DNA from: Amycolatopsis sp. FBCC-B4732
Lineage (GTDB): Bacteria > Actinomycetota > Actinomycetes > Mycobacteriales > Pseudonocardiaceae
Assembly: GCF_023008405.1 (NCBI RefSeq)
Contig: NZ_CP095376.1
Span: forward strand, 8,474,501-8,538,500
Direction: 5' to 3'
Length of the DNA stretch: 64,000 bases
In this document: one piece after another, positions 1 through 64,000 of the stretch
How the letters are laid out: each line of letters starts with the position of its first letter
Numbering within the stretch: the stretch's first letter is position 1
Notes under the pieces: generated by a model
What the model was told of the DNA's origin: nothing
What the model saw: the letters and a program-made list of their open reading frames with translations, nothing else
Database searches by the model: none
Program-made: the position numbers and the translations under genes

Positions 1-738
1 TCCTTTTTGGACGGTCCGGAAGCGTCGCTGTTCTGCTTCGTCGACGGCACCACCGTCGTGCCGCTGCTGCCCGCGCAGGACTTCAAGCGCGTCGGCGACG
101 ACGACGCGGGCCCGAACACCGGCGGTATGGGTGCGTACGCGCCGCTGCCCTGGGCCCCCGAGAACCTGGTCGACGACCTGGTCGAGAAGGTCGTCCAGCC
201 GGTCGCGGACGAGCTGGTGAACCGCGGCGCGCCGTTCTCCGGCCTGCTCTACGCCGGGCTCGCGCTGACCTCCGACGGTCCGCAGGTCATCGAGTTCAAC
301 TGCCGCTTCGGCGACCCCGAAACGCAGGTCGTGCTGGCGCTGCTGCGCACCCCGATCGCCGGGCTGATGCACGCCACCGCCACCGGCAAGCTCGCCGAGC
401 ACCCGCCGCTGGAGTGGGCGGGCGGCACCGCGGTCACCGTCGTGGTCGCCGCCGACGGCTACCCCGGCAAGCCGCGCACCGGCGACGTCATCACCGGCGC
501 CGAGCTGGAAGGCGTGCTGCACGCCGGCACGCGCCGCCGTGACGACGGCGCCGTCGTCTCCTCCGGTGGCCGGGTGCTGTCGGTCGTCGGCACCGGCAAG
601 ACGCTCAAGTCGGCCCGCAAGCACGCGTACGAAACCGTCGAAAAGGTGCACCTCGCCGGGTCGCACCACCGCACGGACATCGCGCTGAAGGCGGCGAACG
701 GCGAGATCGGCGCTCCGGCCGCGAAGCAGCGCGCCTGA
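1..738 (+). CDS. purD: Phosphoribosylamine-glycine ligase, C-terminal part
   Basis: The enzyme makes GAR from phosphoribosylamine, glycine and ATP, the second step of de novo purine synthesis in the cytosol. The frame is open from base 1, so the gene starts upstream of the window; about 245 residues of a usual ~420 are present. Visible are [10 protein letters not shown] at the start, the ATP-grasp segment [14 protein letters not shown], and [12 protein letters not shown], which carries the metal-binding Glu and Asn. The C-terminal PurD domain follows and the frame stops at TGA 736-738. A TTG at 7 is internal and not a real start. The next gene begins 124 bp downstream. Confidence 0.95.
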
Positions 739-862
739 TTTCACGGGACCGGGGAACCGGCCGGGCACGAACTTCGTCCAAACCCGGGCTGCTGCCACAC
801 TTGCGTTGGTAGCCTCGACGAGGAGCCGGCCGGTCACTGTCCGTATGACGTCAGGGGAGAGC

Positions 863-1243
863 ATGTCAGGACCCTCGTACGACCTGAGCCCGGCCGTCCC
901 GGTGGCGCCGGCCGTGGCGGACGTCCTGGTCCGCCCGGACAAGCTGCTCGACGTCGCCCGGATCGTCGAAGAGCAGGCCAACGCGCTCGAAGACCAGCTG
1001 ATCACCCGCCTGGACCAGCTGCGGGTCGACGCGCCCTCGGCGGACGTCGTCAGCACCCAGTCGATCGAAGCGTGGAACCACCTGATCGCCGACGGCGACC
1101 GGTCCTACGCCGGCCAGGTCCGCGAGTACGTCGCGGGCCTCAAGCGCCTGGTGTCGCAGCTGCGCGCCGCCGCGAAGGACTACAAGGTCAGCGACGAGGA
1201 AAAGGCGGCGGTGTTCGGTGACCGCGGCAAGCACGGTGCGTAA
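863..1243 (+). CDS. PE-like / ESX-type small helical protein
   Basis: A 126-residue protein, mostly helical by eye, with no signal peptide. ATG 863 is preceded by GGGGAG at 854-859, so it is preferred over upstream in-frame codons. The first ~35 residues are Pro/Val rich; two amphipathic helices follow with a central Trp (IEAWNHL) in the position of the WXG turn, but without the Gly. Immediately downstream are a DUF3558 lipoprotein, a PPE-like protein and an EspG-like chaperone, the arrangement of actinobacterial PE-PPE-EspG modules. From that context I infer a type VII secreted partner of the PPE-like protein. The family assignment is by context and shape, not by a strong motif. Confidence 0.6.
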   Translation: MSGPSYDLSPAVPVAPAVADVLVRPDKLLDVARIVEEQANALEDQLITRLDQLRVDAPSADVVSTQSIEAWNHLIADGDRSYAGQVREYVAGLKRLVSQLRAAAKDYKVSDEEKAAVFGDRGKHGA

Positions 1244-1835
1244 CAGCGCGGTGCTGATCACCGGCGGCGTGCTCGCGACAGCGGCGCTCGCCGGCTGCTC
1301 CGCGGACAAGGACGGCACCCCGTACCCGATCGAGACGGCCGCCACCGCGGCGTCGCAGAGCGCGAAGGCCGCCCAGCTGCCCCAGCGCCCGGCCGACCTG
1401 CCGATGCAGGGCGTCGACCTCTGCGACCTCTTCCCGCAGGTGCAGCTCGACGCGATGAAGATCAGCAGCACGCCCCGGCAGGCCGACAGCGCCGACGGGC
1501 CGGTCTGCGTGCTCGACGCCGACCGCGAGGAGCCGTTCCACGGCTACCAGGTGGGCTCGGTGACCGCGGACCTCGACGAGTGGATCACCGGGGCCCGCCG
1601 CAAGAACAGCATGACCACCGAACCGAAGGCCATCGCCGGCTACCCGGCGCTGACGAGCTACCGCGCGGCCGCCGACCCGGCCGACTGCAGCACCCTCGTC
1701 GGCGTCGCGAAGGGCCGGACGCTGACCATCCGGACGTTCCCCATCACCCGCGGCAAGCTCACCCAGCCGCAGCTGTGCGAGATGTCGGCGCACGCCGCCG
1801 ACCTGGCGCTGCAGTCCTTGAAGTCACGCAACTAG
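1218..1835 (+). CDS. DUF3558-type secreted lipoprotein
   Basis: A 205-residue predicted lipoprotein. The N-terminus has a short charged segment, a hydrophobic stretch and the lipobox LAGC at about residues 24-27, so the mature protein should be anchored to the outer face of the membrane. The body has the DUF3558 pattern: a DLCDLF motif near residue 70, paired cysteines, and a late LCEMSAHAA segment. The GTG start overlaps the upstream gene by 26 bp; GTG 1236 is an alternative. DUF3558 proteins are common next to ESX genes in Pseudonocardiales, with no established biochemical role. A related fold appears in the kinase at 4203-6104. Confidence 0.8.
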   Translation: MTAASTVRNSAVLITGGVLATAALAGCSADKDGTPYPIETAATAASQSAKAAQLPQRPADLPMQGVDLCDLFPQVQLDAMKISSTPRQADSADGPVCVLDADREEPFHGYQVGSVTADLDEWITGARRKNSMTTEPKAIAGYPALTSYRAAADPADCSTLVGVAKGRTLTIRTFPITRGKLTQPQLCEMSAHAADLALQSLKSRN

Positions 1836-1844
1836 GGAGGGCGC

Positions 1845-3440
<1,596 letters not shown>

Positions 3441-3442
3441 CC

Positions 3443-4201
3443 GTGTCCTTGGTGCTGTCCGCGTCGGAGTTCGACGTGCTCTGGGAGTCGTTCGAACTGC
3501 CTCGGCGGCACGTCGCGATCGACGTGCCGAGCGGGGGAACCACCCGCACCGAGCGGTCGGCGCTGGTGGAGTCGGCGTGGGCGTCGCTGAGCGAGCGGCG
3601 CCTGGCCCGCAACCGCCGGGCGTCCGGCGAGCTGGCCGACCTGCTCCACCTGCTGGCCCGACCCCAGTTCGGCGTCGACGTCTGGGTGTGGGCCGAACGC
3701 GAGATCCGCGGCCGCGCGGTCAGCCACCGCAGTCAGGCGGTGCTGGCGGTGGTGGACAACGCGGAGGTGTGGCTGATCCCGGCCACGGAGGACGCCCTCG
3801 CGGAGGCGGCGGTCTCGGTGGCGGGCGACCTGGCCCCGGGCATCGGCCAGACGGTGAGCATCCCGTACCCGACGCTGAAGGCCGCGGACGCGGCCGCCAA
3901 GGGCGACCCGAAGGCACTGGTGACGGCGCTGGAGGACCGCGGCGTGCCGCTGTTCCAGGCCCAGGAACTCTCGGGCATGCTGCTCGGCCAGGAGGCCAGG
4001 GGCCAGTTCGGCGCGGAGCGCGTGGGCCGTGACGGCGTGGTCCACCGCGCGAACCGGGTGGTGGCGTTCTTCGACACGGACTCCGGCCGCTACCTGTTCC
4101 AGGTGGAGACCGACCGCGAAGGCCGCGAGTGGGCGACGGTGACCCCGGCGGACAACGCGCTGCTCGCGACGAGGATCCGGGAACTGGTGGCGGAGGCCTG
4201 A
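3443..4201 (+). CDS. EspG-like ESX secretion chaperone
   Basis: A 252-residue cytosolic protein without signal peptide or membrane segments. It starts with a hydrophobic beta/alpha segment, has a central VWVWAEREIRGRAV strand region, and ends with strands around GRYLFQVE and a C-terminal helix, in keeping with the EspG family that binds PPE proteins before ESX export. GTG 3443 lies 2 bp after the PPE-like stop, so the two are probably translationally coupled. The stop at 4201 nearly abuts the stop of the oppositely oriented kinase gene. Assignment rests on overall similarity and on position directly after a PPE-like gene. Confidence 0.75.
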   Translation: MSLVLSASEFDVLWESFELPRRHVAIDVPSGGTTRTERSALVESAWASLSERRLARNRRASGELADLLHLLARPQFGVDVWVWAEREIRGRAVSHRSQAVLAVVDNAEVWLIPATEDALAEAAVSVAGDLAPGIGQTVSIPYPTLKAADAAAKGDPKALVTALEDRGVPLFQAQELSGMLLGQEARGQFGAERVGRDGVVHRANRVVAFFDTDSGRYLFQVETDREGREWATVTPADNALLATRIRELVAEA

Positions 4202-4202
4202 G

Positions 4203-6104
4203 CTAGCTGCCCGGCGGGAGCTTCGCCAGTACTCGACGCGCGTACTGCTCGGCATTGGCGCACAGTTCTTCGTTGCTCAGCTTCTTGTCGAAGTCGTTGT
4301 AGGTGAGCTGTACATCCTCGGTGCTCGTGTCGTCGATCCGGTGGTGCGCCCAGGTGATCTCGCAGGCCGGCCCGTAGTCCTGGCTGGGCAAGATCGCTTC
4401 GGAGACCGTGACTCCGTCCAGGTCGCGCTGCTCGGCTTTGCCCGGCTCGCTCGGCGCGGACAGCAAGCTGACGGAATACACCCCGAGATCCTTCTGCCCG
4501 ATCCACAAGCACCGGTGCAGGCCTTGGATGGTGAAGCTGAATTTGTTCGGGTTTCCCGGCGGAACCGGTGGTGAATCGGTCATGGCGCACAGGTCGGAGG
4601 AAAGCGCGGAGCCGGCGGACAGCGGATAGCGCGCGTCGGTGCCGTACTGGATCTGCGGGACCAGGAAGTTCATCGCTTCGGTCGGGGTGGCGCAGGGATC
4701 ACCGGTCTCCCGACCCGACGAGGCGGTCATCGCGAAGCCCTGGCTGTACGGGTTCTCGATCGACACGACGCAGTAGATGCCGTCGACCTTCGCGAAACCG
4801 CTGAGCCCACCGATCGATATCGGCGTGCCTTTTGACTCCGAGAGCGTTTCGTACAGGTTGACGACCAGCGTGCTGCTGGCGGTTTTGTCCGGCCTGTCTT
4901 TGAACGAGAAATCGCATCGTTCGAAGTAGATGCGCTTGCCGTCCGATTGCTCCATCGGCCCGGTCGCGGGTAGGGAGTCGCGTTTGAAAAGCTTGCAGGG
5001 ATCGATTTCGCGAAGATCTTCCACGGTGAACGCGGCGGGGTGCGGGCGACCGGTGTTGGGACCCGCGTCGCGGCCGGCGCGCTGATCCGCTGAGCTCAGC
5101 TTCACCGCGACCACGGCCGCCGTTCCCAGCACGAGCGCCAACGCCAGTGCCACCGCGGTCCGTGCCCGCGTTCGCCGTTTGCCGGGTGTCGCCGGAGCCT
5201 CGGCCACCGGCGGCTGAGGCAGCGCCAGGAGGCGGCCGACCTGCTCTTTCTGGACACAGATCAGCGCGTGTACCGCCGGTGGCCACGGAGTGCTGCCCGG
5301 TGGGACCGGACCCAGGTGGTCGAGGATCTGGGCCGGCGTTGGCCGCTGCGCCGGATCCTTCGCGAGGCACGGCTCCACCAGTCGTCGCAGCACCGGGGGG
5401 AGTGAACCGAGGTCCGGCCGCCCGTGAACGACGTTGTAGAGCACCTGCGGGGTCGACCAGCCGCCGAACGGGGCCCGGCCGGTGGCCGCCATGACCAAGA
5501 GGCCGCCCAATGAGAAAACGTCACTCGCCGGGGTGACAGTCCGCCCGTCGGCCTGCTCCGGGGACATGAAGCCGGGCGAGCCGATGATCGAGCCGGTGTG
5601 CGTCAGCTCGGAGTCGCCCTCGGCGGCGCGGGCGATGCCGAAGTCGATGACCCGGGCGCCGTCGTCGGTGAGCAGCACGTTGCTCGGTTTGAGGTCGCGG
5701 TGGACCAAGCCGGCCCGGTGGATTTCGGTGAGTGCCGACGCCAGCCCGACCGCGAGGATCCGGATGGCCCCCGGTGGGAGGGGCCCCGCCGCCTCGACGG
5801 CTTCCTTCAGCGATGGCCCGGCGACGAACACCGAGGCCAGCCACGGTGTCGACGCGTCCGGGTCCGCGTCCATGACCGCCGCCGTGTAAGCGCCTGAGAC
5901 CATCCGTGACGCTTGGACCTCGTGGCGGAACCTGGACCGGAACCCGTCGTCGTGCGCGAAGCCCGGGTGCACCTGTTTGACCGCCACGAGCCTGCCGTCC
6001 GGTGACACCCCGAGCAGTACTCGTCCCATTCCGCCTTCGCCGAGCGCCGCGACCAGGCGGTACCGCCCGACATGTCGGGATTCGCCCGGGTTCAGTGGTT
6101 TCAT
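4203..6104 (-). CDS. Transmembrane Ser/Thr protein kinase with DUF3558-like ectodomain
   Basis: A 633-residue Hanks-type kinase. The cytosolic kinase domain occupies about residues 14-265: glycine loop GEGGMGRV, Lys43 in VAVKQ, HRD at 135-137 (HRDLKPSN), DFG at 154-156, and SPE. One membrane helix is at about 316-336, flanked by an Arg/Lys-rich stop-transfer. The outer part (~350-633) has two lobes with the DUF3558 pattern (DPCKLF, then SDLCAMT, plus several Cys). It is divergent from 6284 across a 179-bp gap. The base composition of the ectodomain-coding part is visibly less GC-rich than its neighbours. PASTA repeats, as in PknB, are absent. The likely role is sensing at the cell surface; the signal is unknown. 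Confidence 0.9.
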   Translation of the reverse strand: MKPLNPGESRHVGRYRLVAALGEGGMGRVLLGVSPDGRLVAVKQVHPGFAHDDGFRSRFRHEVQASRMVSGAYTAAVMDADPDASTPWLASVFVAGPSLKEAVEAAGPLPPGAIRILAVGLASALTEIHRAGLVHRDLKPSNVLLTDDGARVIDFGIARAAEGDSELTHTGSIIGSPGFMSPEQADGRTVTPASDVFSLGGLLVMAATGRAPFGGWSTPQVLYNVVHGRPDLGSLPPVLRRLVEPCLAKDPAQRPTPAQILDHLGPVPPGSTPWPPAVHALICVQKEQVGRLLALPQPPVAEAPATPGKRRTRARTAVALALALVLGTAAVVAVKLSSADQRAGRDAGPNTGRPHPAAFTVEDLREIDPCKLFKRDSLPATGPMEQSDGKRIYFERCDFSFKDRPDKTASSTLVVNLYETLSESKGTPISIGGLSGFAKVDGIYCVVSIENPYSQGFAMTASSGRETGDPCATPTEAMNFLVPQIQYGTDARYPLSAGSALSSDLCAMTDSPPVPPGNPNKFSFTIQGLHRCLWIGQKDLGVYSVSLLSAPSEPGKAEQRDLDGVTVSEAILPSQDYGPACEITWAHHRIDDTSTEDVQLTYNDFDKKLSNEELCANAEQYARRVLAKLPPGS

Positions 6105-6283
6105 GATCGCTTCCCTCCCCGCCGGACATGCTACAAAGCGTGTCCGGCGGCCCGCTGGGGTGGAAGTTGACGGAGATCCGTACGCGCGGCCCGAGTGAAG
6201 TCATAAAGTAAGCGGCGGGAACCGTCCTGGTCATGGTGACGTCTGATCGGGCGGAGACAAGTTTCCGAAGGGGATGACGAACC

Positions 6284-6601
6284 GTGCCTGTCTACGACCC
6301 GGACTCGATGGCCATCGCGGCCCGCAACGTGGAGAAGCTGAAGGACGAGTTCGAGAAGTCGAAGAAGCATCTCACCGGGGTCGACGACGAGAAGGAAAGC
6401 CCCTTCGGCACGATGGGTGGTTCCCAGGACGTGCACGGCGCGGTCGGCGAGTTCAAACACGGCGTGCACTCCGAATTCGACGCGGCCGGGAAGCTGATGG
6501 AGGCGACCAGTTTCGTCTTGAAGAAGGCCGCCGGGCTGATCGCCGAAGCCGATCAGGTCGGGGCGAGCGACCTCAAGCTGCACGAACACGGGAACCAGTG
6601 A
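6284..6601 (+). CDS. Small helical protein upstream of the WXG100-transglycosylase
   Basis: A 105-residue, charged, mostly alpha-helical protein with no signal peptide or membrane segment. It begins VYDPDSMAIAARNVEKL and has a predicted helix - Gly-rich turn (GTMGGS) - helix layout like ESX-type proteins, but lacks a clear WXG. The GTG start is preceded by GAAGGGGATG. The gene sits 46 bp upstream of the WXG100-transglycosylase gene, so the two are probably co-transcribed, and I infer it may be its secretion partner. No specific family was recognised with confidence. Confidence 0.6.
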   Translation: MPVYDPDSMAIAARNVEKLKDEFEKSKKHLTGVDDEKESPFGTMGGSQDVHGAVGEFKHGVHSEFDAAGKLMEATSFVLKKAAGLIAEADQVGASDLKLHEHGNQ

Positions 6602-6647
6602 GCGCGTGGACGGCCTTGTGGGGCCTGGATGACAAGGGGGCGGCACT

Positions 6648-8882
6648 GTGGCTGGGCTGATCGACTTTCCGCCGAACTGGCCGGACATCGAGGCCAAGAA
6701 GAAGCAGGTCGACGGCATCAAGCCGGAGTCGATCGAAAAGGCGGCCCAGCAGTTCAAGACCGCCGCCACGCAGGCCGGTGACCACGGCGCTGCCCTGAAG
6801 TCGGCTACGGACTCGCTGTCCGCCGGCGTCTGGAAAGGCCCGGCCGCGGACGCGTTCGTCGGCTACGTGAAGCAGATCACCACCGCGGGTGACAAGGTGC
6901 AGACGCACCTCACCGACGTCGGCAACGACCTCAGTGCGCTGTCGTCGCAGTTGAGCGACATCAAGGGCAAGGTCAACGACGCCTACGAAACCGCGAAGAC
7001 GGCGATCCAGAACCGCATCAACGCGGAGACCCCCAAGGCGCAGGCCGCGATGAACGCCGAGGCCGAACACGCGAGGGACGAGCAAAAGCCCGCGCCGAGC
7101 CCGTCGTCGAAGGAAATCGTCGACAACGCCAACAAGGCGAACCTGAACGACGCCACCACCGCGCTCGGGAAGATCGACCCGCTGCTCTCGAGCGCGGACG
7201 ACCTGGTCAAGAAGTCCCAGGCGCTGATGAAGACCCAGATCGAGGGCGGTTATTCGAAGGTTCCGCTGCCCAACAGCGACGGCACCGTTCCGCAGAGCAC
7301 CGGCGGCATCCACAGCAACGGCTCCTCCCACCACGGCGGTGGTGGCGGAGGCGGCGGTGGTGGCGGCGGAGGCGGTGGCGGTGGTGGCCTCGGCCCCAGC
7401 GGTGGCCCGCCCTCCTCGCCGCCCCCGGGCAACGTCCAGCAGTGGATCCAGGAAGCCATCAAGGCCCTGCAGGCCGCCGGGGTGCCGGTCACCGACGCGG
7501 ACATCCCCAACATCTGGGCGATCATCCAGCACGAGTCGGGCGGGAATCCCAATGCCATCAACAACTGGGACTGCGTACCGCTGGACACGCAGATCCTGAC
7601 CAGGCGCGGTGTCCTGAAGCACAACGCGGTCGAAGTCGGCGACGAGACGATCGGCTTCAACCCGGCCACCGGGCGGAGCGAGTGGACGCGGATCACCCGG
7701 GTCGTCCACCACGAAGACGCCGCGCTGGTGCGGATGAGCAACTCCCGGTGGCAGGCGACCACCACGCCGAACCACCGCTGGCTCACCCTGCCGCGCGTCC
7801 ACGTTCGGCGCACCGACCTGCCGGTGATCTGCCCGGAGTGCGGCTGGGCGCCGGGTGCGGCACAGCAGCCGGAGAACGGTGTGGCGGTACACCGGCGCAA
7901 GAAGCACGGTTTCGTCTCGCCGAAGCAGGAGAACCGGCACGCGGCCGAGGCGCGCTTCGTCACGACCGAAGACGTCGGGTCACGCGACCGGATCCTCCTG
8001 GCGGCGCCCGCGGCGACCGGATCGGCGCTCGAGATCAGCGTGGCGGAAGCCGCCATCCTCGGCTGGATCGCCGGTGACGGGCACGTCGAGACCAGGCGGC
8101 ACCGCCCGACCATGTCCATCGCGCAGTCGAAGCCCGAAATGGTGGAGAAGCTCCGCGACCTCCTCGACGGTGTACCGCACGCGGTCTACGTCGATGACCG
8201 TGGTGGGTGCGGGCCCCGGCACCAGTTCCGGCTGGACCACGACTACGCCCAGGACCTGCTGGCCAGGGCGGGCCACCCCAAGTCCGATGCGGTCGCTCAG
8301 ATCCTGTCGATGTCCGCCGAGCAGCGTGCGGCGTGGCTCGAAGCGATCGTCGACGCCGAGGGCACCCAGTACACGCGGCCCGGCTACTCGAAGCCGCAGG
8401 TGGTCGTCTACCAGGCGCCGGGCGCGGTCCTCGAGGCGATCGCACTGGCCGGTTACCTGTCCGGGACGCGGCCTCGGGTGCTCCCGGTCAACCGGACGAA
8501 CCAGCCGGAGACCTGGCGCCAGGAAGCCGTCGTGCACTTCAACAACCCGATCGTCACGGGAGCTTTCCTGCGGAAGGAAGCCGCCGGGCGGGCAGACGTG
8601 TGGTGCGTGACGACCGAACTGGGCACGTGGACGGCTCAGGAGGGTGATCACCTCTTCCTGACCGGCAACTCCAATGCCGCCGCCGGGCACCCGTCCAAGG
8701 GGCTCATGCAGTGCATCGACTCGACGTTCAACGCGCACAAGCTGCCCGGGCACGACAACATCTACAACCCGGTCGACAACATCATCGCGGGTGTCCGGTA
8801 CTCCTACGACCGCTACGGCGGCCTCGGGAACGTGCCCGGCATCAAGGCCATGGCCCACGGCGGTGCCTACCAGGGCTACTAG
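6648..8882 (+). CDS. WXG100-lytic transglycosylase precursor interrupted by an intein
   Basis: A 744-residue precursor. Residues 1-~200 form a WXG100 helical domain with VWKG at about 61-64, the hallmark of type VII secretion targets. An 18-residue glycine tract follows, then a transglycosylase SLT domain that starts at about 265 with the catalytic-type Glu296 in HESGG. At residue 309 a 366-residue intein interrupts the SLT domain; the downstream extein resumes SNAAAGHPSKGLMQ and runs to the end. After splicing the product would be 378 residues. It probably cleaves peptidoglycan strands outside the membrane. GTG 6648 is preceded by a weak purine run. It follows the small helical gene and precedes an unrelated aminotransferase. 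Confidence 0.88.
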   Translation: MAGLIDFPPNWPDIEAKKKQVDGIKPESIEKAAQQFKTAATQAGDHGAALKSATDSLSAGVWKGPAADAFVGYVKQITTAGDKVQTHLTDVGNDLSALSSQLSDIKGKVNDAYETAKTAIQNRINAETPKAQAAMNAEAEHARDEQKPAPSPSSKEIVDNANKANLNDATTALGKIDPLLSSADDLVKKSQALMKTQIEGGYSKVPLPNSDGTVPQSTGGIHSNGSSHHGGGGGGGGGGGGGGGGGGLGPSGGPPSSPPPGNVQQWIQEAIKALQAAGVPVTDADIPNIWAIIQHESGGNPNAINNWDCVPLDTQILTRRGVLKHNAVEVGDETIGFNPATGRSEWTRITRVVHHEDAALVRMSNSRWQATTTPNHRWLTLPRVHVRRTDLPVICPECGWAPGAAQQPENGVAVHRRKKHGFVSPKQENRHAAEARFVTTEDVGSRDRILLAAPAATGSALEISVAEAAILGWIAGDGHVETRRHRPTMSIAQSKPEMVEKLRDLLDGVPHAVYVDDRGGCGPRHQFRLDHDYAQDLLARAGHPKSDAVAQILSMSAEQRAAWLEAIVDAEGTQYTRPGYSKPQVVVYQAPGAVLEAIALAGYLSGTRPRVLPVNRTNQPETWRQEAVVHFNNPIVTGAFLRKEAAGRADVWCVTTELGTWTAQEGDHLFLTGNSNAAAGHPSKGLMQCIDSTFNAHKLPGHDNIYNPVDNIIAGVRYSYDRYGGLGNVPGIKAMAHGGAYQGY
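7335..7388 (+). repeat. Glycine-codon tract, 18 consecutive Gly
   Basis: GGN codons are repeated 18 times with mixed third bases. They form a flexible linker between the WXG100 domain and the transglycosylase domain, right after a His-His pair. The varied codons argue for selection on the peptide rather than simple slippage. Confidence 0.9.
7572..8669 (+). other. Intein with LAGLIDADG endonuclease inside the SLT domain
   Basis: This in-frame 366-residue insert begins with Cys1 (CVPLDTQILTRRG, block A) and ends LFLTGN, followed by extein Ser+1. Block B is TTTPNH at about 63-68. Two LAGLIDADG-type motifs are visible: AILGWIAGDGHV at about 161-172 and LEAIVDAEG at about 256-264, both keeping an acidic catalytic residue. 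Block F is VWCVTTELGTW near 343-353. The penultimate residue is Gly rather than the usual His. A Cys-X2-Cys-X16-His-X4-His pattern at 87-112 looks like a zinc finger. The insertion site lies 12 residues after the catalytic-type Glu of the host domain. Removing it restores a continuous SLT sequence, NNWD then SNAAAGHPSKGLMQ. Confidence 0.92.
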
Positions 8883-8897
8883 AACTAGCCTGGCCGC

Positions 8898-10076
8898 ATG
8901 GTCGACCTCGGAGCCTTCGCCGGTCCCGCGCTGCGGGCCGGTGTGCCGCCCTTCCACGTCATGGACGTCCTCTCCGCGGCCGGTGCGCGGCAGCGGAGTC
9001 ACGGTGATCTCGTGTCGCTCGCGGCCGGGCAGCCGTCCGCGCCCGCGCCGCGACCCGTGCTGGAGGCCGCGGCGAAAGCGCTGCAGGACAGCACCCTCGG
9101 CTACACCGAACAGCTCGGCATCCCCGAGCTGCGCGAGGCTGTGGCCGGGCACTACCGGCAGCGGTACGACGTCGACGTCCAGGCGCACGACGTCGTCCTG
9201 ACCACCGGGTCCTCCGGGGGCTTCCTGCTCGCTTTCCTCAGCGCCTTCGACTCCGGCGCCAAGGTCGCGATGGCGCGGCCCGGCTACCCGGCCTACCGCA
9301 ACCTGCTCTCCGTCCTGGGCTGCGAGGTCGTCGAGTTCGCCACCACCGCGGAGACGAACTTCCAGCCCACCGTCGGCCTGCTCGACGAGCTCGGTCCGAT
9401 CGACGGCCTGATCGTCGCCAGCCCGAGCAACCCGACCGGGACCGTGCTGCCGCCCGGGGAGCTCGCCGCCATCACCGGGTGGTGCGCGTCGCACGGCGTG
9501 CAGCTGATCAGCGACGAGATCTACCACGGCATCTCCTACGGCGCCGAGCTCGACTGCGCGTGGCAGTACGGGCGCGAGCCGATCGTGCTCGGCAGCTTCT
9601 CCAAGTACTTCGCGATGACCGGCTGGCGGCTCGGGTGGCTGCTCGCGCCGCAGCGCCTCCACCGCGCGATCGACGTCCTGACCGGCAACTTCACCATCTG
9701 CCCGCCCGCCGTCTCGCAGTACGCGGCGCTGGCCGCCTTCACGCCCGAGGCGTACGCGGAGGCCGACGCGCACGTCGAGCGGTACCGCGCCAACCGCGAC
9801 CGGCTCTTCGCCGGCCTGCGGCGCATCGGCCTGACCGAGCTCGCGCCCGCGGACGGCGCCTTCTACGCGTACGCCGACGTCAGCGCGTACACCGGGGACA
9901 GCCTGAGCTGGTGCCAGCGGTTGCTCGCCGACACCGGCCTCGCGATCACCCCCGGCGTCGACTTCGACCCGGTCGACGGCGGCAAGTACGTGCGGTTCTC
10001 CTTCGCCGGCAGCGCCGAGGACATCGACGAAGGCGTCCGGCGGCTCGGCGCGTGGCTCGGCCAGGGGGAACCCTGA
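8898..10076 (+). CDS. PLP-dependent class I/II aminotransferase
   Basis: A 392-residue cytosolic aminotransferase of fold type I. Motifs in order: GQPSAPAP and YTEQLGIPELREAVA near the N-terminus, ASPSNPTGT (substrate carboxylate region), SDEIYHGISY, and SFSKYFAMTGWRLGW with the PLP-binding Lys, then a C-terminal Arg segment VRFSFAG. Its length fits the family. The ATG lies 6 nt after TAGCCT (8886-8891), which fits a leaderless transcript starting at the ATG, only 15 bp after the previous stop. The amino-donor substrate cannot be told from sequence alone; an aspartate or branched-chain type role is possible. Confidence 0.88.
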   Translation: MVDLGAFAGPALRAGVPPFHVMDVLSAAGARQRSHGDLVSLAAGQPSAPAPRPVLEAAAKALQDSTLGYTEQLGIPELREAVAGHYRQRYDVDVQAHDVVLTTGSSGGFLLAFLSAFDSGAKVAMARPGYPAYRNLLSVLGCEVVEFATTAETNFQPTVGLLDELGPIDGLIVASPSNPTGTVLPPGELAAITGWCASHGVQLISDEIYHGISYGAELDCAWQYGREPIVLGSFSKYFAMTGWRLGWLLAPQRLHRAIDVLTGNFTICPPAVSQYAALAAFTPEAYAEADAHVERYRANRDRLFAGLRRIGLTELAPADGAFYAYADVSAYTGDSLSWCQRLLADTGLAITPGVDFDPVDGGKYVRFSFAGSAEDIDEGVRRLGAWLGQGEP

Positions 10077-10177
10077 TTTAACCCCGAACGTTGGGCGATG
10101 AGAGGGAGTTTCCCCGCCGGGGATGGCACATTGGAGTGACCGGGCCGGTGGGGCCACGGGGACACAGCGGAGGAACC

Positions 10178-10366
10178 ATGTTCTGGAAGATCGTCGGCGC
10201 CCTGATCGTCGCCTGGGTGGCGTTCATGGTGCTGGGTGCCGTGATCGGGTTCGTGTTCAAGGCCGTCCTGTGGATCGCCATCATCGGCGGCATCGCCTTC
10301 CTCGGCGCGGCCGGCTACAAGGCGATCACCGGCAACAAGGACAGCAAGCGCATCAACCGCTACTGA
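10178..10366 (+). CDS. Small membrane protein (62 aa)
   Basis: A 62-residue protein with two hydrophobic helices (about 4-30 and 31-48) and a basic C-terminal tail ending KRINRY. ATG 10178 has GGAGGA at 10169-10174. A longer in-frame start at 10091 would add an unlikely Arg/Gly-rich leader without a ribosome site. The function is not recognised. It lies between an aminotransferase gene and a convergent methyltransferase gene. Confidence 0.7.
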   Translation: MFWKIVGALIVAWVAFMVLGAVIGFVFKAVLWIAIIGGIAFLGAAGYKAITGNKDSKRINRY

Positions 10367-10370
10367 GAAC

Positions 10371-11186
10371 TCAGGGGATCCGCGCCACGCCGCCCAGCGC
10401 CGTCCGGTTGACCGGCGTCAGCGGCGCCAGGCGCGGCCCGTCCGGCCACCACAGGTGTGGCTCGGTCAGGCCGGGTTCGAGCAGCTCGAGCCCGTCGAAG
10501 AAGGACGCGATCTCGGCACGCGAGCGGTAACGCGTGTCGAGCCCCTCGCGGGCGAGCCGGTCCTGCAGCGAGGCCGCGACGACGGCTGCTTCGGTGGCGT
10601 CGAGCGGGTTGTGGCGGTGCAGCAGGAGCAGGTACGAGCCCGGGGCCAGCGCGCCGGCGTAGGACTTGACCACCTGCTGCGCCTGCTGGAGGTCGGCGAC
10701 GTGGTCGACGACCCCGCACAGCACGAGCCCGGCCGGCCGGTCGAGGTCGATGAACCGGGCCACCCCGGCGAGTGTCTCGCCGGGGTTCAGCGGGTCGGTG
10801 CCGCAGATGTGCGTGAAGTCGTTGTCGACGAGCAACGCCCGCCCGTGCGCCTCCACCACCGGGTCGTCGTCGACGTAGACGACGTGCGCTTCCGGGTCGT
10901 ACTTCTGCGCCACCTGGTGGGTGTTCTCCACCGTCGGGAAGCCCGAGCCCAGGTCGACGAACTGGTCGACGCCGAGCCGTTCGGTCAGGTACCGGACGGC
11001 GCGGACCAGCCACTGCCGCGTCTCGCGCGCCATCGCCGGGGCGGCCGGCGCGATGTCCAGGAGCTCGCGCAGGAGGACGCGGTCGGCCTCGTAGTGGTTC
11101 TGCCCGCCGAGCAACGCGTCCCGGACACGAGCGAGGCTCGGCCGGTCGAAGTCGACGCGGGCCGACGGTCGTTCGCTCGTCGCCAT
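10371..11186 (-). CDS. DUF574-type SAM-dependent methyltransferase
   Basis: A 271-residue protein of the actinobacterial S-adenosyl methyltransferase family (DUF574, Methyltransf_19). The family fingerprint is clear: RVRDALLGGQNHYEADR near the start, the SAM-binding loop FVDLGSGFPT, the acidic strand end VVYVDDDPV, and the C-terminal WWPDGPRLAP. Such proteins are abundant in Streptomyces and Amycolatopsis, often near XRE/DUF397 genes; substrates are mostly unknown. ATG 11184-11186 is used. A paralog with the same layout lies at 54035-54868. Confidence 0.88.
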   Translation of the reverse strand: MATSERPSARVDFDRPSLARVRDALLGGQNHYEADRVLLRELLDIAPAAPAMARETRQWLVRAVRYLTERLGVDQFVDLGSGFPTVENTHQVAQKYDPEAHVVYVDDDPVVEAHGRALLVDNDFTHICGTDPLNPGETLAGVARFIDLDRPAGLVLCGVVDHVADLQQAQQVVKSYAGALAPGSYLLLLHRHNPLDATEAAVVAASLQDRLAREGLDTRYRSRAEIASFFDGLELLEPGLTEPHLWWPDGPRLAPLTPVNRTALGGVARIP

Positions 11187-11279
11187 GGGGTACCTACCGG
11201 AGAAGTCGGCGGTGGACGCGCCCAGCCTAGGACACGGGGATCACGGCGGGTAGGCGGCCGTGCGGGGTGGGTGAGTCCG

Positions 11280-11858
11280 TCAGTCCAGCCAGGCCTTGGC
11301 CGCGTCGGCGCCGTTCCACAGCTGAGCCTTCAGCCCGGCCGCCCGTGCGCCGTCCACATTGGACTCGCGGTCGTCGAAGAACAGGCAGTCCGCCGGCTCC
11401 GCGCCGAGTTCGTCGAGCAGCAGCCGGAAGATCTTCGCGTCCGGCTTGACGCACCGGACGTCGCCCGAGAACAGCGTCACGCGGAAGTGCCGGATCCAGT
11501 CCTGCGCGCGGGCCCATTCGCCGAACACCGAAGGCGCGTTCGAGAGCAGCGCCAGCGCCGCGCCGGCTTCGGAAAGCGCCTCGAGCAGGGCTTCCGACGA
11601 CGGCTCGAGGTAGCCCCAGCCGTCGATGTCGATGCGGGTCAGCTCGGCCGACAGCGCTTCGTCGACCGGCACGCCGAGTGCCTCGCCGACGGACTGCCAG
11701 TACTCCAGCGGGGTGCTGCCGGCGTCGTACGGGAGCCGCAGGTCCCAGTACGCCTTTTCGAACTCCGGCAGCGGGGCGCCCAGCGCGGCGGCCAGGTCGG
11801 GGCGGGCGGCGCTCGGCTTGCTCAGCACGTCGCCGTAGTCGAACACGATCCAGTTCAC
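11280..11858 (-). CDS. HAD-family hydrolase
   Basis: A 192-residue HAD-superfamily hydrolase. Motif I is FDYGDVLS, with the usual second Asp of DxDx(T/V) kept (D7 and D10); motif II is LLSNAPS; motif III and IV are around VKPDAKIF and FFDDRESNVDGA. The small helical cap between motifs I and II places it in the HAD-IA/phosphatase-like group. GTG is used as start. It lies 16 bp downstream of the threonine aldolase gene on the same strand and may be co-transcribed with it. The codons TCC-AAT-GTG-GAC near its 3' end match a motif that recurs through the window. The substrate is unknown. Confidence 0.85.
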   Translation of the reverse strand: MNWIVFDYGDVLSKPSAARPDLAAALGAPLPEFEKAYWDLRLPYDAGSTPLEYWQSVGEALGVPVDEALSAELTRIDIDGWGYLEPSSEALLEALSEAGAALALLSNAPSVFGEWARAQDWIRHFRVTLFSGDVRCVKPDAKIFRLLLDELGAEPADCLFFDDRESNVDGARAAGLKAQLWNGADAAKAWLD

Positions 11859-11874
11859 GGGGTCCCCCAGTGCG

Positions 11875-12897
11875 TCAAGCGCCGGTCTTGATCCGGCGCA
11901 GGGCTTCTTCGACGTCGGTCGCGCTGAGGTCCCGGTGCGTGACGAACCGGACCTTGCCCGCCATCGGCACCGCGCGGATCCCGAGCGAGTCGAGCCAGTT
12001 CAGCGCGGTCGGGATGTCGGGCACCTCGGCCAGCACGATGTTGGTGTCCGGCGTGTTCGTCGGCCAGCCGTGCTCGCGCAGGCCGTCGGCGAGGCGCGCG
12101 GCGTTTTCGTGCGAGTCGGCCAGGTCCGGGACGCGGTCCAGCGCGACCAGGCAGGCCGCGGCCAGGATGCCGCCCTGCCGGACGCCGCCGCCGAGCATCT
12201 GGCGCATCCGGCGGGCGCGCTCCACGAACGCCGTGCTGCCGGCGACGACCGAGCCGACCGGCGCGCCGAGGCCCTTGCTGAAGCAGGCCGACACGGTGTC
12301 GACGCCGACGGTCAGCGCGGCGGGCGGCACCTCCAGCGCGACCGCGGCCTGCCAGAGCCGGGCGCCGTCGAGGTGCACGGCCAGGCCGGCTTCCTTCGCG
12401 ACGGACAGCAGCTGCGCGTGCTCGTCCGGCGGGGTCACGGCGCCACCGGCCGCGTTGTGGGTGTTCTCGAGGCAGAGCAGCGACGTCCGTAATGTGAAAT
12501 ACGGCCCGGGTTGTCCGATCGCGGCCGCGAGGGCGTCAGGCGAAGGGCGGCCCGGGCCGCCGTCGTGCTCCAGGATGTCCGGCATGCCGCCGGCCAGCCA
12601 GGCGGCCGAGCCCAGCTCGTTGGACAGCACGTGCGCGCCCCGGGTGGCCAGGAACCGGTCGCCGCGCTGCAGGTGCAGGCTCAGCGCGATCAGGTTGGCC
12701 ATCGTCCCGCTCGGCACCCAGAGCGCGGCCGCCATGCCCAGGACGTGCGCGGCCCGTTCTTCCAGGGCGGCGACCGTCGGGTCGTGCTCGAGGACGTTGT
12801 CGCCGACCTCGGCCGACGCCATCGCCGCGCGCATCGTTTCATCCGGACGGGTGACGGTGTCGGAGCGGAAGTCCAGCGGCGGCAGGGTGAAGGTCAC
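11875..12897 (-). CDS. ltaE: Low-specificity L-threonine aldolase
   Basis: A 340-residue PLP enzyme of the beta-eliminating lyase/threonine aldolase family, which splits L-threonine (or allo-threonine) to glycine and acetaldehyde. Motifs: DFRSDTVTRPDETMRAAM at the N-terminus, LCLENTHNAAGG, HLDGARLW with the PLP-pyridine Asp, and ACFSKGLGAPVGS with the Schiff-base Lys. Its length is normal. GTG start; the sigma factor gene is divergent across ~100 bp. Glycine from this reaction could feed purine and one-carbon metabolism, but that link is only inferred. Confidence 0.9.
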   Translation of the reverse strand: MTFTLPPLDFRSDTVTRPDETMRAAMASAEVGDNVLEHDPTVAALEERAAHVLGMAAALWVPSGTMANLIALSLHLQRGDRFLATRGAHVLSNELGSAAWLAGGMPDILEHDGGPGRPSPDALAAAIGQPGPYFTLRTSLLCLENTHNAAGGAVTPPDEHAQLLSVAKEAGLAVHLDGARLWQAAVALEVPPAALTVGVDTVSACFSKGLGAPVGSVVAGSTAFVERARRMRQMLGGGVRQGGILAAACLVALDRVPDLADSHENAARLADGLREHGWPTNTPDTNIVLAEVPDIPTALNWLDSLGIRAVPMAGKVRFVTHRDLSATDVEEALRRIKTGA

Positions 12898-12997
12898 GGA
12901 GCGATCACATCACACCCACCTCGCGGGGATCAATCAACCCTCGGGTGGTCGAACCCCCTCGGTCCGTGCAACCGTGGACGCCCCTGATTCCGTCCTC

Positions 12998-13543
12998 ATG
13001 GGCGAACGACAACAGAGCGGAGCACGACTGCGCGTGGACCAGCGCGACGAGGAGGAGTTCGCGGAGTACTTCGCCGCCAGGCGGGACGCCGTGCGCCGGA
13101 CCGCGTACATGCTCTGCGGCGACTGGCACCGGGCGGACGACCTCGCGCAGACGGCGTTCGTCGCACTGCACCGGAGGTGGACGAAGATCAGGGATCGCGC
13201 GGCGACCGACGCGTACGTCCGCAAGACGCTCGTGCGGGCGTCGATCGACGAATCGCGGCGTCCGTGGCGGCGCGAGTGGCAGACCGAGACGCTGCCGGAA
13301 CCGGCCGACGACTCGCCGGGCCTCGACGACCTCGTCGCGACCAGGGAAGACCTGCTCGCGGCGCTGAAGGAGGTGCCGCCCAAGCAGCGGGCGGTGCTGG
13401 TCATGCGGTACTTCGAAGGGCTCGACGTCACCAGCGCGGCGAAGGCGCTGGGCTGCAGCGAAGGCAACGTGAAGAGCCAGACCGCACGCGGGCTGGCGAA
13501 CCTCAAGCAGGTGCTGGAACGGGAGGTGGAGACCAATGGATGA
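12998..13543 (+). CDS. SigE-type ECF RNA polymerase sigma factor
   Basis: An ECF sigma factor of about 181 residues. Region 2 is RRTAYMLCGDWHRADDLAQ and the following FVALHRRW; region 4 is VPPKQRAVLVMRYFEG followed by the helix-turn-helix AAKALGCSEGNVKSQTARG. ATG 12998 lacks a good ribosome site. GTG 13034 has GGAG at 13019-13022 and gives a 169-residue product starting VDQRDEEEF, closer to the usual SigE-family start, so either may be right. The stop overlaps the next gene by 8 bp, typical of a sigma factor coupled to its membrane regulator. Confidence 0.88.
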   Translation: MGERQQSGARLRVDQRDEEEFAEYFAARRDAVRRTAYMLCGDWHRADDLAQTAFVALHRRWTKIRDRAATDAYVRKTLVRASIDESRRPWRREWQTETLPEPADDSPGLDDLVATREDLLAALKEVPPKQRAVLVMRYFEGLDVTSAAKALGCSEGNVKSQTARGLANLKQVLEREVETNG

Positions 13544-14252
13544 GCAGGAGCTGCGCTCGTTGTTCTCCGCCGCGCCGCCGGAGGCACCCGCGGCCACGTT
13601 CTCCCAGGACGACGTCGTCCGCGAATCCCGCCGCCAGACCGTGCGCCGCCGCAACCGGATCACGACCGGGGTGAGCGCCGCGGCACTGGTCGTCGTCGGG
13701 TTCGGTGCGTACGGAGTGCTCTCCGGGGGTACTTCGAAGGAGATGACCGCGGCGAACGGCAACGCCGTGTCGGCGCAATCGGATGCCGGCTCCGCGCAAC
13801 CCGGCGACGGCTCGATGCGTCCTCAAGTCGGTGGGGAGTCACCGAACTTCCCGGCTCAGCCGCCCCAGCAGGGGGGCGACGGGGACGGGAAGACCGGCCA
13901 CTTGGCCGAAGGCGCCTCCGGGTGCGAACTGGTGGACGGGGAGCTCGCCATCGCCCTCGCTGGCGAGCTCCCCGTCCCCGTCGCCACTTCCCAGGCGTCC
14001 CCGGGCGGCGCCTGTTCGACGGCGGCGCGCTCCGCCGGGTTCCCGGTGCCGGGCGGCGAGGTGGCCGCGGCGGTGTACCCCAAGGGTCTCCCGGTGGTCT
14101 TCAAGTCCCAGCCCGCCGGCACGGTCACGGCGCAGGTCCCGACGGCGTCCGGCGGACAGCTCCTGCTGGTCAGCGTGCCTTCGGCCGGCGGAACAGCGCC
14201 GTACGCGGGCCAAGTGGACCAGTTCGCGCGCGCACTCGCGCCCCGCTTCTGA
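13536..14252 (+). CDS. Single-pass membrane protein paired with the ECF sigma factor
   Basis: A 238-residue protein with a cytosolic N-terminus (~45 residues), one membrane helix at about 46-66, and an extracytoplasmic part rich in Ser, Gly and Pro followed by a compact domain with two Cys. It overlaps the sigma gene by 8 bp, so a role as anti-sigma factor or sensor is likely. No ZAS zinc motif (HXXXCXXC) is visible, so it is not a classical zinc anti-sigma factor. A perfect 16-bp inverted repeat lies inside the coding sequence. Confidence 0.65.
   Translation: MDEQELRSLFSAAPPEAPAATFSQDDVVRESRRQTVRRRNRITTGVSAAALVVVGFGAYGVLSGGTSKEMTAANGNAVSAQSDAGSAQPGDGSMRPQVGGESPNFPAQPPQQGGDGDGKTGHLAEGASGCELVDGELAIALAGELPVPVATSQASPGGACSTAARSAGFPVPGGEVAAAVYPKGLPVVFKSQPAGTVTAQVPTASGGQLLLVSVPSAGGTAPYAGQVDQFARALAPRF
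13934..13977 (+). other. Perfect 16-bp inverted repeat inside a coding sequence
   Basis: Arms GGACGGGGAGCTCGCC (13934-13949) and GGCGAGCTCCCCGTCC (13962-13977) are exact reverse complements around a 12-nt loop. It lies in the linker/ectodomain coding part of the sigma-associated membrane gene. It should form a very stable RNA hairpin; there is no T-run after it. Confidence 0.9.
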
Positions 14253-14286
14253 ACCCGGGTTCGCCCGGTTGGCAGAATGACCGGCC

Positions 14287-14877
14287 ATGACCGGAGCGAC
14301 CACCCCGAAGGGGGAGCGACGCCGCGCCGCGCTCGTCGAGGCCGCCGCGAAGCTGCTCGTCGAGGGCGGGTTCGACGCCGTCCGGCACCGGGCGGTCGCC
14401 GAGCGGGCCGGCCTGCCGCTCGCATCGACGACGTACTACTTCGACTCGCTCGAGGAGCTGGTCACGGCGGCCGTCGAGCACCACTCGAACGCGGAGCTGG
14501 CGGCCGGCCGGCAGCGGCTGGAGGAGCTGGCGACCCGCAACCGCGGCGTGCAGGCGACGGTCGAGCTGGTGCTGGAGATGCTGCTGGGCCCGGAGAGCGG
14601 CGACCCGGAGGCGGACGCCGAAGCGGTGCTGCTGCGGTACGAGCGGCTGGTCGCGACCGGCCGCCGCCCGTACCTGCGGCCGCTGATGCGGACGCTGTCG
14701 GCTCAGCTCACCGAGCTGCTGACGGAGATCTTCGCCCGCTCGGGCACGCCGGTCTCCGACGCCGAACTCGAGCGGCTGATCGCCCTGGTCGACGGCGCGG
14801 TCGTGAACGCACTGATCGAGATCGACCCCGAACCCCGCGCGGCCGCGGCCCGCATGCTCCAAAACGCCCTCGCCTGA
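14287..14877 (+). CDS. TetR-family transcriptional regulator
   Basis: A 196-residue regulator. The N-terminal TetR DNA-binding domain is clear: ERRRAALVEAAAKLLVEGG, then the helix-turn-helix VRHRAVAERAGLPLASTTYYF. The C-terminal ~130 residues are helical, ligand-binding type. ATG 14287 is 34 bp after the previous stop. It is convergent with the GntR gene, with 4 bp between stops. No divergently transcribed target is adjacent, so its regulon and ligand cannot be told; autoregulation is usual for the family. Confidence 0.88.
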   Translation: MTGATTPKGERRRAALVEAAAKLLVEGGFDAVRHRAVAERAGLPLASTTYYFDSLEELVTAAVEHHSNAELAAGRQRLEELATRNRGVQATVELVLEMLLGPESGDPEADAEAVLLRYERLVATGRRPYLRPLMRTLSAQLTELLTEIFARSGTPVSDAELERLIALVDGAVVNALIEIDPEPRAAAARMLQNALA

Positions 14878-14881
14878 ACAC

Positions 14882-15580
14882 TCACGACTTGCGCTGTGCC
14901 TTCTCCAGGTCGTCGCGGGACTTGGTGACCAGTGCCAGCATCGCCTGCTCCGCCGCGGCCGGGTCGCCGGAGACGATCGCGTCCAACACCTTGCGGTGGC
15001 TCGGTACCGGGTCCTCCGCCGACGACGCGCCGTGCACCAGCTTGTCGCGCTCGGCCAGCCCGATCGCGATCACCCGCTCCATCCGCATCAGGAAGTTGTT
15101 GTGGGTGGCGGCCATCAGCCGCCGGTGGAAGGCTAGGTCGGCCTGGACGCTCGCCTCCGGGTCGGTGGCCGCGGCCATGTCGGCCAGCGCTTCCCGCAGT
15201 CCCTCGACGTCTTCCTCCGACGCGCGCCCGGCGGCGATCCGGGCCGCGGCCGGCTCCACGACCGCGCGGACCTCGGTGAGCTCGTCGAGCAGGCCCGGGT
15301 CGTCGGCGGCCGCGGTCTGCCAGCGCATGACGTCGGCGTCGAGCATGTTCCACTTCTCGCGCGGCTGGACGAACGTGCCGCGCTTCTGCCGGGCGTCGAT
15401 CATGCCCTTCGCGGCCAGCACTTTGAGCGCTTCGCGCAGCGCGGTCAGGCTGATGTCGAGCTCTTCGCGCAGGCCGGGCAGGTCGAGGACGGTGCCCTCG
15501 CCCCACTCGTCGGCGAGAATCCGGCTGGCCAGTGCCTCCACGGTCTGGCCGTGCAACCCGCGTGGCCGGTGTTCGGTCAA
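14882..15580 (-). CDS. GntR/FadR-family regulator, candidate galactonate-block repressor
   Basis: A 232-residue regulator. The winged helix-turn-helix is at about 10-75 (LREELDISLTALREALKVLAAKGM, then KRGTFV), and the FCD ligand domain at ~95-225 has the metal-type His residues (DLAFHRRLM, HNNFL, SHRKVLDAI). The start is TTG with GAGGG 7 nt upstream. It is transcribed away from the galactose block, and a palindromic site lies in the shared gap. In E. coli, DgoR, of this subfamily, controls the D-galactonate genes. By position and operators I infer the same kind of role here, with D-galactonate as a plausible effector. Confidence 0.85.
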   Translation of the reverse strand: MTEHRPRGLHGQTVEALASRILADEWGEGTVLDLPGLREELDISLTALREALKVLAAKGMIDARQKRGTFVQPREKWNMLDADVMRWQTAAADDPGLLDELTEVRAVVEPAAARIAAGRASEEDVEGLREALADMAAATDPEASVQADLAFHRRLMAATHNNFLMRMERVIAIGLAERDKLVHGASSAEDPVPSHRKVLDAIVSGDPAAAEQAMLALVTKSRDDLEKAQRKS

Positions 15581-15640
15581 TGGAGGGCCCTCTCAGCTGG
15601 CGGACTGGCGGAAGGTCATCCTACGCTGCCTCCGAAGTCG

Positions 15641-15666
15641 TCATAAATTATGAATACATCTTGACA
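15641..15666 (+). promoter_or_regulatory. Palindromic GntR-type operator next to a -35 box
   Basis: TCATAAATTATGA at 15641-15653 fits the palindrome TCNTAANTTANGA and is an AT-rich island in GC-rich DNA. TTGACA follows at 15661-15666, with a weak -10 (CACTCT) 17 bp further. It lies between the GntR gene and the deleted importer genes. The same layout recurs at 20030-20055. Confidence 0.65.
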
Positions 15667-15728
15667 GCGACGGCGGCCGGTTGCACTCTTTGGCAGCAGT
15701 CACGCGCCAAGACAAAGGGGGTCACGAC

Positions 15729-16070
15729 ATGACGAGTGCCGGCCTGTCCCGCCGTCGTTTCCTGCGCAACGCGAGCCTCGCCGGGCTGGGGGCCGTCGGC
15801 TCGGGCAGCTTCCTCGCCGCCTGCGCCACTTCCGCCTCCAGCGGCCCGGTCAAGCAGGCCGCCGGCGCGGTCACCGTCCAGTCGAACCTGTCCTCGCCCG
15901 AGGCGAAGAAGGCGATCGAGGCGCTGGCCAAGGCGTTCGGCGACAAGGGCGGCGCGACGGCGACCGTGAACACGGTGGCGTCGGAAACCTTCCGCACCCA
16001 GCTGCCCAGCTACCTCACCGCGGCCACCCCGCCCGACACGTTCACGTGGTACCCGGGCTCGCTGCGCTGA
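15729..16070 (+). pseudogene. Truncated sugar ABC binding protein (CUT1 type)
   Basis: Only about the first 110 residues of an extracellular sugar-binding lipoprotein remain. The N-terminus has a Tat-like SRRRFLRN and a lipobox LAAC, then the usual start of the mature protein (VTVQSNLSSPEAKKAIEALAK) and LPSYLTAATPPDTFTWYPGSL. The frame then runs into sequence belonging to a permease gene and stops at TGA 16068-16070. A full family member has ~420 residues. ATG 15729 has AAAGGGGG upstream. Read with the next feature, this is the left side of a deletion that removed most of a three-gene importer. Confidence 0.85.
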
Positions 16071-16378
16071 TCGACGGCGCCGGCGTCGTCCAGATCTTCT
16101 GGCGGATCATCCTGCCGATGACCCGCCCGGCGCTGGCCGCACTCGGCGCGCTGGCGTTCACCTGGACGTTCAACGACCTGCTGTGGTCGATCACCGTGCT
16201 GCGCACCGGGACCGTGATGCCGGTGACGCCGGCGCTGCTCGGCCTGCAGGGGCAGTACGTGTCCGACTGGAACGTGATCGCGGCGGGTTCGGTCATCGCG
16301 GCCGTCCCGACCGTGGCGGTGTTCCTGCGGTTCCAGAAGCACTTCATCTCGGGGCTGGCGATCGGGGCGATCAAGTGA
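16061..16378 (+). pseudogene. 3' remnant of CUT1 sugar ABC permease
   Basis: From about 16061 a second frame encodes the C-terminal ~105 residues of a MalG-type permease. It begins at the EAA loop (AALIDGAGVVQIFWRIILP), followed by two hydrophobic helices and the typical end FISGLAIGAIK. The N-terminal ~180 residues are missing. It is out of frame with the binding-protein fragment upstream, so no sensible fusion is made. The stop at 16376-16378 overlaps the GTG of the GH36 gene by 4 bp, showing that the importer and the alpha-galactosidase were once an operon. Confidence 0.85.
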
Positions 16379-18444
16379 CGTGGACGGTTCGGCTCGCGAC
16401 CACCTCGTACACCGTGGCGCTGGATCCGTCCCGGCGCTGGGCGGAACTCGTCGCGTGGGGGCCTTCGGGTGTCGAGGACGGGCCGTCGGTGTTCGCCAAC
16501 CGCGGCGAGGTGCACTTCATCACCGAGGCCGACGCGGCGCCGGTGGAGTACGCTCCGCTGGGCCTGCGCCCGTTCTCCGGTGCGGACGTCTCGGTGCGCG
16601 GCGGTTCCTGGTGGCGGTTCGATTCGGCGTCTTCGGGCGCTGACCTGAGACTGACCTTTGTGGACGACGTCTCCGGGTTGCGCGCGGTGCTGTGCTACCG
16701 CGCGGTCCCGGAGACCGACGTGCTCACCCGCTGGGCCGAGTTCGAGAACACCGGTTCGTCCACTTTGGAGTTCGACCGGCTCGGCTCGGCGGGCGTCTGC
16801 GTGCCGACGACCTCCGGTGCCCGCTTGACGTATTTGACCGGCCAGTGGTCGCAGGAGTTCACCCGCCGGTCGGTCCCGCTGCCCGCGGGCGGCTTCCGGA
16901 TGGAGAGCCGCTTCGGCGTCCCCGGCCACGCGCACGTGCCGTGGCTGGCGGTGCAGGACACTTCCGGCGGCGCGGCTTACGGCGTCTCCCTGGAGTGGCC
17001 GGGTTCGTGGTCCATCGAGGCGGACGTCGAGCCTTCGGGGCTGACGCGCGTCCGGGCCGGCCGGCTGCCCTCGCCCGGCCCCGTGCTGCTCGAGCCGGGT
17101 GCTTCGCTGGTCACACCGTCGGTGGCGCTTGCGTCCAGTGTGGATGGTCTCGCGGGGCTGGCGTCGGTGTGGCACGAATACGATCGCGTCCTGGCGGGTC
17201 CGCGGTGGCAGCGGCCGCGTCCGGTGTTGTACAACTCGTGGGAGGCGACCGGCTTCGACGTCCGTGCCGCGCACCAGCTGGAGCTGGCGAAGCGGGCAGC
17301 GGACCTGGGTGTCGAGCTGTTCGTGGTGGACGACGGCTGGTTCGTGGGCCGCGACGACGACACGGGTGGTCTGGGCGACTGGACCCCGGCGGAACCGACG
17401 TTCGGCGCGTTCGTCGACTCGGTGCGGGAGCTAGGCCTGGAGTTCGGGCTGTGGGTCGAGCCGGAGGCGGTCAGCCCCAAGTCGCAGCTGTACGCGTCGC
17501 ACCCGGATTGGGTGTACCGCATCGACGGCCGCCCGCTGACGTTGATCCGGAACCAGCTGCTGCTGGACCTGGGCCTGCCTTCCGTCGTTTCGTATGTGAA
17601 GTCCACTTTGGACTCGTTGCTGACGACGTACCCGATTTCGTACCTGAAGTGGGACATGAACCGCCCCCCGACGGAACGCGGCCGCCCGGGCTCGCCTGCC
17701 GCGGACCTGGACGCCGAGCACGTGGCGGGCTACTTGTCGGTGCTGGACCACCTGCGTTCCCACCACCCGCACGTGACGATCGAGGCGTGCGCGGGCGGCG
17801 GCGCCCGCACCGACCTGGCGACGGTCGCCCGCGCGGACGTGGTGTGGCCGAGCGACAACACGGGCCCGCTGGACCGCCTCGCGATCCAGGACGGGTTCCT
17901 GCTGGTGCACGCGCCGCACCTGATGAGTTCGTGGGTGACGGACGCCCCGGGCGTCTTCGACCCGCGCCCTCGTTCACTGCGCTTCCGCTTCGTGACGGCG
18001 ATGGCGGGCGTCCTGGGCATCGGCGCGGACCTGTCCCGGTGGGCACCGGAGCAGCACGCGGAAGCGGCTTCGCTGGTGGCGCTGTACAAGTCGATCCGCG
18101 ACGTGATCCACCACGGCCGCGCCCGAGCGCTCCACGGCCCGGCCGACCCGACCGCGGCCACGCAGTACACGTCGGAGGACGGCGACACGGTGGTGGTCCT
18201 GGCGTGGAGCACGGGCCGGCTGACGGGAGCCCCACTGACCCCGGGCCGCTCCTCCCGGGTCCGGCTGGCGGTGGGTGCGGATGCGTCCTATGTGGATGGT
18301 AAGGGAACCCGGTACTCGGGTGCGCACCTGAAGTACGCGGGCCTCCCGTTCGACTGGACGGCGGACCACGACGCCGACGTCGTGGTCCTGCACCGTCAGG
18401 GCAGGGAAACCGGCAGCACGAACGTCGGCGACCCCGTCGGGTAG
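16375..18444 (+). CDS. Alpha-galactosidase, GH36
   Basis: A 689-residue cytosolic glycoside hydrolase without signal peptide, which should release D-galactose from melibiose/raffinose-type sugars. An N-terminal beta-sandwich (~1-270) is followed by a (beta/alpha)8 barrel. Motifs: VVDDGWF, LWVEPEAVSPKSQLY, the nucleophile in YLKWDMNR, EACAGGGARTDL, and the acid/base Asp in WPSDNTGPLDR. GTG 16375 overlaps the permease remnant stop (GTGA). Four copies of the motif TCCNNTKTGGA occur in this gene. The 3' end overlaps the convergent lactonase gene by 49 bp. Confidence 0.93.
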   Translation: MTWTVRLATTSYTVALDPSRRWAELVAWGPSGVEDGPSVFANRGEVHFITEADAAPVEYAPLGLRPFSGADVSVRGGSWWRFDSASSGADLRLTFVDDVSGLRAVLCYRAVPETDVLTRWAEFENTGSSTLEFDRLGSAGVCVPTTSGARLTYLTGQWSQEFTRRSVPLPAGGFRMESRFGVPGHAHVPWLAVQDTSGGAAYGVSLEWPGSWSIEADVEPSGLTRVRAGRLPSPGPVLLEPGASLVTPSVALASSVDGLAGLASVWHEYDRVLAGPRWQRPRPVLYNSWEATGFDVRAAHQLELAKRAADLGVELFVVDDGWFVGRDDDTGGLGDWTPAEPTFGAFVDSVRELGLEFGLWVEPEAVSPKSQLYASHPDWVYRIDGRPLTLIRNQLLLDLGLPSVVSYVKSTLDSLLTTYPISYLKWDMNRPPTERGRPGSPAADLDAEHVAGYLSVLDHLRSHHPHVTIEACAGGGARTDLATVARADVVWPSDNTGPLDRLAIQDGFLLVHAPHLMSSWVTDAPGVFDPRPRSLRFRFVTAMAGVLGIGADLSRWAPEQHAEAASLVALYKSIRDVIHHGRARALHGPADPTAATQYTSEDGDTVVVLAWSTGRLTGAPLTPGRSSRVRLAVGADASYVDGKGTRYSGAHLKYAGLPFDWTADHDADVVVLHRQGRETGSTNVGDPVG

Positions 18445-19397
18445 TACCTCAGCTCCGACTCCCCGGACGCGGTCAGCGTGAACGCCGTGATCGCGTCCTC
18501 CGACTGCGCCGCCACGTAACAAGTCCCGTCCACCAGCGCGAAGTGCCGCGGGTTCGCGCCGCACGGCTGGTCCGCCACCGCGGCTGCCTCGTCGAGGGCG
18601 AACTCCGTCACGCAGTCCGGGCCGCGGTTCGACAGGTACAAGCGCGTTCCCGTCAGCTCCACGTGCGCCACCAGGTTCGGCACCGACGGCGGCGTCACCG
18701 TGGATGCCGTCGAAGCGACCACCGAAAACGCGCCCGGGGACGTCTCCCGGACCGTCACGAGTGTTCCGGCCAGCTCCCCGACGACGTACGCGAGGTCCGT
18801 CCCCGGCCGGCGGACCAGCTGGCGTGGGCCCGTGCCCGGCGGTAGCGAAGACACCGCCAACGGCTCCAGGCTGCCCGACGGCGTGAGTGTGTAGCTGCGG
18901 ATTTCGTCCGTTCCCAGGTCGACCGCGCTCACGGTGCCCGGGCCGGGGACCGCCATGTGGACGTGTGCCGCCTCTTGGCGGTCAGTGCGCGGCCCGCTGC
19001 CGGAGTGCTGTGCCAGCGCGGTCCGGGATTCCAGCGCACCGGACGACGACAGCGAGAACACCGCGAAGCTGCCGCCGGTGTAGTTGGCGCACAGCAGGAA
19101 CCGGCCGTCCGGGGTCACCGCCAGGTGGCACGGGTGCGCGCCGCCCGTCTCCAGGGTGCCCAGCACGGACAACGAGCCGGCAGCGTCGAAGGACAACGCC
19201 GTCACGGACCCGGTCGCGGTCTCGTTCACCGCGTACAGCACCGGCAGGGACGGGTGCCGCACCAGCCACGAAGGACACTCCAGCGGCAGCGAAGCCACTT
19301 CCGTCAGCGAACCGGAGGCGGACCGGGAGAACGTCGTGATCCCCGTGCCGTTCCCCGCTTCCCCGGTGTAGCACCCGACGAAGACCAGTTCAGCCAT
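18396..19397 (-). CDS. Beta-propeller lactonase (6-phosphogluconolactonase family)
   Basis: A 333-residue protein of the seven-bladed lactonase family (PF10282 type): GCYTGEAGNGTGI at the start, then repeated blades such as CHLAVTPDGRFLLCANY, HVHMAVPGPG and GPRQLVRRPG, and the late NPRHFAL. In this setting the likely substrate is D-galactono-lactone, opened to D-galactonate after the dehydrogenase step. ATG 19397. Its start overlaps the dgoA stop by 8 bp, so the two form a minus-strand operon read from the operator region at 20030. The sugar specificity is inferred from context. Confidence 0.82.
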   Translation of the reverse strand: MAELVFVGCYTGEAGNGTGITTFSRSASGSLTEVASLPLECPSWLVRHPSLPVLYAVNETATGSVTALSFDAAGSLSVLGTLETGGAHPCHLAVTPDGRFLLCANYTGGSFAVFSLSSSGALESRTALAQHSGSGPRTDRQEAAHVHMAVPGPGTVSAVDLGTDEIRSYTLTPSGSLEPLAVSSLPPGTGPRQLVRRPGTDLAYVVGELAGTLVTVRETSPGAFSVVASTASTVTPPSVPNLVAHVELTGTRLYLSNRGPDCVTEFALDEAAAVADQPCGANPRHFALVDGTCYVAAQSEDAITAFTLTASGESELRYYPTGSPTFVLPVSLP

Positions 19398-20007
19398 GCG
19401 CGCTCCTCAACAGCGTCTCGACCCGGACGGCGATCTCCGCCGCGGTGCCGCGGGTCAGCGCCGAACCGACCCCGCACGCCACCGCACCCGCCGACAGCCA
19501 GCCTGGCACGTCTTCCGGCGCGATGCCGCCGGTGGGTACCAGCGGAGCCTGCGGCAGCGCGGCCCGCACGTCGGAGATCCACGACGGCGTCAGCGCGGAA
19601 GCCGGGAACACTTTCACTGCGTCGGCGCCTTCCTCCAGCGCGCGCACGATTTCGGTCACCGAACCGGCGCCGGGGAAGGCCGCCGCGCCGTACCGGTGAG
19701 CGGTGCGGATCACCGCCGCGTCCGCCGACGGCGACACCAGGAACCGCGCCCCCGCGCGGATCGCGAGCACCGCCGAAGCCTCGTCGAGGACGGTGCCGGC
19801 GCCGATCGTCGCGTCCGGGTAGGCCGCCGAGAGACCCGAGATCGCGTCCAGCGCGCCCGGGTTGGTGAGCGGCAGTTCGACCGACCGCAGCCCGGCCTCC
19901 AGCACCGCGCGGGCCGCGGCGACCGCCGACTCCGCGTCACGCGTGCGCACGATCCCGACGACGCCCTGGCGCAGTGCGTTGGCGGTGATCTCCCATCGAT
20001 AGCTCAT
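19390..20007 (-). CDS. dgoA: 2-dehydro-3-deoxy-6-phosphogalactonate aldolase
   Basis: A 205-residue class I aldolase of the KDPG/KHG family, which splits KDPGal to pyruvate and glyceraldehyde-3-phosphate. Motifs: VVGIVRTRD at the N-terminus, the catalytic Glu region VELPLTNPGAL, GAGTVLDEASA, FLVSPS, the Schiff-base Lys in ADAVKVFPAS, and VPTGGI. The length matches E. coli DgoA. GTG 20010 and ATG 20007 are adjacent; ATG 20007 lies 6 nt after TAGGCT on the minus strand, which fits a leaderless start. Its neighbours (DgoD, lactonase, SDR) favour the galactonate rather than the gluconate version. Confidence 0.85.
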   Translation of the reverse strand: MSYRWEITANALRQGVVGIVRTRDAESAVAAARAVLEAGLRSVELPLTNPGALDAISGLSAAYPDATIGAGTVLDEASAVLAIRAGARFLVSPSADAAVIRTAHRYGAAAFPGAGSVTEIVRALEEGADAVKVFPASALTPSWISDVRAALPQAPLVPTGGIAPEDVPGWLSAGAVACGVGSALTRGTAAEIAVRVETLLRSAHG

Positions 20008-20029
20008 CACCCGAGCCTACCTCGTGAAA

Positions 20030-20055
20030 TCTTAATTTAGGATTTATTCTTGACG
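20030..20055 (+). promoter_or_regulatory. Second palindromic operator with -35 box, between dgoA and GH27
   Basis: TCTTAATTTAGGA at 20030-20042 fits the same palindrome TCNTAANTTANGA as the site at 15641. TTGACG at 20050-20055 and CATGCT at 20074-20079 (18-bp spacer) form a plausible promoter for the GH27 gene. The minus-strand dgoA promoter (TAGGCT, 20014-20019) is on the other side, so one site could control both directions. Confidence 0.65.
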
Positions 20056-20120
20056 TGTCCCGACGCGTCCCGGCATGCTGCTCCCCGGCTCGCAGTTCAC
20101 CGGAGAAAGGCGTCCGGCAC

Positions 20121-22160
20121 ATGCTCCTGAAGAGAACCCTCGCGGTGGCCGCCGCGGTCGCCGCCACCCTCACGGCGGTACCCGCTCACGCGACCCCGGC
20201 AGCGGATCAAGGCGCTCCCGACTACTACGACAGCGGCGTCGCGAAGACCCCGTACATGGGCTGGAACACCTACTACGGCCTCGGCGCGCCCAGCGAGGCG
20301 TCGGTCAAGTCCGTCGCGGACTTCCTCGTCTCCAGCGGCCTGCGCGAAGCCGGCTACCGCTACGTCTGGATCGACGGCGGCTGGACCGCGCCCGATCCCC
20401 GTGACCAGGCCGGCAACCTCCACGAGGACCCCGCCAAGTTCCCCAGTGGACTGTCCACTTTGGTCGGCTACCTGCACGGCAAGGGCCTCGAGGCCGGCAT
20501 CTACACCGACGCGGGCGCCTCCGACGGCAAGAACTGCGCGGCCGGCTCCGGCGGGTACTACGAGCAGGACACCAAGCGCTTCGCGAGCTGGAAGTTCGAC
20601 GCCGTCAAGGGCGACTTCCTCTGCGGCATCGCCCAGAACCTCAAGCCCGCCGACGCGTTCACGCAGTTCAGCAAGGCCCTCGCCATGGCGGGCCGCCCGA
20701 TGGTGCTGAACATCTGCAACCCGGTCACCGACGAGTGGGGCGTGCCGCACGGCCCGGACCAGGTCGCCGGCATCGCCTACAGCTACGGCCCGCTCGTCGC
20801 CGACTCCTGGCGCACCAGCACCGACATCGCGTTCGGCACGCCGTACGAGGGCATCTGGAAAGACGTCCTGCGCAACATGGACGCCAACGCCGCGCACCCC
20901 GAGGCGAACGGGCCGGGCCACTACAACGACCCCGACTACCTCATCCCGATGCGCAAGACCGAGCAGGGCACCTACGAGCTGAACGAGGAGGAGTCGACCA
21001 CCCAGTTCGTCATGTGGGCGGAGATGGCCTCCCCGCTGATCCTCGGCTCCGACCCGCGCACGCTGCCCGCGTCGATGCTGAAGACGCTGAAGAACCCGGA
21101 GATCGTCGGGGTCAACCAGGACAGCCTCGGCACCCAGGGCGTCCGCGTCGCGACGACCGGCACCACCGACACCTACAGCAAGGTCCTCTCCCGCACCGGC
21201 GACCGTGCGGTCGTGCTGCTCAACCGCGGTGAGACGCCGACGCAGATGACGCTGGACTTCGCCGACGCAGGCCTGAAGGGGCGGGTGTCCGTTCGCGACC
21301 TCCGGGCGCGGGCCGACCGCGGCAGCGCCACCGGCGGGTACTCGGTCACCGTGCCCGCGCACGGGACGGCGTTCCTGCGCCTGCACGGCACCGACCTCGT
21401 CCCGGGCGACGACGTCGCCGGGCCCGCGTCGGCCAGTCCCGCGGTGGTCCGCGCCGGCGGGAAGACCGTCACGTTCTTCCGCGACCGCGCCGGGAACCTC
21501 CAGCAGACCGGCCTCGACGGGCCGCGCCAGGTCGGCGGGAAGTTCCTCGGCCAGCCGGCCGCGGTCGCGACCACCAAGGGCATCGACGTCTACGCCCGCG
21601 GCGTCGACAACGCCCTCTACCAGCGCAGTTTCACGACGAAGTGGGGCGACTGGAAACGGCTCGGCGGGACGCTCACCGATTCGCCGTCCGTCACCGGCGA
21701 CGGAACGGTCTTCGTGCGCGGTGCCGACGGCCAGGTCTGGCAGCGGACCGGTGCCGGTCAGTGGTCCGGTCTCGGCGCACCCGGTGGCAAGCCGATCTAC
21801 GGCCGGCCCGGCGCCGCGACGGCCACCAGCGGCACGGTCGTCGCCGTCCGGACCGCCGACGACAGCGTCTGGGCCCGCACCAGGACCGGCGACACCTGGT
21901 CGGACTGGACGTCCCTCGGCGGCACGGTCAGCAGCAGCCCGACGCTGGTCGCGGTCGGTGCGAAGGTCGCGCTCACCGCGTCCGCGAGCGACTACTCGCT
22001 GTGGGCCGACACGTGGTCCGGCTCCTGGGCCGGCTGGTTCAACCGGCCGGAGTACCCGAGCGGGAGCATCGTGGGCACCCTGGGCGCGGCATCCGACGGC
22101 GCGTCGCTGTGGTTCGCGGCGCGCGGTCCGGACGACCATGTCCACGTAGCGAAGTTCTGA
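20121..22160 (+). CDS. Secreted alpha-galactosidase, GH27, with C-terminal propeller-like domain
   Basis: A 679-residue secreted enzyme. The signal peptide is at 1-~25, ending AVPAHA. The GH27 barrel (about 40-330) shows TPYMGWNTYYG, WIDGGW and KGDFLC, where Asp165 is the nucleophile position, then DPDYL and ADMASP-like segments. A beta-sandwich follows to ~430. The last ~240 residues hold repeated W-rich units (ALYQRSFTTKWGDW, VWQRTGAGQW, SVWARTRTGDTWSDW, SLWADTWSGSWAGW), a PLL/tectonin-like propeller that may bind glycans. ATG 20121 has GGAGAAAGG upstream. It would supply external galactose, complementing the cytosolic GH36. Confidence 0.92.
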   Translation: MLLKRTLAVAAAVAATLTAVPAHATPAADQGAPDYYDSGVAKTPYMGWNTYYGLGAPSEASVKSVADFLVSSGLREAGYRYVWIDGGWTAPDPRDQAGNLHEDPAKFPSGLSTLVGYLHGKGLEAGIYTDAGASDGKNCAAGSGGYYEQDTKRFASWKFDAVKGDFLCGIAQNLKPADAFTQFSKALAMAGRPMVLNICNPVTDEWGVPHGPDQVAGIAYSYGPLVADSWRTSTDIAFGTPYEGIWKDVLRNMDANAAHPEANGPGHYNDPDYLIPMRKTEQGTYELNEEESTTQFVMWAEMASPLILGSDPRTLPASMLKTLKNPEIVGVNQDSLGTQGVRVATTGTTDTYSKVLSRTGDRAVVLLNRGETPTQMTLDFADAGLKGRVSVRDLRARADRGSATGGYSVTVPAHGTAFLRLHGTDLVPGDDVAGPASASPAVVRAGGKTVTFFRDRAGNLQQTGLDGPRQVGGKFLGQPAAVATTKGIDVYARGVDNALYQRSFTTKWGDWKRLGGTLTDSPSVTGDGTVFVRGADGQVWQRTGAGQWSGLGAPGGKPIYGRPGAATATSGTVVAVRTADDSVWARTRTGDTWSDWTSLGGTVSSSPTLVAVGAKVALTASASDYSLWADTWSGSWAGWFNRPEYPSGSIVGTLGAASDGASLWFAARGPDDHVHVAKF

Positions 22161-22174
22161 CGAAGGGGTAGGCG

Positions 22175-22858
22175 ATGTTCACGCGCACGGCGGTGGTGAC
22201 GGGAGCGGCGTCCGGGATCGGGAAAGCGACCGCCCGGAAGCTCCTCGACGACGGCTACCGCGTGCTGGGCGTGGACATCGCCGAACTCCCCGACGGCGTC
22301 GTCCCGATCCGGGGCAGCGTCACCGACGAAACGACCTGGGCCGCCATCGGTGAGGTGGACGCCCTGGTCAGCAACGCCTACGTCCCCAGCACCGGGCCGC
22401 TGCACGAGATCGACCGCGCCGAGTGGCAGCGGCAGCTCGACGTCAACCTGACCGGGACCTACCTCGGCCTGAAGGCCTGCTTGCCGTCGCTGCGGGAACG
22501 GCGTGGCGCGGTCGTGCTGGTCTCCTCGGTGCACGCGCACTTCGGGCTGCCGGGTCACCCCGCGTACGCCGCGAGCAAGGGCGCGCTCGTCGCGCTGGCC
22601 CGCCAGCTGGCCGTGGAATACGCCCCCGACGTGCGCGTCAACTCCGTGCTGCCCGGACCGGTCCGCACCGAAGCCTGGGACCGCATCTCGCCGGAAGACC
22701 GCGAACGCAGCGCACAGGCGACGCCGGCGGGCCGCCTCGGCGACCCGGCCGAAGTGGCGAACGTGATCGCCTTCCTGCTCTCGGCCGCCGCGTCGTTCGT
22801 CACCGGCGCCGAGCTGACCGTCGACGGCGGCTGGTCCGCCGCCAAGGATTCCGCGTAG
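22175..22858 (+). CDS. SDR oxidoreductase, probable D-galactose 1-dehydrogenase
   Basis: A 227-residue classical short-chain dehydrogenase. The cofactor motif is VVTGAASGIGKATA and the acidic VDIAE end of strand 2 suggests NAD. The NNAG motif is altered to SNAY. Catalytic Ser is in VLVSSVHAH, Tyr and Lys in YAASK, and the C-terminus is the usual FVTGAELTVDGGWSA. It lies 14 bp after GH27 and 13 bp before dgoD, so it most likely oxidises D-galactose to the lactone in this operon. Other SDR substrates cannot be excluded by sequence. Confidence 0.85.
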   Translation: MFTRTAVVTGAASGIGKATARKLLDDGYRVLGVDIAELPDGVVPIRGSVTDETTWAAIGEVDALVSNAYVPSTGPLHEIDRAEWQRQLDVNLTGTYLGLKACLPSLRERRGAVVLVSSVHAHFGLPGHPAYAASKGALVALARQLAVEYAPDVRVNSVLPGPVRTEAWDRISPEDRERSAQATPAGRLGDPAEVANVIAFLLSAAASFVTGAELTVDGGWSAAKDSA

Positions 22859-22871
22859 ATGGGGGACACGG

Positions 22872-24017
22872 GTGAAGATCACCGGGGTTGAAACGTTTCT
22901 GGTCGCGCCGCGCTGGCTGTTCCTCAAGCTCAGCACGGACGAGGGCGTCTGCGGCTGGGGCGAGCCCGTGGTCGAGGGCCGCGCGGAGACCGTGCGCGCG
23001 GCCGTGCACGAGCTGTCCGAGCTGCTGATCGGCCAGGACCCGCTGCGCATCGAGGACCACTGGCAGGTGCTGCGCCGCGGCGGCTTCTACCGCGGCGGGC
23101 CGGTGCTCTCCAGCGCGCTGGCCGGCTACGACCACGCGCTGTGGGACATCGCGGGCAAGGTCCGCGACGCGCCGGTGCACGAGCTGCTCGGCGGCCCGGT
23201 CCGCGACCGCGTCCGCGTCTACAGCTGGGTCGGCGGCGACCGGCCGTCCGGCATCCGCGAAGCCGTGTCCGCGCAGGTCGAGGCCGGGTTCACCGCGGTG
23301 AAGATGAACGTCGCCGGCCCGCTGGCGGCGATCGCGTCCCCCGCCGAAGCCGACGCCGCCGTGGCGCGCGCGTGGGAGGCGCGGGAGGTGCTCGGCCCGC
23401 ACCGCGACCTCGCGATCGACTTCCACGGCCGCGTCTCGCCCGCGATGGCCCGGCGGCTGGTCAAGCTGCTCGAAGACGTCCAGCCGATGTTCGTCGAGGA
23501 GCCGATCCTGCCGGAGACCCAGGGCGACGCGCTGCGCTCGGTCGTCGAGGCGTCCACCGTGCCCATCGCGGTCGGCGAACGGCTCTACTCGCGCTGGGAG
23601 TTCAAGCCGGTGCTCGACGCCGGCGTCGCCGTGGTCCAGCCGGACCCCTCGCACGCGGGCGGCATCTCCGAGCTGCGGCGGATCGGCGCGCTCGCGGAGG
23701 TGTACGGCGCTTCGCTCGCGCCGCACTGCCCGCTCGGCCCGATCTCGCTGGCGGCGTCGCTGCAGGTGGCGTTCGCGACGCCGAACTTCCTGATCCAGGA
23801 ACAAAGCGTGGGCATGCACTACCACGAAGGCCGCGAACACCAGTACCTCGTGGACGCGTCGCTCTTCGCCTTCCAGGACGGCTACGCGAGCCGGCCGCCG
23901 AAGCCCGGTCTCGGCATCGAGGTCGACGAAGAAGCCGTCCGCCGCGCCGACGAAACCGGGCACGCGTGGCGCTCGCCGGTGTGGCGCCACGACGACGGGA
24001 GCCTCGCCGAATGGTGA
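22872..24017 (+). CDS. dgoD: D-galactonate dehydratase
   Basis: A 381-residue member of the enolase superfamily, which dehydrates D-galactonate to 2-keto-3-deoxygalactonate. It is close to E. coli DgoD along the whole length, starting KITGVETFLVAPRW and ending WRHDDGSLAEW. The active-site set is visible at family positions: Asp183 and His185 (IDFHGRVS), Glu209 (FVEEP), Glu236 (AVGERLYSR) and His285 (LAPHCPLGP). GTG start. The stop overlaps the next gene by 7 bp. The product should go to a KDGal kinase, which is not found here, before DgoA. Confidence 0.93.
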   Translation: MKITGVETFLVAPRWLFLKLSTDEGVCGWGEPVVEGRAETVRAAVHELSELLIGQDPLRIEDHWQVLRRGGFYRGGPVLSSALAGYDHALWDIAGKVRDAPVHELLGGPVRDRVRVYSWVGGDRPSGIREAVSAQVEAGFTAVKMNVAGPLAAIASPAEADAAVARAWEAREVLGPHRDLAIDFHGRVSPAMARRLVKLLEDVQPMFVEEPILPETQGDALRSVVEASTVPIAVGERLYSRWEFKPVLDAGVAVVQPDPSHAGGISELRRIGALAEVYGASLAPHCPLGPISLAASLQVAFATPNFLIQEQSVGMHYHEGREHQYLVDASLFAFQDGYASRPPKPGLGIEVDEEAVRRADETGHAWRSPVWRHDDGSLAEW

Positions 24018-24853
24018 CCTGGCTCGAGCGCGGCGACCTGCGGCTCGGCCTGGTCCCGGAGCTGGGCGGCCGGCTCCTGTCGGTGCGCCACCGCGGCGCC
24101 GAACTGCTCTGGCGCAACCCGGCGCTGCTCGACGACGACCTGCGCGGCGAGTACGCCCCGAACGCCGGCCGGATGGGCGACTGGGTCAACTACGGCGGCG
24201 ACAAGACGTGGCCCGCACCGCAGGGCTGGGCTGGTCCGGACCAGTGGCCCGGGCCGCCCGACCCGGTCCTCGACTCCGGCCCGTACGCCCTGGTCCTCGA
24301 CGGCGACACGGCCACCATGACCAGCGCGCCGGACCCGCGCACCGGCCTGCGGTTCACGCGCGCGATCACGGTCCTCGACGACGGCTACCGGCTGGACCTG
24401 CGCGCGGAGAACGTGTCCGGGCGGCCGGTGCGCTGGGCGCTGTGGAACGTGACCCAGCTCCCGGGCGGCGGCGCGGTCACCGCGGGGCTCCGGACGCCCG
24501 AGGTCGTCGCGCTGGTGGCGGGCACGGGCCGCCCGGAGTACACAGTGGACGGTGACCGGCTGGTCGTCCCGCCCCAGGACGTCGTCGGCAAGCTGGGCGT
24601 GCCGGGCTCGGCGGGGTGGGTGACGTACGGGGCGTTGACGCTCTCCTTCGCCGTGGATCCGGCCGGGGAGTACCCGGACGAGGGCTCGCCGCTGGAGATC
24701 TGGCTGGAGCACCCGCTGCCTTCGCCGCTCGCGGAGCTGGGTGACCTGGACCCGCCGGCGCGGATCGTCGAGCTGGAGGTGCTCGGCCCGCTGACCACGC
24801 TGGACCCGGGCGCGTCGATGTCCCTGACCTGCGCGGGTATCGTGAGGGCGTGA
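24011..24853 (+). CDS. DUF4380 / aldose-epimerase-like protein
   Basis: A 280-residue cytosolic protein with a beta-rich, galactose-mutarotase-like layout: LVPELGGRLLSVRHRGAELLW at the N-terminus, GDKTWPAPQGW near residue 65, and RWALWNVTQLPGGG in the middle. The pattern fits the DUF4380 group, related to aldose 1-epimerases. Translation overlaps dgoD by 7 bp (ATGGTGA), so it belongs to the galactose operon; interconversion of galactose anomers before oxidation is a plausible role. Its own stop overlaps the purB GTG by 4 bp. Confidence 0.7.
   Translation: MVTWLERGDLRLGLVPELGGRLLSVRHRGAELLWRNPALLDDDLRGEYAPNAGRMGDWVNYGGDKTWPAPQGWAGPDQWPGPPDPVLDSGPYALVLDGDTATMTSAPDPRTGLRFTRAITVLDDGYRLDLRAENVSGRPVRWALWNVTQLPGGGAVTAGLRTPEVVALVAGTGRPEYTVDGDRLVVPPQDVVGKLGVPGSAGWVTYGALTLSFAVDPAGEYPDEGSPLEIWLEHPLPSPLAELGDLDPPARIVELEVLGPLTTLDPGASMSLTCAGIVRA
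24838..24849 (+). promoter_or_regulatory. Candidate leaderless promoter for purB
   Basis: TATCGT at 24838-24843 is followed by 6 nt and then the purB GTG, the spacing expected of a -10 box for a transcript that starts at the initiation codon. It would free purB from the upstream galactose operon. No clear -35 box is seen. Confidence 0.4.
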
Positions 24854-26277
24854 CGGACAAGCCCCGCATTCCGAACGTGCTCGCCGCCCGCTACGCCTCG
24901 GCGGAGCTGGTCTCGCTCTGGTCGCCGGAGCAGAAGGTCGTGCTGGAGCGGCAGCTCTGGCTCGCCGTGCTCAAGGCGCAGAAGGACCTCGGCGTCGAGG
25001 TGCCGGACGGCGTGGTCGAGGCGTACGAGCGGGTCGTCGACACCGTTGACCTGGACTCGATCGCCGAGCGGGAGCGTGTCACCCGCCACGACGTCAAGGC
25101 GCGGATCGAGGAGTTCAGCGACCTCGCCGGCCAGGAGCACGTCCACAAGGGCATGACCTCGCGCGACCTCACCGAGAACGTCGAGCAGCTGCAGCTGCTC
25201 CGTTCGCTCGAGCTGGTCCGCACGCGCGTCGCCGCGGTGCTGGCGCGGCTGGCCGCGCTGGCCGTCGAGCACGCGGACACCGTCATGGCCGGGCGCTCGC
25301 ACAACGTCGCCGCGCAGGCCACCACGCTGGGCAAGCGGTTCGCGACCGCGGCCGACGAGCTGCTGGTCGCCTTCGAGCGGCTCGACAACCTCATCGAGCG
25401 GTACCCGCTGCGTGGCATCAAGGGCCCGGTCGGCACCGCGCAGGACATGCTCGACCTGCTCGGCGACGAGTCCACTTTGGACCAGCTCGAAGACCGCGTG
25501 ATGCAGCACCTCGGCTTCAACCGCCGGTTCACCAGCGTCGGCCAGGTCTACCCGCGCTCGCTCGACTTCGACGTGCTGTCCACTGTGGTCCAGCTCGCCG
25601 CGGCGCCGTCCAGCCTGGCCAAGACGATCCGGCTGATGGCGGGCCACGAGCTGGTCACCGAGGGCTTCAAGCCCGGCCAGGTCGGCTCGTCGGCCATGCC
25701 GCACAAGATGAACACCCGCTCGTGCGAGCGCGTGAACGGCCTCGCCGTCGTGCTGCGCGGCTACCTGTCGATGATCGGCGAGCTGGCCGGCGACCAGTGG
25801 AACGAGGGCGACGTCTCCGACTCGGTCGTCCGCCGCGTGGCGCTGCCGGACGCGTTCTTCGCGCTCGACGGCCTGCTCGAGACGTTCCTCACGGTGCTCA
25901 CCGAGTTCGGCGCTTTCCCGGCGGTGATCGAGCGTGAGCTGGATCGCTACCTGCCGTTCCTGACCACGACGAAGGTGCTGATGGCGGCGGTTCGCGGCGG
26001 CGTCGGACGTGAGACGGCCCACGAAGCGATCAAGGAGCACGCCGTCGCCGTCGCGCTCGAGATGCGCGAAGGCCGCGCCGACAACGACCTCCTCGACCGC
26101 TTCGCCGCCGACGAGCGCATCCCGCTCGACCGCGGTGAGCTGGACAAACTCCTCGCCGACCGGATCTCGTTCACCGGCACGGCCGGGCGCCAGGTGGCGC
26201 AGGTGGCCGAGCGCGTGAAGCAGCTGCTCGAGCGGTTCCCCGAAGCGGCCGGCTACGCGCCGCAGCCGATCTTGTGA
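24850..26277 (+). CDS. purB: Adenylosuccinate lyase
   Basis: A 475-residue enzyme acting twice in purine synthesis: SAICAR to AICAR plus fumarate, and adenylosuccinate to AMP. Motifs: TRHDVKARIEEF, the active-site GRSHNVAAQATTLGKRF, and the fumarase-superfamily signature GSSAMPHKMN. It is longer than B. subtilis PurB (~430) but similar to other actinobacterial forms. GTG 24850 overlaps the upstream stop (GTGA). One TCCNNTKTGGA motif (25471) lies in frame as TCC-ACT-TTG-GAC. Confidence 0.95.
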   Translation: MTDKPRIPNVLAARYASAELVSLWSPEQKVVLERQLWLAVLKAQKDLGVEVPDGVVEAYERVVDTVDLDSIAERERVTRHDVKARIEEFSDLAGQEHVHKGMTSRDLTENVEQLQLLRSLELVRTRVAAVLARLAALAVEHADTVMAGRSHNVAAQATTLGKRFATAADELLVAFERLDNLIERYPLRGIKGPVGTAQDMLDLLGDESTLDQLEDRVMQHLGFNRRFTSVGQVYPRSLDFDVLSTVVQLAAAPSSLAKTIRLMAGHELVTEGFKPGQVGSSAMPHKMNTRSCERVNGLAVVLRGYLSMIGELAGDQWNEGDVSDSVVRRVALPDAFFALDGLLETFLTVLTEFGAFPAVIERELDRYLPFLTTTKVLMAAVRGGVGRETAHEAIKEHAVAVALEMREGRADNDLLDRFAADERIPLDRGELDKLLADRISFTGTAGRQVAQVAERVKQLLERFPEAAGYAPQPIL

Positions 26278-26393
26278 GCTGACGCACCCGTCCACAGAAT
26301 GGAACGAATCCACTCGAACGGGCGAAATCCCTAATCTCGATCGCTGACCCACGCCGGCGCTGCGAAGCGCCGGTCCTCACCATGGAAGAAGCG

Positions 26394-27212
26394 ATGAGAT
26401 CCACGCTGTCCAAGATCGCCGCCGCCCTGACCGCGGGCGCGCTGACGTTGACCCTCGCCGCCTGCGGTGGTTCCGACGCGGGGACGACCACCCTGCGCGT
26501 CGGGACGCTCAGCGACGCCCCGCCGTCCATCTACCTGGAGAACGGCCGGTTCACCGGCTACGACAACGAACTGCTGCGCGACATCGCCAAGCGTGAGGGC
26601 TTCGAGGTCGAGTTCGTCGGCACCGAGTTCTCCAGCCTGCTGGCCGGCGTCGCGACCGGCAAGTTCGACATCGGCAGCTCGACGATCTCGAGCACCGAGG
26701 CGCGCAAGAAGACGGTCGCCTTCTCCAACGGCTACAACACCGGCTTCACCACCGTCGTCACGGCGAAGGGCGCCAACCTCAAGGACGTCGCCGCGCTGTC
26801 GGGCAAGCGCCTCGGCGTGGTCCAGGGTTCGGTGCAGGACGAGCTCGCCGGCAAGACCGCCGGTGCGCAGGTCGTCCGCTTCCCCGACTACAACGCGGGC
26901 TTCGCGCAGCTGAAGAACGGCACCCTCGACGGCTGGGTCGTGCCGCAGGACATCGGGCAGAAGTACCTGGACCAGAACCCGGGCGTGCCGCTGGAGCTCG
27001 GCTACACGGTCGAGGACAAGGACACCCCGTCGGCGTTCGCCGTCGCCAAGACGAACACCGATCTGCTGAACAAGCTCAACGACGGGCTGCGGAAGGCCGT
27101 CGCCGACGGTACGGTCGCCCGGATCTACGGGCAGTTCTACAAGAACACGCCGCTGTCGAAGGAACTCCAGCAGGGCGGCCCCGGGCTGCCGGTCAAGAAC
27201 GTGGGTGCGTGA
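26394..27212 (+). CDS. Amino-acid ABC transporter binding lipoprotein 1
   Basis: A 272-residue family-3 solute-binding lipoprotein. Signal and lipobox: LTLTLAAC at about 17-24. The body starts TLRVGTLSDAPPSIYLENG and shows YDNELLRDIAKREG, the hallmark of polar-amino-acid binding proteins. ATG 26394 is preferred to 26382 because GGAAG lies just before it and it gives a better signal peptide. It is the first of three tandem paralogs and is followed by one permease and one ATPase gene. It ends with PVKNVGA, longer than copies 2 and 3. Confidence 0.88.
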   Translation: MRSTLSKIAAALTAGALTLTLAACGGSDAGTTTLRVGTLSDAPPSIYLENGRFTGYDNELLRDIAKREGFEVEFVGTEFSSLLAGVATGKFDIGSSTISSTEARKKTVAFSNGYNTGFTTVVTAKGANLKDVAALSGKRLGVVQGSVQDELAGKTAGAQVVRFPDYNAGFAQLKNGTLDGWVVPQDIGQKYLDQNPGVPLELGYTVEDKDTPSAFAVAKTNTDLLNKLNDGLRKAVADGTVARIYGQFYKNTPLSKELQQGGPGLPVKNVGA

Positions 27213-27213
27213 C

Positions 27214-27981
27214 ATGAAGAAGCTGATCGTCACCGTGCTGGCCGCGGCCCTCACGCTCACCGCGTGCGGCGGGGGTTCCGAGAGCGCTTCCTCGACGTTG
27301 CGCGTCGGGACGCTGAGCGACGCGCCGCCCAACATCTACCTGAAGGACGGCAACTACACCGGCTTCGACAACGAGCTGCTCAAGGCCATCGCGGCCAAGC
27401 AGAACCTGAAGCTGGAGTTCGCCGCGACCGACTTCTCGGCGCTGCTCGGGCAGGTCGCGTCCGGCCGCTTCGACATCGCCAGCTCGGCGATCGCGCAGAC
27501 CGACGAGCGCAAGAAGACGGTCGACTTCTCCGCGGCCTACGACTTCGAAACCATGAGCATCCAGGCCAAGCAGGGCACCCCGGTGACCGACGAGAAGGGC
27601 TTGGCCGGCAAGCGGGTCGCCGTCATCCAGGCGACCGTCGGCGACCACTGGCTGACCAGCACCGTTCCGACCGCGCAGGCCGTGCGCTTCCCCGACTACG
27701 CCGCCGCGCTGACCGCGTTGAAGACCGGCTCGGTCGACGCGTACATCCTCGACCAGAGCATCGCGGAGAAGAACGTCACCGACAACGCCGACGCCAAGCT
27801 CGTCGTCGTGAAGAGCTTCGTCACCGACGTGCCGCACGGGTTCGCCGTCAAGAAGGGCAACGCCGATCTGCTCAAGAAGGTCGACGACGGGCTCAAGCAG
27901 GTGATCTCCGACGGGACCTGGCTTAAGCTGCACCAGCAGTTCCTGCCGACCGCTCCGGTGCCGGCCGGGTTCCAGGGTTAG
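27214..27981 (+). CDS. Amino-acid ABC transporter binding lipoprotein 2
   Basis: A 255-residue lipoprotein with signal MKKLIVTVLAAALTLTAC, and the same scaffold as its neighbours: STLRVGTLSDAPPNIYL and FDNELLKAIAAKQ. ATG 27214 lies directly after the previous stop, with poor ribosome-site sequence, so translational coupling is likely. Residues around the ligand cleft differ from copies 1 and 3 (SAAYDFETMSIQAK against NGYNTGFTTVVTAK and SAPYNYQSLGIEAK), suggesting different substrates. Tyr and His at the end of lobe 2 are also copy-specific. Confidence 0.88.
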   Translation: MKKLIVTVLAAALTLTACGGGSESASSTLRVGTLSDAPPNIYLKDGNYTGFDNELLKAIAAKQNLKLEFAATDFSALLGQVASGRFDIASSAIAQTDERKKTVDFSAAYDFETMSIQAKQGTPVTDEKGLAGKRVAVIQATVGDHWLTSTVPTAQAVRFPDYAAALTALKTGSVDAYILDQSIAEKNVTDNADAKLVVVKSFVTDVPHGFAVKKGNADLLKKVDDGLKQVISDGTWLKLHQQFLPTAPVPAGFQG

Positions 27982-27988
27982 GAGAAGC

Positions 27989-28771
27989 ATGAAGAAGACA
28001 CTGGTCACGGCGCTCACCGCGACCTTGCTGGCGGCGCTCACGGCGTGCGGCGGCGGCTCGGACAGCGGCGACGGCAAGACCCTGCGGGTCGGCACGCTGA
28101 GCGACTCGAAGCCGAACGCCTACCAGGAGAACGGCAACTACACCGGCTTCGACAACGAGCTGCTCAAGGCCATCGCGGCCAAGGAAGGCCTGAAGCTGGA
28201 GTTCGCCGCGACGGAGTTCTCGGCGCTGCTCGGCCAGGTCGCGAACGGCACCTTCGACATCGGCAGCTCGGCGATCTCCCAGACCGACGCCCGCAAGAAG
28301 ACCGTCGACTTCTCCGCGCCGTACAACTACCAGTCCCTCGGCATCGAGGCCAAGGAGACCGCCGGCATCACCGACGAGAACTCGTTGGCGGGCAAGCGGA
28401 TCGGTGTCGTCCAGGGCACGGTCTCCGACACCTGGCTCGGCTCGAACGCACCGACCGCGCAGGCCGTCCGCTTCCCGAACGACGCGGCCGCCCTCAACGC
28501 GCTCAAGACCGGCGCGATCGACGGCGCGGTGTTCGACCAGGCCACGGCCGAGGACTACGCGAAGAACAACGCCGACGCGAAGCTCAAGGTGACCAAGGCG
28601 ATCACCACGACCATCCCGCACGGGTTCGCCTTCAAGAAGGGCAACACCGACCTGATCGGCAAGATCAACGACGGCCTCAAGAAGGTCATCGCGGACGGCA
28701 CGTGGGTCAAGGTGCACGACCAGTTCGAGCCGACCGCGCCGGTGCCGGCGGAATTCAAGGCGGGGCAGTAG
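27989..28771 (+). CDS. Amino-acid ABC transporter binding lipoprotein 3
   Basis: A 260-residue lipoprotein, signal MKKTLVTALTATLLAALTAC. It is closest to copy 2, sharing FDNELLKAIAAKEGLKLEFAATEFSALL-type segments almost unchanged, and both end APVPA(G/E)F. ATG 27989 has GGAGAAG upstream. It is followed after 6 bp by the permease. The high similarity of copies 2 and 3 at DNA level points to a fairly recent duplication. Confidence 0.88.
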   Translation: MKKTLVTALTATLLAALTACGGGSDSGDGKTLRVGTLSDSKPNAYQENGNYTGFDNELLKAIAAKEGLKLEFAATEFSALLGQVANGTFDIGSSAISQTDARKKTVDFSAPYNYQSLGIEAKETAGITDENSLAGKRIGVVQGTVSDTWLGSNAPTAQAVRFPNDAAALNALKTGAIDGAVFDQATAEDYAKNNADAKLKVTKAITTTIPHGFAFKKGNTDLIGKINDGLKKVIADGTWVKVHDQFEPTAPVPAEFKAGQ

Positions 28772-28777
28772 TCCACA

Positions 28778-29539
28778 ATGGACGACTTCGTCAACACTTT
28801 TCTGGACTGGGACTACATCACCCAGGTCCTGCCCGACCTGCTGAAGACCGGCCTGCTGAACACGCTCGTCCTGTCGGTGTCCTCGGCGCTGATCGGCACC
28901 GTGCTCGGCATGCTGCTCGCCGTCATGGGCCTGTCCACCAAGTGGTGGCTGCGCTGGCCGGCCCGGGTCTACACCGACGTCTTCCGCGGGCTGCCGGCCA
29001 TCCTGACGATCCTCCTGATCGGCCAGGGGCTCGGCACGCTCGCGCGGGACGTCGTCGGGACGAACCCGTACCCGATGGGAATCCTGGCGCTGTCGCTGAT
29101 CGCGGCCGCGTACATCGGCGAGATCTTCCGGTCCGGCATCCAGAGCGTCGACAAGGGGCAGATGGAGGCCAGCCGGGCGCTCGGGATGAGCTACACCAGG
29201 TCGATGCTGCTGGTGATCATTCCGCAGGGCGTCCGGCGGGTGCTGCCCGCGCTGGTGAACCAGTTCATCGCGCTGGTCAAGGACTCCAGCCTCGTCTACG
29301 TCCTCGGGCTGCTGTCCGGCCAGCGCGAGCTGTTCCGGATCGGCCAGGACCTCGCGGCCAACACCGGGAACCTCTCGCCGCTGGTCGCCGCGGGCGTGTT
29401 CTTCCTGGTGATCACCGTGCCGCTGACGCACCTGGTCAACTACATCGACAAGAAGCTCCGGACCGGGCGCAAGGTGCGCGCGGACGAGCCGGGTGACGAC
29501 GAGCTGGACTTGGTCGCCAGCGGGAAGGTGACGTCGTGA
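28778..29539 (+). CDS. Amino-acid ABC transporter permease
   Basis: A 253-residue inner-membrane permease of the HisM/GlnP family with about five hydrophobic helices. The EAA-type cytosolic loop is QMEASRALGMSYTRSMLLVIIPQ, and the early LLKTGLLNTLVLSVSSALIG matches the family start. Only one permease gene is present, so it probably forms a homodimer serving all three binding proteins. The ATG lies inside a TCCACAATGGA site (28772-28782). Its stop overlaps the ATPase GTG by 4 bp. Confidence 0.92.
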   Translation: MDDFVNTFLDWDYITQVLPDLLKTGLLNTLVLSVSSALIGTVLGMLLAVMGLSTKWWLRWPARVYTDVFRGLPAILTILLIGQGLGTLARDVVGTNPYPMGILALSLIAAAYIGEIFRSGIQSVDKGQMEASRALGMSYTRSMLLVIIPQGVRRVLPALVNQFIALVKDSSLVYVLGLLSGQRELFRIGQDLAANTGNLSPLVAAGVFFLVITVPLTHLVNYIDKKLRTGRKVRADEPGDDELDLVASGKVTS

Positions 29540-30279
29540 CCGCGACCCGGGTGCGTTCGTCCAGTGTGGAGCTGCGCGACATCCACGTCAGCTTCGGCAC
29601 GCTCGAAGTCCTCCGCGGCGTCGACCTCAAGGTCGAAAGCGGCAGGACGACGTGCGTGATCGGGCCGTCCGGTTCGGGCAAGTCGACGCTCCTGCGCTGC
29701 GTGAACCGTTTGCAGGAGCCCGATTCCGGCGACCTCCTGCTCGACGGCGAGTCGGTGATCAGGTCCGACCCGGACGCGCTGCGCCAGCGGGTCGGCATGG
29801 TGTTCCAGCACTTCAACCTCTTCGGTCACCGGAGCGTGCTGGACAACATCGTGCTGCCCTTGCGCAGCGTGAAGAAGATCGGCAAGGAGGAAGCGGCGGA
29901 GATCGCCCGCGCCCGGCTCGCCGAGGTCGGCCTGGCGGACAAGGCGCCGTACCGGCCGAGCGCGCTTTCGGGCGGTCAGCAGCAGCGCGTCGCGATCGCA
30001 CGGGCGCTGGCCATGGACCCCGAGGTGATGCTCTTCGACGAGGCCACCAGCGCGCTCGACCCCGAGCTGGTCAAGGGCGTGCTGGACCTGATGGCCGGGC
30101 TGGCTTCGCGAGGACTCACGCTGATCGTGGTGACGCACGAGATGGGGTTCGCCCGCAGCGTCGCCGACGAGGTCGCGTTCATGGACGCGGGGAAGATCGT
30201 GGAGCAGGGCCCACCGGCCCGGGTCTTCGACGAGCCGCAGAGCCCACGCCTGCAGCGATTCCTGTCACAGGTGCTCTGA
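29536..30279 (+). CDS. Amino-acid ABC transporter ATP-binding protein
   Basis: A 247-residue ATPase of the GlnQ/HisP type. Walker A is GPSGSGKST, the Q-loop is MVFQHFNLF, the signature is LSGGQQQR, Walker B is VMLFDEATSALDPE, and the H-loop His is in VVTHEMGFA. The N-terminal extension of about 10 residues is short. GTG overlaps the permease stop. The codons TCC-AGT-GTG-GAG near the start belong to the recurrent TCCNNTKTGGA motif. Confidence 0.95.
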   Translation: MTATRVRSSSVELRDIHVSFGTLEVLRGVDLKVESGRTTCVIGPSGSGKSTLLRCVNRLQEPDSGDLLLDGESVIRSDPDALRQRVGMVFQHFNLFGHRSVLDNIVLPLRSVKKIGKEEAAEIARARLAEVGLADKAPYRPSALSGGQQQRVAIARALAMDPEVMLFDEATSALDPELVKGVLDLMAGLASRGLTLIVVTHEMGFARSVADEVAFMDAGKIVEQGPPARVFDEPQSPRLQRFLSQVL

Positions 30280-30301
30280 AAACGGCACGCGTGCTCGCCG
30301 T

Positions 30302-30322
30302 GCCCGCGGGTAACCTGCGGGC
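30302..30322 (+). promoter_or_regulatory. Leaderless -10 box inside a hairpin at the MOSC start
   Basis: TAACCT (30311-30316) lies 6 nt before ATG 30323, fitting a leaderless transcript. The surrounding DNA is also an inverted repeat: GCCCGCGGG (30302-30310), loop TAA, CCTGCGGGC (30314-30322), with one G-T pair. It may also act as terminator for the amino-acid transporter operon ending at 30279. Confidence 0.45.
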
Positions 30323-31204
30323 ATGGCGAGGATCGCGCGGCTGACGTACTACCCGGTCAAGGGGTGTGCCGGCACTTCGGTGCCGGCCACCGAGGTCGGG
30401 CCCGCCGGGCTGGCGCACGACCGGGTCTTCCAGGTCGTCGCGCCGGACGGTGACTTCCGCAGCCAGCGCCGTTACCCGGCGCTGGCCGCCGTCCGGCCGC
30501 GCGTGCTGGACGGAACGCTCACGCTGTCCGCGCCCGGCCGGGACGACCTCACGATCGACGTCCGCCGCGACGGCCCCCGCCACCCCGGCTCGACGTTCTC
30601 CTGGCACGGCGAAGGCGTCCACCAAGGAGAAGCCGCCGCCGAGTGGTTCTCGGACCTGCTCGGCCTGCCGTCGGTGCTGATCCGGGTCGCGCCGGACCAC
30701 GAACGCGTCACCGGCGGCGAGCACCCGGGCACGGCCGCCTTCGCCGACGGGCACGCGCTGCTCGTCGCCTCGGAGTCCTCTTTGGACGGCCTGAACGCGC
30801 GCATCCTCGAACGCGGTGGCGAGCCCGTGCCGATGGATCGCTTCCGCCCCAACGTCGTCATCTCCGGCTGGCCGGAAGCGCACACCGAAGACGAGGTCCG
30901 CGAGATGCGGGCAGGCACCGCGGAATTCGGCTACGCCAAGCAGTGCGTGCGCTGCACCGTGCCGATGGTCGACCAGGAGACCGGCGAAAAGGCCGGCCCC
31001 GAGCCGATCCGCACGCTGGCGTCCTACCGGCGGCACCCCGACGGCGGCGTGGTCTTCGGGATGAAGGCCGCCGTGCTGCGCCCGGGTCAGGTAGCGGTCG
31101 GCGACGAGGTGATCGTGCACTCCTGGGCGGGCCCGAGCCCCAGCACCGCCGACGCCGAACCGCCGTTGACGGCGACCGCGAGCCGCCCGGCCGAGTCCGT
31201 GTAG
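30323..31204 (+). CDS. MOSC-domain protein
   Basis: A 293-residue protein with an MOSC N-terminal beta-barrel (RLTYYPVKGCAGTSVPATEV) and a C-terminal MOSC domain (MDRFRPNVVISGW, then KQCVRCTVPMVDQETGE with the conserved Cys pair). Such proteins resemble the molybdenum-cofactor sulfurase C-terminus and mARC N-reductases. No ribosome site is visible; a -10 box sits 7 nt before the ATG. The last ~35 codons run beyond the usual domain end and overlap the convergent SAM-hydrolase gene by 118 bp. Confidence 0.85.
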   Translation: MARIARLTYYPVKGCAGTSVPATEVGPAGLAHDRVFQVVAPDGDFRSQRRYPALAAVRPRVLDGTLTLSAPGRDDLTIDVRRDGPRHPGSTFSWHGEGVHQGEAAAEWFSDLLGLPSVLIRVAPDHERVTGGEHPGTAAFADGHALLVASESSLDGLNARILERGGEPVPMDRFRPNVVISGWPEAHTEDEVREMRAGTAEFGYAKQCVRCTVPMVDQETGEKAGPEPIRTLASYRRHPDGGVVFGMKAAVLRPGQVAVGDEVIVHSWAGPSPSTADAEPPLTATASRPAESV

Positions 31205-31893
31205 AGGACGCTGGCCCCGGCCGGGACGTCCGCGAACGTCCGGCCGACCACCGTCGTCACCGCGACCCGCTCGCTGTGCACGGAAACCGCGCCGGTCAGC
31301 CCGGACAGCTCGAGGTCGGCCGGGGTCGCGGCGAGCTGGACGTTGCCGAAGTGGTCGACCGTCAGCACCTCCGACACCAGCTTCCCGGGGAAGGCCGCGA
31401 CGAACGGCTCCGGCATCGACACCAGGTCGGTGACCGGGTCGCCGAACGCCGAGGGCGCGACCCCCAGCGCCAGGTGCGCGGCCGCGGGCGCGAAGACGTC
31501 CCGGCCGTGGAACGTCGCCGACGTGACCGGCAGCCGCAGCGACGGCTCGGCCAGCTCGTACGCCGCCCGGACCCCGCCCAGCGCCTGCGCGGCCGGCAGC
31601 AGGAGGCCGTTGTCCGGCCCGACCAGTAACCCGTCCCCGGCGACGACGACCACGCCGAGCCGGGTCGTGCCCACGCCGGGGTCGACGACGGCGACGTGCA
31701 CCGACTCCGGGAGGAACGGTGCCGTCTGGGCCAGCGCCATGGCCCCGTGCCGGATGTCCTGGGGCAGCACGTCGTGCGTCACGTCGAGCACGCGCACCGC
31801 GGGCGCGAGCCGCGCGATCACGCCGTGGCAGGCCGCCACGAAGCCGTCGCGCAGGCCGTAGTCGGTGGTCACCGAGATCCAGTCGTACGCCAT
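31087..31893 (-). CDS. SAM hydroxide adenosyltransferase (DUF62) family protein
   Basis: A 268-residue protein of the SAM-hydrolase/halogenase-like family, which converts SAM plus water (hydroxide) to adenosine and methionine. Motifs: TTDYGLRDGFVAACHG, HDVLPQDIRHGA, VVDPGVGT, GPDNGLL, and FHGRDVFAPAAAHLA. The halogenase-specific extra loop is not apparent, so a hydrolase is more likely than a chlorinase. The start at 31893 (MAYDW) is preferred to 31908, which would add five residues after a poor context. The 3' end overlaps the MOSC gene by 118 bp. Confidence 0.85.
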   Translation of the reverse strand: MAYDWISVTTDYGLRDGFVAACHGVIARLAPAVRVLDVTHDVLPQDIRHGAMALAQTAPFLPESVHVAVVDPGVGTTRLGVVVVAGDGLLVGPDNGLLLPAAQALGGVRAAYELAEPSLRLPVTSATFHGRDVFAPAAAHLALGVAPSAFGDPVTDLVSMPEPFVAAFPGKLVSEVLTVDHFGNVQLAATPADLELSGLTGAVSVHSERVAVTTVVGRTFADVPAGASVLYTDSAGRLAVAVNGGSASAVLGLGPAQECTITSSPTAT

Positions 31894-31927
31894 GCCAGCA
31901 TCATCCATGGTGGCGGAGGGTGCCGGT

Positions 31928-31940
31928 TAGGGTTCAGTGC
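31928..31940 (+). promoter_or_regulatory. Candidate leaderless promoter for purC
   Basis: TAGGGT at 31928-31933 lies 7 nt before the purC GTG. No ribosome site is present in the 20 nt upstream, so a transcript starting at the initiation codon is likely. A matching -35 box is not obvious. Confidence 0.45.
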
Positions 31941-32945
31941 GTGACACCCCTCCCCACCCCCGAGCGGCTCGCCTCCGGCAAGGTCCGCGACCTCTACGCC
32001 GTGGGCGACGACCACTTGCTGATCGTCGCGTCCGACCGCATTTCCGCCTTCGAGCGCGTGTTCCCCACCCCCGTCCCGGACAAGGGCCGGGTGCTCACCG
32101 CGATGAGCGCGTTCTGGTTCCGCGAGCTCGCCGACGTCCTCCCGAACCACCTGGTGGCCTGCGAAGGGCCGCTGATCCCCGCGTCCTTCCGCGGCCGCGG
32201 GCTGCTGGTCGAGCGGCTCGACATGCTGCCGGTGGAGGCGGTCGTCCGCGGGTACCTGTCCGGGCGCGGGTACGCCGACTACCGCCGCTCCGGCGCGGTC
32301 TGCGGGCTCGCGCTGCCGGCCGGGCTGCCCGAGTCGGCCCGGCTGCCCGAGCCGATCTTCACGCCGTCCACCAAGGCACGGCCCGGCGAACCGGACGAGA
32401 ACATCGACTTCGACACCTTCGCGGCGGTCCTCGGGCGCGCGCTCGCCGAAGAGGTCCGCGAGGCGTCGCTGGAGCTGTACCGGCGGGGTGCCGCGCGGGC
32501 CGCGGAGCAGGGCCTGCTGCTCGCGGACACGAAGTTCGAGTTCGGCATCGGGGCGAACGGCGGGCTGGTCCTCGCGGACGAGCTGCTGACCCCGGATTCG
32601 GCGCGCTACTGGCTCGACGGCGACCACCGGCCCGGCCGCCCGCGGCCGTCGTTCGACAAGCAGCACGTGCGCGACTGGCTGGTCGGCCCGTCGTCGGGCT
32701 GGAACTGCGTGGCCCCGCTGCCGGCACTGCCCCCGGCGGTGGTGACCGCGACGCGTGACCGGTACATCGAGGCGTACCACCGCGTGACCGGGCTTTCCCT
32801 GGCAGACTGGCCGCGTGATCCTGCTGATCTGCGGCAGCCTGCGAGCAGGCTCGGGCAATGCGGCGGTGCTGGGGACCGTCGCGACGCTCACCACGAGCAC
32901 GACGTACACCGGTCTCGGCGAACTGCCGCACTTCAACCCCGATGA
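31941..32945 (+). CDS. purC: SAICAR synthetase
   Basis: It joins CAIR and aspartate with ATP to form SAICAR. The body is standard PurC: SGKVRDLYAVGDDHLLIVASDRISAFE (phosphate-binding loop region), VEAVVRGYLSGRGY, TPSTKARPGEPDENI, and LADTKFEFGI with the catalytic Lys/Glu. It normally ends near YHRVTGLSLADWP at about residue 293, but here no stop follows and the frame continues 41 more residues, reading another frame of the next gene to TAG/TGA at 32945. The product is thus 334 residues. The tail is Arg/Ala rich and looks unselected. Overlap with the next gene is 131 bp. Confidence 0.92.
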   Translation: MTPLPTPERLASGKVRDLYAVGDDHLLIVASDRISAFERVFPTPVPDKGRVLTAMSAFWFRELADVLPNHLVACEGPLIPASFRGRGLLVERLDMLPVEAVVRGYLSGRGYADYRRSGAVCGLALPAGLPESARLPEPIFTPSTKARPGEPDENIDFDTFAAVLGRALAEEVREASLELYRRGAARAAEQGLLLADTKFEFGIGANGGLVLADELLTPDSARYWLDGDHRPGRPRPSFDKQHVRDWLVGPSSGWNCVAPLPALPPAVVTATRDRYIEAYHRVTGLSLADWPRDPADLRQPASRLGQCGGAGDRRDAHHEHDVHRSRRTAALQPR

Positions 32946-33330
32946 CGACCGCGACCCGCTGCACCCCGCGGTCGCGTCGCTCCGGGAAGCGATCAAGGCG
33001 GCCGACGCGATCCTGATCTGCACCCCGGAGTACGCGGGCGGCCTGCCGGGCTCGTTCAAGAACCTCCTGGACTGGACGGTCGGCGGCGGCGAGATCTACG
33101 GCAAGCCGGTGGCGTGGATCAACGCGTCCTCGATCGCCGCGCCGACCGGCGGCCGCGACGCGCACGACTCGCTGCGCAAGGTGCTGACGTACGCGGGCGC
33201 GAAGATCGTCGACGAGGCGTGCGCCCGGATCCCGGTCTCGCGCGCGGACGTCGCCGACGGCCAGGTCGCCGACCCCGACTTGCGTGGCCGGATCGCGATG
33301 GCCGTGCAGCTCCTGCGTGAAGGCGTCTGA
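32815..33330 (+). CDS. NADPH-dependent FMN reductase family protein
   Basis: A 171-residue flavodoxin-like reductase: ILLICGSLRAGSGN is the FMN phosphate loop, ICTPEYAGGLPGSFKNLLDW the conserved flavin-binding segment, and KPVAWINASS strand 4. Length and motifs fit quinone/FMN reductases of the NADPH_dep_FMN_red family. GTG 32815 is embedded in the 3' part of the purC frame. CAGACT lies 6 nt upstream, resembling the other leaderless starts here. The electron acceptor is unknown. Confidence 0.87.
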   Translation: MILLICGSLRAGSGNAAVLGTVATLTTSTTYTGLGELPHFNPDDDRDPLHPAVASLREAIKAADAILICTPEYAGGLPGSFKNLLDWTVGGGEIYGKPVAWINASSIAAPTGGRDAHDSLRKVLTYAGAKIVDEACARIPVSRADVADGQVADPDLRGRIAMAVQLLREGV

Positions 33331-33396
33331 CCCTTCCGGCAACGGTCGTCCGCCCGTTCTGCGCAGTTCACGGCGACGTCAGACGCGTGCGTCCCA

Positions 33397-34101
33397 ATGG
33401 GTGGTGTGGACGCTCGCTTGCTGGTTTCGCTGTCGGGAATCACCCCGCGCACGCTGCACCGGTGCGCCGACCTCGCGGCCGAACTCGACCGCCGCAAGGT
33501 GCCGTTGTCGCTGCTGTACGCGGCCCGCACCGGCGACGGGCCGGTGACGGAGTGGGTCCGCACCCGCGCCCGCCGCGGTGATTCGGTGCTGCTGCACGGA
33601 TACGACCACACGGTCACACCCACCCACCGCACGGTGTACCTGGGCAAGAAGGCGGAGTTCGCGACCCTGCCGGCACACGAGGCCCGCCTCCGGCTGATCG
33701 CGGCGAAGGCGTTGCTGGACACCGCCGGCCTCGCCGTCGACGGCTTCGCCCCGCCGCGCTGGGTCGCGTCCCAGGGCACACTGCAGGCCCTGGCCGAGCA
33801 CGGCTTCCGCCTGTGCGCGGACCTCGGCGCGGTGCGCGACCTCGTGACCGGCGAGGTGCGCCGCGCCCGCGTGAGTGAGTTCACGAGCCAGTCACACCGC
33901 ACGGAAACGGTGCGCTGCTTCGCCTTGGTGCTGGCAGCGGCCCGCACGGCCCGCCGGGGCGGGTTGGTCCGGCTGGGGGTGGAAGCCACGGACCTCACCC
34001 GCCCCGGCCTCCGCCAGGCCCTCCTGGACGCGGTCGACGTGTCGTTGGAGAACCGCGCGTTCGGCGCGACTTACGGCTCGCTGCGCACGGTCGCGGCCTA
34101 G
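33397..34101 (+). CDS. DUF2334-type polysaccharide-deacetylase-like protein
   Basis: A 234-residue protein with a NodB-like partial barrel: LLVSLSGITPRTLHRC at the start, SVLLHGYDHTV (the LHGYDH motif of DUF2334), GFAPPRWVASQGTLQAL, and a C-terminal SLENRAFGATYGSL. DUF2334 proteins are related to metal-dependent polysaccharide deacetylases, but the usual Asp-Asp pair is not obvious, so activity is uncertain. ATG 33397 is chosen; there is no clear ribosome site. It is convergent with the MBL-fold gene, sharing 4 bp. Confidence 0.7.
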   Translation: MGGVDARLLVSLSGITPRTLHRCADLAAELDRRKVPLSLLYAARTGDGPVTEWVRTRARRGDSVLLHGYDHTVTPTHRTVYLGKKAEFATLPAHEARLRLIAAKALLDTAGLAVDGFAPPRWVASQGTLQALAEHGFRLCADLGAVRDLVTGEVRRARVSEFTSQSHRTETVRCFALVLAAARTARRGGLVRLGVEATDLTRPGLRQALLDAVDVSLENRAFGATYGSLRTVAA

Positions 34102-34733
34102 AACTTCGCGGGTTCGGCCCGTTCGAGCACCTTGACCTCGGTCTCTTCGGGCGCGAGGTTCCCGAACAGCCCGTAGTGCATGGCGGGGTTGGCGAGCACG
34201 GCTTCGTGGATCGGCACGGCCACCCGCGGCGCGACGGCCCGCAGGTAGTCGACGGCTTCGCCGGCCTTCAGCCACGGCGCCCCGGTCGGCAGCCCCAGCA
34301 CGTCGATCTTCTGCTCCGGCACGAAGAACGAGTCGCCGGGGTGGAAGAACGCGCCGTCGTCGAAGACGTACCCGATGTTCGGGATGACCGGGATGTCGGA
34401 GTGGATGACCGCGTGCTCCCCACCGACCGCCTTGACGGAGGTGTCCCCGACGGCGAAGGCGTCCCCGACGTTGGCGACGTCGAACTGCACGCCGAGCTTC
34501 TGGACGGCTTCGGCGGACCCGGGATCGACGATCAGCTTCGCCTCCGGGTTGGCCTCGAGGATCTTCGGCAGCCGCTCGACGTCGAGGTGGTCGAAGTGCT
34601 GGTGCGTGACCAGCACGGCGGACAGCTCCCGCTCCCCTTCGAAGCCGGTGGAGAACGCGCCGGGATCGATCAGGATCCGCTCGGAGCCGGTCTCCAGCAG
34701 CAGGCAGGCGTGTCCGAAATGGACGATACGCAT
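34098..34733 (-). CDS. Metallo-beta-lactamase-fold hydrolase (UlaG-like)
   Basis: A 211-residue hydrolase: IVHFGHACLLLETGSERILIDPG, then the metal motif THQHFDHLD, GGEHAVIHSD, FFHPGDSFF with the bridging Asp, and a late VPIHEAV His. It resembles the UlaG/YtnP-like group of MBL proteins. The start at 34733 has GGAGAA 5-9 nt upstream; a start at 34829 would add a spurious basic leader. It is monocistronic, and the substrate is unknown. Confidence 0.85.
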   Translation of the reverse strand: MRIVHFGHACLLLETGSERILIDPGAFSTGFEGERELSAVLVTHQHFDHLDVERLPKILEANPEAKLIVDPGSAEAVQKLGVQFDVANVGDAFAVGDTSVKAVGGEHAVIHSDIPVIPNIGYVFDDGAFFHPGDSFFVPEQKIDVLGLPTGAPWLKAGEAVDYLRAVAPRVAVPIHEAVLANPAMHYGLFGNLAPEETEVKVLERAEPAKF

Positions 34734-34965
34734 CGATGGTTCTCCTTTGCGGGGTGGACGATTCCAGCCTAGTCCCGGATGCCGTGACCTCGCCAACACT
34801 CTCGGTAGTCCGACTCGACTCTGCTCCACGGCTCGAAGTGAACTGCGATCGAGAGCCTCGGAAATGTCACAATTGTGCGTGATGACCGAAACGACCTGGA
34901 TGCAATATGTCGAGAGGTTGTTAGCGTTGTCCCTTGGTGCCCGCTGCTGAAGGGGGTCGGTCTGC

Positions 34966-35865
34966 GTGTTCGACGAATTTCTTGGCTGGCTCCAAGGTCA
35001 GCTTGTGCGACTCGGGCTCGCCGGTCTTGCGCGAGGGATCCTGGGAATCCTTGGATTCGGCGTGCTGTTGAGTGGGCTGCTCGGCAATTTGGCGATCAAG
35101 GCGGGGTTTCTTGTCGCGGGTGTCCTGGCGGTGTTGGGCTTGCTGGGAGTTCTCCTCCTGGATCGATCCGACTCGCGACGGGGTCGGGAATTGGATCGGC
35201 GCCTTCTGGGAAGGTACTGCACTTATTTGAAAGTTCGCGGTGAGCAGGGTTGGACAATTTCGCGATGGGAGGAGTCTGCGGTTTTGAAGCCGAACGGTGA
35301 CGCTGACGAGCGAATCGTCGTGACGGCAGTTGTGGATTCCGATTTGCTTGACTTCTTCGCTATTCGAACAGGACCTGGTCGTGGGCAGTCTCAGTTAAGT
35401 CGTCGGCACGTGAAGATCGGGGTCGGTTCGTTCGAAGGCGAGGGGCTGGGATCATCGCAGTGGGACGTCACCTCGCACTGGCTCAATGATGGAAGGCTCG
35501 AAGTGATCGTGCACTTTGCCCATCCGTTGCGACGAGGCGCAATCATGCGCTTGGTGGTCGACAAGAAATGGCCGGGTAAATGGGCGCCATTGATGAAGGA
35601 TGGAAATCCTGACACTTGCGGTGTGACATTCGCTCATCCGATAGACTACATCGAATACTCGGTCTTGCTTCCGGTCGGCTATCTCGTTCATTGTGATCCC
35701 GTGGGGCTACAGGAAGGTGTCGACGACTACGTTGTCGGCGTCAAGACATCGGGCGTCGAACAAGTCGAGGCCCGGCTGGTCGCTCGCTCGATCACAGAAC
35801 AGCAACGAGTGGGCATGGTCTTGAGGCTCAAGAGTGAAACAAACCACCTCGTGCGAGTGGTTTGA
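34966..35865 (+). CDS. GC-poor orphan membrane protein
   Basis: A 299-residue protein of unknown function. A short amphipathic N-terminus is followed by two adjacent membrane helices (about 20-42 and 45-66), a basic segment (DRSDSRRGRELDRR), and a ~225-residue soluble domain that looks beta-rich, with DGRLEVIVHFAHPLRRGAIMRL and several Trp residues. Codon use is clearly less GC-rich than in the neighbours, with many A/T third bases, and the 230 bp upstream share this. That suggests horizontal acquisition. GTG 34966 follows a GGGGGTCGG run. No family was recognised. Confidence 0.7.
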   Translation: MFDEFLGWLQGQLVRLGLAGLARGILGILGFGVLLSGLLGNLAIKAGFLVAGVLAVLGLLGVLLLDRSDSRRGRELDRRLLGRYCTYLKVRGEQGWTISRWEESAVLKPNGDADERIVVTAVVDSDLLDFFAIRTGPGRGQSQLSRRHVKIGVGSFEGEGLGSSQWDVTSHWLNDGRLEVIVHFAHPLRRGAIMRLVVDKKWPGKWAPLMKDGNPDTCGVTFAHPIDYIEYSVLLPVGYLVHCDPVGLQEGVDDYVVGVKTSGVEQVEARLVARSITEQQRVGMVLRLKSETNHLVRVV

Positions 35866-35878
35866 TTTCTAGATCCGC

Positions 35879-36817
35879 TCAAAGCTTCCCGGCGAGCAAG
35901 GCGTCCCCGAGTTCCGTCCGCCGGTACAGCACCCGGTGCCCGCGCCGCTCCGAAGCCAGCAACCCCGCCCCGCGCAACGCCGTCAAGTGCGCCGACACCG
36001 TCGCCGGCGCCAAGCCACACCGCCGGGCCAGCTCAGTGGTCGCGGCCGGCCGGTCCAACGTAGCCAGCAACAACGCCCGCGTCCGGCCGAGCACCTCCGC
36101 CAAAGCCTCCGGCATCGCCACCTCGGACGTCCACAGCGAAGCGACCCCTCGCGCCGGGTACAGCACCGAAATCTGCCACGGCGGCACCGTGACCACCCCG
36201 ACCCCCGGCCACGCGAACACCGCCGGGATCAGGAGCAACCCGCGGGAGTCGATCGACAGCCGCTCCCGGGCGTGGACGTCGATCAGCACCGACGTCCCGG
36301 CGAGCCGGACCCGCGGGTGCAGCTCCGCGAACATCGCCGCGATGCCGCCCGAACCCAGCCGGCGCGTGCGGAACGCGATGTCCGCCGCCAGCAGTTCGCG
36401 CAGGCGGGGCCACTCCGGGGCGAGCAGCGTGTGCCAGACCGTCTCCAGCTGGTCGGCCAGCAGGTCGCGGGCGGTCGCCGGGTCGGCCGGCAGCTGCGAC
36501 AGGTCCGCGTCGACCATCCTCAGCTCCAGCGCCACCTGCGACGGAGGCGTCGCGCGCACGGCCCGCAGCTGGGCCGCCGCCGTCGTCTCCGGGCCGTCGG
36601 GCGGCGGGCTCAGGAACTCGGTGATGTAGTGCCGCGCGCTCAGCACCGCGGCCAGCTCCGGCACGTCGACGGCGGGCGCGCCGGACAGCCACGGCAGGTG
36701 CGCCGGGTGCGTGCGGACGCCGAGCAGCGTCCGGACGGCGCCGAGGACCTCCTCCAACGGCGAAATCGCGAACCGGACGCGCTGGCTCCCGGCCGCGGTC
36801 AGGACCAGCTCGATCAT
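35879..36817 (-). CDS. ArsR-type HTH regulator with N-terminal DUF5937-like domain
   Basis: A 312-residue regulator. The C-terminal ~75 residues form an ArsR-like winged helix: RPAATTELARRCGLAPATVSAHLTALRGAGLLASERRGHRVLY. The long N-terminal domain begins ELVLTAAGSQRVRFAISPLEEV, a pattern seen in DUF5937-ArsR proteins. ATG 36817 is chosen because it starts directly at that pattern. It is divergent from the MFS gene, so it most likely controls that exporter. An inverted repeat lies in the gap at 36823-36840. Confidence 0.82.
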   Translation of the reverse strand: MIELVLTAAGSQRVRFAISPLEEVLGAVRTLLGVRTHPAHLPWLSGAPAVDVPELAAVLSARHYITEFLSPPPDGPETTAAAQLRAVRATPPSQVALELRMVDADLSQLPADPATARDLLADQLETVWHTLLAPEWPRLRELLAADIAFRTRRLGSGGIAAMFAELHPRVRLAGTSVLIDVHARERLSIDSRGLLLIPAVFAWPGVGVVTVPPWQISVLYPARGVASLWTSEVAMPEALAEVLGRTRALLLATLDRPAATTELARRCGLAPATVSAHLTALRGAGLLASERRGHRVLYRRTELGDALLAGKL

Positions 36818-36822
36818 CGGTG

Positions 36823-36840
36823 ATTCGCTCTCACCCGAAT
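36823..36840 (+). promoter_or_regulatory. Candidate operator between regulator and MFS exporter
   Basis: ATTCG (36823-36827) and CGAAT (36836-36840) are 5-bp arms with an 8-bp spacer, in the 61-bp gap between the divergent regulator and MFS genes. Arms are short, so support is modest. Confidence 0.3.
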
Positions 36841-36878
36841 GAGTGTGCCTCAAGAACCGGCCAGGAGAGCGTGGAGGC

Positions 36879-38024
36879 ATGTCGTTGTTCACCCATCGCG
36901 CCTACTGGCGCTGGTCGGCGGGCGTCCAGTTCGCCCGGCTCCCCGCGACCATGGCGCCGCTCGCGTTCACCCTGCTCACGACGGCCACGACCGGGTCGTA
37001 CCGGCTGGGTGGCGTGCTCATGTCGGTCTTCGTCGTGGCCGAGATGGCCGGGGCCGTGCCGGTCGGGCGGCTGCTCGACCGCGTCGGGCCGGCCAGGGGG
37101 CTCCCCGCGCTGCTGCTCCTGACCGCCGCCGGATTCGCGGCCCTGGCGACGGCGGCCGCGAGCGGGGCGCCGAACGCCGTGCTGCTCGCCCTCGTCCTGC
37201 TGCCCGGGATCTCGGCCGGCGCGCTGTCCGGCGGCTTCCGGACGCTCCTGGCCGAAGCGGTGGACGACGAACTGCTGCCGCGCGCCATCTCCGTCGACGC
37301 GATGATCCTCGAAGGCGTGCTGATCGGCGGTCCGGCGCTGGTCGCCCTGCTCGACCTGGCCGGCACGTTCGTCCCGATCGCGGCGATGGCCGTGGCCTGC
37401 GTGGCCGCCGCCGCGCTCGTCCCGCGCCGCGCGGGTGAGCTCGATCGGGTGGAATCCGCTGACGACGTCCCGCCCGCGACGCTCTTCACCTACCTGCCGT
37501 GGCTGTGCTGCGCGTTCACCGTCGGGCTGCTGCTCTCGACGATCGAGGTCGCGCCGCTGCCGCTCGTGCAGCGCCTCGGCGCGCCGGAAACGGCCGCGCC
37601 GGTGGTCATCGCCGTGCTGAGCGGGGCGAGCATCCTGGGCAGCGCGCTCTACGCGTGGCGCGGCAAGACCGGCGACCCGCGGCTGTTCCTCGGCGGGTTC
37701 GTCGCAGGCGGGCTCGCGCTCGCCGCCGACCTCGGCTGGCCGGGGTTGATCGCGTCGATCGCGCTCATCGGCGGCTGCACCGGGCCACTGGTCGCCGCGA
37801 CGTCGGTCAACCTCCAGCTGCTCCTGCCGAAGAACCGGAGGTCAGCGGGGTTCTCGCTGAGCTTCACCGTGCAGGCGTGCGGCTTCGGGCTGGGCTCGCT
37901 GGCGGTCGGCGTGCTGCCGTTGTGGCTCGCCCCGCTGTTCGGTGTCTTTGCCGCGGCGATCGCCGGTGGAATGCTGGTGGTGAAGCCCGCGCGAGCTATT
38001 GGCACAGTGTCAGTAACGTCGTAA
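36879..38024 (+). CDS. MFS transporter
   Basis: A 381-residue major-facilitator protein with about 12 hydrophobic helices, starting SLFTHRAYWRWSAGVQFARLP. A GRLLDRVGPARGLP segment is in the place of the loop 2-3 motif A. ATG 36879 has GGAGG at 36871-36875. Gene order with the divergent ArsR-type regulator suggests a drug or metabolite exporter, substrate unknown. The promoter of the downstream aldehyde dehydrogenase lies inside its last codons. Confidence 0.87.
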   Translation: MSLFTHRAYWRWSAGVQFARLPATMAPLAFTLLTTATTGSYRLGGVLMSVFVVAEMAGAVPVGRLLDRVGPARGLPALLLLTAAGFAALATAAASGAPNAVLLALVLLPGISAGALSGGFRTLLAEAVDDELLPRAISVDAMILEGVLIGGPALVALLDLAGTFVPIAAMAVACVAAAALVPRRAGELDRVESADDVPPATLFTYLPWLCCAFTVGLLLSTIEVAPLPLVQRLGAPETAAPVVIAVLSGASILGSALYAWRGKTGDPRLFLGGFVAGGLALAADLGWPGLIASIALIGGCTGPLVAATSVNLQLLLPKNRRSAGFSLSFTVQACGFGLGSLAVGVLPLWLAPLFGVFAAAIAGGMLVVKPARAIGTVSVTS

Positions 38025-38027
38025 CCT
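37999..38027 (+). promoter_or_regulatory. Sigma-70-type promoter for the aldehyde dehydrogenase gene
   Basis: TTGGCA (37999-38004), a 17-bp spacer and TAACCT (38022-38027) form a good housekeeping promoter. Its -35 region overlaps the last codons of the MFS gene. The start ATG is 31 nt downstream of the -10, with a GGGAG ribosome site between. Confidence 0.6.
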
Positions 38028-38057
38028 GGGCTGAACCTCGACCCACGGGAGACGCCG

Positions 38058-39554
38058 ATGACTGCCGTCCAGCCGAAGCCGACGTCGGTCGGCGAAACCT
38101 TCGACTCGCTCAGCCCGGCGACCGACGAGGTGGTCGGAACCTACCCGATCCACACGGCGGACGACGTGCAGGCGGCCGTCGAGCGGGCGCGCGTCGCGGC
38201 GCTGTGGTGGGAAGGACTCGGCTTCGCCGGGCGCGCGGAGCGGCTGAAGAGCTGGAAGGGCGTGCTGACGCGGCGGCTGCCGCAGCTGTGCCAGGTGGTC
38301 CGCGACGAGACGGGCAAGCCGATCGCCGACGCGCAGCTCGAGAGCGTCCTGGCCATCGAGCACATCGCGTGGGCGGGCAAGAACGCGAAGAAGATCCTCG
38401 GCAAGCAGAAGCGCTCGGCCGGGCTGCTGATGTCGAACCAGGCCGCCACCGTCGAGTACCAGCCGCTGGGCGTGGTCGGCGTGATCGGCCCGTGGAACTA
38501 CCCGGTCTTCACGCCGCTCGGCTCGATCGCGTACGCGCTCGCCGCGGGCAACGCCGTCGTCTTCAAGCCCAGCGAGTACACCCCCGGCGTCGGGAAGTGG
38601 CTGGTCGACGCGTTCGCCGAGATCGTCCCGGAGCAGCCGGTGCTGCAGCTGATCACCGGCTTCGGCGAGACCGGCGCGGCGCTGGTCGGCGCAGGCGTCG
38701 ACAAGATCGCGTTCACCGGCTCGACCGCGACGGGCAAGCGCATCATGGCCGCGGCCGCCGAGACGCTCACCCCGGTGGTCATCGAGGCCGGCGGCAAGGA
38801 CCCGGTGCTCGTCGACGCGGACGCCGACCTCGACGCCGCGGCCGACGCCACGGTGTGGGGCGCGTTCTCCAACTCCGGCCAGACCTGCATCGGCGTCGAG
38901 CGCGTGTACGTCCACGAGAAGGTGCACGACGCGTTCGTCGCGAAGGTCGTCGAGAAGTCGAAGGACGTCCGCGCGGGCTCGGACGAGGCCGCGCAGTACG
39001 GCCCGGTGACGATGCCCTCGCAGCTCGGCGTCATCAAGCGCCACATCCAGGACGCGCTGGCCCGCGGCGGCAAGGCGGTCCTCGGTGGCGAGGACGCGGT
39101 CGGCGACCGCTACGCGCAGCCGACGGTGCTGATCGACGTCCCGGAGGACTCCGAAGCGGTCACGGAGGAGACCTTCGGCCCGACGGTGACGATCGCGAGG
39201 GTCCGCGACATGGACGAAGCCGTCGAGCTGGCCAACAGCACGAAGTACGGCCTGGGCTCGACGGTCTTCTCGAAGTCCCGCGGTGTCGAGCTGGCCGAGA
39301 AGCTCCGCACGGGCATGACGGCGATCAACGCGCCGCTGTCGTTCGCGGGCATCGCGTCCCTGCCGTTCGGCGGCGTCGGCGACTCGGGCTTCGGCCGCAT
39401 CCACGGCCCGGAAGGGCTGCGCGAGTTCGCGCGCACGAAGGCGATCGCGCGTCAGCGCTTCACGGCCCCGCTGACGCTGACGTCGTTCACCCGCAAGGAC
39501 TCGACCGACGCGCTGGTCGCCAAGCTGGTGACCATCCTGCACGGCAAGCGCTAG
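38058..39554 (+). CDS. NAD(P)-dependent aldehyde dehydrogenase
   Basis: A 498-residue ALDH. Motifs: PWNYPVFTPLGSIAYALAAGN, the cofactor loop FTGSTATGK, the general base Glu in VIEAGGKDPV, and the nucleophile Cys in SNSGQTCIGVERVYV. The C-terminal ~30 residues extend past the usual end. ATG 38058 follows GGGAG. It is convergent with a GMC oxidoreductase gene (4-bp overlap); an alcohol-to-acid route shared by both is possible but unproven. Confidence 0.92.
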   Translation: MTAVQPKPTSVGETFDSLSPATDEVVGTYPIHTADDVQAAVERARVAALWWEGLGFAGRAERLKSWKGVLTRRLPQLCQVVRDETGKPIADAQLESVLAIEHIAWAGKNAKKILGKQKRSAGLLMSNQAATVEYQPLGVVGVIGPWNYPVFTPLGSIAYALAAGNAVVFKPSEYTPGVGKWLVDAFAEIVPEQPVLQLITGFGETGAALVGAGVDKIAFTGSTATGKRIMAAAAETLTPVVIEAGGKDPVLVDADADLDAAADATVWGAFSNSGQTCIGVERVYVHEKVHDAFVAKVVEKSKDVRAGSDEAAQYGPVTMPSQLGVIKRHIQDALARGGKAVLGGEDAVGDRYAQPTVLIDVPEDSEAVTEETFGPTVTIARVRDMDEAVELANSTKYGLGSTVFSKSRGVELAEKLRTGMTAINAPLSFAGIASLPFGGVGDSGFGRIHGPEGLREFARTKAIARQRFTAPLTLTSFTRKDSTDALVAKLVTILHGKR

Positions 39555-41119
39555 CGGCCCCGGATCAGGTCCGCCGCCTTTTCCGCGACCATGATGGTCG
39601 GCGCGTTCGTGTTGCCCCGCGGCACCACGGGCATCACGGACGCGTCGACCACGCGCAGGCCTTCGACGCCGTTGACCCGCAACTGGGGGTCGACGACCGA
39701 CCCGATCGAGCAAGTCCCGACCGGGTGGTAGAGCGTCTGCGTGTTCTCGCGGACGTGCTCGGCCAGCTCGGAGTCGCTCAGGTCGTGCCGCGCGGGCAGG
39801 AAGGGCTGGTCGAGGAACCGCTTGAGCGGCCCCGACTTCCCGATGTCGATCAGCGCGCGCAGCCCGGCGATCATCGTCTCCATGTCCCGCGACTCCGAGT
39901 AGTACGCCGGGTCGATTTCCGGCTTCCACAGGGGATTCGCCGACTTGAGCCGCAGCCGGCCGCGGCTCGCGACGTCCACCAGCGTCGCCGCCGAGGTGAA
40001 GCCGGGGACCGTCGGTTCGCGCATGCCGTTGTCGTAGAACAACGTCGGCGCCACGTGGATCTGCATGTCCGGCGCGGGCAGGCCGGCCGTGGTCGGGAAG
40101 AACGCGCCCGCCTCGCCGATGTTCGACGCCAGCGGGCCGCGCTTGGTCAGCTGGTAGCGGACGAGACCGCGTGGGGTCGCCGCGTCGATGAGGTCGGTCG
40201 TGCCGCGGGTGGACCAGATGATCCCGCAGGCCGGGTGGTCGTGCAGGTTCTCGCCGACGCCGGGCAGTGCGGCGACGACGTCGATGCCGTGCTCGCGCAG
40301 GTGCTCGGCCGGGCCGACGCCGGAGACCATCAGCAGCTGCGGCGAATTGACCGCGCCGCCGCTCAGGATCACCTCGGTGGACGCGTGCGCGGTGCGCTCG
40401 ACGCCGTTGTCCAAATAGGACACCCCGGCCGCGCGGGTGCCTTCGAAGACGATCCGGGTCGCGGGTGAGGACGTCTTCACGGTGAGGTTCGGCCGCTCGA
40501 GCGCCGGGCGCAGGTAGGCGTCCGCGGTGGACCAGCGGCGGCCCTTCTTGCAGGTCACCTGGTAGACGCCGGCGCCTTCCTGGCTTTCGCCGTTGAAGTC
40601 GTCGGTGCGCTTGAGGCCCCACGAGACGGCGGAGTCGACCCAGGCGTGCGACAGCTCGTGGGTGAACCGCCGGTCCTCGACGTGCAGCGGGCCGTCGGTG
40701 CCGTGCAGCGGGTCACCGAGCCGCTGGTTGCCCTCGGCGCGCTTGAAGTAGGGCAGGACGTCGTCCCAGCCCCAGCCTTCGGCGCCGTGGGAATCGCGCC
40801 AGCCGTCGTAGTCGGCGCGGTTGCCGCGGATGTAGATCATCGCGTTGATCGACGAGCAGCCGCCGAGCACCTTCCCGCGCGGCCAGTAGGACGTCTTGCC
40901 GGTGTGCTTCTGCTCGACGGTCTCGTAGTTCCAGTCCCACTTGGTCTTGAACAGCGAGGGGAACGCGGCGGGGATGTGGATCTCGTCCGCGGTGTCCTCG
41001 CCGCCCGCTTCGAGCAGCAGGACCTGGGCCGACGGGTCTTCGGTCAGGCGGTTGGCGAGCACGCAGCCCGCGCTGCCGGCGCCGACGATGACGTAGTCGA
41101 AGGACTCCTGGACGGCCAC
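39551..41119 (-). CDS. GMC-family FAD oxidoreductase (choline dehydrogenase-like)
   Basis: A 522-residue flavoprotein. The FAD motif is YVIVGAGSAGCVLANRL at about 6-24, followed by the GMC signatures YWPRGKVLGGCSSINAMIY and SGGAVNSPQLLMVSGVG, and the C-terminal His/Asn region LYHPVGTCSIG and PRGNTNAPTIMVAEK. It oxidises an alcohol to an aldehyde; choline is one candidate since an ALDH gene is adjacent, but no betaine transporter is near. GTG 41119. The codons TCC-TAT-TTG-GAC at 40410-40420 belong to the recurrent motif. Confidence 0.9.
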   Translation of the reverse strand: MAVQESFDYVIVGAGSAGCVLANRLTEDPSAQVLLLEAGGEDTADEIHIPAAFPSLFKTKWDWNYETVEQKHTGKTSYWPRGKVLGGCSSINAMIYIRGNRADYDGWRDSHGAEGWGWDDVLPYFKRAEGNQRLGDPLHGTDGPLHVEDRRFTHELSHAWVDSAVSWGLKRTDDFNGESQEGAGVYQVTCKKGRRWSTADAYLRPALERPNLTVKTSSPATRIVFEGTRAAGVSYLDNGVERTAHASTEVILSGGAVNSPQLLMVSGVGPAEHLREHGIDVVAALPGVGENLHDHPACGIIWSTRGTTDLIDAATPRGLVRYQLTKRGPLASNIGEAGAFFPTTAGLPAPDMQIHVAPTLFYDNGMREPTVPGFTSAATLVDVASRGRLRLKSANPLWKPEIDPAYYSESRDMETMIAGLRALIDIGKSGPLKRFLDQPFLPARHDLSDSELAEHVRENTQTLYHPVGTCSIGSVVDPQLRVNGVEGLRVVDASVMPVVPRGNTNAPTIMVAEKAADLIRGR

Positions 41120-41286
41120 GGTGCCTCCTGTTGGCGAGATGTCAACGACTCATCATGGCGCAGCGCCGCGCCCTCGGCCAGTCTAGGTTTTCCGGTGGCC
41201 CTCGCCACCTGGGCGCGAGGGCGGCGAACAGGGTCAACTATGCTGGCCCGGTACCCACGACCTGCGTGAATAAGGAGCAGCCTGCC

Positions 41287-41526
41287 GTGGCCCGAGTCGT
41301 CGTCGACGTCATGCCCAAGCCCGAAATCCTCGACCCGCAGGGGCAGGCCGCGCTCGGCGCCGCCGGCCGCCTCGGCTTCACCGGGATCAAGGAGATCCGC
41401 CAGGGCAAGCACTTCGAGATCGAGGTCGACGACACGGTCGACGACGCGACGCTCGAGAAGATCGCCGAGGGCTTCCTCGCGAACCCGGTGATCGAGCAGT
41501 GGACCATCAAGCGGGTGGAGGCGTGA
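41287..41526 (+). CDS. purS: FGAM synthase subunit PurS
   Basis: A 79-residue subunit of the three-part FGAM synthase (PurS-PurQ-PurL), which binds PurQ and PurL and helps pass ammonia. The sequence is typical: [20 protein letters not shown], then [19 protein letters not shown] and ending with [15 protein letters not shown] 41287 has AAGGAG at 41273-41278. TATGCT (41239-41244) is a possible -10 box. It overlaps purQ by 4 bp. Confidence 0.95.
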
Positions 41527-42200
41527 GCGCCCGCATCGGCGTCATCACCTTCCCGGGCACCCTGGACGACGGCGACGCGGCCCGCGCGGTCCGCTACGCC
41601 GGCGGTGAGGCGGTCCCGCTCTGGCACGCGGACGAGAACCTCCACGACGTCGACGCGGTCGTCGTCCCGGGCGGCTTCTCGTACGGCGACTACCTGCGCG
41701 CGGGCGTGATCGCCCGCTTCGCCCCGGTGATGACCCCGGTGATCGAGGCGGCCCGCGGCGGCATGCCGGTCCTCGGCATCTGCAACGGCTTCCAGATCCT
41801 GTGCGAGGCCGGGCTCCTACCGGGCGCGATGATCCGCAACCAGGGCCTCCACTTCATCTGCCGCGACCAGTGGCTCCGGGTGGAGAACACCTCGACGGCG
41901 TGGACCACGCGCTACGAAGAGGGCGCCGAGATCCTCATCCCGATGAAGAACATCGACGGCTGCTACATGGCTGAGCAGTCCACTTTGGACGAGCTGGAGG
42001 GCGAGGGCCGCGTGGTGTTCCGCTACGTCGGCGGCAACCCGAACGGCTCCCGCAACGACATCGCGGGCATCCGCAGCGAAAACGGCCGCGTGGTCGGCCT
42101 GATGCCGCACCCGGAGCACGCGATCGACGCGCTGACCGGCCCGTCGGACGACGGGCTCGGGATGTTCTTCAGCGCGGTGGACGCGCTGGTCAAGGCCTGA
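41523..42200 (+). CDS. purQ: FGAM synthase glutaminase subunit PurQ
   Basis: A 225-residue class I glutamine amidotransferase. It releases ammonia from glutamine for FGAM synthesis by PurL. The catalytic Cys87 is in [11 protein letters not shown], and His196 with Glu198 in LMPHPEHA complete the triad. GTG overlaps purS (GTGA). Its partner purL lies 4.2 kb downstream, separated by a secreted-protein gene and an ABC exporter pair on the opposite strand. A strong hairpin follows the stop. Confidence 0.96.
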
Positions 42201-42208
42201 CGCGAAGC

Positions 42209-42238
42209 AGCCGGGGCACCTCCTGAGGTGTCCCGGCT
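42209..42238. terminator. Hairpin terminator after purQ
   Basis: A 13-bp stem (AGCCGGGGCACCT with AGGTGTCCCGGCT, one G-T pair) and a 4-nt loop lie between the convergent purQ and the secreted-protein gene. It may stop transcription in both directions. No T-run follows. Confidence 0.65.
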
Positions 42239-42246
42239 GGTCGCGT

Positions 42247-42699
42247 TCAGAGGCTGGACAGCGCCTCGGCCACCCCGTCGCGGTCCGCGTTGACCGGCCT
42301 GCTGCACCAGCTGGGCCCGCCCTGGCACACCTGGATCTTGAGGCGGTCGAAGCCGCCGACGCGGTCCGGGTCCCCGATCGTGAAGTGGAACGGCTCGGTC
42401 TTGTCGGCGGGCGTGCTCCGGGTCGTGCTGTCGATCTTCACCGAGCCCGCGTAGGCCTCGAAGTAGACGGTCGTGCCGGAACCCTCGATGTCGGTCATGG
42501 TGCCCTGCACGGTCGCGGTCCGGTTGCCCCACGCGACACCACCCAGGGTGCCGCCGACGGCGCAAGTGGTGGGACACAGGTCGAAGCTGTCGTTCGGCCA
42601 GGTCGCCGCCGCGGCCGGCGTGGCCGCCATCGCAGCGGCGGTGATCGCGATCCCGGCGGCGGCCGCCCCGGCTCGCGGGGCTCGGCGTGTCGACGTCAT
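42247..42699 (-). CDS. Small secreted protein
   Basis: A 150-residue protein with a clear signal peptide (Arg-rich start, hydrophobic AAAAGIAITAAAMAATPAAA, cleavage near ATPAAAA). The mature ~115 residues have four Cys (CPTTC near the start and CQGGPSWC near the end) and look like a beta-sandwich. No family was recognised. ATG 42699. It lies downstream of the ABC exporter genes on the same strand, with a long hairpin between, so separate transcription is likely. Confidence 0.7.
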   Translation of the reverse strand: MTSTRRAPRAGAAAAGIAITAAAMAATPAAAATWPNDSFDLCPTTCAVGGTLGGVAWGNRTATVQGTMTDIEGSGTTVYFEAYAGSVKIDSTTRSTPADKTEPFHFTIGDPDRVGGFDRLKIQVCQGGPSWCSRPVNADRDGVAEALSSL

Positions 42700-42713
42700 C
42701 GGGCTTCTCCTCA

Positions 42714-42757
42714 GGGTCGGGCCGGGTGTGCCCCGGCATCGTGAACACGCCCGACCC
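42714..42757 (-). terminator. Long hairpin downstream of the ABC exporter operon
   Basis: GGGTCGGGC (42714-42722) pairs with GCCCGACCC (42749-42757); on the minus strand the stem extends with GTGT/ACAC after a small bulge. It sits 28 bp past the stop of the gene at 42786, and could end that operon or act in the leader of the secreted-protein gene. Confidence 0.5.
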
Positions 42758-42785
42758 GGCCCCGCGGTTGAGGCGGCTTCCGGGA

Positions 42786-44531
42786 CTACGAAGCCGCCGC
42801 CACCAGCCGGGCGTACGAGCCGCCCGCCGCCAGCAGGGCCGAGTGCGGCCCCAGTTCCGTGATGCGGCCGTCCTCCACCACCGCCACCCGGTCGGCCGCC
42901 GCCGCTGTGTGCAGGCGGTGGGCGATCGCGATCACCGTGCGCCCGGACAGCACGCTGTTCAACGACCGCTCCAGGTCCCGCGCCGAGCCCGTGTCCAGCA
43001 GCGACGTCGCCTCGTCCAGCACCAGCGTGTGCGGGTCGGCCAGCACCACCCGGGCTAGCGCCAGCTGCTGCGCGATCGCCGCCGGCACCGGGTGCTCGCC
43101 GGAGCCCAGCTTCGTGTCCAGCCCGGACGGCAGCGTCGCGACCCAGTCCGACGCGCCCGCCGACGTCAGCGCCGCCAGCAGCTCCTCGTCGGTCCAGTCG
43201 CCACCCGCGCGACGGGCCGGCAGCGCCAGGTTCTGCCGCAGCGTCCCCGAGAAGACGTGGTGCTCCTGGGTCAGCAGCAGCACCTCGCCGCGCAGGACGT
43301 CGTCGGCCAGTGCCGAGACGTCCTGGCCGCCGATGCGCACCGAACCCGACGACGGCGCCGCGATGCCCGCCAGCAGCCGGCCGAGCGTCGACTTGCCCGC
43401 GCCGGACGGGCCGACGATCGCCAGCCGCTCGCCCCGCGGGACGCGCAGGTCGATGCCGTGCAGCACCTCGCGGTCCGCGGTGTAGGCGAACCGGACGTCG
43501 TGCACGTCGATGTCACGCCCGCGCGGCACCTCCTGCACCTTCGGCGCCTCCTCGGAGGCCACCGCGTGGACGCCGAGGATCCGGCGCGCCGCGGCCGCCG
43601 CGACCTGCAGGTCCTCCAGCCAGAACAGCGCCTCGTTCAGCGGCGCCGCCATCGCCTGCATGTACAGCAGCATCGTGGTGATCTCGCCGAGCCCGGCCCA
43701 GCCCCGCGTGTACGCGAGCAGCCCGAGCGGCAGCATGACCGCCAGCGGGACGACGTAGCTGATCTCCAGCGACGGCAGCCAGCGCAGCTGCAGCGCGCGC
43801 ATCCGGCGCTCGCCGTGGATGCTGCGGTCCAGCGCGTCGTACGCCGCGCCGACCCGCCGCTCGGTCAGCCCGAGCGCCTCGACCGTGCGCGCGCCCTCCG
43901 CCGTCTCGTGGACGCTGGTGGTCAGGTCCGCCCAGCGGTCCAGCATCCACTGCATGACCGCCGGGATCCGCCGCTGGTACCAGACGTTGACCGGCACCAG
44001 CAGCGGCACCGCGACCAGCAGGCCGAGCGAGAGCAGCGGCGACGTGAGCACCATCGCGATCACCGTGAACACCACGGTCACCGCCGCGACCAGGATCTCC
44101 GGCGCCGCGAACCGCGCCGCGTGGTCGATCCGGCCGAGGTCGGTGGTGGCGCGGCTGAGCAGGTCGCCGGTGCCCGCCGCCTCGACGGTGCCGAGCGGCA
44201 GCCGCAGTGCCGTCCCGACGAACTCCTCGCGGGTGTTGGCCAGCACCTGCTCGCCGAACACCGCGCCGCGCATCCGCGCGATCTTCCTGGCCAGCGCCTG
44301 CAGCGCCATGATCGCGACGAACGCCACCGCGAGCAGGTCGACGTGGCCGGTGGTGGTGCCGGCCGCGACGTCGTCGACGAGCGAGCCGAGCAGCTGCGGC
44401 CCGGCCAGCCCGATCACCGTGGCCACCGCCAGCGCGCCCAGCAGCAGGCCGAACTCGCGTTTGTTGACCACCACCGTGCGCCGCGCCCAGCGGCGGACGT
44501 CCCGCCGGGACGCCGTGGGAAGCCGTTTCAT
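42786..44531 (-). CDS. ABC exporter half, intact Walker A but degenerate signature
   Basis: A 581-residue type IV ABC exporter: six helices in ~1-320, then an ATPase domain. Walker A GPSGAGKST, the Q-loop LLTQEHHVF, Walker B TLVLDEATS with catalytic Glu, and H-loop VIAIAHR are intact. The signature motif is not LSGGQ but GEHPVPAAIAQQ, so it should not clamp ATP on the partner. ATG 44531 overlaps the upstream gene by 4 bp (ATGA), so the two halves are made together. The partner has the reverse pattern of loss. The exported substrate is unknown. Confidence 0.9.
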   Translation of the reverse strand: MKRLPTASRRDVRRWARRTVVVNKREFGLLLGALAVATVIGLAGPQLLGSLVDDVAAGTTTGHVDLLAVAFVAIMALQALARKIARMRGAVFGEQVLANTREEFVGTALRLPLGTVEAAGTGDLLSRATTDLGRIDHAARFAAPEILVAAVTVVFTVIAMVLTSPLLSLGLLVAVPLLVPVNVWYQRRIPAVMQWMLDRWADLTTSVHETAEGARTVEALGLTERRVGAAYDALDRSIHGERRMRALQLRWLPSLEISYVVPLAVMLPLGLLAYTRGWAGLGEITTMLLYMQAMAAPLNEALFWLEDLQVAAAAARRILGVHAVASEEAPKVQEVPRGRDIDVHDVRFAYTADREVLHGIDLRVPRGERLAIVGPSGAGKSTLGRLLAGIAAPSSGSVRIGGQDVSALADDVLRGEVLLLTQEHHVFSGTLRQNLALPARRAGGDWTDEELLAALTSAGASDWVATLPSGLDTKLGSGEHPVPAAIAQQLALARVVLADPHTLVLDEATSLLDTGSARDLERSLNSVLSGRTVIAIAHRLHTAAAADRVAVVEDGRITELGPHSALLAAGGSYARLVAAAS

Positions 44532-46162
44532 ACCGTCACTACTTTCGCCGTGAAGACTTCGTCCGCCACATGTGTCCACAAAGGACTCTGGCTGAACACC
44601 ACCGTCGTCCGGCCGCGGCGCAGTGCCGCGACGCGCTCGGTGATGCGGGCCTCCGTGTGCGCGTCGACCGCCGACGTCGGCTCGTCCAGCACCAGGACGT
44701 CGGCGTCGGTCGCCAGCGCGCGGGCCAGGTTGAGCCGCTGCCGCTGGCCGCCGGACACCTCGCGGCCGCGCTCGCCGATCACCTCGTCGACGCCTTCGGG
44801 CAGCGCCTCCACGATGTCGTCGGCGTCGGCCGCGTACAGCGCTTCGGTGAGGTCGACGCCGGACGTCCGCGCCGGCGCCAGCTGCTCGCGCAGCACGCCG
44901 GAGAACCAGATGTCCTGGTTGTGCGCGTAGACGATCCGCCGCCGCAGCTCCGCGAGCGCGACCCGCTCCGCCCGGACGCCGCCGACCAGCACCGCTTCGC
45001 CCTCGGCCGGGTCGGCGAACCGGGCCAGCCGGTCGGCCACCGCTTCGCCGTCGGCGCCGAAGTCGACGACCGTCAGCCTGCCGGGCGCGACCCGCACCCC
45101 GGACTCGGTGTCCACCAGCTCCAGCGGCCCGTCGGGCAGCGGCTCCGGCGTCTCCGGGTCCGCCAGCTTCGGGTGGATCGCCAGCAGCGCCACGACCTTC
45201 CGCGACGCGACCAGCCCGGACGTGATCGAGCCGACCGCCTCCGTCGCGGCGGTGACCGGCCAGATCAGGAACGCCGAAACGCCGTAGAACGCCACCAGCT
45301 GCCCGACTCCGATCGAGCCGGCCACGGCCAGCCGCGCGCCGAGCCAGGTGATCACCACGGTGACCAGGCCGGGCAGCGCGATCTCCGCCGCGGCCAGCCA
45401 CGCCTCGGCCTTGCCGACCTCGATGCCGGCCCGCCGCACCCGCTGGCTCGTCTCCCGGAAGCGGGTGAAGAACCGCCGCTCGCCGCCGATGCCCCGCAGG
45501 ATCCGCAGGCCGGACACGATATCCGCGCCCAGCGCGTTGACGTCCCCGCGCTGCTCACGCTGCTTCGCCTTGCGCTTCTGCAGCGGGGCGAGCAGCGGGC
45601 CGATGCCGAGCACCGCGACCGGCACGCCGACCAGCGCGACCACGCCCAGCAGCGGCGACGTCGAGACCAGCCAGACCGCGACCACGACGAACGCCAGCAG
45701 CGAGCCGAACGCCCGCCCGGTCATCTCGACCGTGTTCCCGATGTGGTTGATGTCGGTGGTGCTGACGGCGACCAGGTTGCCGGTCGTCGTCTGCTCGCGC
45801 AGCCCGGCGCCGACGCGGGTGGTGTGCGCCGACACGGTCCGCTGGGTGGTGCCCGCGCCGTGCAGCCACAGGCCGTAGTTGAGGAAGTGCAGCCAGGTCC
45901 CGAAGACCGTCTGCACCAGGCCGAGCACGGCCGCGACGAGCGCCCAGCGCCCGACCGCGGCACCGTCGTGCGCGGTGATCGCGCCGATGCCCTGGCCGAC
46001 GACCAGCGGCAGCAGCGCGCCGGGAAGCGCCCAGACGACACCGATCGCGGCGGCGCCCAGCACCGTCCCGAGCCGGGCCCGGAAGACGGCGAGCAGGAAG
46101 CGGCTCGCGCTCGGCCGTGCGGGCAGCCGCAGCGGCGGAAGGGGGTATGTGGCGGAAAGCAC
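44528..46162 (-). CDS. ABC exporter half, intact signature but no Walker A or H-loop
   Basis: A 544-residue ABC exporter half. Six helices occupy ~1-310. In the ATPase domain the usual GXXGXGK(S/T) is replaced by VDFGADGEAVADRL, with no Lys or Thr/Ser for phosphate; the H-loop reads VVFSQSPL with no His. The signature VSGGQRQRLNLAR and Walker B VLVLDEPTS are normal. The subunit can therefore complete the partner's ATP site but hold no proper site of its own. GTG 46162 has a weak ribosome site. The last codons include an out-of-frame copy of the TCCNNTKTGGA motif. Confidence 0.9.
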   Translation of the reverse strand: MLSATYPLPPLRLPARPSASRFLLAVFRARLGTVLGAAAIGVVWALPGALLPLVVGQGIGAITAHDGAAVGRWALVAAVLGLVQTVFGTWLHFLNYGLWLHGAGTTQRTVSAHTTRVGAGLREQTTTGNLVAVSTTDINHIGNTVEMTGRAFGSLLAFVVVAVWLVSTSPLLGVVALVGVPVAVLGIGPLLAPLQKRKAKQREQRGDVNALGADIVSGLRILRGIGGERRFFTRFRETSQRVRRAGIEVGKAEAWLAAAEIALPGLVTVVITWLGARLAVAGSIGVGQLVAFYGVSAFLIWPVTAATEAVGSITSGLVASRKVVALLAIHPKLADPETPEPLPDGPLELVDTESGVRVAPGRLTVVDFGADGEAVADRLARFADPAEGEAVLVGGVRAERVALAELRRRIVYAHNQDIWFSGVLREQLAPARTSGVDLTEALYAADADDIVEALPEGVDEVIGERGREVSGGQRQRLNLARALATDADVLVLDEPTSAVDAHTEARITERVAALRRGRTTVVFSQSPLWTHVADEVFTAKVVTV

Positions 46163-46392
46163 GATTGTCGACGGTAAGCCGACACCCGGGCGAAGGCGAC
46201 CGATTTTCGCGCCGCGCGGCTCGGGGGACCCCCGGTTTCAACGTTACTCGCGGGGTCCGACAATTCCGGGCCCGCGCACTCGGGGGCGCCCCGGGTCGTC
46301 CCCATGCCGGGCCGCGGTGTCGCGCCGCTCACACCCGCCGGGGGCCGTCCGATTTCGGTGGCCCACCGTCCGGGGCGCCACCGGCCTGCCCG

Positions 46393-46405
46393 TATCCTGG
46401 CGGCC
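46393..46405 (+). promoter_or_regulatory. Candidate leaderless promoter for purL
   Basis: TATCCT (46393-46398) lies 7 nt before the purL GTG, and no ribosome site is visible. The 243-bp gap back to the divergent ABC exporter start holds several GC-rich short repeats but no recognised gene. Confidence 0.5.
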
Positions 46406-48712
46406 GTGGCGAACCCTGACACGGACACCGTGACCAGCACCGTTGACACCACCGAGCGCGCCGGGGCGACCCCGGAGCACACCCAGCCGTATCGTGAATT
46501 GGGCCTCGCCGACGACGAGTACGCCCGCATCCGGGAGATCCTCGGCCGCCGGCCCACCGATGCCGAGCTGGCGATGTACTCGGTGATGTGGAGCGAGCAC
46601 TGCTCCTACAAGTCGTCGAAGAAGCACCTGCGGTACTTCGGGGAGACCGCCACCGACGAGATGAAGGCCAAGATGCTGGCCGGCATCGGCGAAAACGCGG
46701 GCGTCGTCGACATCGGCGAGGGCTGGGCGGTCACCTTCAAGGTGGAGAGCCACAACCACCCGTCCTATGTGGAGCCGTACCAGGGCGCCGCGACCGGCGT
46801 CGGCGGCATCGTCCGCGACATCATGGCGATGGGCGCGCGGCCGCTCGCGGTCGCCGACGCGCTGCGCTTCGGCCCGGCCGACGCCCCCGACACCAAGCGC
46901 GTGCTGCCCGGGGTCGTCGCCGGCGTCGGCGGCTACGGCAACTGCCTCGGCCTGCCCAACATCGGCGGCGAGCTCGTCTTCGACCCGTCCTACGCCGGCA
47001 ACCCGCTGGTGAACGCCCTGTGCGTCGGCGCGATGCGCGTCGAAGACCTGCACCTGGCGTTCGCGTCCGGCACCGGCAACAAGATCATCCTGTTCGGCGC
47101 GCGCACCGGCCTCGACGGCATCGGCGGCGTTTCCGTCCTGGCGAGTGACACCTTTTCGGGTGACGAGTCCTCGGGCGGCCGCAAGAAGCTGCCGAGCGTC
47201 CAGGTCGGCGACCCGTTCACCGAGAAGGTGCTCATCGAGTGCTGCCTCGAGCTGTTCGCGCAGAAGCTCGTCGTCGGCATCCAGGACCTCGGCGGCGCCG
47301 GCCTGTCCTGCGCGACGTCCGAGCTGGCCGCGGCCGGCGACGGCGGCATGCACATCTACCTCGACCGCGTTCCGTTGCGCGCCACCGGGATGACCCCCGC
47401 CGAGGTGCTCTCGAGCGAGTCGCAGGAGCGCATGTGCGCGGTCGTCTCGCCGGAGAACGTCGAGGCGTTCATGGCGGTCTGCCGCAAGTGGGACGTCATC
47501 GCCACCGACATCGGCGAGGTCACCGACGGCGAGCACCTGGTGATCACCTGGAACGACGAGGTCGTCGTCGACGTCCCGGCGCACACGGTCGCCCACCAGG
47601 GCCCGGTGTACGACCGGCCGATCGAGCGTCCGTCCACTCAGGACGCGCTGATCGCGGACACGTCGGCGAAGCTGCCGCGTCCGTCCACTCCGGACGAACT
47701 GCGCGCGGACGTGCTGCGGCTGATCTCGTCGCCGAACCAGGCGTCGAAGGAATGGGTCACCTCGCAGTACGACCGGTACGTGCGCGGCAACTCCGTGCTT
47801 TCGCAGCCGTCGGACTCCGGCATGATCCGGATCGACGAGTCGAGTGGCCGTGGCGTCTCGGTCGCGACGGACTGCAACAGCAAGTTCGTCTACCTCGACC
47901 CGTACCGCGGCGCGCAGCTGGCGCTGGCGGAGGCGTACCGCAACGTGGCCACGGGCGGCGCGACCCCGGTCGCGGTGTCGGACTGCCTGAACTTCGGCGC
48001 TCCCACCGACCCGGGCGTGATGTGGCAGTTCGAGCAGGCGGTCCACGGCCTCGCGGACGGCTGCGTCGAGCTCGGCATCCCGGTGACGGGCGGCAACGTG
48101 AGCTTCTTCAACCAGACCGGTTCGACGGCGATCCTGCCGACCCCGGTGATCGGCGTCCTCGGCGTGATCGACGACGTCACCCGCCGCATCCCGACCGGCA
48201 TCGGCGCGGAAGCGGGCGAAACCCTGCTGCTGCTGGGCGAAACGCACGACGAACTGGACGGTTCGGCCTGGGCCCGCGAGCTCCACGGCCACCTCGGCGG
48301 CGTGCCCCCGAAGGTCGACCTGGCCCGCGAGAAGCTGCTGGGCGAGATCCTGGTGGCGGGCTCCCGCGACGGCATGATCTCGGCGGCGCACGACCTTTCG
48401 GACGGCGGCCTGATCCAGACCCTGGTCGAGACCATCCTCATCGGACAGTGCGGCGCCCGGATCTTCCTGGACAGCGACCAGGACCCGTTCGTCCAGCTCT
48501 TCTCCGAGTCGGCCGGCCGCGTCCTGGTGGCGGTCCCGCGCACGGAAGAGCTGCGCTTCACGGAGATGCTGACCGCGCGCGGCCTCCCGTGGCGCAAGAC
48601 CGGCGTGGTGGACCCGGAATCGGGCACGCTCGAACTGCAGGGCATCACGGAGTTCTCGCTGGACGAGCTGCGCGGAGCCTGGGAAGGCGCCCTGCCGGCG
48701 CTGTTCGACTGA
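46406..48712 (+). CDS. purL: FGAM synthase subunit PurL (small type)
   Basis: A 768-residue ATP-dependent synthetase converting FGAR plus ammonia to FGAM with PurS and PurQ. Motifs: [16 protein letters not shown], the AIRS-type [26 protein letters not shown], and the duplicated second half ([21 protein letters not shown]). The first ~35 residues are variable. GTG 46406 is chosen because it follows a -10-like box by 7 nt; upstream in-frame codons give an unlikely Arg/Pro-rich leader. One TCCNNTKTGGA motif lies at 46763. A strong hairpin follows the stop. Confidence 0.95.
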
Positions 48713-48716
48713 GCCC

Positions 48717-48748
48717 CGGAGGGCGCCGGCTCCGGCCGGTGCCCTCCG
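48717..48748. terminator. Hairpin terminator between purL and the pentapeptide gene
   Basis: A 13-bp stem (CGGAGGGCGCCGG with CCGGTGCCCTCCG, one G-T pair) and a 6-nt loop occupy nearly the whole 37-bp gap between the convergent genes. Confidence 0.7.
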
Positions 48749-48749
48749 C

Positions 48750-49823
48750 TCAGCCGTGCTTCGCGACGATCCGCAGGTCCCCGTCGCGGAGTTGCTCGAC
48801 GTCCCAAACGTCCGGCAGCTGCACGTCCTTCTCCGCCTGGACCCGCGTGTTGTACAGCGAAACCGACTCCGGCAGCGACGCGAACCGCAGGTCGGTCTGC
48901 CCGGCGAAAGTAGCCCGCCGAAGGTCGAGGGAGCCTGAACTGACGGCCCCGGCGAACACCGCGTCCTTGGCGAACTCCGCCTCCTTGAACGTGGTCGGTC
49001 CGGCGAACGTCGTGTCCGTGAAGTCCGCGTCCTCGGCGAAAGCCGTTCCGCTGAACCACGCGTGACTTTCGAAAACGGCGCCGCGGCACCGGAAGTACCC
49101 CACCAGGCGGCCGGTTTCGGTACCGGCGGCGGTCAAGTACACCCGGCCTTTGAAGCGGCAGCCGCTCAGGTTCGTGCTGCTGTGCAGCGACGCGTACCGG
49201 AGCAGCAGGCCGCCGATCAGCTTGCCCGAGAGGTCGAGGTACTCCAGCCGGGCGCCGGTCAGGTCCAGGTCGTAGGCCGGGGCTTCGTCGTCGCGCGCCG
49301 GGAGCAGGTCGGTGACCAGCCGTTGCGCGGTGAGCCGGACCGTGAGTTCGCGTTCCTGCTCCGGGTCGGGATCGGCGCCCGTGGGCCGGGTGTGGGAAAA
49401 CGGCCGCCGCAGGTACGAGCACAGGACGTCCAGCACCGTCTGCGTGTACTCCGGGCGGCTTCGCGCCAGCCCCGCCAACGCGTGCAGCGCGCCTACCCTG
49501 ACCTGGTCCGCCGCGTGGCCGAGCAGCTCGACCGCCTTCGCGAACCGCTCGTCCGCCACCCGCTCGCGGTCCTGTTCGGCGCGCTGCGCCTCGAGTTCGT
49601 GCCGCCGTCGCTCGATGTCCTGGCGGCGTTCCTCGACCCGGCGGCGCCGGTCGTTGAGCCACAGCGCGTACAGCGCCACGATCGCGCCGCCGGCGAGGCC
49701 GCCCGTCTTCAGCGCGTCACTGCGGCTGGTGGCGGGGTCGGTCAGCAGCCAGCCGCCGACCCCCGCCAGCAGCACCAGCGACGCGAAGAACGTCCACGCC
49801 AGCGGTGATCGCCACAGCTTCAC
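48750..49823 (-). CDS. Membrane-anchored pentapeptide-repeat protein
   Basis: A 357-residue protein. Two hydrophobic helices lie near 8-27 and 40-55, then a very basic coiled-coil-like stretch (RRRRVEERRQDIERRRHELEAQR) and a helical domain to ~170. Residues ~180-330 contain degenerate pentapeptide repeats of the A(D/N)LXX type, such as LTGARLEYLDLSG, GTAFAEDADFTDTTFAG and AEFAKDAVFAG, which fold as a right-handed quadrilateral helix. GTG start. It lies 4 bp upstream of nothing on its strand but 5 bp after the next gene's end. The function is unknown. Confidence 0.82.
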   Translation of the reverse strand: MKLWRSPLAWTFFASLVLLAGVGGWLLTDPATSRSDALKTGGLAGGAIVALYALWLNDRRRRVEERRQDIERRRHELEAQRAEQDRERVADERFAKAVELLGHAADQVRVGALHALAGLARSRPEYTQTVLDVLCSYLRRPFSHTRPTGADPDPEQERELTVRLTAQRLVTDLLPARDDEAPAYDLDLTGARLEYLDLSGKLIGGLLLRYASLHSSTNLSGCRFKGRVYLTAAGTETGRLVGYFRCRGAVFESHAWFSGTAFAEDADFTDTTFAGPTTFKEAEFAKDAVFAGAVSSGSLDLRRATFAGQTDLRFASLPESVSLYNTRVQAEKDVQLPDVWDVEQLRDGDLRIVAKHG

Positions 49824-49827
49824 CCGC

Positions 49828-50739
49828 TCAGGAAACCAGCATGGTGCTGACGCAGAAACCCTTGTCGTCGAAGTTCGTCGCGCTCAACGTGCCCTTGACG
49901 TTCTTGCCGGCGGACGTCCCGGTGACCTGGCCCTCGACCAGGTACTCGTCGTCCGGCACCTCGCCGAGCTCCAGCTTCAGCGGCGGCTTGAGGAACGTGT
50001 CGAGCCAGGAGCCGAGCAGGTCCTTCGAGTCGGCGCAGCCCAGCGCGATCGCGCCGGTCTTGTCGCCGGAGTTCAGCTTGTCGATGAAGCCCTGCAGGAC
50101 CGCCTTGGCGTCCGACGCACCGGAACCCGTCGGGGCCTTGGAGGTCGGCGTCGTCGACTTCTTGGGCGTGGTCGTCTTCGGCGAAGTCGGCTTCGCGGAC
50201 GTGCTCGACGACGGTGGGGCCGCGACGTTCGTGTTGTCGTCCTTGGAAAGGAAGAACCCGGGCGCGACGAAGCCGGTGACGCCCAGCGCCGCCAGCACGA
50301 CGACCACGGTGGCGCCGACGGCGATCCACATCCCGGTCTTGCTCTTCTTCGGCGGCGCCGGCGGCCCGCCGAAGCCCTGCGCGTAGCCGGCCTGGTTCGG
50401 GTCCCAGCCGGACATCTGGCCGCCCTGGTTCGGGTCCCAGGCCTGCTGGCCGTACTGCTGCGCGTTCGGGTCCGCCCACGCCGACTGCTGCTGGGCGTTC
50501 GGGTCGCCCCACTGCGGCTGCGGGCTCGCCGGGAAGCCGCCCGACGGGTAACCCTGCTGTTGCTGCTGGCTCGGGTCCCAGCCCTGCGGGTACTGCTGCG
50601 TCGGGTACGGCTGTTGCTGCTGGTTGGGGTCCCACCCGCCCTGCTGCGGGTACGGCTGCTGCGGGAAGCCGCCGGACTGCGGCTGCTGGCCGTACGGGTC
50701 GGGCTGGCCGGGCTGGCCCGGCTGAGGCGGGTACGTCAT
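49828..50739 (-). CDS. Q/P-rich single-pass membrane protein
   Basis: A 303-residue protein. The N-terminal ~130 residues are Gln/Pro/Gly/Tyr-rich with repeated WDPNQ and WGDPNAQQ units, cytosolic by orientation. One membrane helix is at about 137-160 (preceded by KKSK), then a Thr/Ser/Pro/Lys linker and a C-terminal ~100-residue domain with two Cys that resembles small DUF4878/lumazine-like secreted domains. ATG 50739. The layout is common in actinobacteria next to lipoprotein and T7SS-related genes; no role is established. Confidence 0.75.
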   Translation of the reverse strand: MTYPPQPGQPGQPDPYGQQPQSGGFPQQPYPQQGGWDPNQQQQPYPTQQYPQGWDPSQQQQQGYPSGGFPASPQPQWGDPNAQQQSAWADPNAQQYGQQAWDPNQGGQMSGWDPNQAGYAQGFGGPPAPPKKSKTGMWIAVGATVVVVLAALGVTGFVAPGFFLSKDDNTNVAAPPSSSTSAKPTSPKTTTPKKSTTPTSKAPTGSGASDAKAVLQGFIDKLNSGDKTGAIALGCADSKDLLGSWLDTFLKPPLKLELGEVPDDEYLVEGQVTGTSAGKNVKGTLSATNFDDKGFCVSTMLVS

Positions 50740-50913
50740 CTTTCATGCCTTCCGGGCGCTGGGTGTTCGTGCGCTTCCGACGTCCGCAAGGCCCGTGCGG
50801 TTCCCCCAGGACGTGGTGAGCAGCATTCTGCAAGCTCGGACGGTACGGCATGAAACCGGCTCCCGGCCGGGCCGACGCGAAGTCGTCACGATCCGGGAGC
50901 CGGGTGATGCGGG

Positions 50914-51783
50914 TCAGCCGGTGGCGAGCGCCTGGAGCCGGTCGTAGGCACCGTTGAAGGTGTCCTGGTCGAGCGGGCTCGAGGTGTACTGCCAGACGGT
51001 GTAGTAGCTCCAGTTGTAGGGCAGAGTGCCCACCGACGACGCGTACCGCGCGACCCACAGCGGGGCCGTGCTGGAGAAGTCACCGCTCACGCAGCTGCTC
51101 CACCAGCTCGTCGACGTGTAGATCACCGGGTACCGGCCGGTCAGGGCGTGGTAGGTGTCGTGGAAGTCGAGGATCCACGACGTCATCCCGGCCTTGCTCA
51201 GCCCGTAGCAGGTCGCGCCGTACGGGTTGTACTCCATGTCGAGCGCCCCGGGCAGGGTCTTGCCGTCCTTCGACCAGCCGCCGCCGTGGGCGACGAAGTA
51301 CCGGGCCTGCGCCGCGCCGCTCGCCGTGTTCGGAGTGGCGAAGTGGTAGGCGCCGCGGATGAAGCCCTGGTTGAACGACCCGTTGTACTGCTGCGCGAAG
51401 TACGGGTTGGTGTAGCTGGTGCTCTCGGTGGCCTTGGTCCAGACGAACCGCTTGCCCTGGTTCCACCAGCTCGCCCAGTCGACGTTGCCCTGGTAGCTGG
51501 CGACGTCGATGCCGGCGACGGTGGCCAGCACCTGGTTGGGGATCGCCTGGGCGGGCTGCGGTTGCTGCGCCGCCTTCTGCGTGTCCGGTGTCGACTTGTC
51601 GCCTTCGGCGCGCCGGATCTGCGACCCCAGTTCGTGGTTGTGCTGGGCGATGTCCGCGTTGATCGCGGCGACCGGGTCGGCCTCGGGGGAGAACGTCGCC
51701 GCCTGCGCCGTGCTGCCGAGCAGGAGCAGCGTGGCCGGGACGACCAGGGCAGCGAAAAGCCGCCTTCTTCGGGAAGTGGACAT
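50914..51783 (-). CDS. Secreted GH25 muramidase 1
   Basis: A 289-residue lysozyme of glycoside hydrolase family 25. The signal peptide ends GSTAQA (about 28), then a ~60-residue Gln-rich linker. The barrel starts GIDVASYQGNVDWASW with the first catalytic Asp, continues FVWTKATESTSY and GAYHFATPN, and has LDMEYNPYG with the DXE pair, then IYTSTSWW. It cleaves the MurNAc-GlcNAc bonds of peptidoglycan. ATG has AAGGGA upstream, and a 9-bp hairpin lies in the leader at 51814-51839. It is a tandem paralog of the next gene. Confidence 0.93.
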   Translation of the reverse strand: MSTSRRRRLFAALVVPATLLLLGSTAQAATFSPEADPVAAINADIAQHNHELGSQIRRAEGDKSTPDTQKAAQQPQPAQAIPNQVLATVAGIDVASYQGNVDWASWWNQGKRFVWTKATESTSYTNPYFAQQYNGSFNQGFIRGAYHFATPNTASGAAQARYFVAHGGGWSKDGKTLPGALDMEYNPYGATCYGLSKAGMTSWILDFHDTYHALTGRYPVIYTSTSWWSSCVSGDFSSTAPLWVARYASSVGTLPYNWSYYTVWQYTSSPLDQDTFNGAYDRLQALATG

Positions 51784-51976
51784 GATCGAATCCCTTCACA
51801 GAACCCTCGCTGAGGGCGGCTATGTGCAGGTAGCCGCCCGGGCACGATTGTTGAGGACGAGATGGCGGTTTGTCACTCAGTTCCGTGAAATTGGGTATAC
51901 GCGTGGGTGATTTTCTCGGGAAGTCGATCTTCAATTGGTGACTGGTTAACACCTATTACCGTGGGTGTTGCGCCGT

Positions 51977-52792
51977 TCAGCCCAGTGCGAGCGCGCGCAG
52001 CCGGTCGGCCGAGCCGTTGAACCAGTTCTGGTCGCCGGGTAGCGTGCCGCGGTCGGCGAACTGCCAGATCGTGTGGACGCCCCAGCCGGCGGGCAGCTCG
52101 CCGATGTAGGTGTTGTAGCGGGCGATCCAGAGCGGGTTGTCCCCGAACCCGCCGTTGTTCGCGGTGCAGCGCTTCCACCAGCTCGTCGACGTGTAGATCG
52201 TCGGGTAGCGGCCGGTCGCCGCGCGGTAGGTCTCGGAGAAGTCGCTGATCCAGCGGACCATCCCGGCGGCGTCCTTGCCGTAGCAGGTTTCGCCGTACGG
52301 GTTGTACTCCGCGTCGAGCGCACCGGGCAGCGTCCGGCCGTCGGCCGACCAGCCGCCGCCGTGGGCGAGGAAGTACCGCGCTTGCGACGCGCCGTCGGAG
52401 ATGTCCGGCCGCGCGAAGTGGTAGGCGCCGCGGATCAGGCCGGCGTCGTACGAGCCGGTGTACTGCTGGGCGAACTGCGGGTTGACGAAGCCGGTGCCCT
52501 CGGTCGCCTTGACGTAGACGAACTTGGCGCCGGAGCTCGCCGCGCCCCGCCAGTCGACCGGGCCCTGGTGCCCGCTGACGTCGTGGCCGAGCTGCTGGTC
52601 GTCGGACCCGTAGAGCACGCCGGGTACCGCGCCGACGCCTTCGACCTTGGCGATCTGCGAACCCGCGTAGTGCTCCTCGGCTCCGGCGTAGCCGTCCTGG
52701 GCCGTCGCCGGCGTCTGGCCCGCGAGGAGCAGGATCGCGACGGCGAGGGGTAGCAGGGAGCGAACTTCCGGTGAACGACGCAGCACCCTCAT
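51977..52792 (-). CDS. Secreted GH25 muramidase 2
   Basis: A 271-residue GH25 lysozyme: signal peptide to about residue 32 (TPATA), GHDVSGHQGPVDW, FVYVKATEGTGF, GAYHFARPD, LDAEYNPYG and YTSTSWWKRC. It is highly similar to copy 1 in the barrel but with a different N-terminal linker. The start at 52792 is chosen because GGGGAG is 5 nt upstream; 52819 would add nine residues. The 193-bp gap between the two genes includes an A/T-rich promoter-like segment. Confidence 0.93.
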   Translation of the reverse strand: MRVLRRSPEVRSLLPLAVAILLLAGQTPATAQDGYAGAEEHYAGSQIAKVEGVGAVPGVLYGSDDQQLGHDVSGHQGPVDWRGAASSGAKFVYVKATEGTGFVNPQFAQQYTGSYDAGLIRGAYHFARPDISDGASQARYFLAHGGGWSADGRTLPGALDAEYNPYGETCYGKDAAGMVRWISDFSETYRAATGRYPTIYTSTSWWKRCTANNGGFGDNPLWIARYNTYIGELPAGWGVHTIWQFADRGTLPGDQNWFNGSADRLRALALG

Positions 52793-52833
52793 GCTCCCCA
52801 CCGATCTCGTGAGTCTCATCCGGCCTCACGATG

Positions 52834-52864
52834 CACCCGAGTCGCCGATCCGGCGACTCGGGTG
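52834..52864 (-). terminator. Hairpin terminator between T7SS-associated gene and muramidase 2
   Basis: CACCCGAGTCGCCG and CGGCGACTCGGGTG are perfect 14-bp arms around a 3-nt loop, placed 27 bp past the stop of the gene at 52892 and 42 bp before the muramidase start. Confidence 0.7.
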
Positions 52865-52891
52865 GTCACTCGATGGGGTTAAACCCGCAGG

Positions 52892-53581
52892 TCAGCGCTG
52901 TTCGTCGGCGATCGCCTTCAGGAGGTGTTCGGCCGGCACGACGGCGGTGATCAGGTCGTGCGGGTTGATCGCGACCGGGTGACCGCCGAGCAGGCTGACG
53001 ATGTCGCGGCCCAGCACGGCGCGGGCGTGCGGCCACTCGCCCGGCACCAGCGCCTTGCGCGTGTACGCCGGCACCATCACGCGGCCGTCGGTGTTGTGGA
53101 ACCCGATGACCGTGCGCTGCACCGGCGACATCGCGTAGACGAACAGCGTCGAGTCGAGGACGACCTTCGGCAGGTCCGACGGCGGCCGGTGCTCGGTGCG
53201 GACGAGCTGCAGCAGCTGCTCGAGGTCGTTCGACGGCTCCGGGAAACCCAGCGCCTTCGGCGAAGGCCGGTAGCGGTCGTTGGGGTGGAAGTCCGCGACC
53301 ACGTCGCCGACGCCGTTCACCGGGTAGGCCCCGACGACCGCCCACGACGGGACCGGCCCGTTGGGGTCGAAGGCTTCGTCGATGACGTAGAGCCAGCTGT
53401 CGGGGTTGGCGCGGGCGTTCGCCCGCATCTCCGCGGTGATCTCGGGCGTGCCGTGCTTCCCGGAACGCCGGGCCTGCTGGCCGCTGCGCCGCGCCGCGCG
53501 GCTGTGCTTGCCGGGGCGATCGGGCCCGCTTCCGGTGGGCTGCTGCGAAACCATCCGATCCGCCTCGTCCCGCTGCGCCAT
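52892..53581 (-). CDS. Type VII secretion-associated protein, SseB-like
   Basis: A 229-residue cytosolic protein. After a basic, disordered ~45 residues comes NPDSWLYVIDEAFDPNGPVPSW, then GAYPVNGVGDVVADFHPNDRYRPSP, the pattern of the actinobacterial 'type VII secretion system-associated' family; the second half (DSTLFVYA, VMVPAYTRKALV) resembles SseB domains. ATG 53581 is used, with ATG 53551 as an alternative. It lies upstream of two muramidase genes on the same strand, with a terminator between. Confidence 0.7.
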   Translation of the reverse strand: MAQRDEADRMVSQQPTGSGPDRPGKHSRAARRSGQQARRSGKHGTPEITAEMRANARANPDSWLYVIDEAFDPNGPVPSWAVVGAYPVNGVGDVVADFHPNDRYRPSPKALGFPEPSNDLEQLLQLVRTEHRPPSDLPKVVLDSTLFVYAMSPVQRTVIGFHNTDGRVMVPAYTRKALVPGEWPHARAVLGRDIVSLLGGHPVAINPHDLITAVVPAEHLLKAIADEQR

Positions 53582-53630
53582 CTCATCCCCACGTTCTCGG
53601 GTGTCTCTGAAAACTCTTGGTGCGCCACTC

Positions 53631-53642
53631 TACTGTTTGCCC
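53631..53642 (+). promoter_or_regulatory. Candidate leaderless promoter for the SCP-like gene
   Basis: TACTGT (53631-53636) lies 6 nt before ATG 53643, in the 61-bp gap between divergent genes. No ribosome site is seen. Confidence 0.5.
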
Positions 53643-54023
53643 ATGGCCTCTTCGCGTTCGGTCGACCCCGGACAGTTACGTGCGGCGGTGGTGGCGGTTT
53701 TCCCTTGGCTGCGGGGCGATGCGCCGGACCCGGCGCGGCCCGAGCTCGCGGCGGCGGTGCGGCTCAGCCTGCGCGCGCTGGCGGCCGACGCGCCGGGCCG
53801 CACGGTCGAAGTCCGCGTGCCGCCGTTCGCGGCGGTGCAGTGCGTGGAAGGGCCGCGGCACACCCGCGGCACACCGCCGAACGTGATCGAGACGGACCCG
53901 CGCACGTGGCTCGAACTGGCCACCGGCGTACTGGACTGGACCACTGCCGTGGCGGACGGCCGGGTGTCCGCATCGGGCACCCGGGCCGACCTTTCCCACT
54001 GGCTCCCCCTCGTCCGCCTCTGA
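53643..54023 (+). CDS. Sterol-carrier-family protein (bacterial SCP-like)
   Basis: A 126-residue protein of the small actinobacterial SCP-type family often found close to purF. The sequence has RTVEVRVPPFAAVQCVEG and HTRGTPPNVIETDPRTWLELATG, ending HWLPLVRL. In this family the WLELATG segment forms a helix of the lipid-binding fold, but no ligand or function is known. The ATG sits at the expected distance from a -10 box for a leaderless mRNA. Confidence 0.75.
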   Translation: MASSRSVDPGQLRAAVVAVFPWLRGDAPDPARPELAAAVRLSLRALAADAPGRTVEVRVPPFAAVQCVEGPRHTRGTPPNVIETDPRTWLELATGVLDWTTAVADGRVSASGTRADLSHWLPLVRL

Positions 54024-54034
54024 CGGACGGGCGT

Positions 54035-54868
54035 TCAGAGCTTGCGGCCGACGCCGCCGGCGATCGTCCGCTGCGCGACGTTGAGCTCCTTGAGCCGCGG
54101 GCCGTCCGGCCACCAGTCGGCGCACAGCGTCACGCCGGGCTTGACCATTTCGAGCCCCGGGAACAGCTCTTCGATCTCCTGCTGCGTCCGGAAGGTGCCG
54201 GAACCCATCGGGCTGTGCACGAAGAAGTCTTCCATGCGGCGCGCGGTCTCGGAGTCTTCGTTCTGCGGGTCGAAGAAGTGGCTGAGTCCCACGAAGGAGC
54301 CGGACGGCAGCGCGTCGACGTACTCCTTCATGATCGCCTTCGGCCGGTCCTTGTCGCCCTTGAAGTGGTGCAGGGTGCCCATCTGCAGCAGCACGAGCGG
54401 CTGGCTGAAGTCGATGTGCTCGCGGACGACCTCGTTCTCGAGGATCCGCTCCGGCTCGAAGATGTCTTCGGCGACGAAGTGGGTGTGCTCGTTCTCTTCG
54501 AGCAACGCGCGGCCGTGGGCGAGGACCACGGGGTCGTTGTCGACGTAGACGACCTTGGTCTCCGGGTTGATCCGCTGGACGACCTGGTGGGTGTTCTCGG
54601 CGGTCGGCAGGCCGGATCCGAGGTCCAGGAACTGGGTGATGCCGGTCTGGCTCGCGAGGAAGCGGCAGGCGCGGATGAGGAAGCCGCGGTTCTCGAACGC
54701 CAGGTCCTGAGCTTCCGGGGCGGCCTTCTGCACCTGGCCGAGGACCTCCCGGTCGATCTCGTAGTTGTCCTTCCCGAGCAGGAAGGCGTCGTACACGCGC
54801 GCGATGCTCGCTCGGGTCGGGTCGACCCCCACGGGAACTCGTTCGGTCCGGGTCGCGGCGTCGGGCAT
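54035..54868 (-). CDS. DUF574-type SAM-dependent methyltransferase 2
   Basis: A 277-residue paralog of the gene at 10371: RVYDAFLLGKDNYEIDRE, QFLDLGSGLPTAENTHQ, KVVYVDNDPV and WWPDGPRLKEL are aligned at the same places. It is divergent from the DUF5753-XRE regulator across 164 bp holding a perfect 16-bp palindrome. Methyltransferases of this group accompany WhiJ/AbaA-like loci in Streptomyces. ATG 54868. The substrate is unknown. Confidence 0.88.
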   Translation of the reverse strand: MPDAATRTERVPVGVDPTRASIARVYDAFLLGKDNYEIDREVLGQVQKAAPEAQDLAFENRGFLIRACRFLASQTGITQFLDLGSGLPTAENTHQVVQRINPETKVVYVDNDPVVLAHGRALLEENEHTHFVAEDIFEPERILENEVVREHIDFSQPLVLLQMGTLHHFKGDKDRPKAIMKEYVDALPSGSFVGLSHFFDPQNEDSETARRMEDFFVHSPMGSGTFRTQQEIEELFPGLEMVKPGVTLCADWWPDGPRLKELNVAQRTIAGGVGRKL

Positions 54869-54902
54869 CTTGAACCTCGCAAGTTCTGTGTCGAAAGTCT
54901 CG

Positions 54903-54918
54903 TACTCTACGTAGAGTA
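54903..54918. promoter_or_regulatory. Perfect 16-bp palindrome in the methyltransferase/XRE gap
   Basis: TACTCTAC-GTAGAGTA is fully self-complementary with no spacer, 34 bp upstream of the methyltransferase start. It is a strong candidate operator, most simply for the adjacent XRE regulator. Confidence 0.6.
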
Positions 54919-55032
54919 GGCCGACGCGCGCATGGGGTAAACCGGGTCACCTCTTTGCGCAGGACGGGTTAACGTGTACTTTCGGTAGTCGGGCTAGAAC
55001 CCCCTGGTGACGTGAGCGCGGAAGGTCCGGGA

Positions 55033-55911
55033 ATGAACGCGGTGAACGCGTCCGCAGGAGAACAGAACATCGGCCCCACGGCGCGCCGCATGATCCTGGG
55101 CTCCCAGCTGCGGCGGCTCCGTGAAGAGGCCGGCATCACCCGGCAGCAGGCCGGGTACAACATCCGCGGGTCCGAATCGAAGATCAGCCGGCTGGAACTC
55201 GGCCGGGTCGGTTTCAAGGAACGCGACGTCACCGACCTGCTGACGATGTACGGCGTCGAGGACTCGACGGAACGCCAGACGTTCCTCGACATGGTCAAGC
55301 AGTCGAACGAGCCGGGCTGGTGGCGCCGCTTCGGCGACACGATGCCGAACTGGTTCACCGACCTCGTCGGCCTCGAAGAAGCCGCCGCGCGAATCCAGAT
55401 CTGGGAGCCGATCTACGTGTCGGGCCTGCTCCAGATCGAGCCGTACGCGCGAGCGATCTTCAGCCACGGCCGGTCGGAGATGGCCGACGAGCGCGTCGAC
55501 CAGCTGGTCGCGCTGCGGATGCGGCGCCAGAAGATGTTCAGCAGGCCGGACGCGCCCCGCGTGTGGATGGTCCTCGACGAGTCGGTCCTGCACCGGCCGA
55601 TCGGCGGCGTGAAGGTCCTCAAGCAGCAGATCGAATTCCTGCTCGAGATGAGCGCACTGCCGCACGTATCGGTCCAGGTCCTGCCGTACACGCGCAGCGG
55701 CCTGTCCGCGGAACACGCGTTTTCCCTGCTGCGGTTCGGCGAGCCGGAACTGCCGAACATCGCGTACGTCGAGTACATGACCGGCGCGCACTACATCGAG
55801 AAGCGCGAAGAGATCGAAAAGTACAGCCGCGCGCTCGACATGCTCGCGGTCGATTCGGAGACCCCGGAGCGAAGCCGGGCCCTGCTGGCCAAGCGTCGCG
55901 CGGAGATCTGA
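55033..55911 (+). CDS. XRE-family regulator with DUF5753 domain (WhiJ-like)
   Basis: A 292-residue regulator. The N-terminal helix-turn-helix (LRRLREEAGITRQQAGYNIRGSESKISRLELGR) is followed by a DUF5753 domain with its usual marks: WEPIYVSGLLQIEPYARAI, RMRRQKMF, and LPYTRSGLSAEHAFSLL. ATG 55033 has GGAAGG 7 nt upstream; GTG 55012 is an alternative. In Streptomyces, WhiJ-like proteins of this type act with small DUF397 proteins to time development and antibiotic production. A DUF397 gene follows at 56296. Confidence 0.9.
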   Translation: MNAVNASAGEQNIGPTARRMILGSQLRRLREEAGITRQQAGYNIRGSESKISRLELGRVGFKERDVTDLLTMYGVEDSTERQTFLDMVKQSNEPGWWRRFGDTMPNWFTDLVGLEEAAARIQIWEPIYVSGLLQIEPYARAIFSHGRSEMADERVDQLVALRMRRQKMFSRPDAPRVWMVLDESVLHRPIGGVKVLKQQIEFLLEMSALPHVSVQVLPYTRSGLSAEHAFSLLRFGEPELPNIAYVEYMTGAHYIEKREEIEKYSRALDMLAVDSETPERSRALLAKRRAEI

Positions 55912-55955
55912 CGCCGCTGCGCACCCTCGGTCGCGCCTCACCTGCGCCCGCCCAT

Positions 55956-56008
55956 GTCATGAACGACTCGTTCATGACGTCCAGCGCGGTGAACGACTCG
56001 TTCATGAC
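55956..56008. repeat. Two copies of a palindromic repeat in the DUF397 upstream gap
   Basis: Copy 1 (55956-55978) has perfect 11-bp arms GTCATGAACGA and TCGTTCATGAC around one C. Copy 2 (55990-56008) repeats 19 bp of it, TGAACGACTCGTTCATGAC, 30 bp later. The rest of this 384-bp gap (55912-56295) holds an unremarkable GC-rich stretch to ~56090 and an A/T-richer promoter region from ~56150. Confidence 0.8.
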
Positions 56009-56188
56009 ATCGCCCGCACGCCCCATCCGCCGCCCGCCACCGTCACTCTTCGAAGCCGCCCGCCGATTCCCGTCCCTCTCACCGGTAACCACTCGTAGTG
56101 GTTAACCCGAAAGAGCACCTACCGATCACCCGATAGGTGAACCCATCCCCAGCGGTTCTTTACCGTCCGAAAACTTTGCAAGAACTTC

Positions 56189-56227
56189 TGCACGTGCATT
56201 TACCATTGCAGGCACACGTGCTAGCCT
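56189..56227 (+). promoter_or_regulatory. Promoter with two CACGTG sites upstream of the DUF397 gene
   Basis: TTTACC (56199-56204), a 17-bp spacer and TAGCCT (56222-56227) resemble a sigma-70-type promoter. CACGTG occurs at 56191-56196, inside the palindrome TGCACGTGCA, and again at 56215-56220, flanking the spacer on both sides. Confidence 0.45.
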
Positions 56228-56295
56228 TCGACACGCGGGCAAATGCACATGCAGACGCGGCGCCCGGGGCATATTCCGCTTCGAGAGGTGGGAAC

Positions 56296-56535
56296 GTGGC
56301 TGAGCGATTCGAAAACGGTATCCCGGCGACCTTGCTGACCGGTGCGCAGTGGCGCAAGGCCAGTTACAGCGGCGCTTACGGCAACTGTGTCGAGGTGGCG
56401 CCGCTGTCCAGCGGCGAGATCGCCATGCGCAACTCGCGCTTCCCGACCGGCCCGGCGCTCGTCTACACGCGCGCGGAGATGGCGGCCTTCCTGGCCGGCG
56501 CCAAGGACGGTGAGTTCGACGATGTCCTCGGCTGA
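56296..56535 (+). CDS. DUF397 protein
   Basis: A 79-residue protein with the DUF397 core: WRKASYSGAYGNCVEVAPL, AMRNSRFPTGPALVYTRAEMAAFLAGAKDGEFD. The family partners DUF5753-XRE regulators and may act as an antagonist or co-factor. GTG 56296 follows GAGAGGTGGG. Its 3' end overlaps the next gene by 14 bp, so both are translated together. Confidence 0.9.
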   Translation: MAERFENGIPATLLTGAQWRKASYSGAYGNCVEVAPLSSGEIAMRNSRFPTGPALVYTRAEMAAFLAGAKDGEFDDVLG

Positions 56536-56827
56536 GGCCGTCGCCTCCGTCTTCGACATCGAGACCGGACTGCAGGAGCTGGTGGCTCGCGGTTACCAGT
56601 TCGTCCACCCCGCCGACGAGCGTGGCGAGGTCCTCGCCGTCGTCGGCGTGCGGGTGCACGACGACGTGGTGGACGTGGTCCGGCTCAACGCCGAGGACGA
56701 CGTGGTGGCAACCCGGATGCCCGGCACCGAAGACAACATCTTCGAGCCGGAGCGGTGGCTTTGGCGCCGCCGCGGCGAAGGCGCACAGGTGCTCTCCGAG
56801 ATCCTCGCGTTGCCGGATGCGTGCTGA
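56522..56827 (+). CDS. Conserved-looking hypothetical protein (101 aa)
   Basis: A 101-residue, acidic, soluble protein with a predicted helix (SSAEAVASVFDIETGLQELV) and three strands, one being VVGVRVHDDVVDVVRLNAEDD, and a C-terminal helix after RWLWRRRGEGAQ. It starts inside the DUF397 gene (14-bp overlap), suggesting translational coupling and a shared function. No family is recognised. The purF promoter region begins ~80 bp downstream. Confidence 0.6.
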   Translation: MSSAEAVASVFDIETGLQELVARGYQFVHPADERGEVLAVVGVRVHDDVVDVVRLNAEDDVVATRMPGTEDNIFEPERWLWRRRGEGAQVLSEILALPDAC

Positions 56828-56947
56828 AGAACCCCAAGCTTGCGGGCCCCGTCCGAAGTGGTCAGAACCACTCCGGGCGGGGCCTGACTCATGTTCGCAC
56901 CGTCTACACTGAAACCGGCCTGACCACGTCTTCCCTGGAGCTACTCG

Positions 56948-58474
56948 GTGGTTTCCGACCCGCAGCTCGTGCCCGACCAGCCCGAACCGGAACCCCGTGA
57001 GGAGTGTGGCGTCTTCGGCGTCTGGGCTCCTGGGGAAGAAGTCGCGAAGCTGACCTACTACGGCCTCTACGCCCTGCAGCACCGGGGCCAGGAGGCCGCC
57101 GGTATTTCCGTGTCCGACGGCTCGCAGATCGTGGTCTTCAAGGACCTCGGCCTGGTCAGCCAGGTGTTCGACGAGCAGATCCTGCAGTCGCTGCAGGGCC
57201 ACATCGCCGTCGGGCACTGCCGGTACTCGACCACCGGCGCGACCATCTGGGAGAACGCGCAGCCGATCTTCCGCACCACCGACACCGGCAGCGGCCTCTC
57301 CTTCGCGCACAACGGCAACCTCGTCAACACCGCCGAACTGCGCGAACGCACCATCGCCGCCGGGCTCAAGCCGCACGCGGGGCTGACCGGCTCGTCGAGC
57401 GACTCCGACCTCGTCTGCGGCCTGCTCGCGGCGAACGCCGCCGACAAGGGCATCGAGGCCGCGGCGATGGAACTGCTGCCCACGCTCAAGGGCGCGTTCT
57501 GCCTGGTGTTCGCCGATGAGAACACCCTTTACGCGGCCCGCGACCCGCACGGCGTGCACCCGCTGGTGCTCGGCCGGCTCGAACGCGGCTGGGTCGTCTC
57601 CAGCGAGACGGCGGGCCTCGACATCGTCGGCGCGTCCTTCGTCCGCGAGGTCGAGCCCGGCGAGCTCATCGCGATCGACGCCGCCGGCCTGCGGTCCTCC
57701 CGGTTCGCGAACCCCGACCCCAAGGGCTGCGTCTTCGAGTACGTCTACCTCGCGCGCCCCGACACCACGATCGCCGGCCGCGGCGTGCACGCCACCCGCG
57801 TCGAGATCGGGCGGCGGCTCGCCGGCGAGCAGCCGGTCGAGGCCGACCTCGTGATGCCGGTGCCGGAGTCGGGCACGCCGGCCGCGATCGGCTACGCGCA
57901 GGGGTCCGGCATCCCCTACGGCACCGGCCTGGTGAAGAACGCCTACGTCGGGCGCACGTTCATCCAGCCGTCGCAGACCATCCGCCAGCTGGGCATCCGC
58001 CTCAAGCTGAACCCGCTGCGCGACGTCATCCGCGGCAAGCGCCTGGTCGTCGTGGACGACTCGATCGTCCGCGGCAACACCCAGCGCGCGCTCGTCCGGA
58101 TGCTGCGCGAGGCCGGCGCGCTCGAGGTGCACGTCCGGATCGCGTCACCGCCCGTGCGCTGGCCGTGCTTCTACGGCATCGACTTCGCGTCGCGGGCCGA
58201 ACTGGTCGCGAACGGCGTCGACACCGACGGCATCCGGCGCTCGATCGGCGCCGACTCGCTGGGCTACATTTCCCTGGACGGCCTGGTCGCGGCGACGGAA
58301 CAGCCGAAGTCGCGGCTGTGCACGGCGTGCTTCTCCGGCGAGTACCCGATCGCGCTCCCGGAGGACGCGCTGATCGGGAAGCACCTGCTCGAAAGCCTCG
58401 ACTCGGTCAATGGCGCGGCGACCCCGGTCAGCCCCGCCGGGTACGGTGCCGAAGACGCCGTCCGGCGTCCCTAG
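56948..58474 (+). CDS. purF: Amidophosphoribosyltransferase
   Basis: A 508-residue enzyme for the committing step of purine synthesis: PRPP plus glutamine to phosphoribosylamine. A 19-residue propeptide precedes the Ntn nucleophile Cys20 (EECGVFG), which should be exposed by cleavage. Then come LQHRGQEAAGI, AHNGNLVNT and the PRPP loop VVVDDSIVRGNTQ. Four Cys of an Fe-S cluster appear to be present as in B. subtilis PurF (one pair being LCTACFSGEYP). GTG 56948 has GGAG 8 nt upstream; TACACT at 56905-56910 may be the -10 box. purM follows 30 bp later. Confidence 0.96.
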   Translation: MVSDPQLVPDQPEPEPREECGVFGVWAPGEEVAKLTYYGLYALQHRGQEAAGISVSDGSQIVVFKDLGLVSQVFDEQILQSLQGHIAVGHCRYSTTGATIWENAQPIFRTTDTGSGLSFAHNGNLVNTAELRERTIAAGLKPHAGLTGSSSDSDLVCGLLAANAADKGIEAAAMELLPTLKGAFCLVFADENTLYAARDPHGVHPLVLGRLERGWVVSSETAGLDIVGASFVREVEPGELIAIDAAGLRSSRFANPDPKGCVFEYVYLARPDTTIAGRGVHATRVEIGRRLAGEQPVEADLVMPVPESGTPAAIGYAQGSGIPYGTGLVKNAYVGRTFIQPSQTIRQLGIRLKLNPLRDVIRGKRLVVVDDSIVRGNTQRALVRMLREAGALEVHVRIASPPVRWPCFYGIDFASRAELVANGVDTDGIRRSIGADSLGYISLDGLVAATEQPKSRLCTACFSGEYPIALPEDALIGKHLLESLDSVNGAATPVSPAGYGAEDAVRRP

Positions 58475-58504
58475 CAGTTCCTTCCAGTAGGGAGTCCTTC
58501 CACC

Positions 58505-59575
58505 GTGAGCGAGTCCACGAGCGCCACGTACGCCGCCGCCGGTGTCAGCATCGACGCCGGTGACCAAGCCGTCGAGCTGCTCAAGCCGCACGCCGAACGG
58601 GCCACGCGGCCCGAGGTCATGGGCGGTGTCGGCGGCTTCGCCGGGCTCTTCTCCCTGAAGCTCGACAAGTGGAAGGAGCCGGTGCTCGCGTCCTCGACCG
58701 ACGGCGTCGGCACCAAGATCGCGGTCGCGCAGGCGCTCGACAAGCACGACACGGTCGGCATCGACCTGGTCGCCATGGTGGTCGACGACCTGGTCGTGAC
58801 CGGTGCCGAGCCGCTGTTCCTGCAGGACTACATCGCCGTCGGCAAGGTGCACCCGGAGAAGATCGCCGCGCTGGTCGGCGGCATCGCCGAAGGCTGCGTG
58901 CAGGCCGGCTGCGCCCTGCTCGGCGGCGAAACCGCGGAGCACCCGGGCCTGATGGGCGAGCACGACTACGACATGTCGGCCACCGGCGTCGGCGTCGTCG
59001 AGGCTTCGCAACTGCTTTCGCCGGAAAAGGTCCGTCCGGGTGACGTCGTGCTGGCCCTCGGCTCGTCCGGATTGCACTCGAACGGGTACTCCTTGGCCCG
59101 CCACGTGCTGCTGGACATCGCCCGGATGCCGCTCGACGGGCACGTCGAGGAGTTCGGCCGCACCCTCGGCGAGGAGATGCTGGAGCCGACGCGGATCTAC
59201 GCGAAGGACTGCCTGGCGCTCGCCGCCGAGACCGAGGTCCGGACGTTCGCGCACATCACCGGCGGTGGCCTGGAGGCGAACCTCGCCCGCGTCATGCCGC
59301 GCGGCCTGGTCGCCCGCCTCGAGCGCGGCACCTGGACGCCGGCGCCGGTGTTCGCCCTGATCGGGCAGCGCGGCAAGGTCGAGCGGGCCGAGCTGGAGAA
59401 GACCTTCAACATGGGCGTCGGCATGGTCGCGATCGTCGGTGCCGAGGACGTCGACCGGGCGCTGGCCATGCTGACCGCGCGGCACGTCCCGGCGTGGATC
59501 CTGGGCGACGTGCAGCCGGCCGGCGACGTCGACGGCCCGCGCGCGGTGCTCTCGGGCGACCACCCGCGGTTCTGA
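58505..59575 (+). CDS. purM: AIR synthetase (phosphoribosylformylglycinamidine cyclo-ligase)
   Basis: A 356-residue enzyme closing FGAM to AIR with ATP. Motifs: TYAAAGVSIDAGDQAVELLK, GGFAGLFSL, STDGVGTKIAVA, GIDLVAMVVDDLVVTGAEPLFLQDYIA and GCALLGGETAEHPG, all in family order. GTG 58505. It is the second gene of the purF-purM unit and ends 2 bp before the arfB start. Confidence 0.97.
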   Translation: MSESTSATYAAAGVSIDAGDQAVELLKPHAERATRPEVMGGVGGFAGLFSLKLDKWKEPVLASSTDGVGTKIAVAQALDKHDTVGIDLVAMVVDDLVVTGAEPLFLQDYIAVGKVHPEKIAALVGGIAEGCVQAGCALLGGETAEHPGLMGEHDYDMSATGVGVVEASQLLSPEKVRPGDVVLALGSSGLHSNGYSLARHVLLDIARMPLDGHVEEFGRTLGEEMLEPTRIYAKDCLALAAETEVRTFAHITGGGLEANLARVMPRGLVARLERGTWTPAPVFALIGQRGKVERAELEKTFNMGVGMVAIVGAEDVDRALAMLTARHVPAWILGDVQPAGDVDGPRAVLSGDHPRF

Positions 59576-59577
59576 CG

Positions 59578-60009
59578 GTGGCGACCGGGGACGTCGTGGT
59601 CGGCTCCCGGTTCGTCGTCCCGGAAGCCGAGCTCAGCGAACGCTTTTCGCGCTCGTCGGGCCCCGGCGGGCAAGGCGTCAACACGACGGACTCGCGCGTC
59701 GAGCTGTCGTTCGACGTCGCCGCGTCGCCGTCGATCCCGGAGCACCTGCGCGACCGCGTGCTGGCCGCGCTCGGTCCCCGGCTGGTCGACGGCGTCCTGA
59801 CCATCGCGGCGAGTGAGCACCGCTCGCAGCTGCAGAACCGCGAAGCGGCGCGCGGGCGGCTGGCGAACCTGCTGCTCGACGCGTCGGCGCCGCCGCCGGC
59901 CAAGCGGCGCGCCACGAAACCGTCCCGCGGTTCCAAGGAGCGCCGCCTGGCGTCGAAGAAGCGCCGGAGCGACGTGAAACGAGGCCGCTCCGGCCGCTTC
60001 GACGACTAG
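59578..60009 (+). CDS. arfB: Alternative ribosome-rescue factor ArfB-like
   Basis: A 143-residue peptidyl-tRNA hydrolase-like factor. It has the catalytic GGQ motif in SSGPGGQGVNTTDSRVEL and a basic C-terminal tail (KRRATKPSRGSKERRLASKKRRSD-type segment) that in ArfB/YaeJ enters the mRNA channel of stalled ribosomes. It lacks the codon-recognition domain of a true release factor. GTG 59578 is 2 bp after purM, so co-transcription is likely. Confidence 0.9.
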   Translation: MATGDVVVGSRFVVPEAELSERFSRSSGPGGQGVNTTDSRVELSFDVAASPSIPEHLRDRVLAALGPRLVDGVLTIAASEHRSQLQNREAARGRLANLLLDASAPPPAKRRATKPSRGSKERRLASKKRRSDVKRGRSGRFDD

Positions 60010-60021
60010 CCGTGCTGATTG

Positions 60022-60111
60022 GTTGCCGATCCGACCACAGCCACGGCCATCGCTTTGTGACTACGGTCGCGTGCCGCCTGGCGTCGGCCTGCTTTTGGTC
60101 GGATCGGCAAC
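60022..60111. repeat. Perfect 16-bp inverted repeat between arfB and GNAT genes
   Basis: GTTGCCGATCCGACCA (60022-60037) and TGGTCGGATCGGCAAC (60096-60111) are exact reverse complements with a 58-bp spacer. The right arm lies within the last codons of the GNAT gene and the left arm 13 bp past the arfB stop. Confidence 0.85.
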
Positions 60112-60852
60112 GGCGGACAAGTGCACGCACTCCCCGGCCGGCCGGTAGCCGACCCGGGCGTAGACGTTCCCGATCCCCAGGTCACCGGGGGTGAGGAACG
60201 CGGTGTGGGCACCGGCCTCGTGGACTTCCCCGGTCAGCCGCGCGGTGAGCGCCGCGGCGATCCCGCGCCCGCGGTACGGCTCGAGCACGGCGATCCCGGC
60301 CACCTCGGTGGTGCCGTCGACGACCTCGAGCGCGAGGCCGCCGCCGACGACCGCTCCGGTGGCGACGTCCTCCGCCAGGAGGTGCCGCACGCCGGTGCCG
60401 GCCTTGAGCCGCTCGACCTCGTCGTCGCCGATCTCCGCGGGTTCGCCGAACGCCGTGTTCTGCGCCGATCGCATCCGCCGGAAGTCGTCGTCCGACTCCG
60501 GCGCGCGCAGCCGGATCCCCGCCGGGACGGGCCGGTCGACCCGCCCGTCTGGGCCGCAGGTCATCAGCGGCACCCGCCGTTCGAGCGCGTACCCCGCCCC
60601 GACCAGCAGTTTCTCCAGGTCGGGGGCGATGTCGGTGAAGTACTCCAGCCGCGGGAGCAGGTCCCGCCGCCGGTACGCGCTGGTGAGCGCGTCGATCTCG
60701 GCCGCGGCCGGCTTCGCGCCGTCGTCCGGGATCGCGTAGTTGAGCATCGGGTGCGCCGTACCGGGCGAGTAGGTCGCCAGGAACGGGCCGACCCGCTCGG
60801 TCTCACGGCCGTGCGGGGCCGTTTTGCGGACATAGGTCTGGATGGCAGACAT
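60061..60852 (-). CDS. GNAT-family N-acetyltransferase
   Basis: A 263-residue protein with an N-terminal ~120-residue GNAT-like half and a C-terminal canonical GNAT domain: IRLRAPESDDDFRRM, VVGGGLALEVVDGTTEVAGIAV, and the acetyl-CoA loop VLEPYRGRGIAAAL, then VYARVGYRP. ATG 60852 is chosen because AAAGG lies upstream; a longer frame to 61173 encodes an Arg-rich, unlikely leader. The C-terminus (DPTKSRPTPGGTRP) comes from the inverted-repeat region. The substrate is unknown. Confidence 0.85.
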   Translation of the reverse strand: MSAIQTYVRKTAPHGRETERVGPFLATYSPGTAHPMLNYAIPDDGAKPAAAEIDALTSAYRRRDLLPRLEYFTDIAPDLEKLLVGAGYALERRVPLMTCGPDGRVDRPVPAGIRLRAPESDDDFRRMRSAQNTAFGEPAEIGDDEVERLKAGTGVRHLLAEDVATGAVVGGGLALEVVDGTTEVAGIAVLEPYRGRGIAAALTARLTGEVHEAGAHTAFLTPGDLGIGNVYARVGYRPAGECVHLSAVADPTKSRPTPGGTRP

Positions 60853-61027
60853 TCGAGCCTTTCGAAAAGCACGCCGAGGAACCGCGGCCGCCGAACGGGG
60901 CACGCGGGCAGGTCGCTGGGCGTCGGGCCTAGCGGGGGCCGACGCCGAACGCGGCGCCAGGCATAGGCGGTCATTCCTCGGCTCGAAGGGGCTCTTCGCC
61001 CTCAGTTTCGCACCGGCCGCAACCGGT

Positions 61028-61684
61028 TTACCGGCGCTTAGGGTGGGCGACGGCGGCGTAGCGCGTGTCCCACACCGAACGCGGCACGCGCATCCGGAGC
61101 GTCGGCGACTCGCAGATCCGCCGCCGTTGCGCCGGGATGGCCACCGGCGCCGGTGGTGGCGGGTCGAGCGCACGCCACCCGCGGCGGCTCAAGGCCGCAC
61201 CGAGCGTCGCGCCGACGGTGTTCAGCAGGACGTCGTCGGCCGAGGTGACCCGGCCGGAGTGGATCAGATATTGCGTACCTTCCACCAGTAGGGACGCGAG
61301 CAGCGCGGCCAGTGCGATGCGGAAGAGCGTGCGCAGCCGGCGCAGCCGAAGCGGTAGCAGGGCACCGAGCGGGCAGAGCAGCAGGACGTTGCCGATCACC
61401 TGCCAGAGTGACCCGTCGTCGGCGAAAGCCGCGGTGATGTCGGAGCCGGGCACGAGGTCGAGCGTGCTCTCGGAAGAGTCGCCGACCGGCATGATGACCA
61501 GGCAGAACACCAGAAAGGCAACGAGCAGCGCGGCACAGTCGACGCCGGCTGTCGCGGTCGCGAAGCGGGCTGGGAGTCTTCGGCGGCGCCGGGCCGCGAG
61601 CAGCGGCCAGCCGAGCAGCGCGTACGGCAGCGCGATCGCCGAAATCGGAATCATCCCCCAGAAGGCGCGAAGCAGGGCTTCCAT
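61028..61684 (-). CDS. VanZ-like membrane protein
   Basis: A 218-residue protein with about four membrane helices. VanZ features are visible: LDLVPGSD after a polar loop, NVLLLCPLGALLPL, LLVEGTQYLI and RVTSADDVLLNTVGATLGA. The last ~45 residues are a Pro/Arg-rich tail. ATG 61684 has GGAGG upstream. VanZ proteins give low-level teicoplanin resistance in some firmicutes, but this role is not established for actinomycete members. Confidence 0.85.
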   Translation of the reverse strand: MEALLRAFWGMIPISAIALPYALLGWPLLAARRRRRLPARFATATAGVDCAALLVAFLVFCLVIMPVGDSSESTLDLVPGSDITAAFADDGSLWQVIGNVLLLCPLGALLPLRLRRLRTLFRIALAALLASLLVEGTQYLIHSGRVTSADDVLLNTVGATLGAALSRRGWRALDPPPPAPVAIPAQRRRICESPTLRMRVPRSVWDTRYAAVAHPKRR

Positions 61685-61823
61685 GCGCCTCCTCTCTCGG
61701 AACCCCTCCACTCGAAATCACCTTCGCATCGCAAGATCGACTCGGCAGTCCGAGCGAGCCGCACTATTCGGTGATCTTTCCGGTGGCGGAGTTTGTCCCG
61801 CCGTGGTTCGGTCAGGAGGCGCA

Positions 61824-61849
61824 CTGTCCACAGTGGAGATTGTGGACAA
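61824..61849. other. Pair of DnaA-box-like sites
   Basis: CTGTCCACA (61824-61832, plus) and TTGTCCACA (61841-61849 on the minus strand) are 8/9 and 9/9 matches to the DnaA box. A further TGTGGA core is at 61853. They lie in the 239-bp gap upstream of the VanZ-like gene. Confidence 0.5.
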
Positions 61850-61882
61850 CCCTGTGGAAGAAATCGGGGACGCCGACAGAAA

Positions 61883-61899
61883 CCGTTGTCGGACAACGG
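61883..61899 (-). terminator. Hairpin terminator after the Gfo/Idh gene
   Basis: CCGTTGT and ACAACGG form a 7-bp stem with a 3-nt loop, 25 bp past the stop of the minus-strand oxidoreductase gene. On that strand it is followed by TTTCT, as in intrinsic terminators. Confidence 0.6.
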
Positions 61900-61923
61900 A
61901 AACGTGCGAGAGGGGCCTGTGTA

Positions 61924-62829
61924 CTACTCGGCGAGCTGCCGGGCCTGTTCGAGCAGCGTCTGCAGGTGCAGGCCGCGCCGGACGTCGCACGGGTGGGTCG
62001 TCGTGCCGCTGGCGATCATCGCCGCGAAGTCGTCCAGGAGTGCGGTGTAGGACTCCTGCGCCGAGCCCGGTTTGCGCCCGAGCGTCCGGTAGCCGTGCCG
62101 GCCCCAGACGGCGAGTTCGACGACGGTCGGCTGCACCGGGAGCCGCAACGAGAGCGTGGCGGTGCTGAAAACGCCGCCGTCGTGGGCCAGCATCAGGTGC
62201 CAGAGGTCGCCGGGGCTGCGCCGCGCGGCGACGACGCCGGTGATCGGGCCGAGCGCGGCGTCGAGGAGGTCGAGCGCGTGCGGGCCGATGTCGAACAGCG
62301 CGCCGCCGTCGTCCTGGCGCCACTCCGAAGCCGCGTACTGGCCGCCGAGCAGGGCACCGGAGAGCCAGCGCGCGCCGCCGCCCGTCCAGCCGCCCGCCTG
62401 GGCGAGGTCGGCGAGCCACTCCTGCGTCTGCGCCGAGTACCGCAGCGTCAGGACGACGAGCGCGGCCACGTCGGCGGCGGCGACCGCGTCGGCCAGCCGT
62501 CGCGCGCCTTCGAGGTCGGCGGCGATCGGCTTCTCGAGGATCAGGTGCTTCCCGGCTTCGGCCGCGCGCACGCCCAGTTCGGCCTGGATCGACGGCGGGA
62601 CGGCCAGCGCGACCGCGTCCACCTGCTCGAACAGCTCCTCGACGCTGCCCGCGGTGTTCGCGCAGTGCGTCTCCGCAAGCGCTTGCGCCGCCTCCGGCCG
62701 CCGGGCCCAGACCGCGGTCAGCGCCGTGCCGGGGTGATCCGCGAGGCCCGGTGCGTGCACCGTTTTCGCCCACGGGCCGGCACCGATCAGGCCGACGCGC
62801 AGCTGTCCGTCCGCGATGAGCTGTCCCAC
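61924..62829 (-). CDS. Gfo/Idh/MocA-family oxidoreductase
   Basis: A 301-residue NAD(P)-dependent sugar-type dehydrogenase. The Rossmann motif is RVGLIGAGPWAKTVHAP; the catalytic-type Lys is in HLILEKPIAADLE; and GGALFDIGPHALDLLDAALG is the usual His-containing helix. GTG start, with TAGACT 7 nt upstream on the minus strand, indicating a leaderless transcript. No sugar operon is adjacent, so the substrate is unknown. Confidence 0.88.
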   Translation of the reverse strand: MGQLIADGQLRVGLIGAGPWAKTVHAPGLADHPGTALTAVWARRPEAAQALAETHCANTAGSVEELFEQVDAVALAVPPSIQAELGVRAAEAGKHLILEKPIAADLEGARRLADAVAAADVAALVVLTLRYSAQTQEWLADLAQAGGWTGGGARWLSGALLGGQYAASEWRQDDGGALFDIGPHALDLLDAALGPITGVVAARRSPGDLWHLMLAHDGGVFSTATLSLRLPVQPTVVELAVWGRHGYRTLGRKPGSAQESYTALLDDFAAMIASGTTTHPCDVRRGLHLQTLLEQARQLAE

Positions 62830-62894
62830 GGCCCGCAGTCTAGGTGTGGTGCTCGTCGCGCCGGAACCGCACCTTCGGCGGGTGCCGTCCTGGC

Positions 62895-62906
62895 TAAAGT
62901 GCCTGC
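62895..62906 (+). promoter_or_regulatory. Candidate leaderless promoter for the secreted protein gene
   Basis: TAAAGT (62895-62900) lies 6 nt before ATG 62907, with no ribosome site. The divergent Gfo/Idh gene has a similar box (TAGACT on the minus strand, 62837-62842). Confidence 0.5.
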
Positions 62907-63527
62907 ATGATCGCCTCCCGTTTCGCCGTCGTCTGCGCTCTCCTGTTCGGCGCCGCCTTCGTGGGCGCCGCGCCCGCGTCGGCGGCGGGCACGGCCGGGA
63001 CCTGCCAGGAGGGCGGCGGTGTCACGGTGGTCGTCGATTTCGGCGACCTGGGTCCGCAGCCGCTGATCCGCTGCGCCCCCGGAACGCCGGCGAACGGCAT
63101 CGCGGCCCTGCAGGACGCCGGCGTCGAGGTCGCCGGTTCGCAGAAGTACGGCCTGGCCGTGGCCTGCCGGATCGCGGGGCAGCCCGGGCCCGACGTCGAG
63201 TCGTGCGCGGGGATGCCGTCGGCGACGGCGTACTGGAGCTACTGGCACGCCTCCGCCGGGGGCAGCTGGACGTCGAGCCAGGAGGGCGCGCAGACCGCGA
63301 AGCCGGTCGCCGGCGGGTTCGAGGGCTGGGCGTTCGCGCGGCCGAAGACGGCGAACGACCTGCCGACGCCGCCGAAGGTGGCGCCGGTGCGGCAGGCCGC
63401 CACCAACGCCCCCGCGCCCGCCGAGCAGGGCAGCTCGTTCCCGTGGGGCCTGGTGATCGGCGCGGTCGTGATCGTGGTGGTCGGCGGCGCCGGGATCGTC
63501 GTCGCCCGCCGTCGGCGTGCGCAGTAG
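62907..63527 (+). CDS. Secreted, membrane-tethered protein upstream of EcfT
   Basis: A 206-residue protein with a signal peptide (to about APASA, residue 26), a ~120-residue ectodomain with four Cys, the segment SATAYWSYWHASAGGSW, and GFEGWAF, then a Pro/Ala linker and a C-terminal membrane helix (about 176-198) with a basic end. The layout resembles proteins encoded with ECF-type vitamin transporters in actinobacteria, where they may capture substrate at the surface. It overlaps the EcfT gene by 11 bp. Confidence 0.72.
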   Translation: MIASRFAVVCALLFGAAFVGAAPASAAGTAGTCQEGGGVTVVVDFGDLGPQPLIRCAPGTPANGIAALQDAGVEVAGSQKYGLAVACRIAGQPGPDVESCAGMPSATAYWSYWHASAGGSWTSSQEGAQTAKPVAGGFEGWAFARPKTANDLPTPPKVAPVRQAATNAPAPAEQGSSFPWGLVIGAVVIVVVGGAGIVVARRRRAQ

Positions 63528-64000
63528 GGCGCTGCACCCCGGCGCCTGGTGGGCGTGGGCGCTCACGCTGGCCGTCGCGGCCAGCCGCACGACGAACCCG
63601 CTGCTGCTCGGCCTGATCATCGCCGTCGCCGGGTTCGTGGTCGCGAACCGGCGGAGTGACGCGCCCTGGGCGCTGGCGTTCCGGCTGTACGCGTACGTCG
63701 GCGCGTTGATCGTCGCCTCGCGGGTGCTCTTCCGGATCCTGGTCGGCGGCGAAGACGGCGGGCACGTGCTGTTCTCGCTGCCGCGGATCCCGCTCGCCGC
63801 CGGGTTGTCCCTGCTCGGGCCGACGTCGGCCGAGGAACTGCTCGGCGGCTTCTACGACGGCCTGCGGCTGGCGACGATGGTGGTCTGCGTCGGCGCCGCG
63901 AACGCCCTCGCGAACCCGAAACGCCTGCTCAAGGCGGTGCCGGGCGCACTCTACGAGGTCGGCACCGCGATGACGGTGGCGCTGACGGTCGCGCCCCAGC
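63517..64000 (+). CDS. ECF transporter T component (CbiQ/EcfT family), partial
   Basis: The frame from GTG 63517 is open to the window end, giving 161 residues of an integral membrane protein. It has hydrophobic helices starting HPGAWWAWALTLAVAASRTTNPLLLGL, and the family-type NPKRLLKAVPGALYEVGTAMTVALTVAP cytosolic-loop region. EcfT couples the substrate-binding membrane protein to two ATPases in vitamin or cobalt importers. The following genes are outside the window, so the substrate is not known. Confidence 0.82.
   Translation, partial: MRSRALHPGAWWAWALTLAVAASRTTNPLLLGLIIAVAGFVVANRRSDAPWALAFRLYAYVGALIVASRVLFRILVGGEDGGHVLFSLPRIPLAAGLSLLGPTSAEELLGGFYDGLRLATMVVCVGAANALANPKRLLKAVPGALYEVGTAMTVALTVAPQ

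Follow-up and report, generated by a model that had tools for sequence, protein, structure and literature searches.

A probably mobile intein inside the SLT domain of an Amycolatopsis WXG100 protein and its relatives in phage and bacterial genes

The window, a stretch of 64,000 nucleotides from Amycolatopsis sp. FBCC-B4732 (NZ_CP095376.1, positions 8,474,501 to 8,538,500), carries on its forward strand a gene for a WXG100-domain protein whose SLT domain is split by an intein. The gene, its parts and its two neighbours are arranged as follows.

6284..6601, plus strand: 105-residue protein of no assigned family, the immediate upstream neighbour, which adjoins the gene in 37 of the 41 compared loci
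6648..8882, plus strand: precursor gene, 744 residues, GTG start, stop codon included; WXG100 domain, Gly-rich linker and SLT domain with the intein inside
6648..7571, plus strand: N-extein, 308 residues, C-terminal end HESGGNPNAINNWD
6717..6959, plus strand: WXG100 domain, residues 24-104 (PF06013, E 5.9e-11)
7533..7535, plus strand: catalytic-type Glu296 of the SLT domain, invariant in 56 intein-bearing and 48 intein-free alignment rows
7572..8669, plus strand: intein, 366 residues, Cys1 to Asn366, with Ser+1 after it
7572..7574, plus strand: Cys1, a class 1-type nucleophile, in 90 of 94 aligned family members
7764..7781, plus strand: block B, TPNHRW, with His68 (B:10) and Trp70 (B:12, class 3 triplet), each in 94 of 94
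7830..7907, plus strand: CxxC...H...H zinc-finger-like module, intein residues 87-112, absent in about one fifth of same-site relatives
8058..8084, plus strand: LAGLIDADG motif 1, LGWIAGDGH, intein residues 163-171, with Asp169
8331..8363, plus strand: LAGLIDADG motif 2, AWLEAIVDAEG, intein residues 254-264, with Glu263
8598..8636, plus strand: block F, VWCVTTELGTWTA, with Cys345 at F:4 (class 3 triplet), in 93 of 94
8649..8669, plus strand: block G, HLFLTGN, with Thr364 (G:5, class 3 triplet), Gly365 and Asn366, each in 93 of 94
8670..8879, plus strand: C-extein, 70 residues, with Ser+1, the second half of the SLT domain and GLMQ at +11 to +14
8898..10076, plus strand: class I/II aminotransferase, the downstream neighbour, which served as chromosomal marker

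A profile scan of the open reading frame placed both host domains above their curated cut-offs, PF06013 with 42.9 bits against 27.3 and PF01464 with 41.5 bits (E 1.1e-10) against 21.3, the latter together with the catalytic Glu and a GLMQ-type motif. LAGLIDADG_3 (PF14528) also lay above its cut-off (E 2.9e-6), and NCBIfam TIGR03930 fell below (37.7 bits against 44.85); by these profiles the precursor is a WXG100-domain protein outside the ESAT-6-type membership of TIGR03930. The genome holds three EccC loci over cut-off, all about 1 Mb or more from the gene (none of 14 control genomes had one over cut-off). As no such locus lies near the window, the precursor gene is an orphan WXG100 gene, and type VII secretion of its product may be proposed from the WXG100 domain. 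A run of 18 glycine codons (7335-7388) lies in the linker that joins the WXG100 part to the SLT part. Base composition (G+C 0.67 in the N-extein, 0.70 in the intein and 0.66 in the C-extein) gives no hint of recent foreign origin. PF01464, the only family searched in this way, matched the genome once at E 0.001, in the precursor gene, and the intein likewise had a single match, on which grounds a local donor such as a second SLT gene or a prophage SLT copy was rejected; carriage on a plasmid was rejected because 72,556 plasmid records yielded no tblastn match to the intein. PADLOC had no match for the precursor gene or its upstream neighbour that would point to a defence system.

The preliminary description of this locus recognised a complete intein (Cys1, TPNH, two LAGLIDADG motifs, terminal Asn and Ser+1) within a WXG100-SLT reading frame, with the junction 12 residues past Glu296 and exteins that sum to 378 residues, and all of this is borne out. 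Blocks A, B, F and G, the C-terminal Asn and the +1 nucleophile are present, TPNH occupies intein residues 65-68, and the two LAGLIDADG motifs retain their acidic residues, D169 and E263. The splicing residues are near-invariant across the 94 aligned family members (27 of the 120 listed homologs, P0118 among them, were incomplete or unbounded for this alignment). The class 1 picture drawn in that description was incomplete, since it missed the class 3 Trp/Cys/Thr triplet, the zinc-finger-like module and a penultimate Gly in place of the usual His. The AlphaFold model of the intein is confident (pLDDT 89), and a structure search matched it to solved inteins from residue 1 through the last Asn, so that a HINT fold is predicted. 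A single-sequence search of the PDB with the intein returned nothing convincing (best E 0.3), unlike a profile search, which gave a convincing match. For the host enzyme, the model of the intein-free form has an active-site loop at pLDDT 52-67; a structure search of the PDB with a homolog lacking the intein found nothing at E 0.001 (the list consisted of helical bundles, including PPE proteins at E 0.05), and by sequence there was a weak match to the endo-type lytic murein transglycosylase 2y8p (E 0.058). The spliced protein would presumably be secreted and act on the wall.

The coexistence of Cys1 with a full triplet of Trp-B:12, Cys-F:4 and Thr-G:5 (block positions numbered after passages of PMC5222942, the triplet as given in passages of that paper and of PMC3196547) raises the question of intein class. 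Cys is the second commonest F:4 residue among inteins generally, according to a passage of PMC4031507; as a sequence signature, it is Cys at F:4 in combination with Trp and Thr that marks class 3. A class 3 intein should, however, have no nucleophile at position 1, and as Cys1 is present the window intein was not filed there. Among the 84 rows labelled as belonging to the window's site (which include P0116, mislabelled for site), Cys1 and the whole triplet each occur in 84, so neither nucleophile looks dispensable. Splicing may start at Cys1 or at Cys345, class 1 and class 3 chemistry both being compatible with the sequence, and the Cys1-plus-triplet signature offers a clean test of what separates the two.

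Intein-free homologs define the insertion site exactly. When the precursor was aligned by BLASTP with the intein-free Amycolatopsis protein P0123, residues 4-309 matched 3-312 and residues 674-744 matched 311-381, the two blocks meeting at the junction. An alignment of 48 intein-free homologs shows D311, S312 and N313 adjacent and invariant, and the catalytic Glu and the GLMQ motif invariant as well; the earlier expectation that removal of the insert leaves a continuous SLT sequence thus holds across the D/S junction (the slash here and below marks the insertion point). A search limited to the length class of intein-free proteins, which excludes full-length intein forms, found 1797 relatives, and among the 120 listed only P0053 and P0061 have an intein, as judged by identity and length. 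Within the genus, 35 genomes divide into eight with the intein, 26 with abutting exteins and one (G011) with a C-terminal fragment alone, so that genomes with the intein are in the minority (8 of the 34 having the gene); emptiness was read from coordinates in all 26 and checked at sequence level in 21. The extein DNA of two loci, L003 and L011, is 96.5% identical on the N side and 98.6% on the C side, and yet the two differ in the presence of the intein, a recent gain or loss.

These data bear on the suggestion, made in the preliminary description, that splicing acts as a switch before export. On that account splicing would be slow or conditional, and the host would thereby have a hydrolase that does no harm in the cytosol and becomes active around export. 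The intein parts the invariant catalytic Glu from the invariant GLMQ motif, for which reason an unspliced precursor is plausibly inactive; the conserved C1 and C345 could render splicing thiol-sensitive, and an intein in mycobacterial DnaB has been proposed as an oxidative stress sensor (PMC6195587). Against this stand the many genomes with an uninterrupted gene and the near-identical alleles that differ in the intein, from which it follows that regulation by the intein is dispensable, and a combination of patchy presence and an endonuclease under selection that is expected of a homing element. The switch is therefore unsupported, and we consider it highly improbable. It is only slightly less doubtful, and still very improbable, that a dedicated intein clan shuttles between phage tape measure proteins and WXG100 hydrolases by way of conserved codons round the SLT active site, with splicing made thiol-dependent by Cys1 and Cys-F:4 and the hydrolase gated until it is on its way out of the cytosol or already outside.

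Estimates of dN/dS range from 0.13 to 0.30 in the endonuclease core, from 0.08 to 0.37 in the splicing part, from 0.00 to 0.50 in the C-extein and from 0.31 to 0.88 in the N-extein, the last being less constrained than the intein. This weaker constraint, together with the replacement of the penultimate His by Gly and the fact that evidence for activity comes from sequence, might be taken to favour a relic that no longer splices and has broken its gene. All catalytic residues are nevertheless in place, the reading frame has no stops, the splicing part and the C-extein are under purifying selection, and Gly is what members of the family normally have here (93 of 94); the RDF intein of phage Bethlehem, which splices, also has a natural penultimate Gly, as a passage of PMC5050341 describes. 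A dead relic is accordingly the reading to which we give next to no credence.

Invasion, decay and loss make up the classical homing cycle. At the window's site, both LAGLIDADG acids are kept in 74 of 84 rows, while the splicing residues are invariant; endonuclease residues have thus decayed in about one in eight. The zinc-finger-like module is absent in about 17 of the 84, and the shortest intein has 227 residues. The window carries a full-type copy whose endonuclease core is constrained, and full, decaying and empty alleles coexist. Such a set of empty, full-length and endonuclease-decayed alleles in or near one genus is a good natural series for the study of the homing cycle.

In our judgement this is very likely a mobile LAGLIDADG intein associated with phages, one that homes into genes for wall hydrolases and then splices out of their products. 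Computation shows that its anatomy is complete, that empty sites correspond to it exactly, that the predicted fold matches solved inteins at both ends, that it is under purifying selection and patchily distributed, and that insertion sites go with intein lineages. The intein resides in a chromosomal WXG100-SLT gene of an Amycolatopsis-type bacterium, where its predicted endonuclease most likely cleaves intein-free SLT alleles at the conserved codons for ...AINNWD/SN..., and repair of the cleaved allele would copy the intein in. After translation the intein would excise itself and join the two SLT halves, and by this excision the host would retain a normal enzyme. The element is a genuine intein, probably active and mobile, in a host that is unusual yet not unique.

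This account overlaps in all except present mobility with one in which the intein, long settled and vertically inherited, entered the genus a single time and disappeared repeatedly, and neither homes at present nor has recently been exchanged with phages. The window intein does group with the clade of its downstream gene and looks largely vertical. Yet constraint on the endonuclease core persists, L025 and L026, which are nearest to the window by the downstream gene, lack the intein that the window has, and the inteins of P0101, P0102 and P0104, which lie at a second site, group with viral ones, so that WXG100-SLT genes were entered at least twice. Purely vertical descent appears rather unlikely, then, and present mobility the better account.

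Comparison of trees complicates the history of the locus itself. The intein state changes at least eight times on the N-extein tree (41 rows) and six times on that of the downstream aminotransferase (28 rows). One clade has inteins 84-86% identical to that of the window with N-exteins only 60-61% identical, whereas L003, L008 and L039 have N-exteins 71-75% and inteins 66-75% identical. The intein grouping is rejected by the N-extein data and vice versa, for groups that were picked after the identities were known. The neighbours, judged by identity, divide: the upstream gene goes with the N-extein clade and the downstream aminotransferase with the intein clade. The break falls within the gene, a few hundred bases at most ahead of the intein, and there DNA identity to A. 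pretoriensis rises from 0.67 to 0.98. These sequences suggest either that homing brought flanking DNA along or that the 5' part of the gene was replaced together with its neighbour. The tree conflict is not clean proof of intein movement, because the identities of the neighbours allow for a swap of the 5' part instead, and homing with co-conversion of the flank is weakened by the empty allele L023, which in its C-extein is nearly as close to the window as A. pretoriensis is (0.98, 0.98, 0.87 and 0.97). The emptiness of L025 and L026 stands independently of this argument. The segments 6284-7571 and 8670-10076 have different histories, with a recombination break inside the gene that perhaps reflects swapping of WXG100 modules. 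At another locus, Amycolatopsis sp. MtRt-6 has two identical copies of 7098 bases on scaffolds 1 and 47 (L036 and L037), a duplication or assembly redundancy.

The wider family was assembled from a protein search (164 relatives from 7999 scored candidates, 120 of them listed), a genome scan that relied on one short peptide pattern (12 loci) and a viral scan (31 loci). In 138 readable rows, which are not independent as some genes are listed under two names, insertion at the window's site S1 (WD/SN) accounts for 83, S1b, two residues before it, for four, S2, directly after the GLMQ or GIPQ motif, for 11, and S3, directly after the catalytic Glu, for 13. The remaining 27 rows comprise nine labelled DNA polymerase I (five of which were scanned), five inserted towards the C terminus of lysozyme-like domains, three proteins without a family, P0048, a Gordonia phage tape measure protein and eight partial reading frames. 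Bacterial WXG100-SLT hosts are found at S1 and, in P0101, P0102 and P0104, at S2; the inteins of these three, directly after GLMQ, represent a separate invasion of the same gene family. The view that a wall hydrolase is an unusual host fits the usual lists of inteins, but 17 of the 31 viral loci with this intein family lie at S1, S1b, S2 or S3 and eight are in polymerase hosts. A PHROGs scan of eight proteins gave a tape-measure family as best or second-best match in six, and for P0117 and P0119 a function-unassigned family came first and a transglycosylase family second. Among seven viral proteins scanned, tape-measure matches were strong for L046, L047 and L055, weak for L051 and L064 and absent for L061 and L065.

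On a quick intein tree of 115 rows (23 of the 138 were dropped: 14 duplicates or close relatives, eight partial reading frames and one with too short an intein), most S1 rows form one clade of 75 (support 98) that unites bacterial WXG100 proteins with the viral L046 and L047, three rows labelled S1 falling outside. Another clade, of 11 rows and with support 100, groups the S2 WXG100 rows with S3 rows and with L050 and L055, both viral and at S2; four other viral S2 rows are placed elsewhere, and deep joins are unsafe owing to long branches. Eight changes account for the site labels on this tree, whereas each of 2000 shuffles needed 18 or more; in viral and bacterial hosts alike, the point of insertion tracks the lineage of the intein. 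Site-specific movement among hosts with one common enzyme domain would explain this pattern simply, whatever its direction, and points to a traffic of such inserts between phages and bacteria via a common target. At the DNA level two viral loci match the window's site at 21 of 30 bases and a Streptomyces locus at 15 of 30. The closest intein on a viral contig is 57% identical to that of the window, the closest full-length match in a named phage is 30.5% identical, and no donor phage close to the window intein turned up in the viral scan; phages are the putative source of the intein. The same enzyme domain on both sides, and hence a similar target, provides a testable route for exchange of inteins between phages and bacteria.

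Several known systems invite comparison. The model of the window intein matches PI-SceI, whose host is an ATPase (VMA), along the whole chain, with predicted splicing and endonuclease parts; to our knowledge PI-SceI has no class 3 triplet. BIL domains, which often occur in secreted bacterial proteins, would have the HINT fold in common with the window intein, BIL structures being among the fold matches of its model. They lack a +1 nucleophile according to a passage of PMC7664689, unlike the window intein, which has Ser+1, an endonuclease and homologs with empty sites. Class 3 inteins of TerL and DnaB from mycobacteriophages and mycobacteria, as treated in passages of PMC5050341, PMC3196547 and PMC5222942, resemble it in the triplet, the Ser or Thr at +1 and the phage association; the window family differs in its near-invariant Cys1, in having wall hydrolases among its hosts and in the penultimate Gly. 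Inteins in DNA polymerase I of E. coli phages (annotated as an intein in PaulScherrer, MZ501100) belong to the same wider family (23-31% identity by tblastn), with a polymerase host and at a considerable distance. A full-length relative also lies in the annotated tape measure protein of the Gordonia phages Mcklovin (MN428055; L032:3001-4056) and Twinkle (MK878902, 14915-15970). This insert, 30.5% identical to the window intein over its full length, likewise has Cys1 and an Asn followed by Ser+1, but it is situated at NADH/SDHVHW in another part of the protein, outside the SLT domain; in Mcklovin the insertion reads as NADH/C...N/SDHVHW, and the annotation rows inspected have no intein feature. 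Interruption of phage tape-measure genes by homing genes has been described (in a passage of PMC10448857).

The element is ordinary as an intein and notable for its host and for the link between phage and bacterium. What is new is the joint class 1 and class 3 signature, the presence of three clustered sites round one active site and a target common to viral and bacterial proteins. Among the top-ranked results in open-licence literature none describes an intein in an SLT or WXG100 protein, and wall hydrolases, bacterial and viral, are a host type that these results lack. Pfam and NCBIfam intein models gave no match on the window, and in 28 members of the family LAGLIDADG_3 detects 14 and TIGR01445 one. 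The viral proteins of L061:1-2478, L065:3203-4969 and L062 are split by the same intein family (.../SGWD...), and those of L061 and L065 have no Pfam or PHROGs family match. A metagenomic protein with a GH5 cellulase domain, P0118, has an intein relative whose boundaries are not cleanly set. Lastly, full-length relatives of the L055 intein (viral, site S2), about 26% identical to it, occur in phage genes annotated as DNA methylase or methyltransferase, as in Mycobacterium phage Willsammy (MT024866, 36305-37303).
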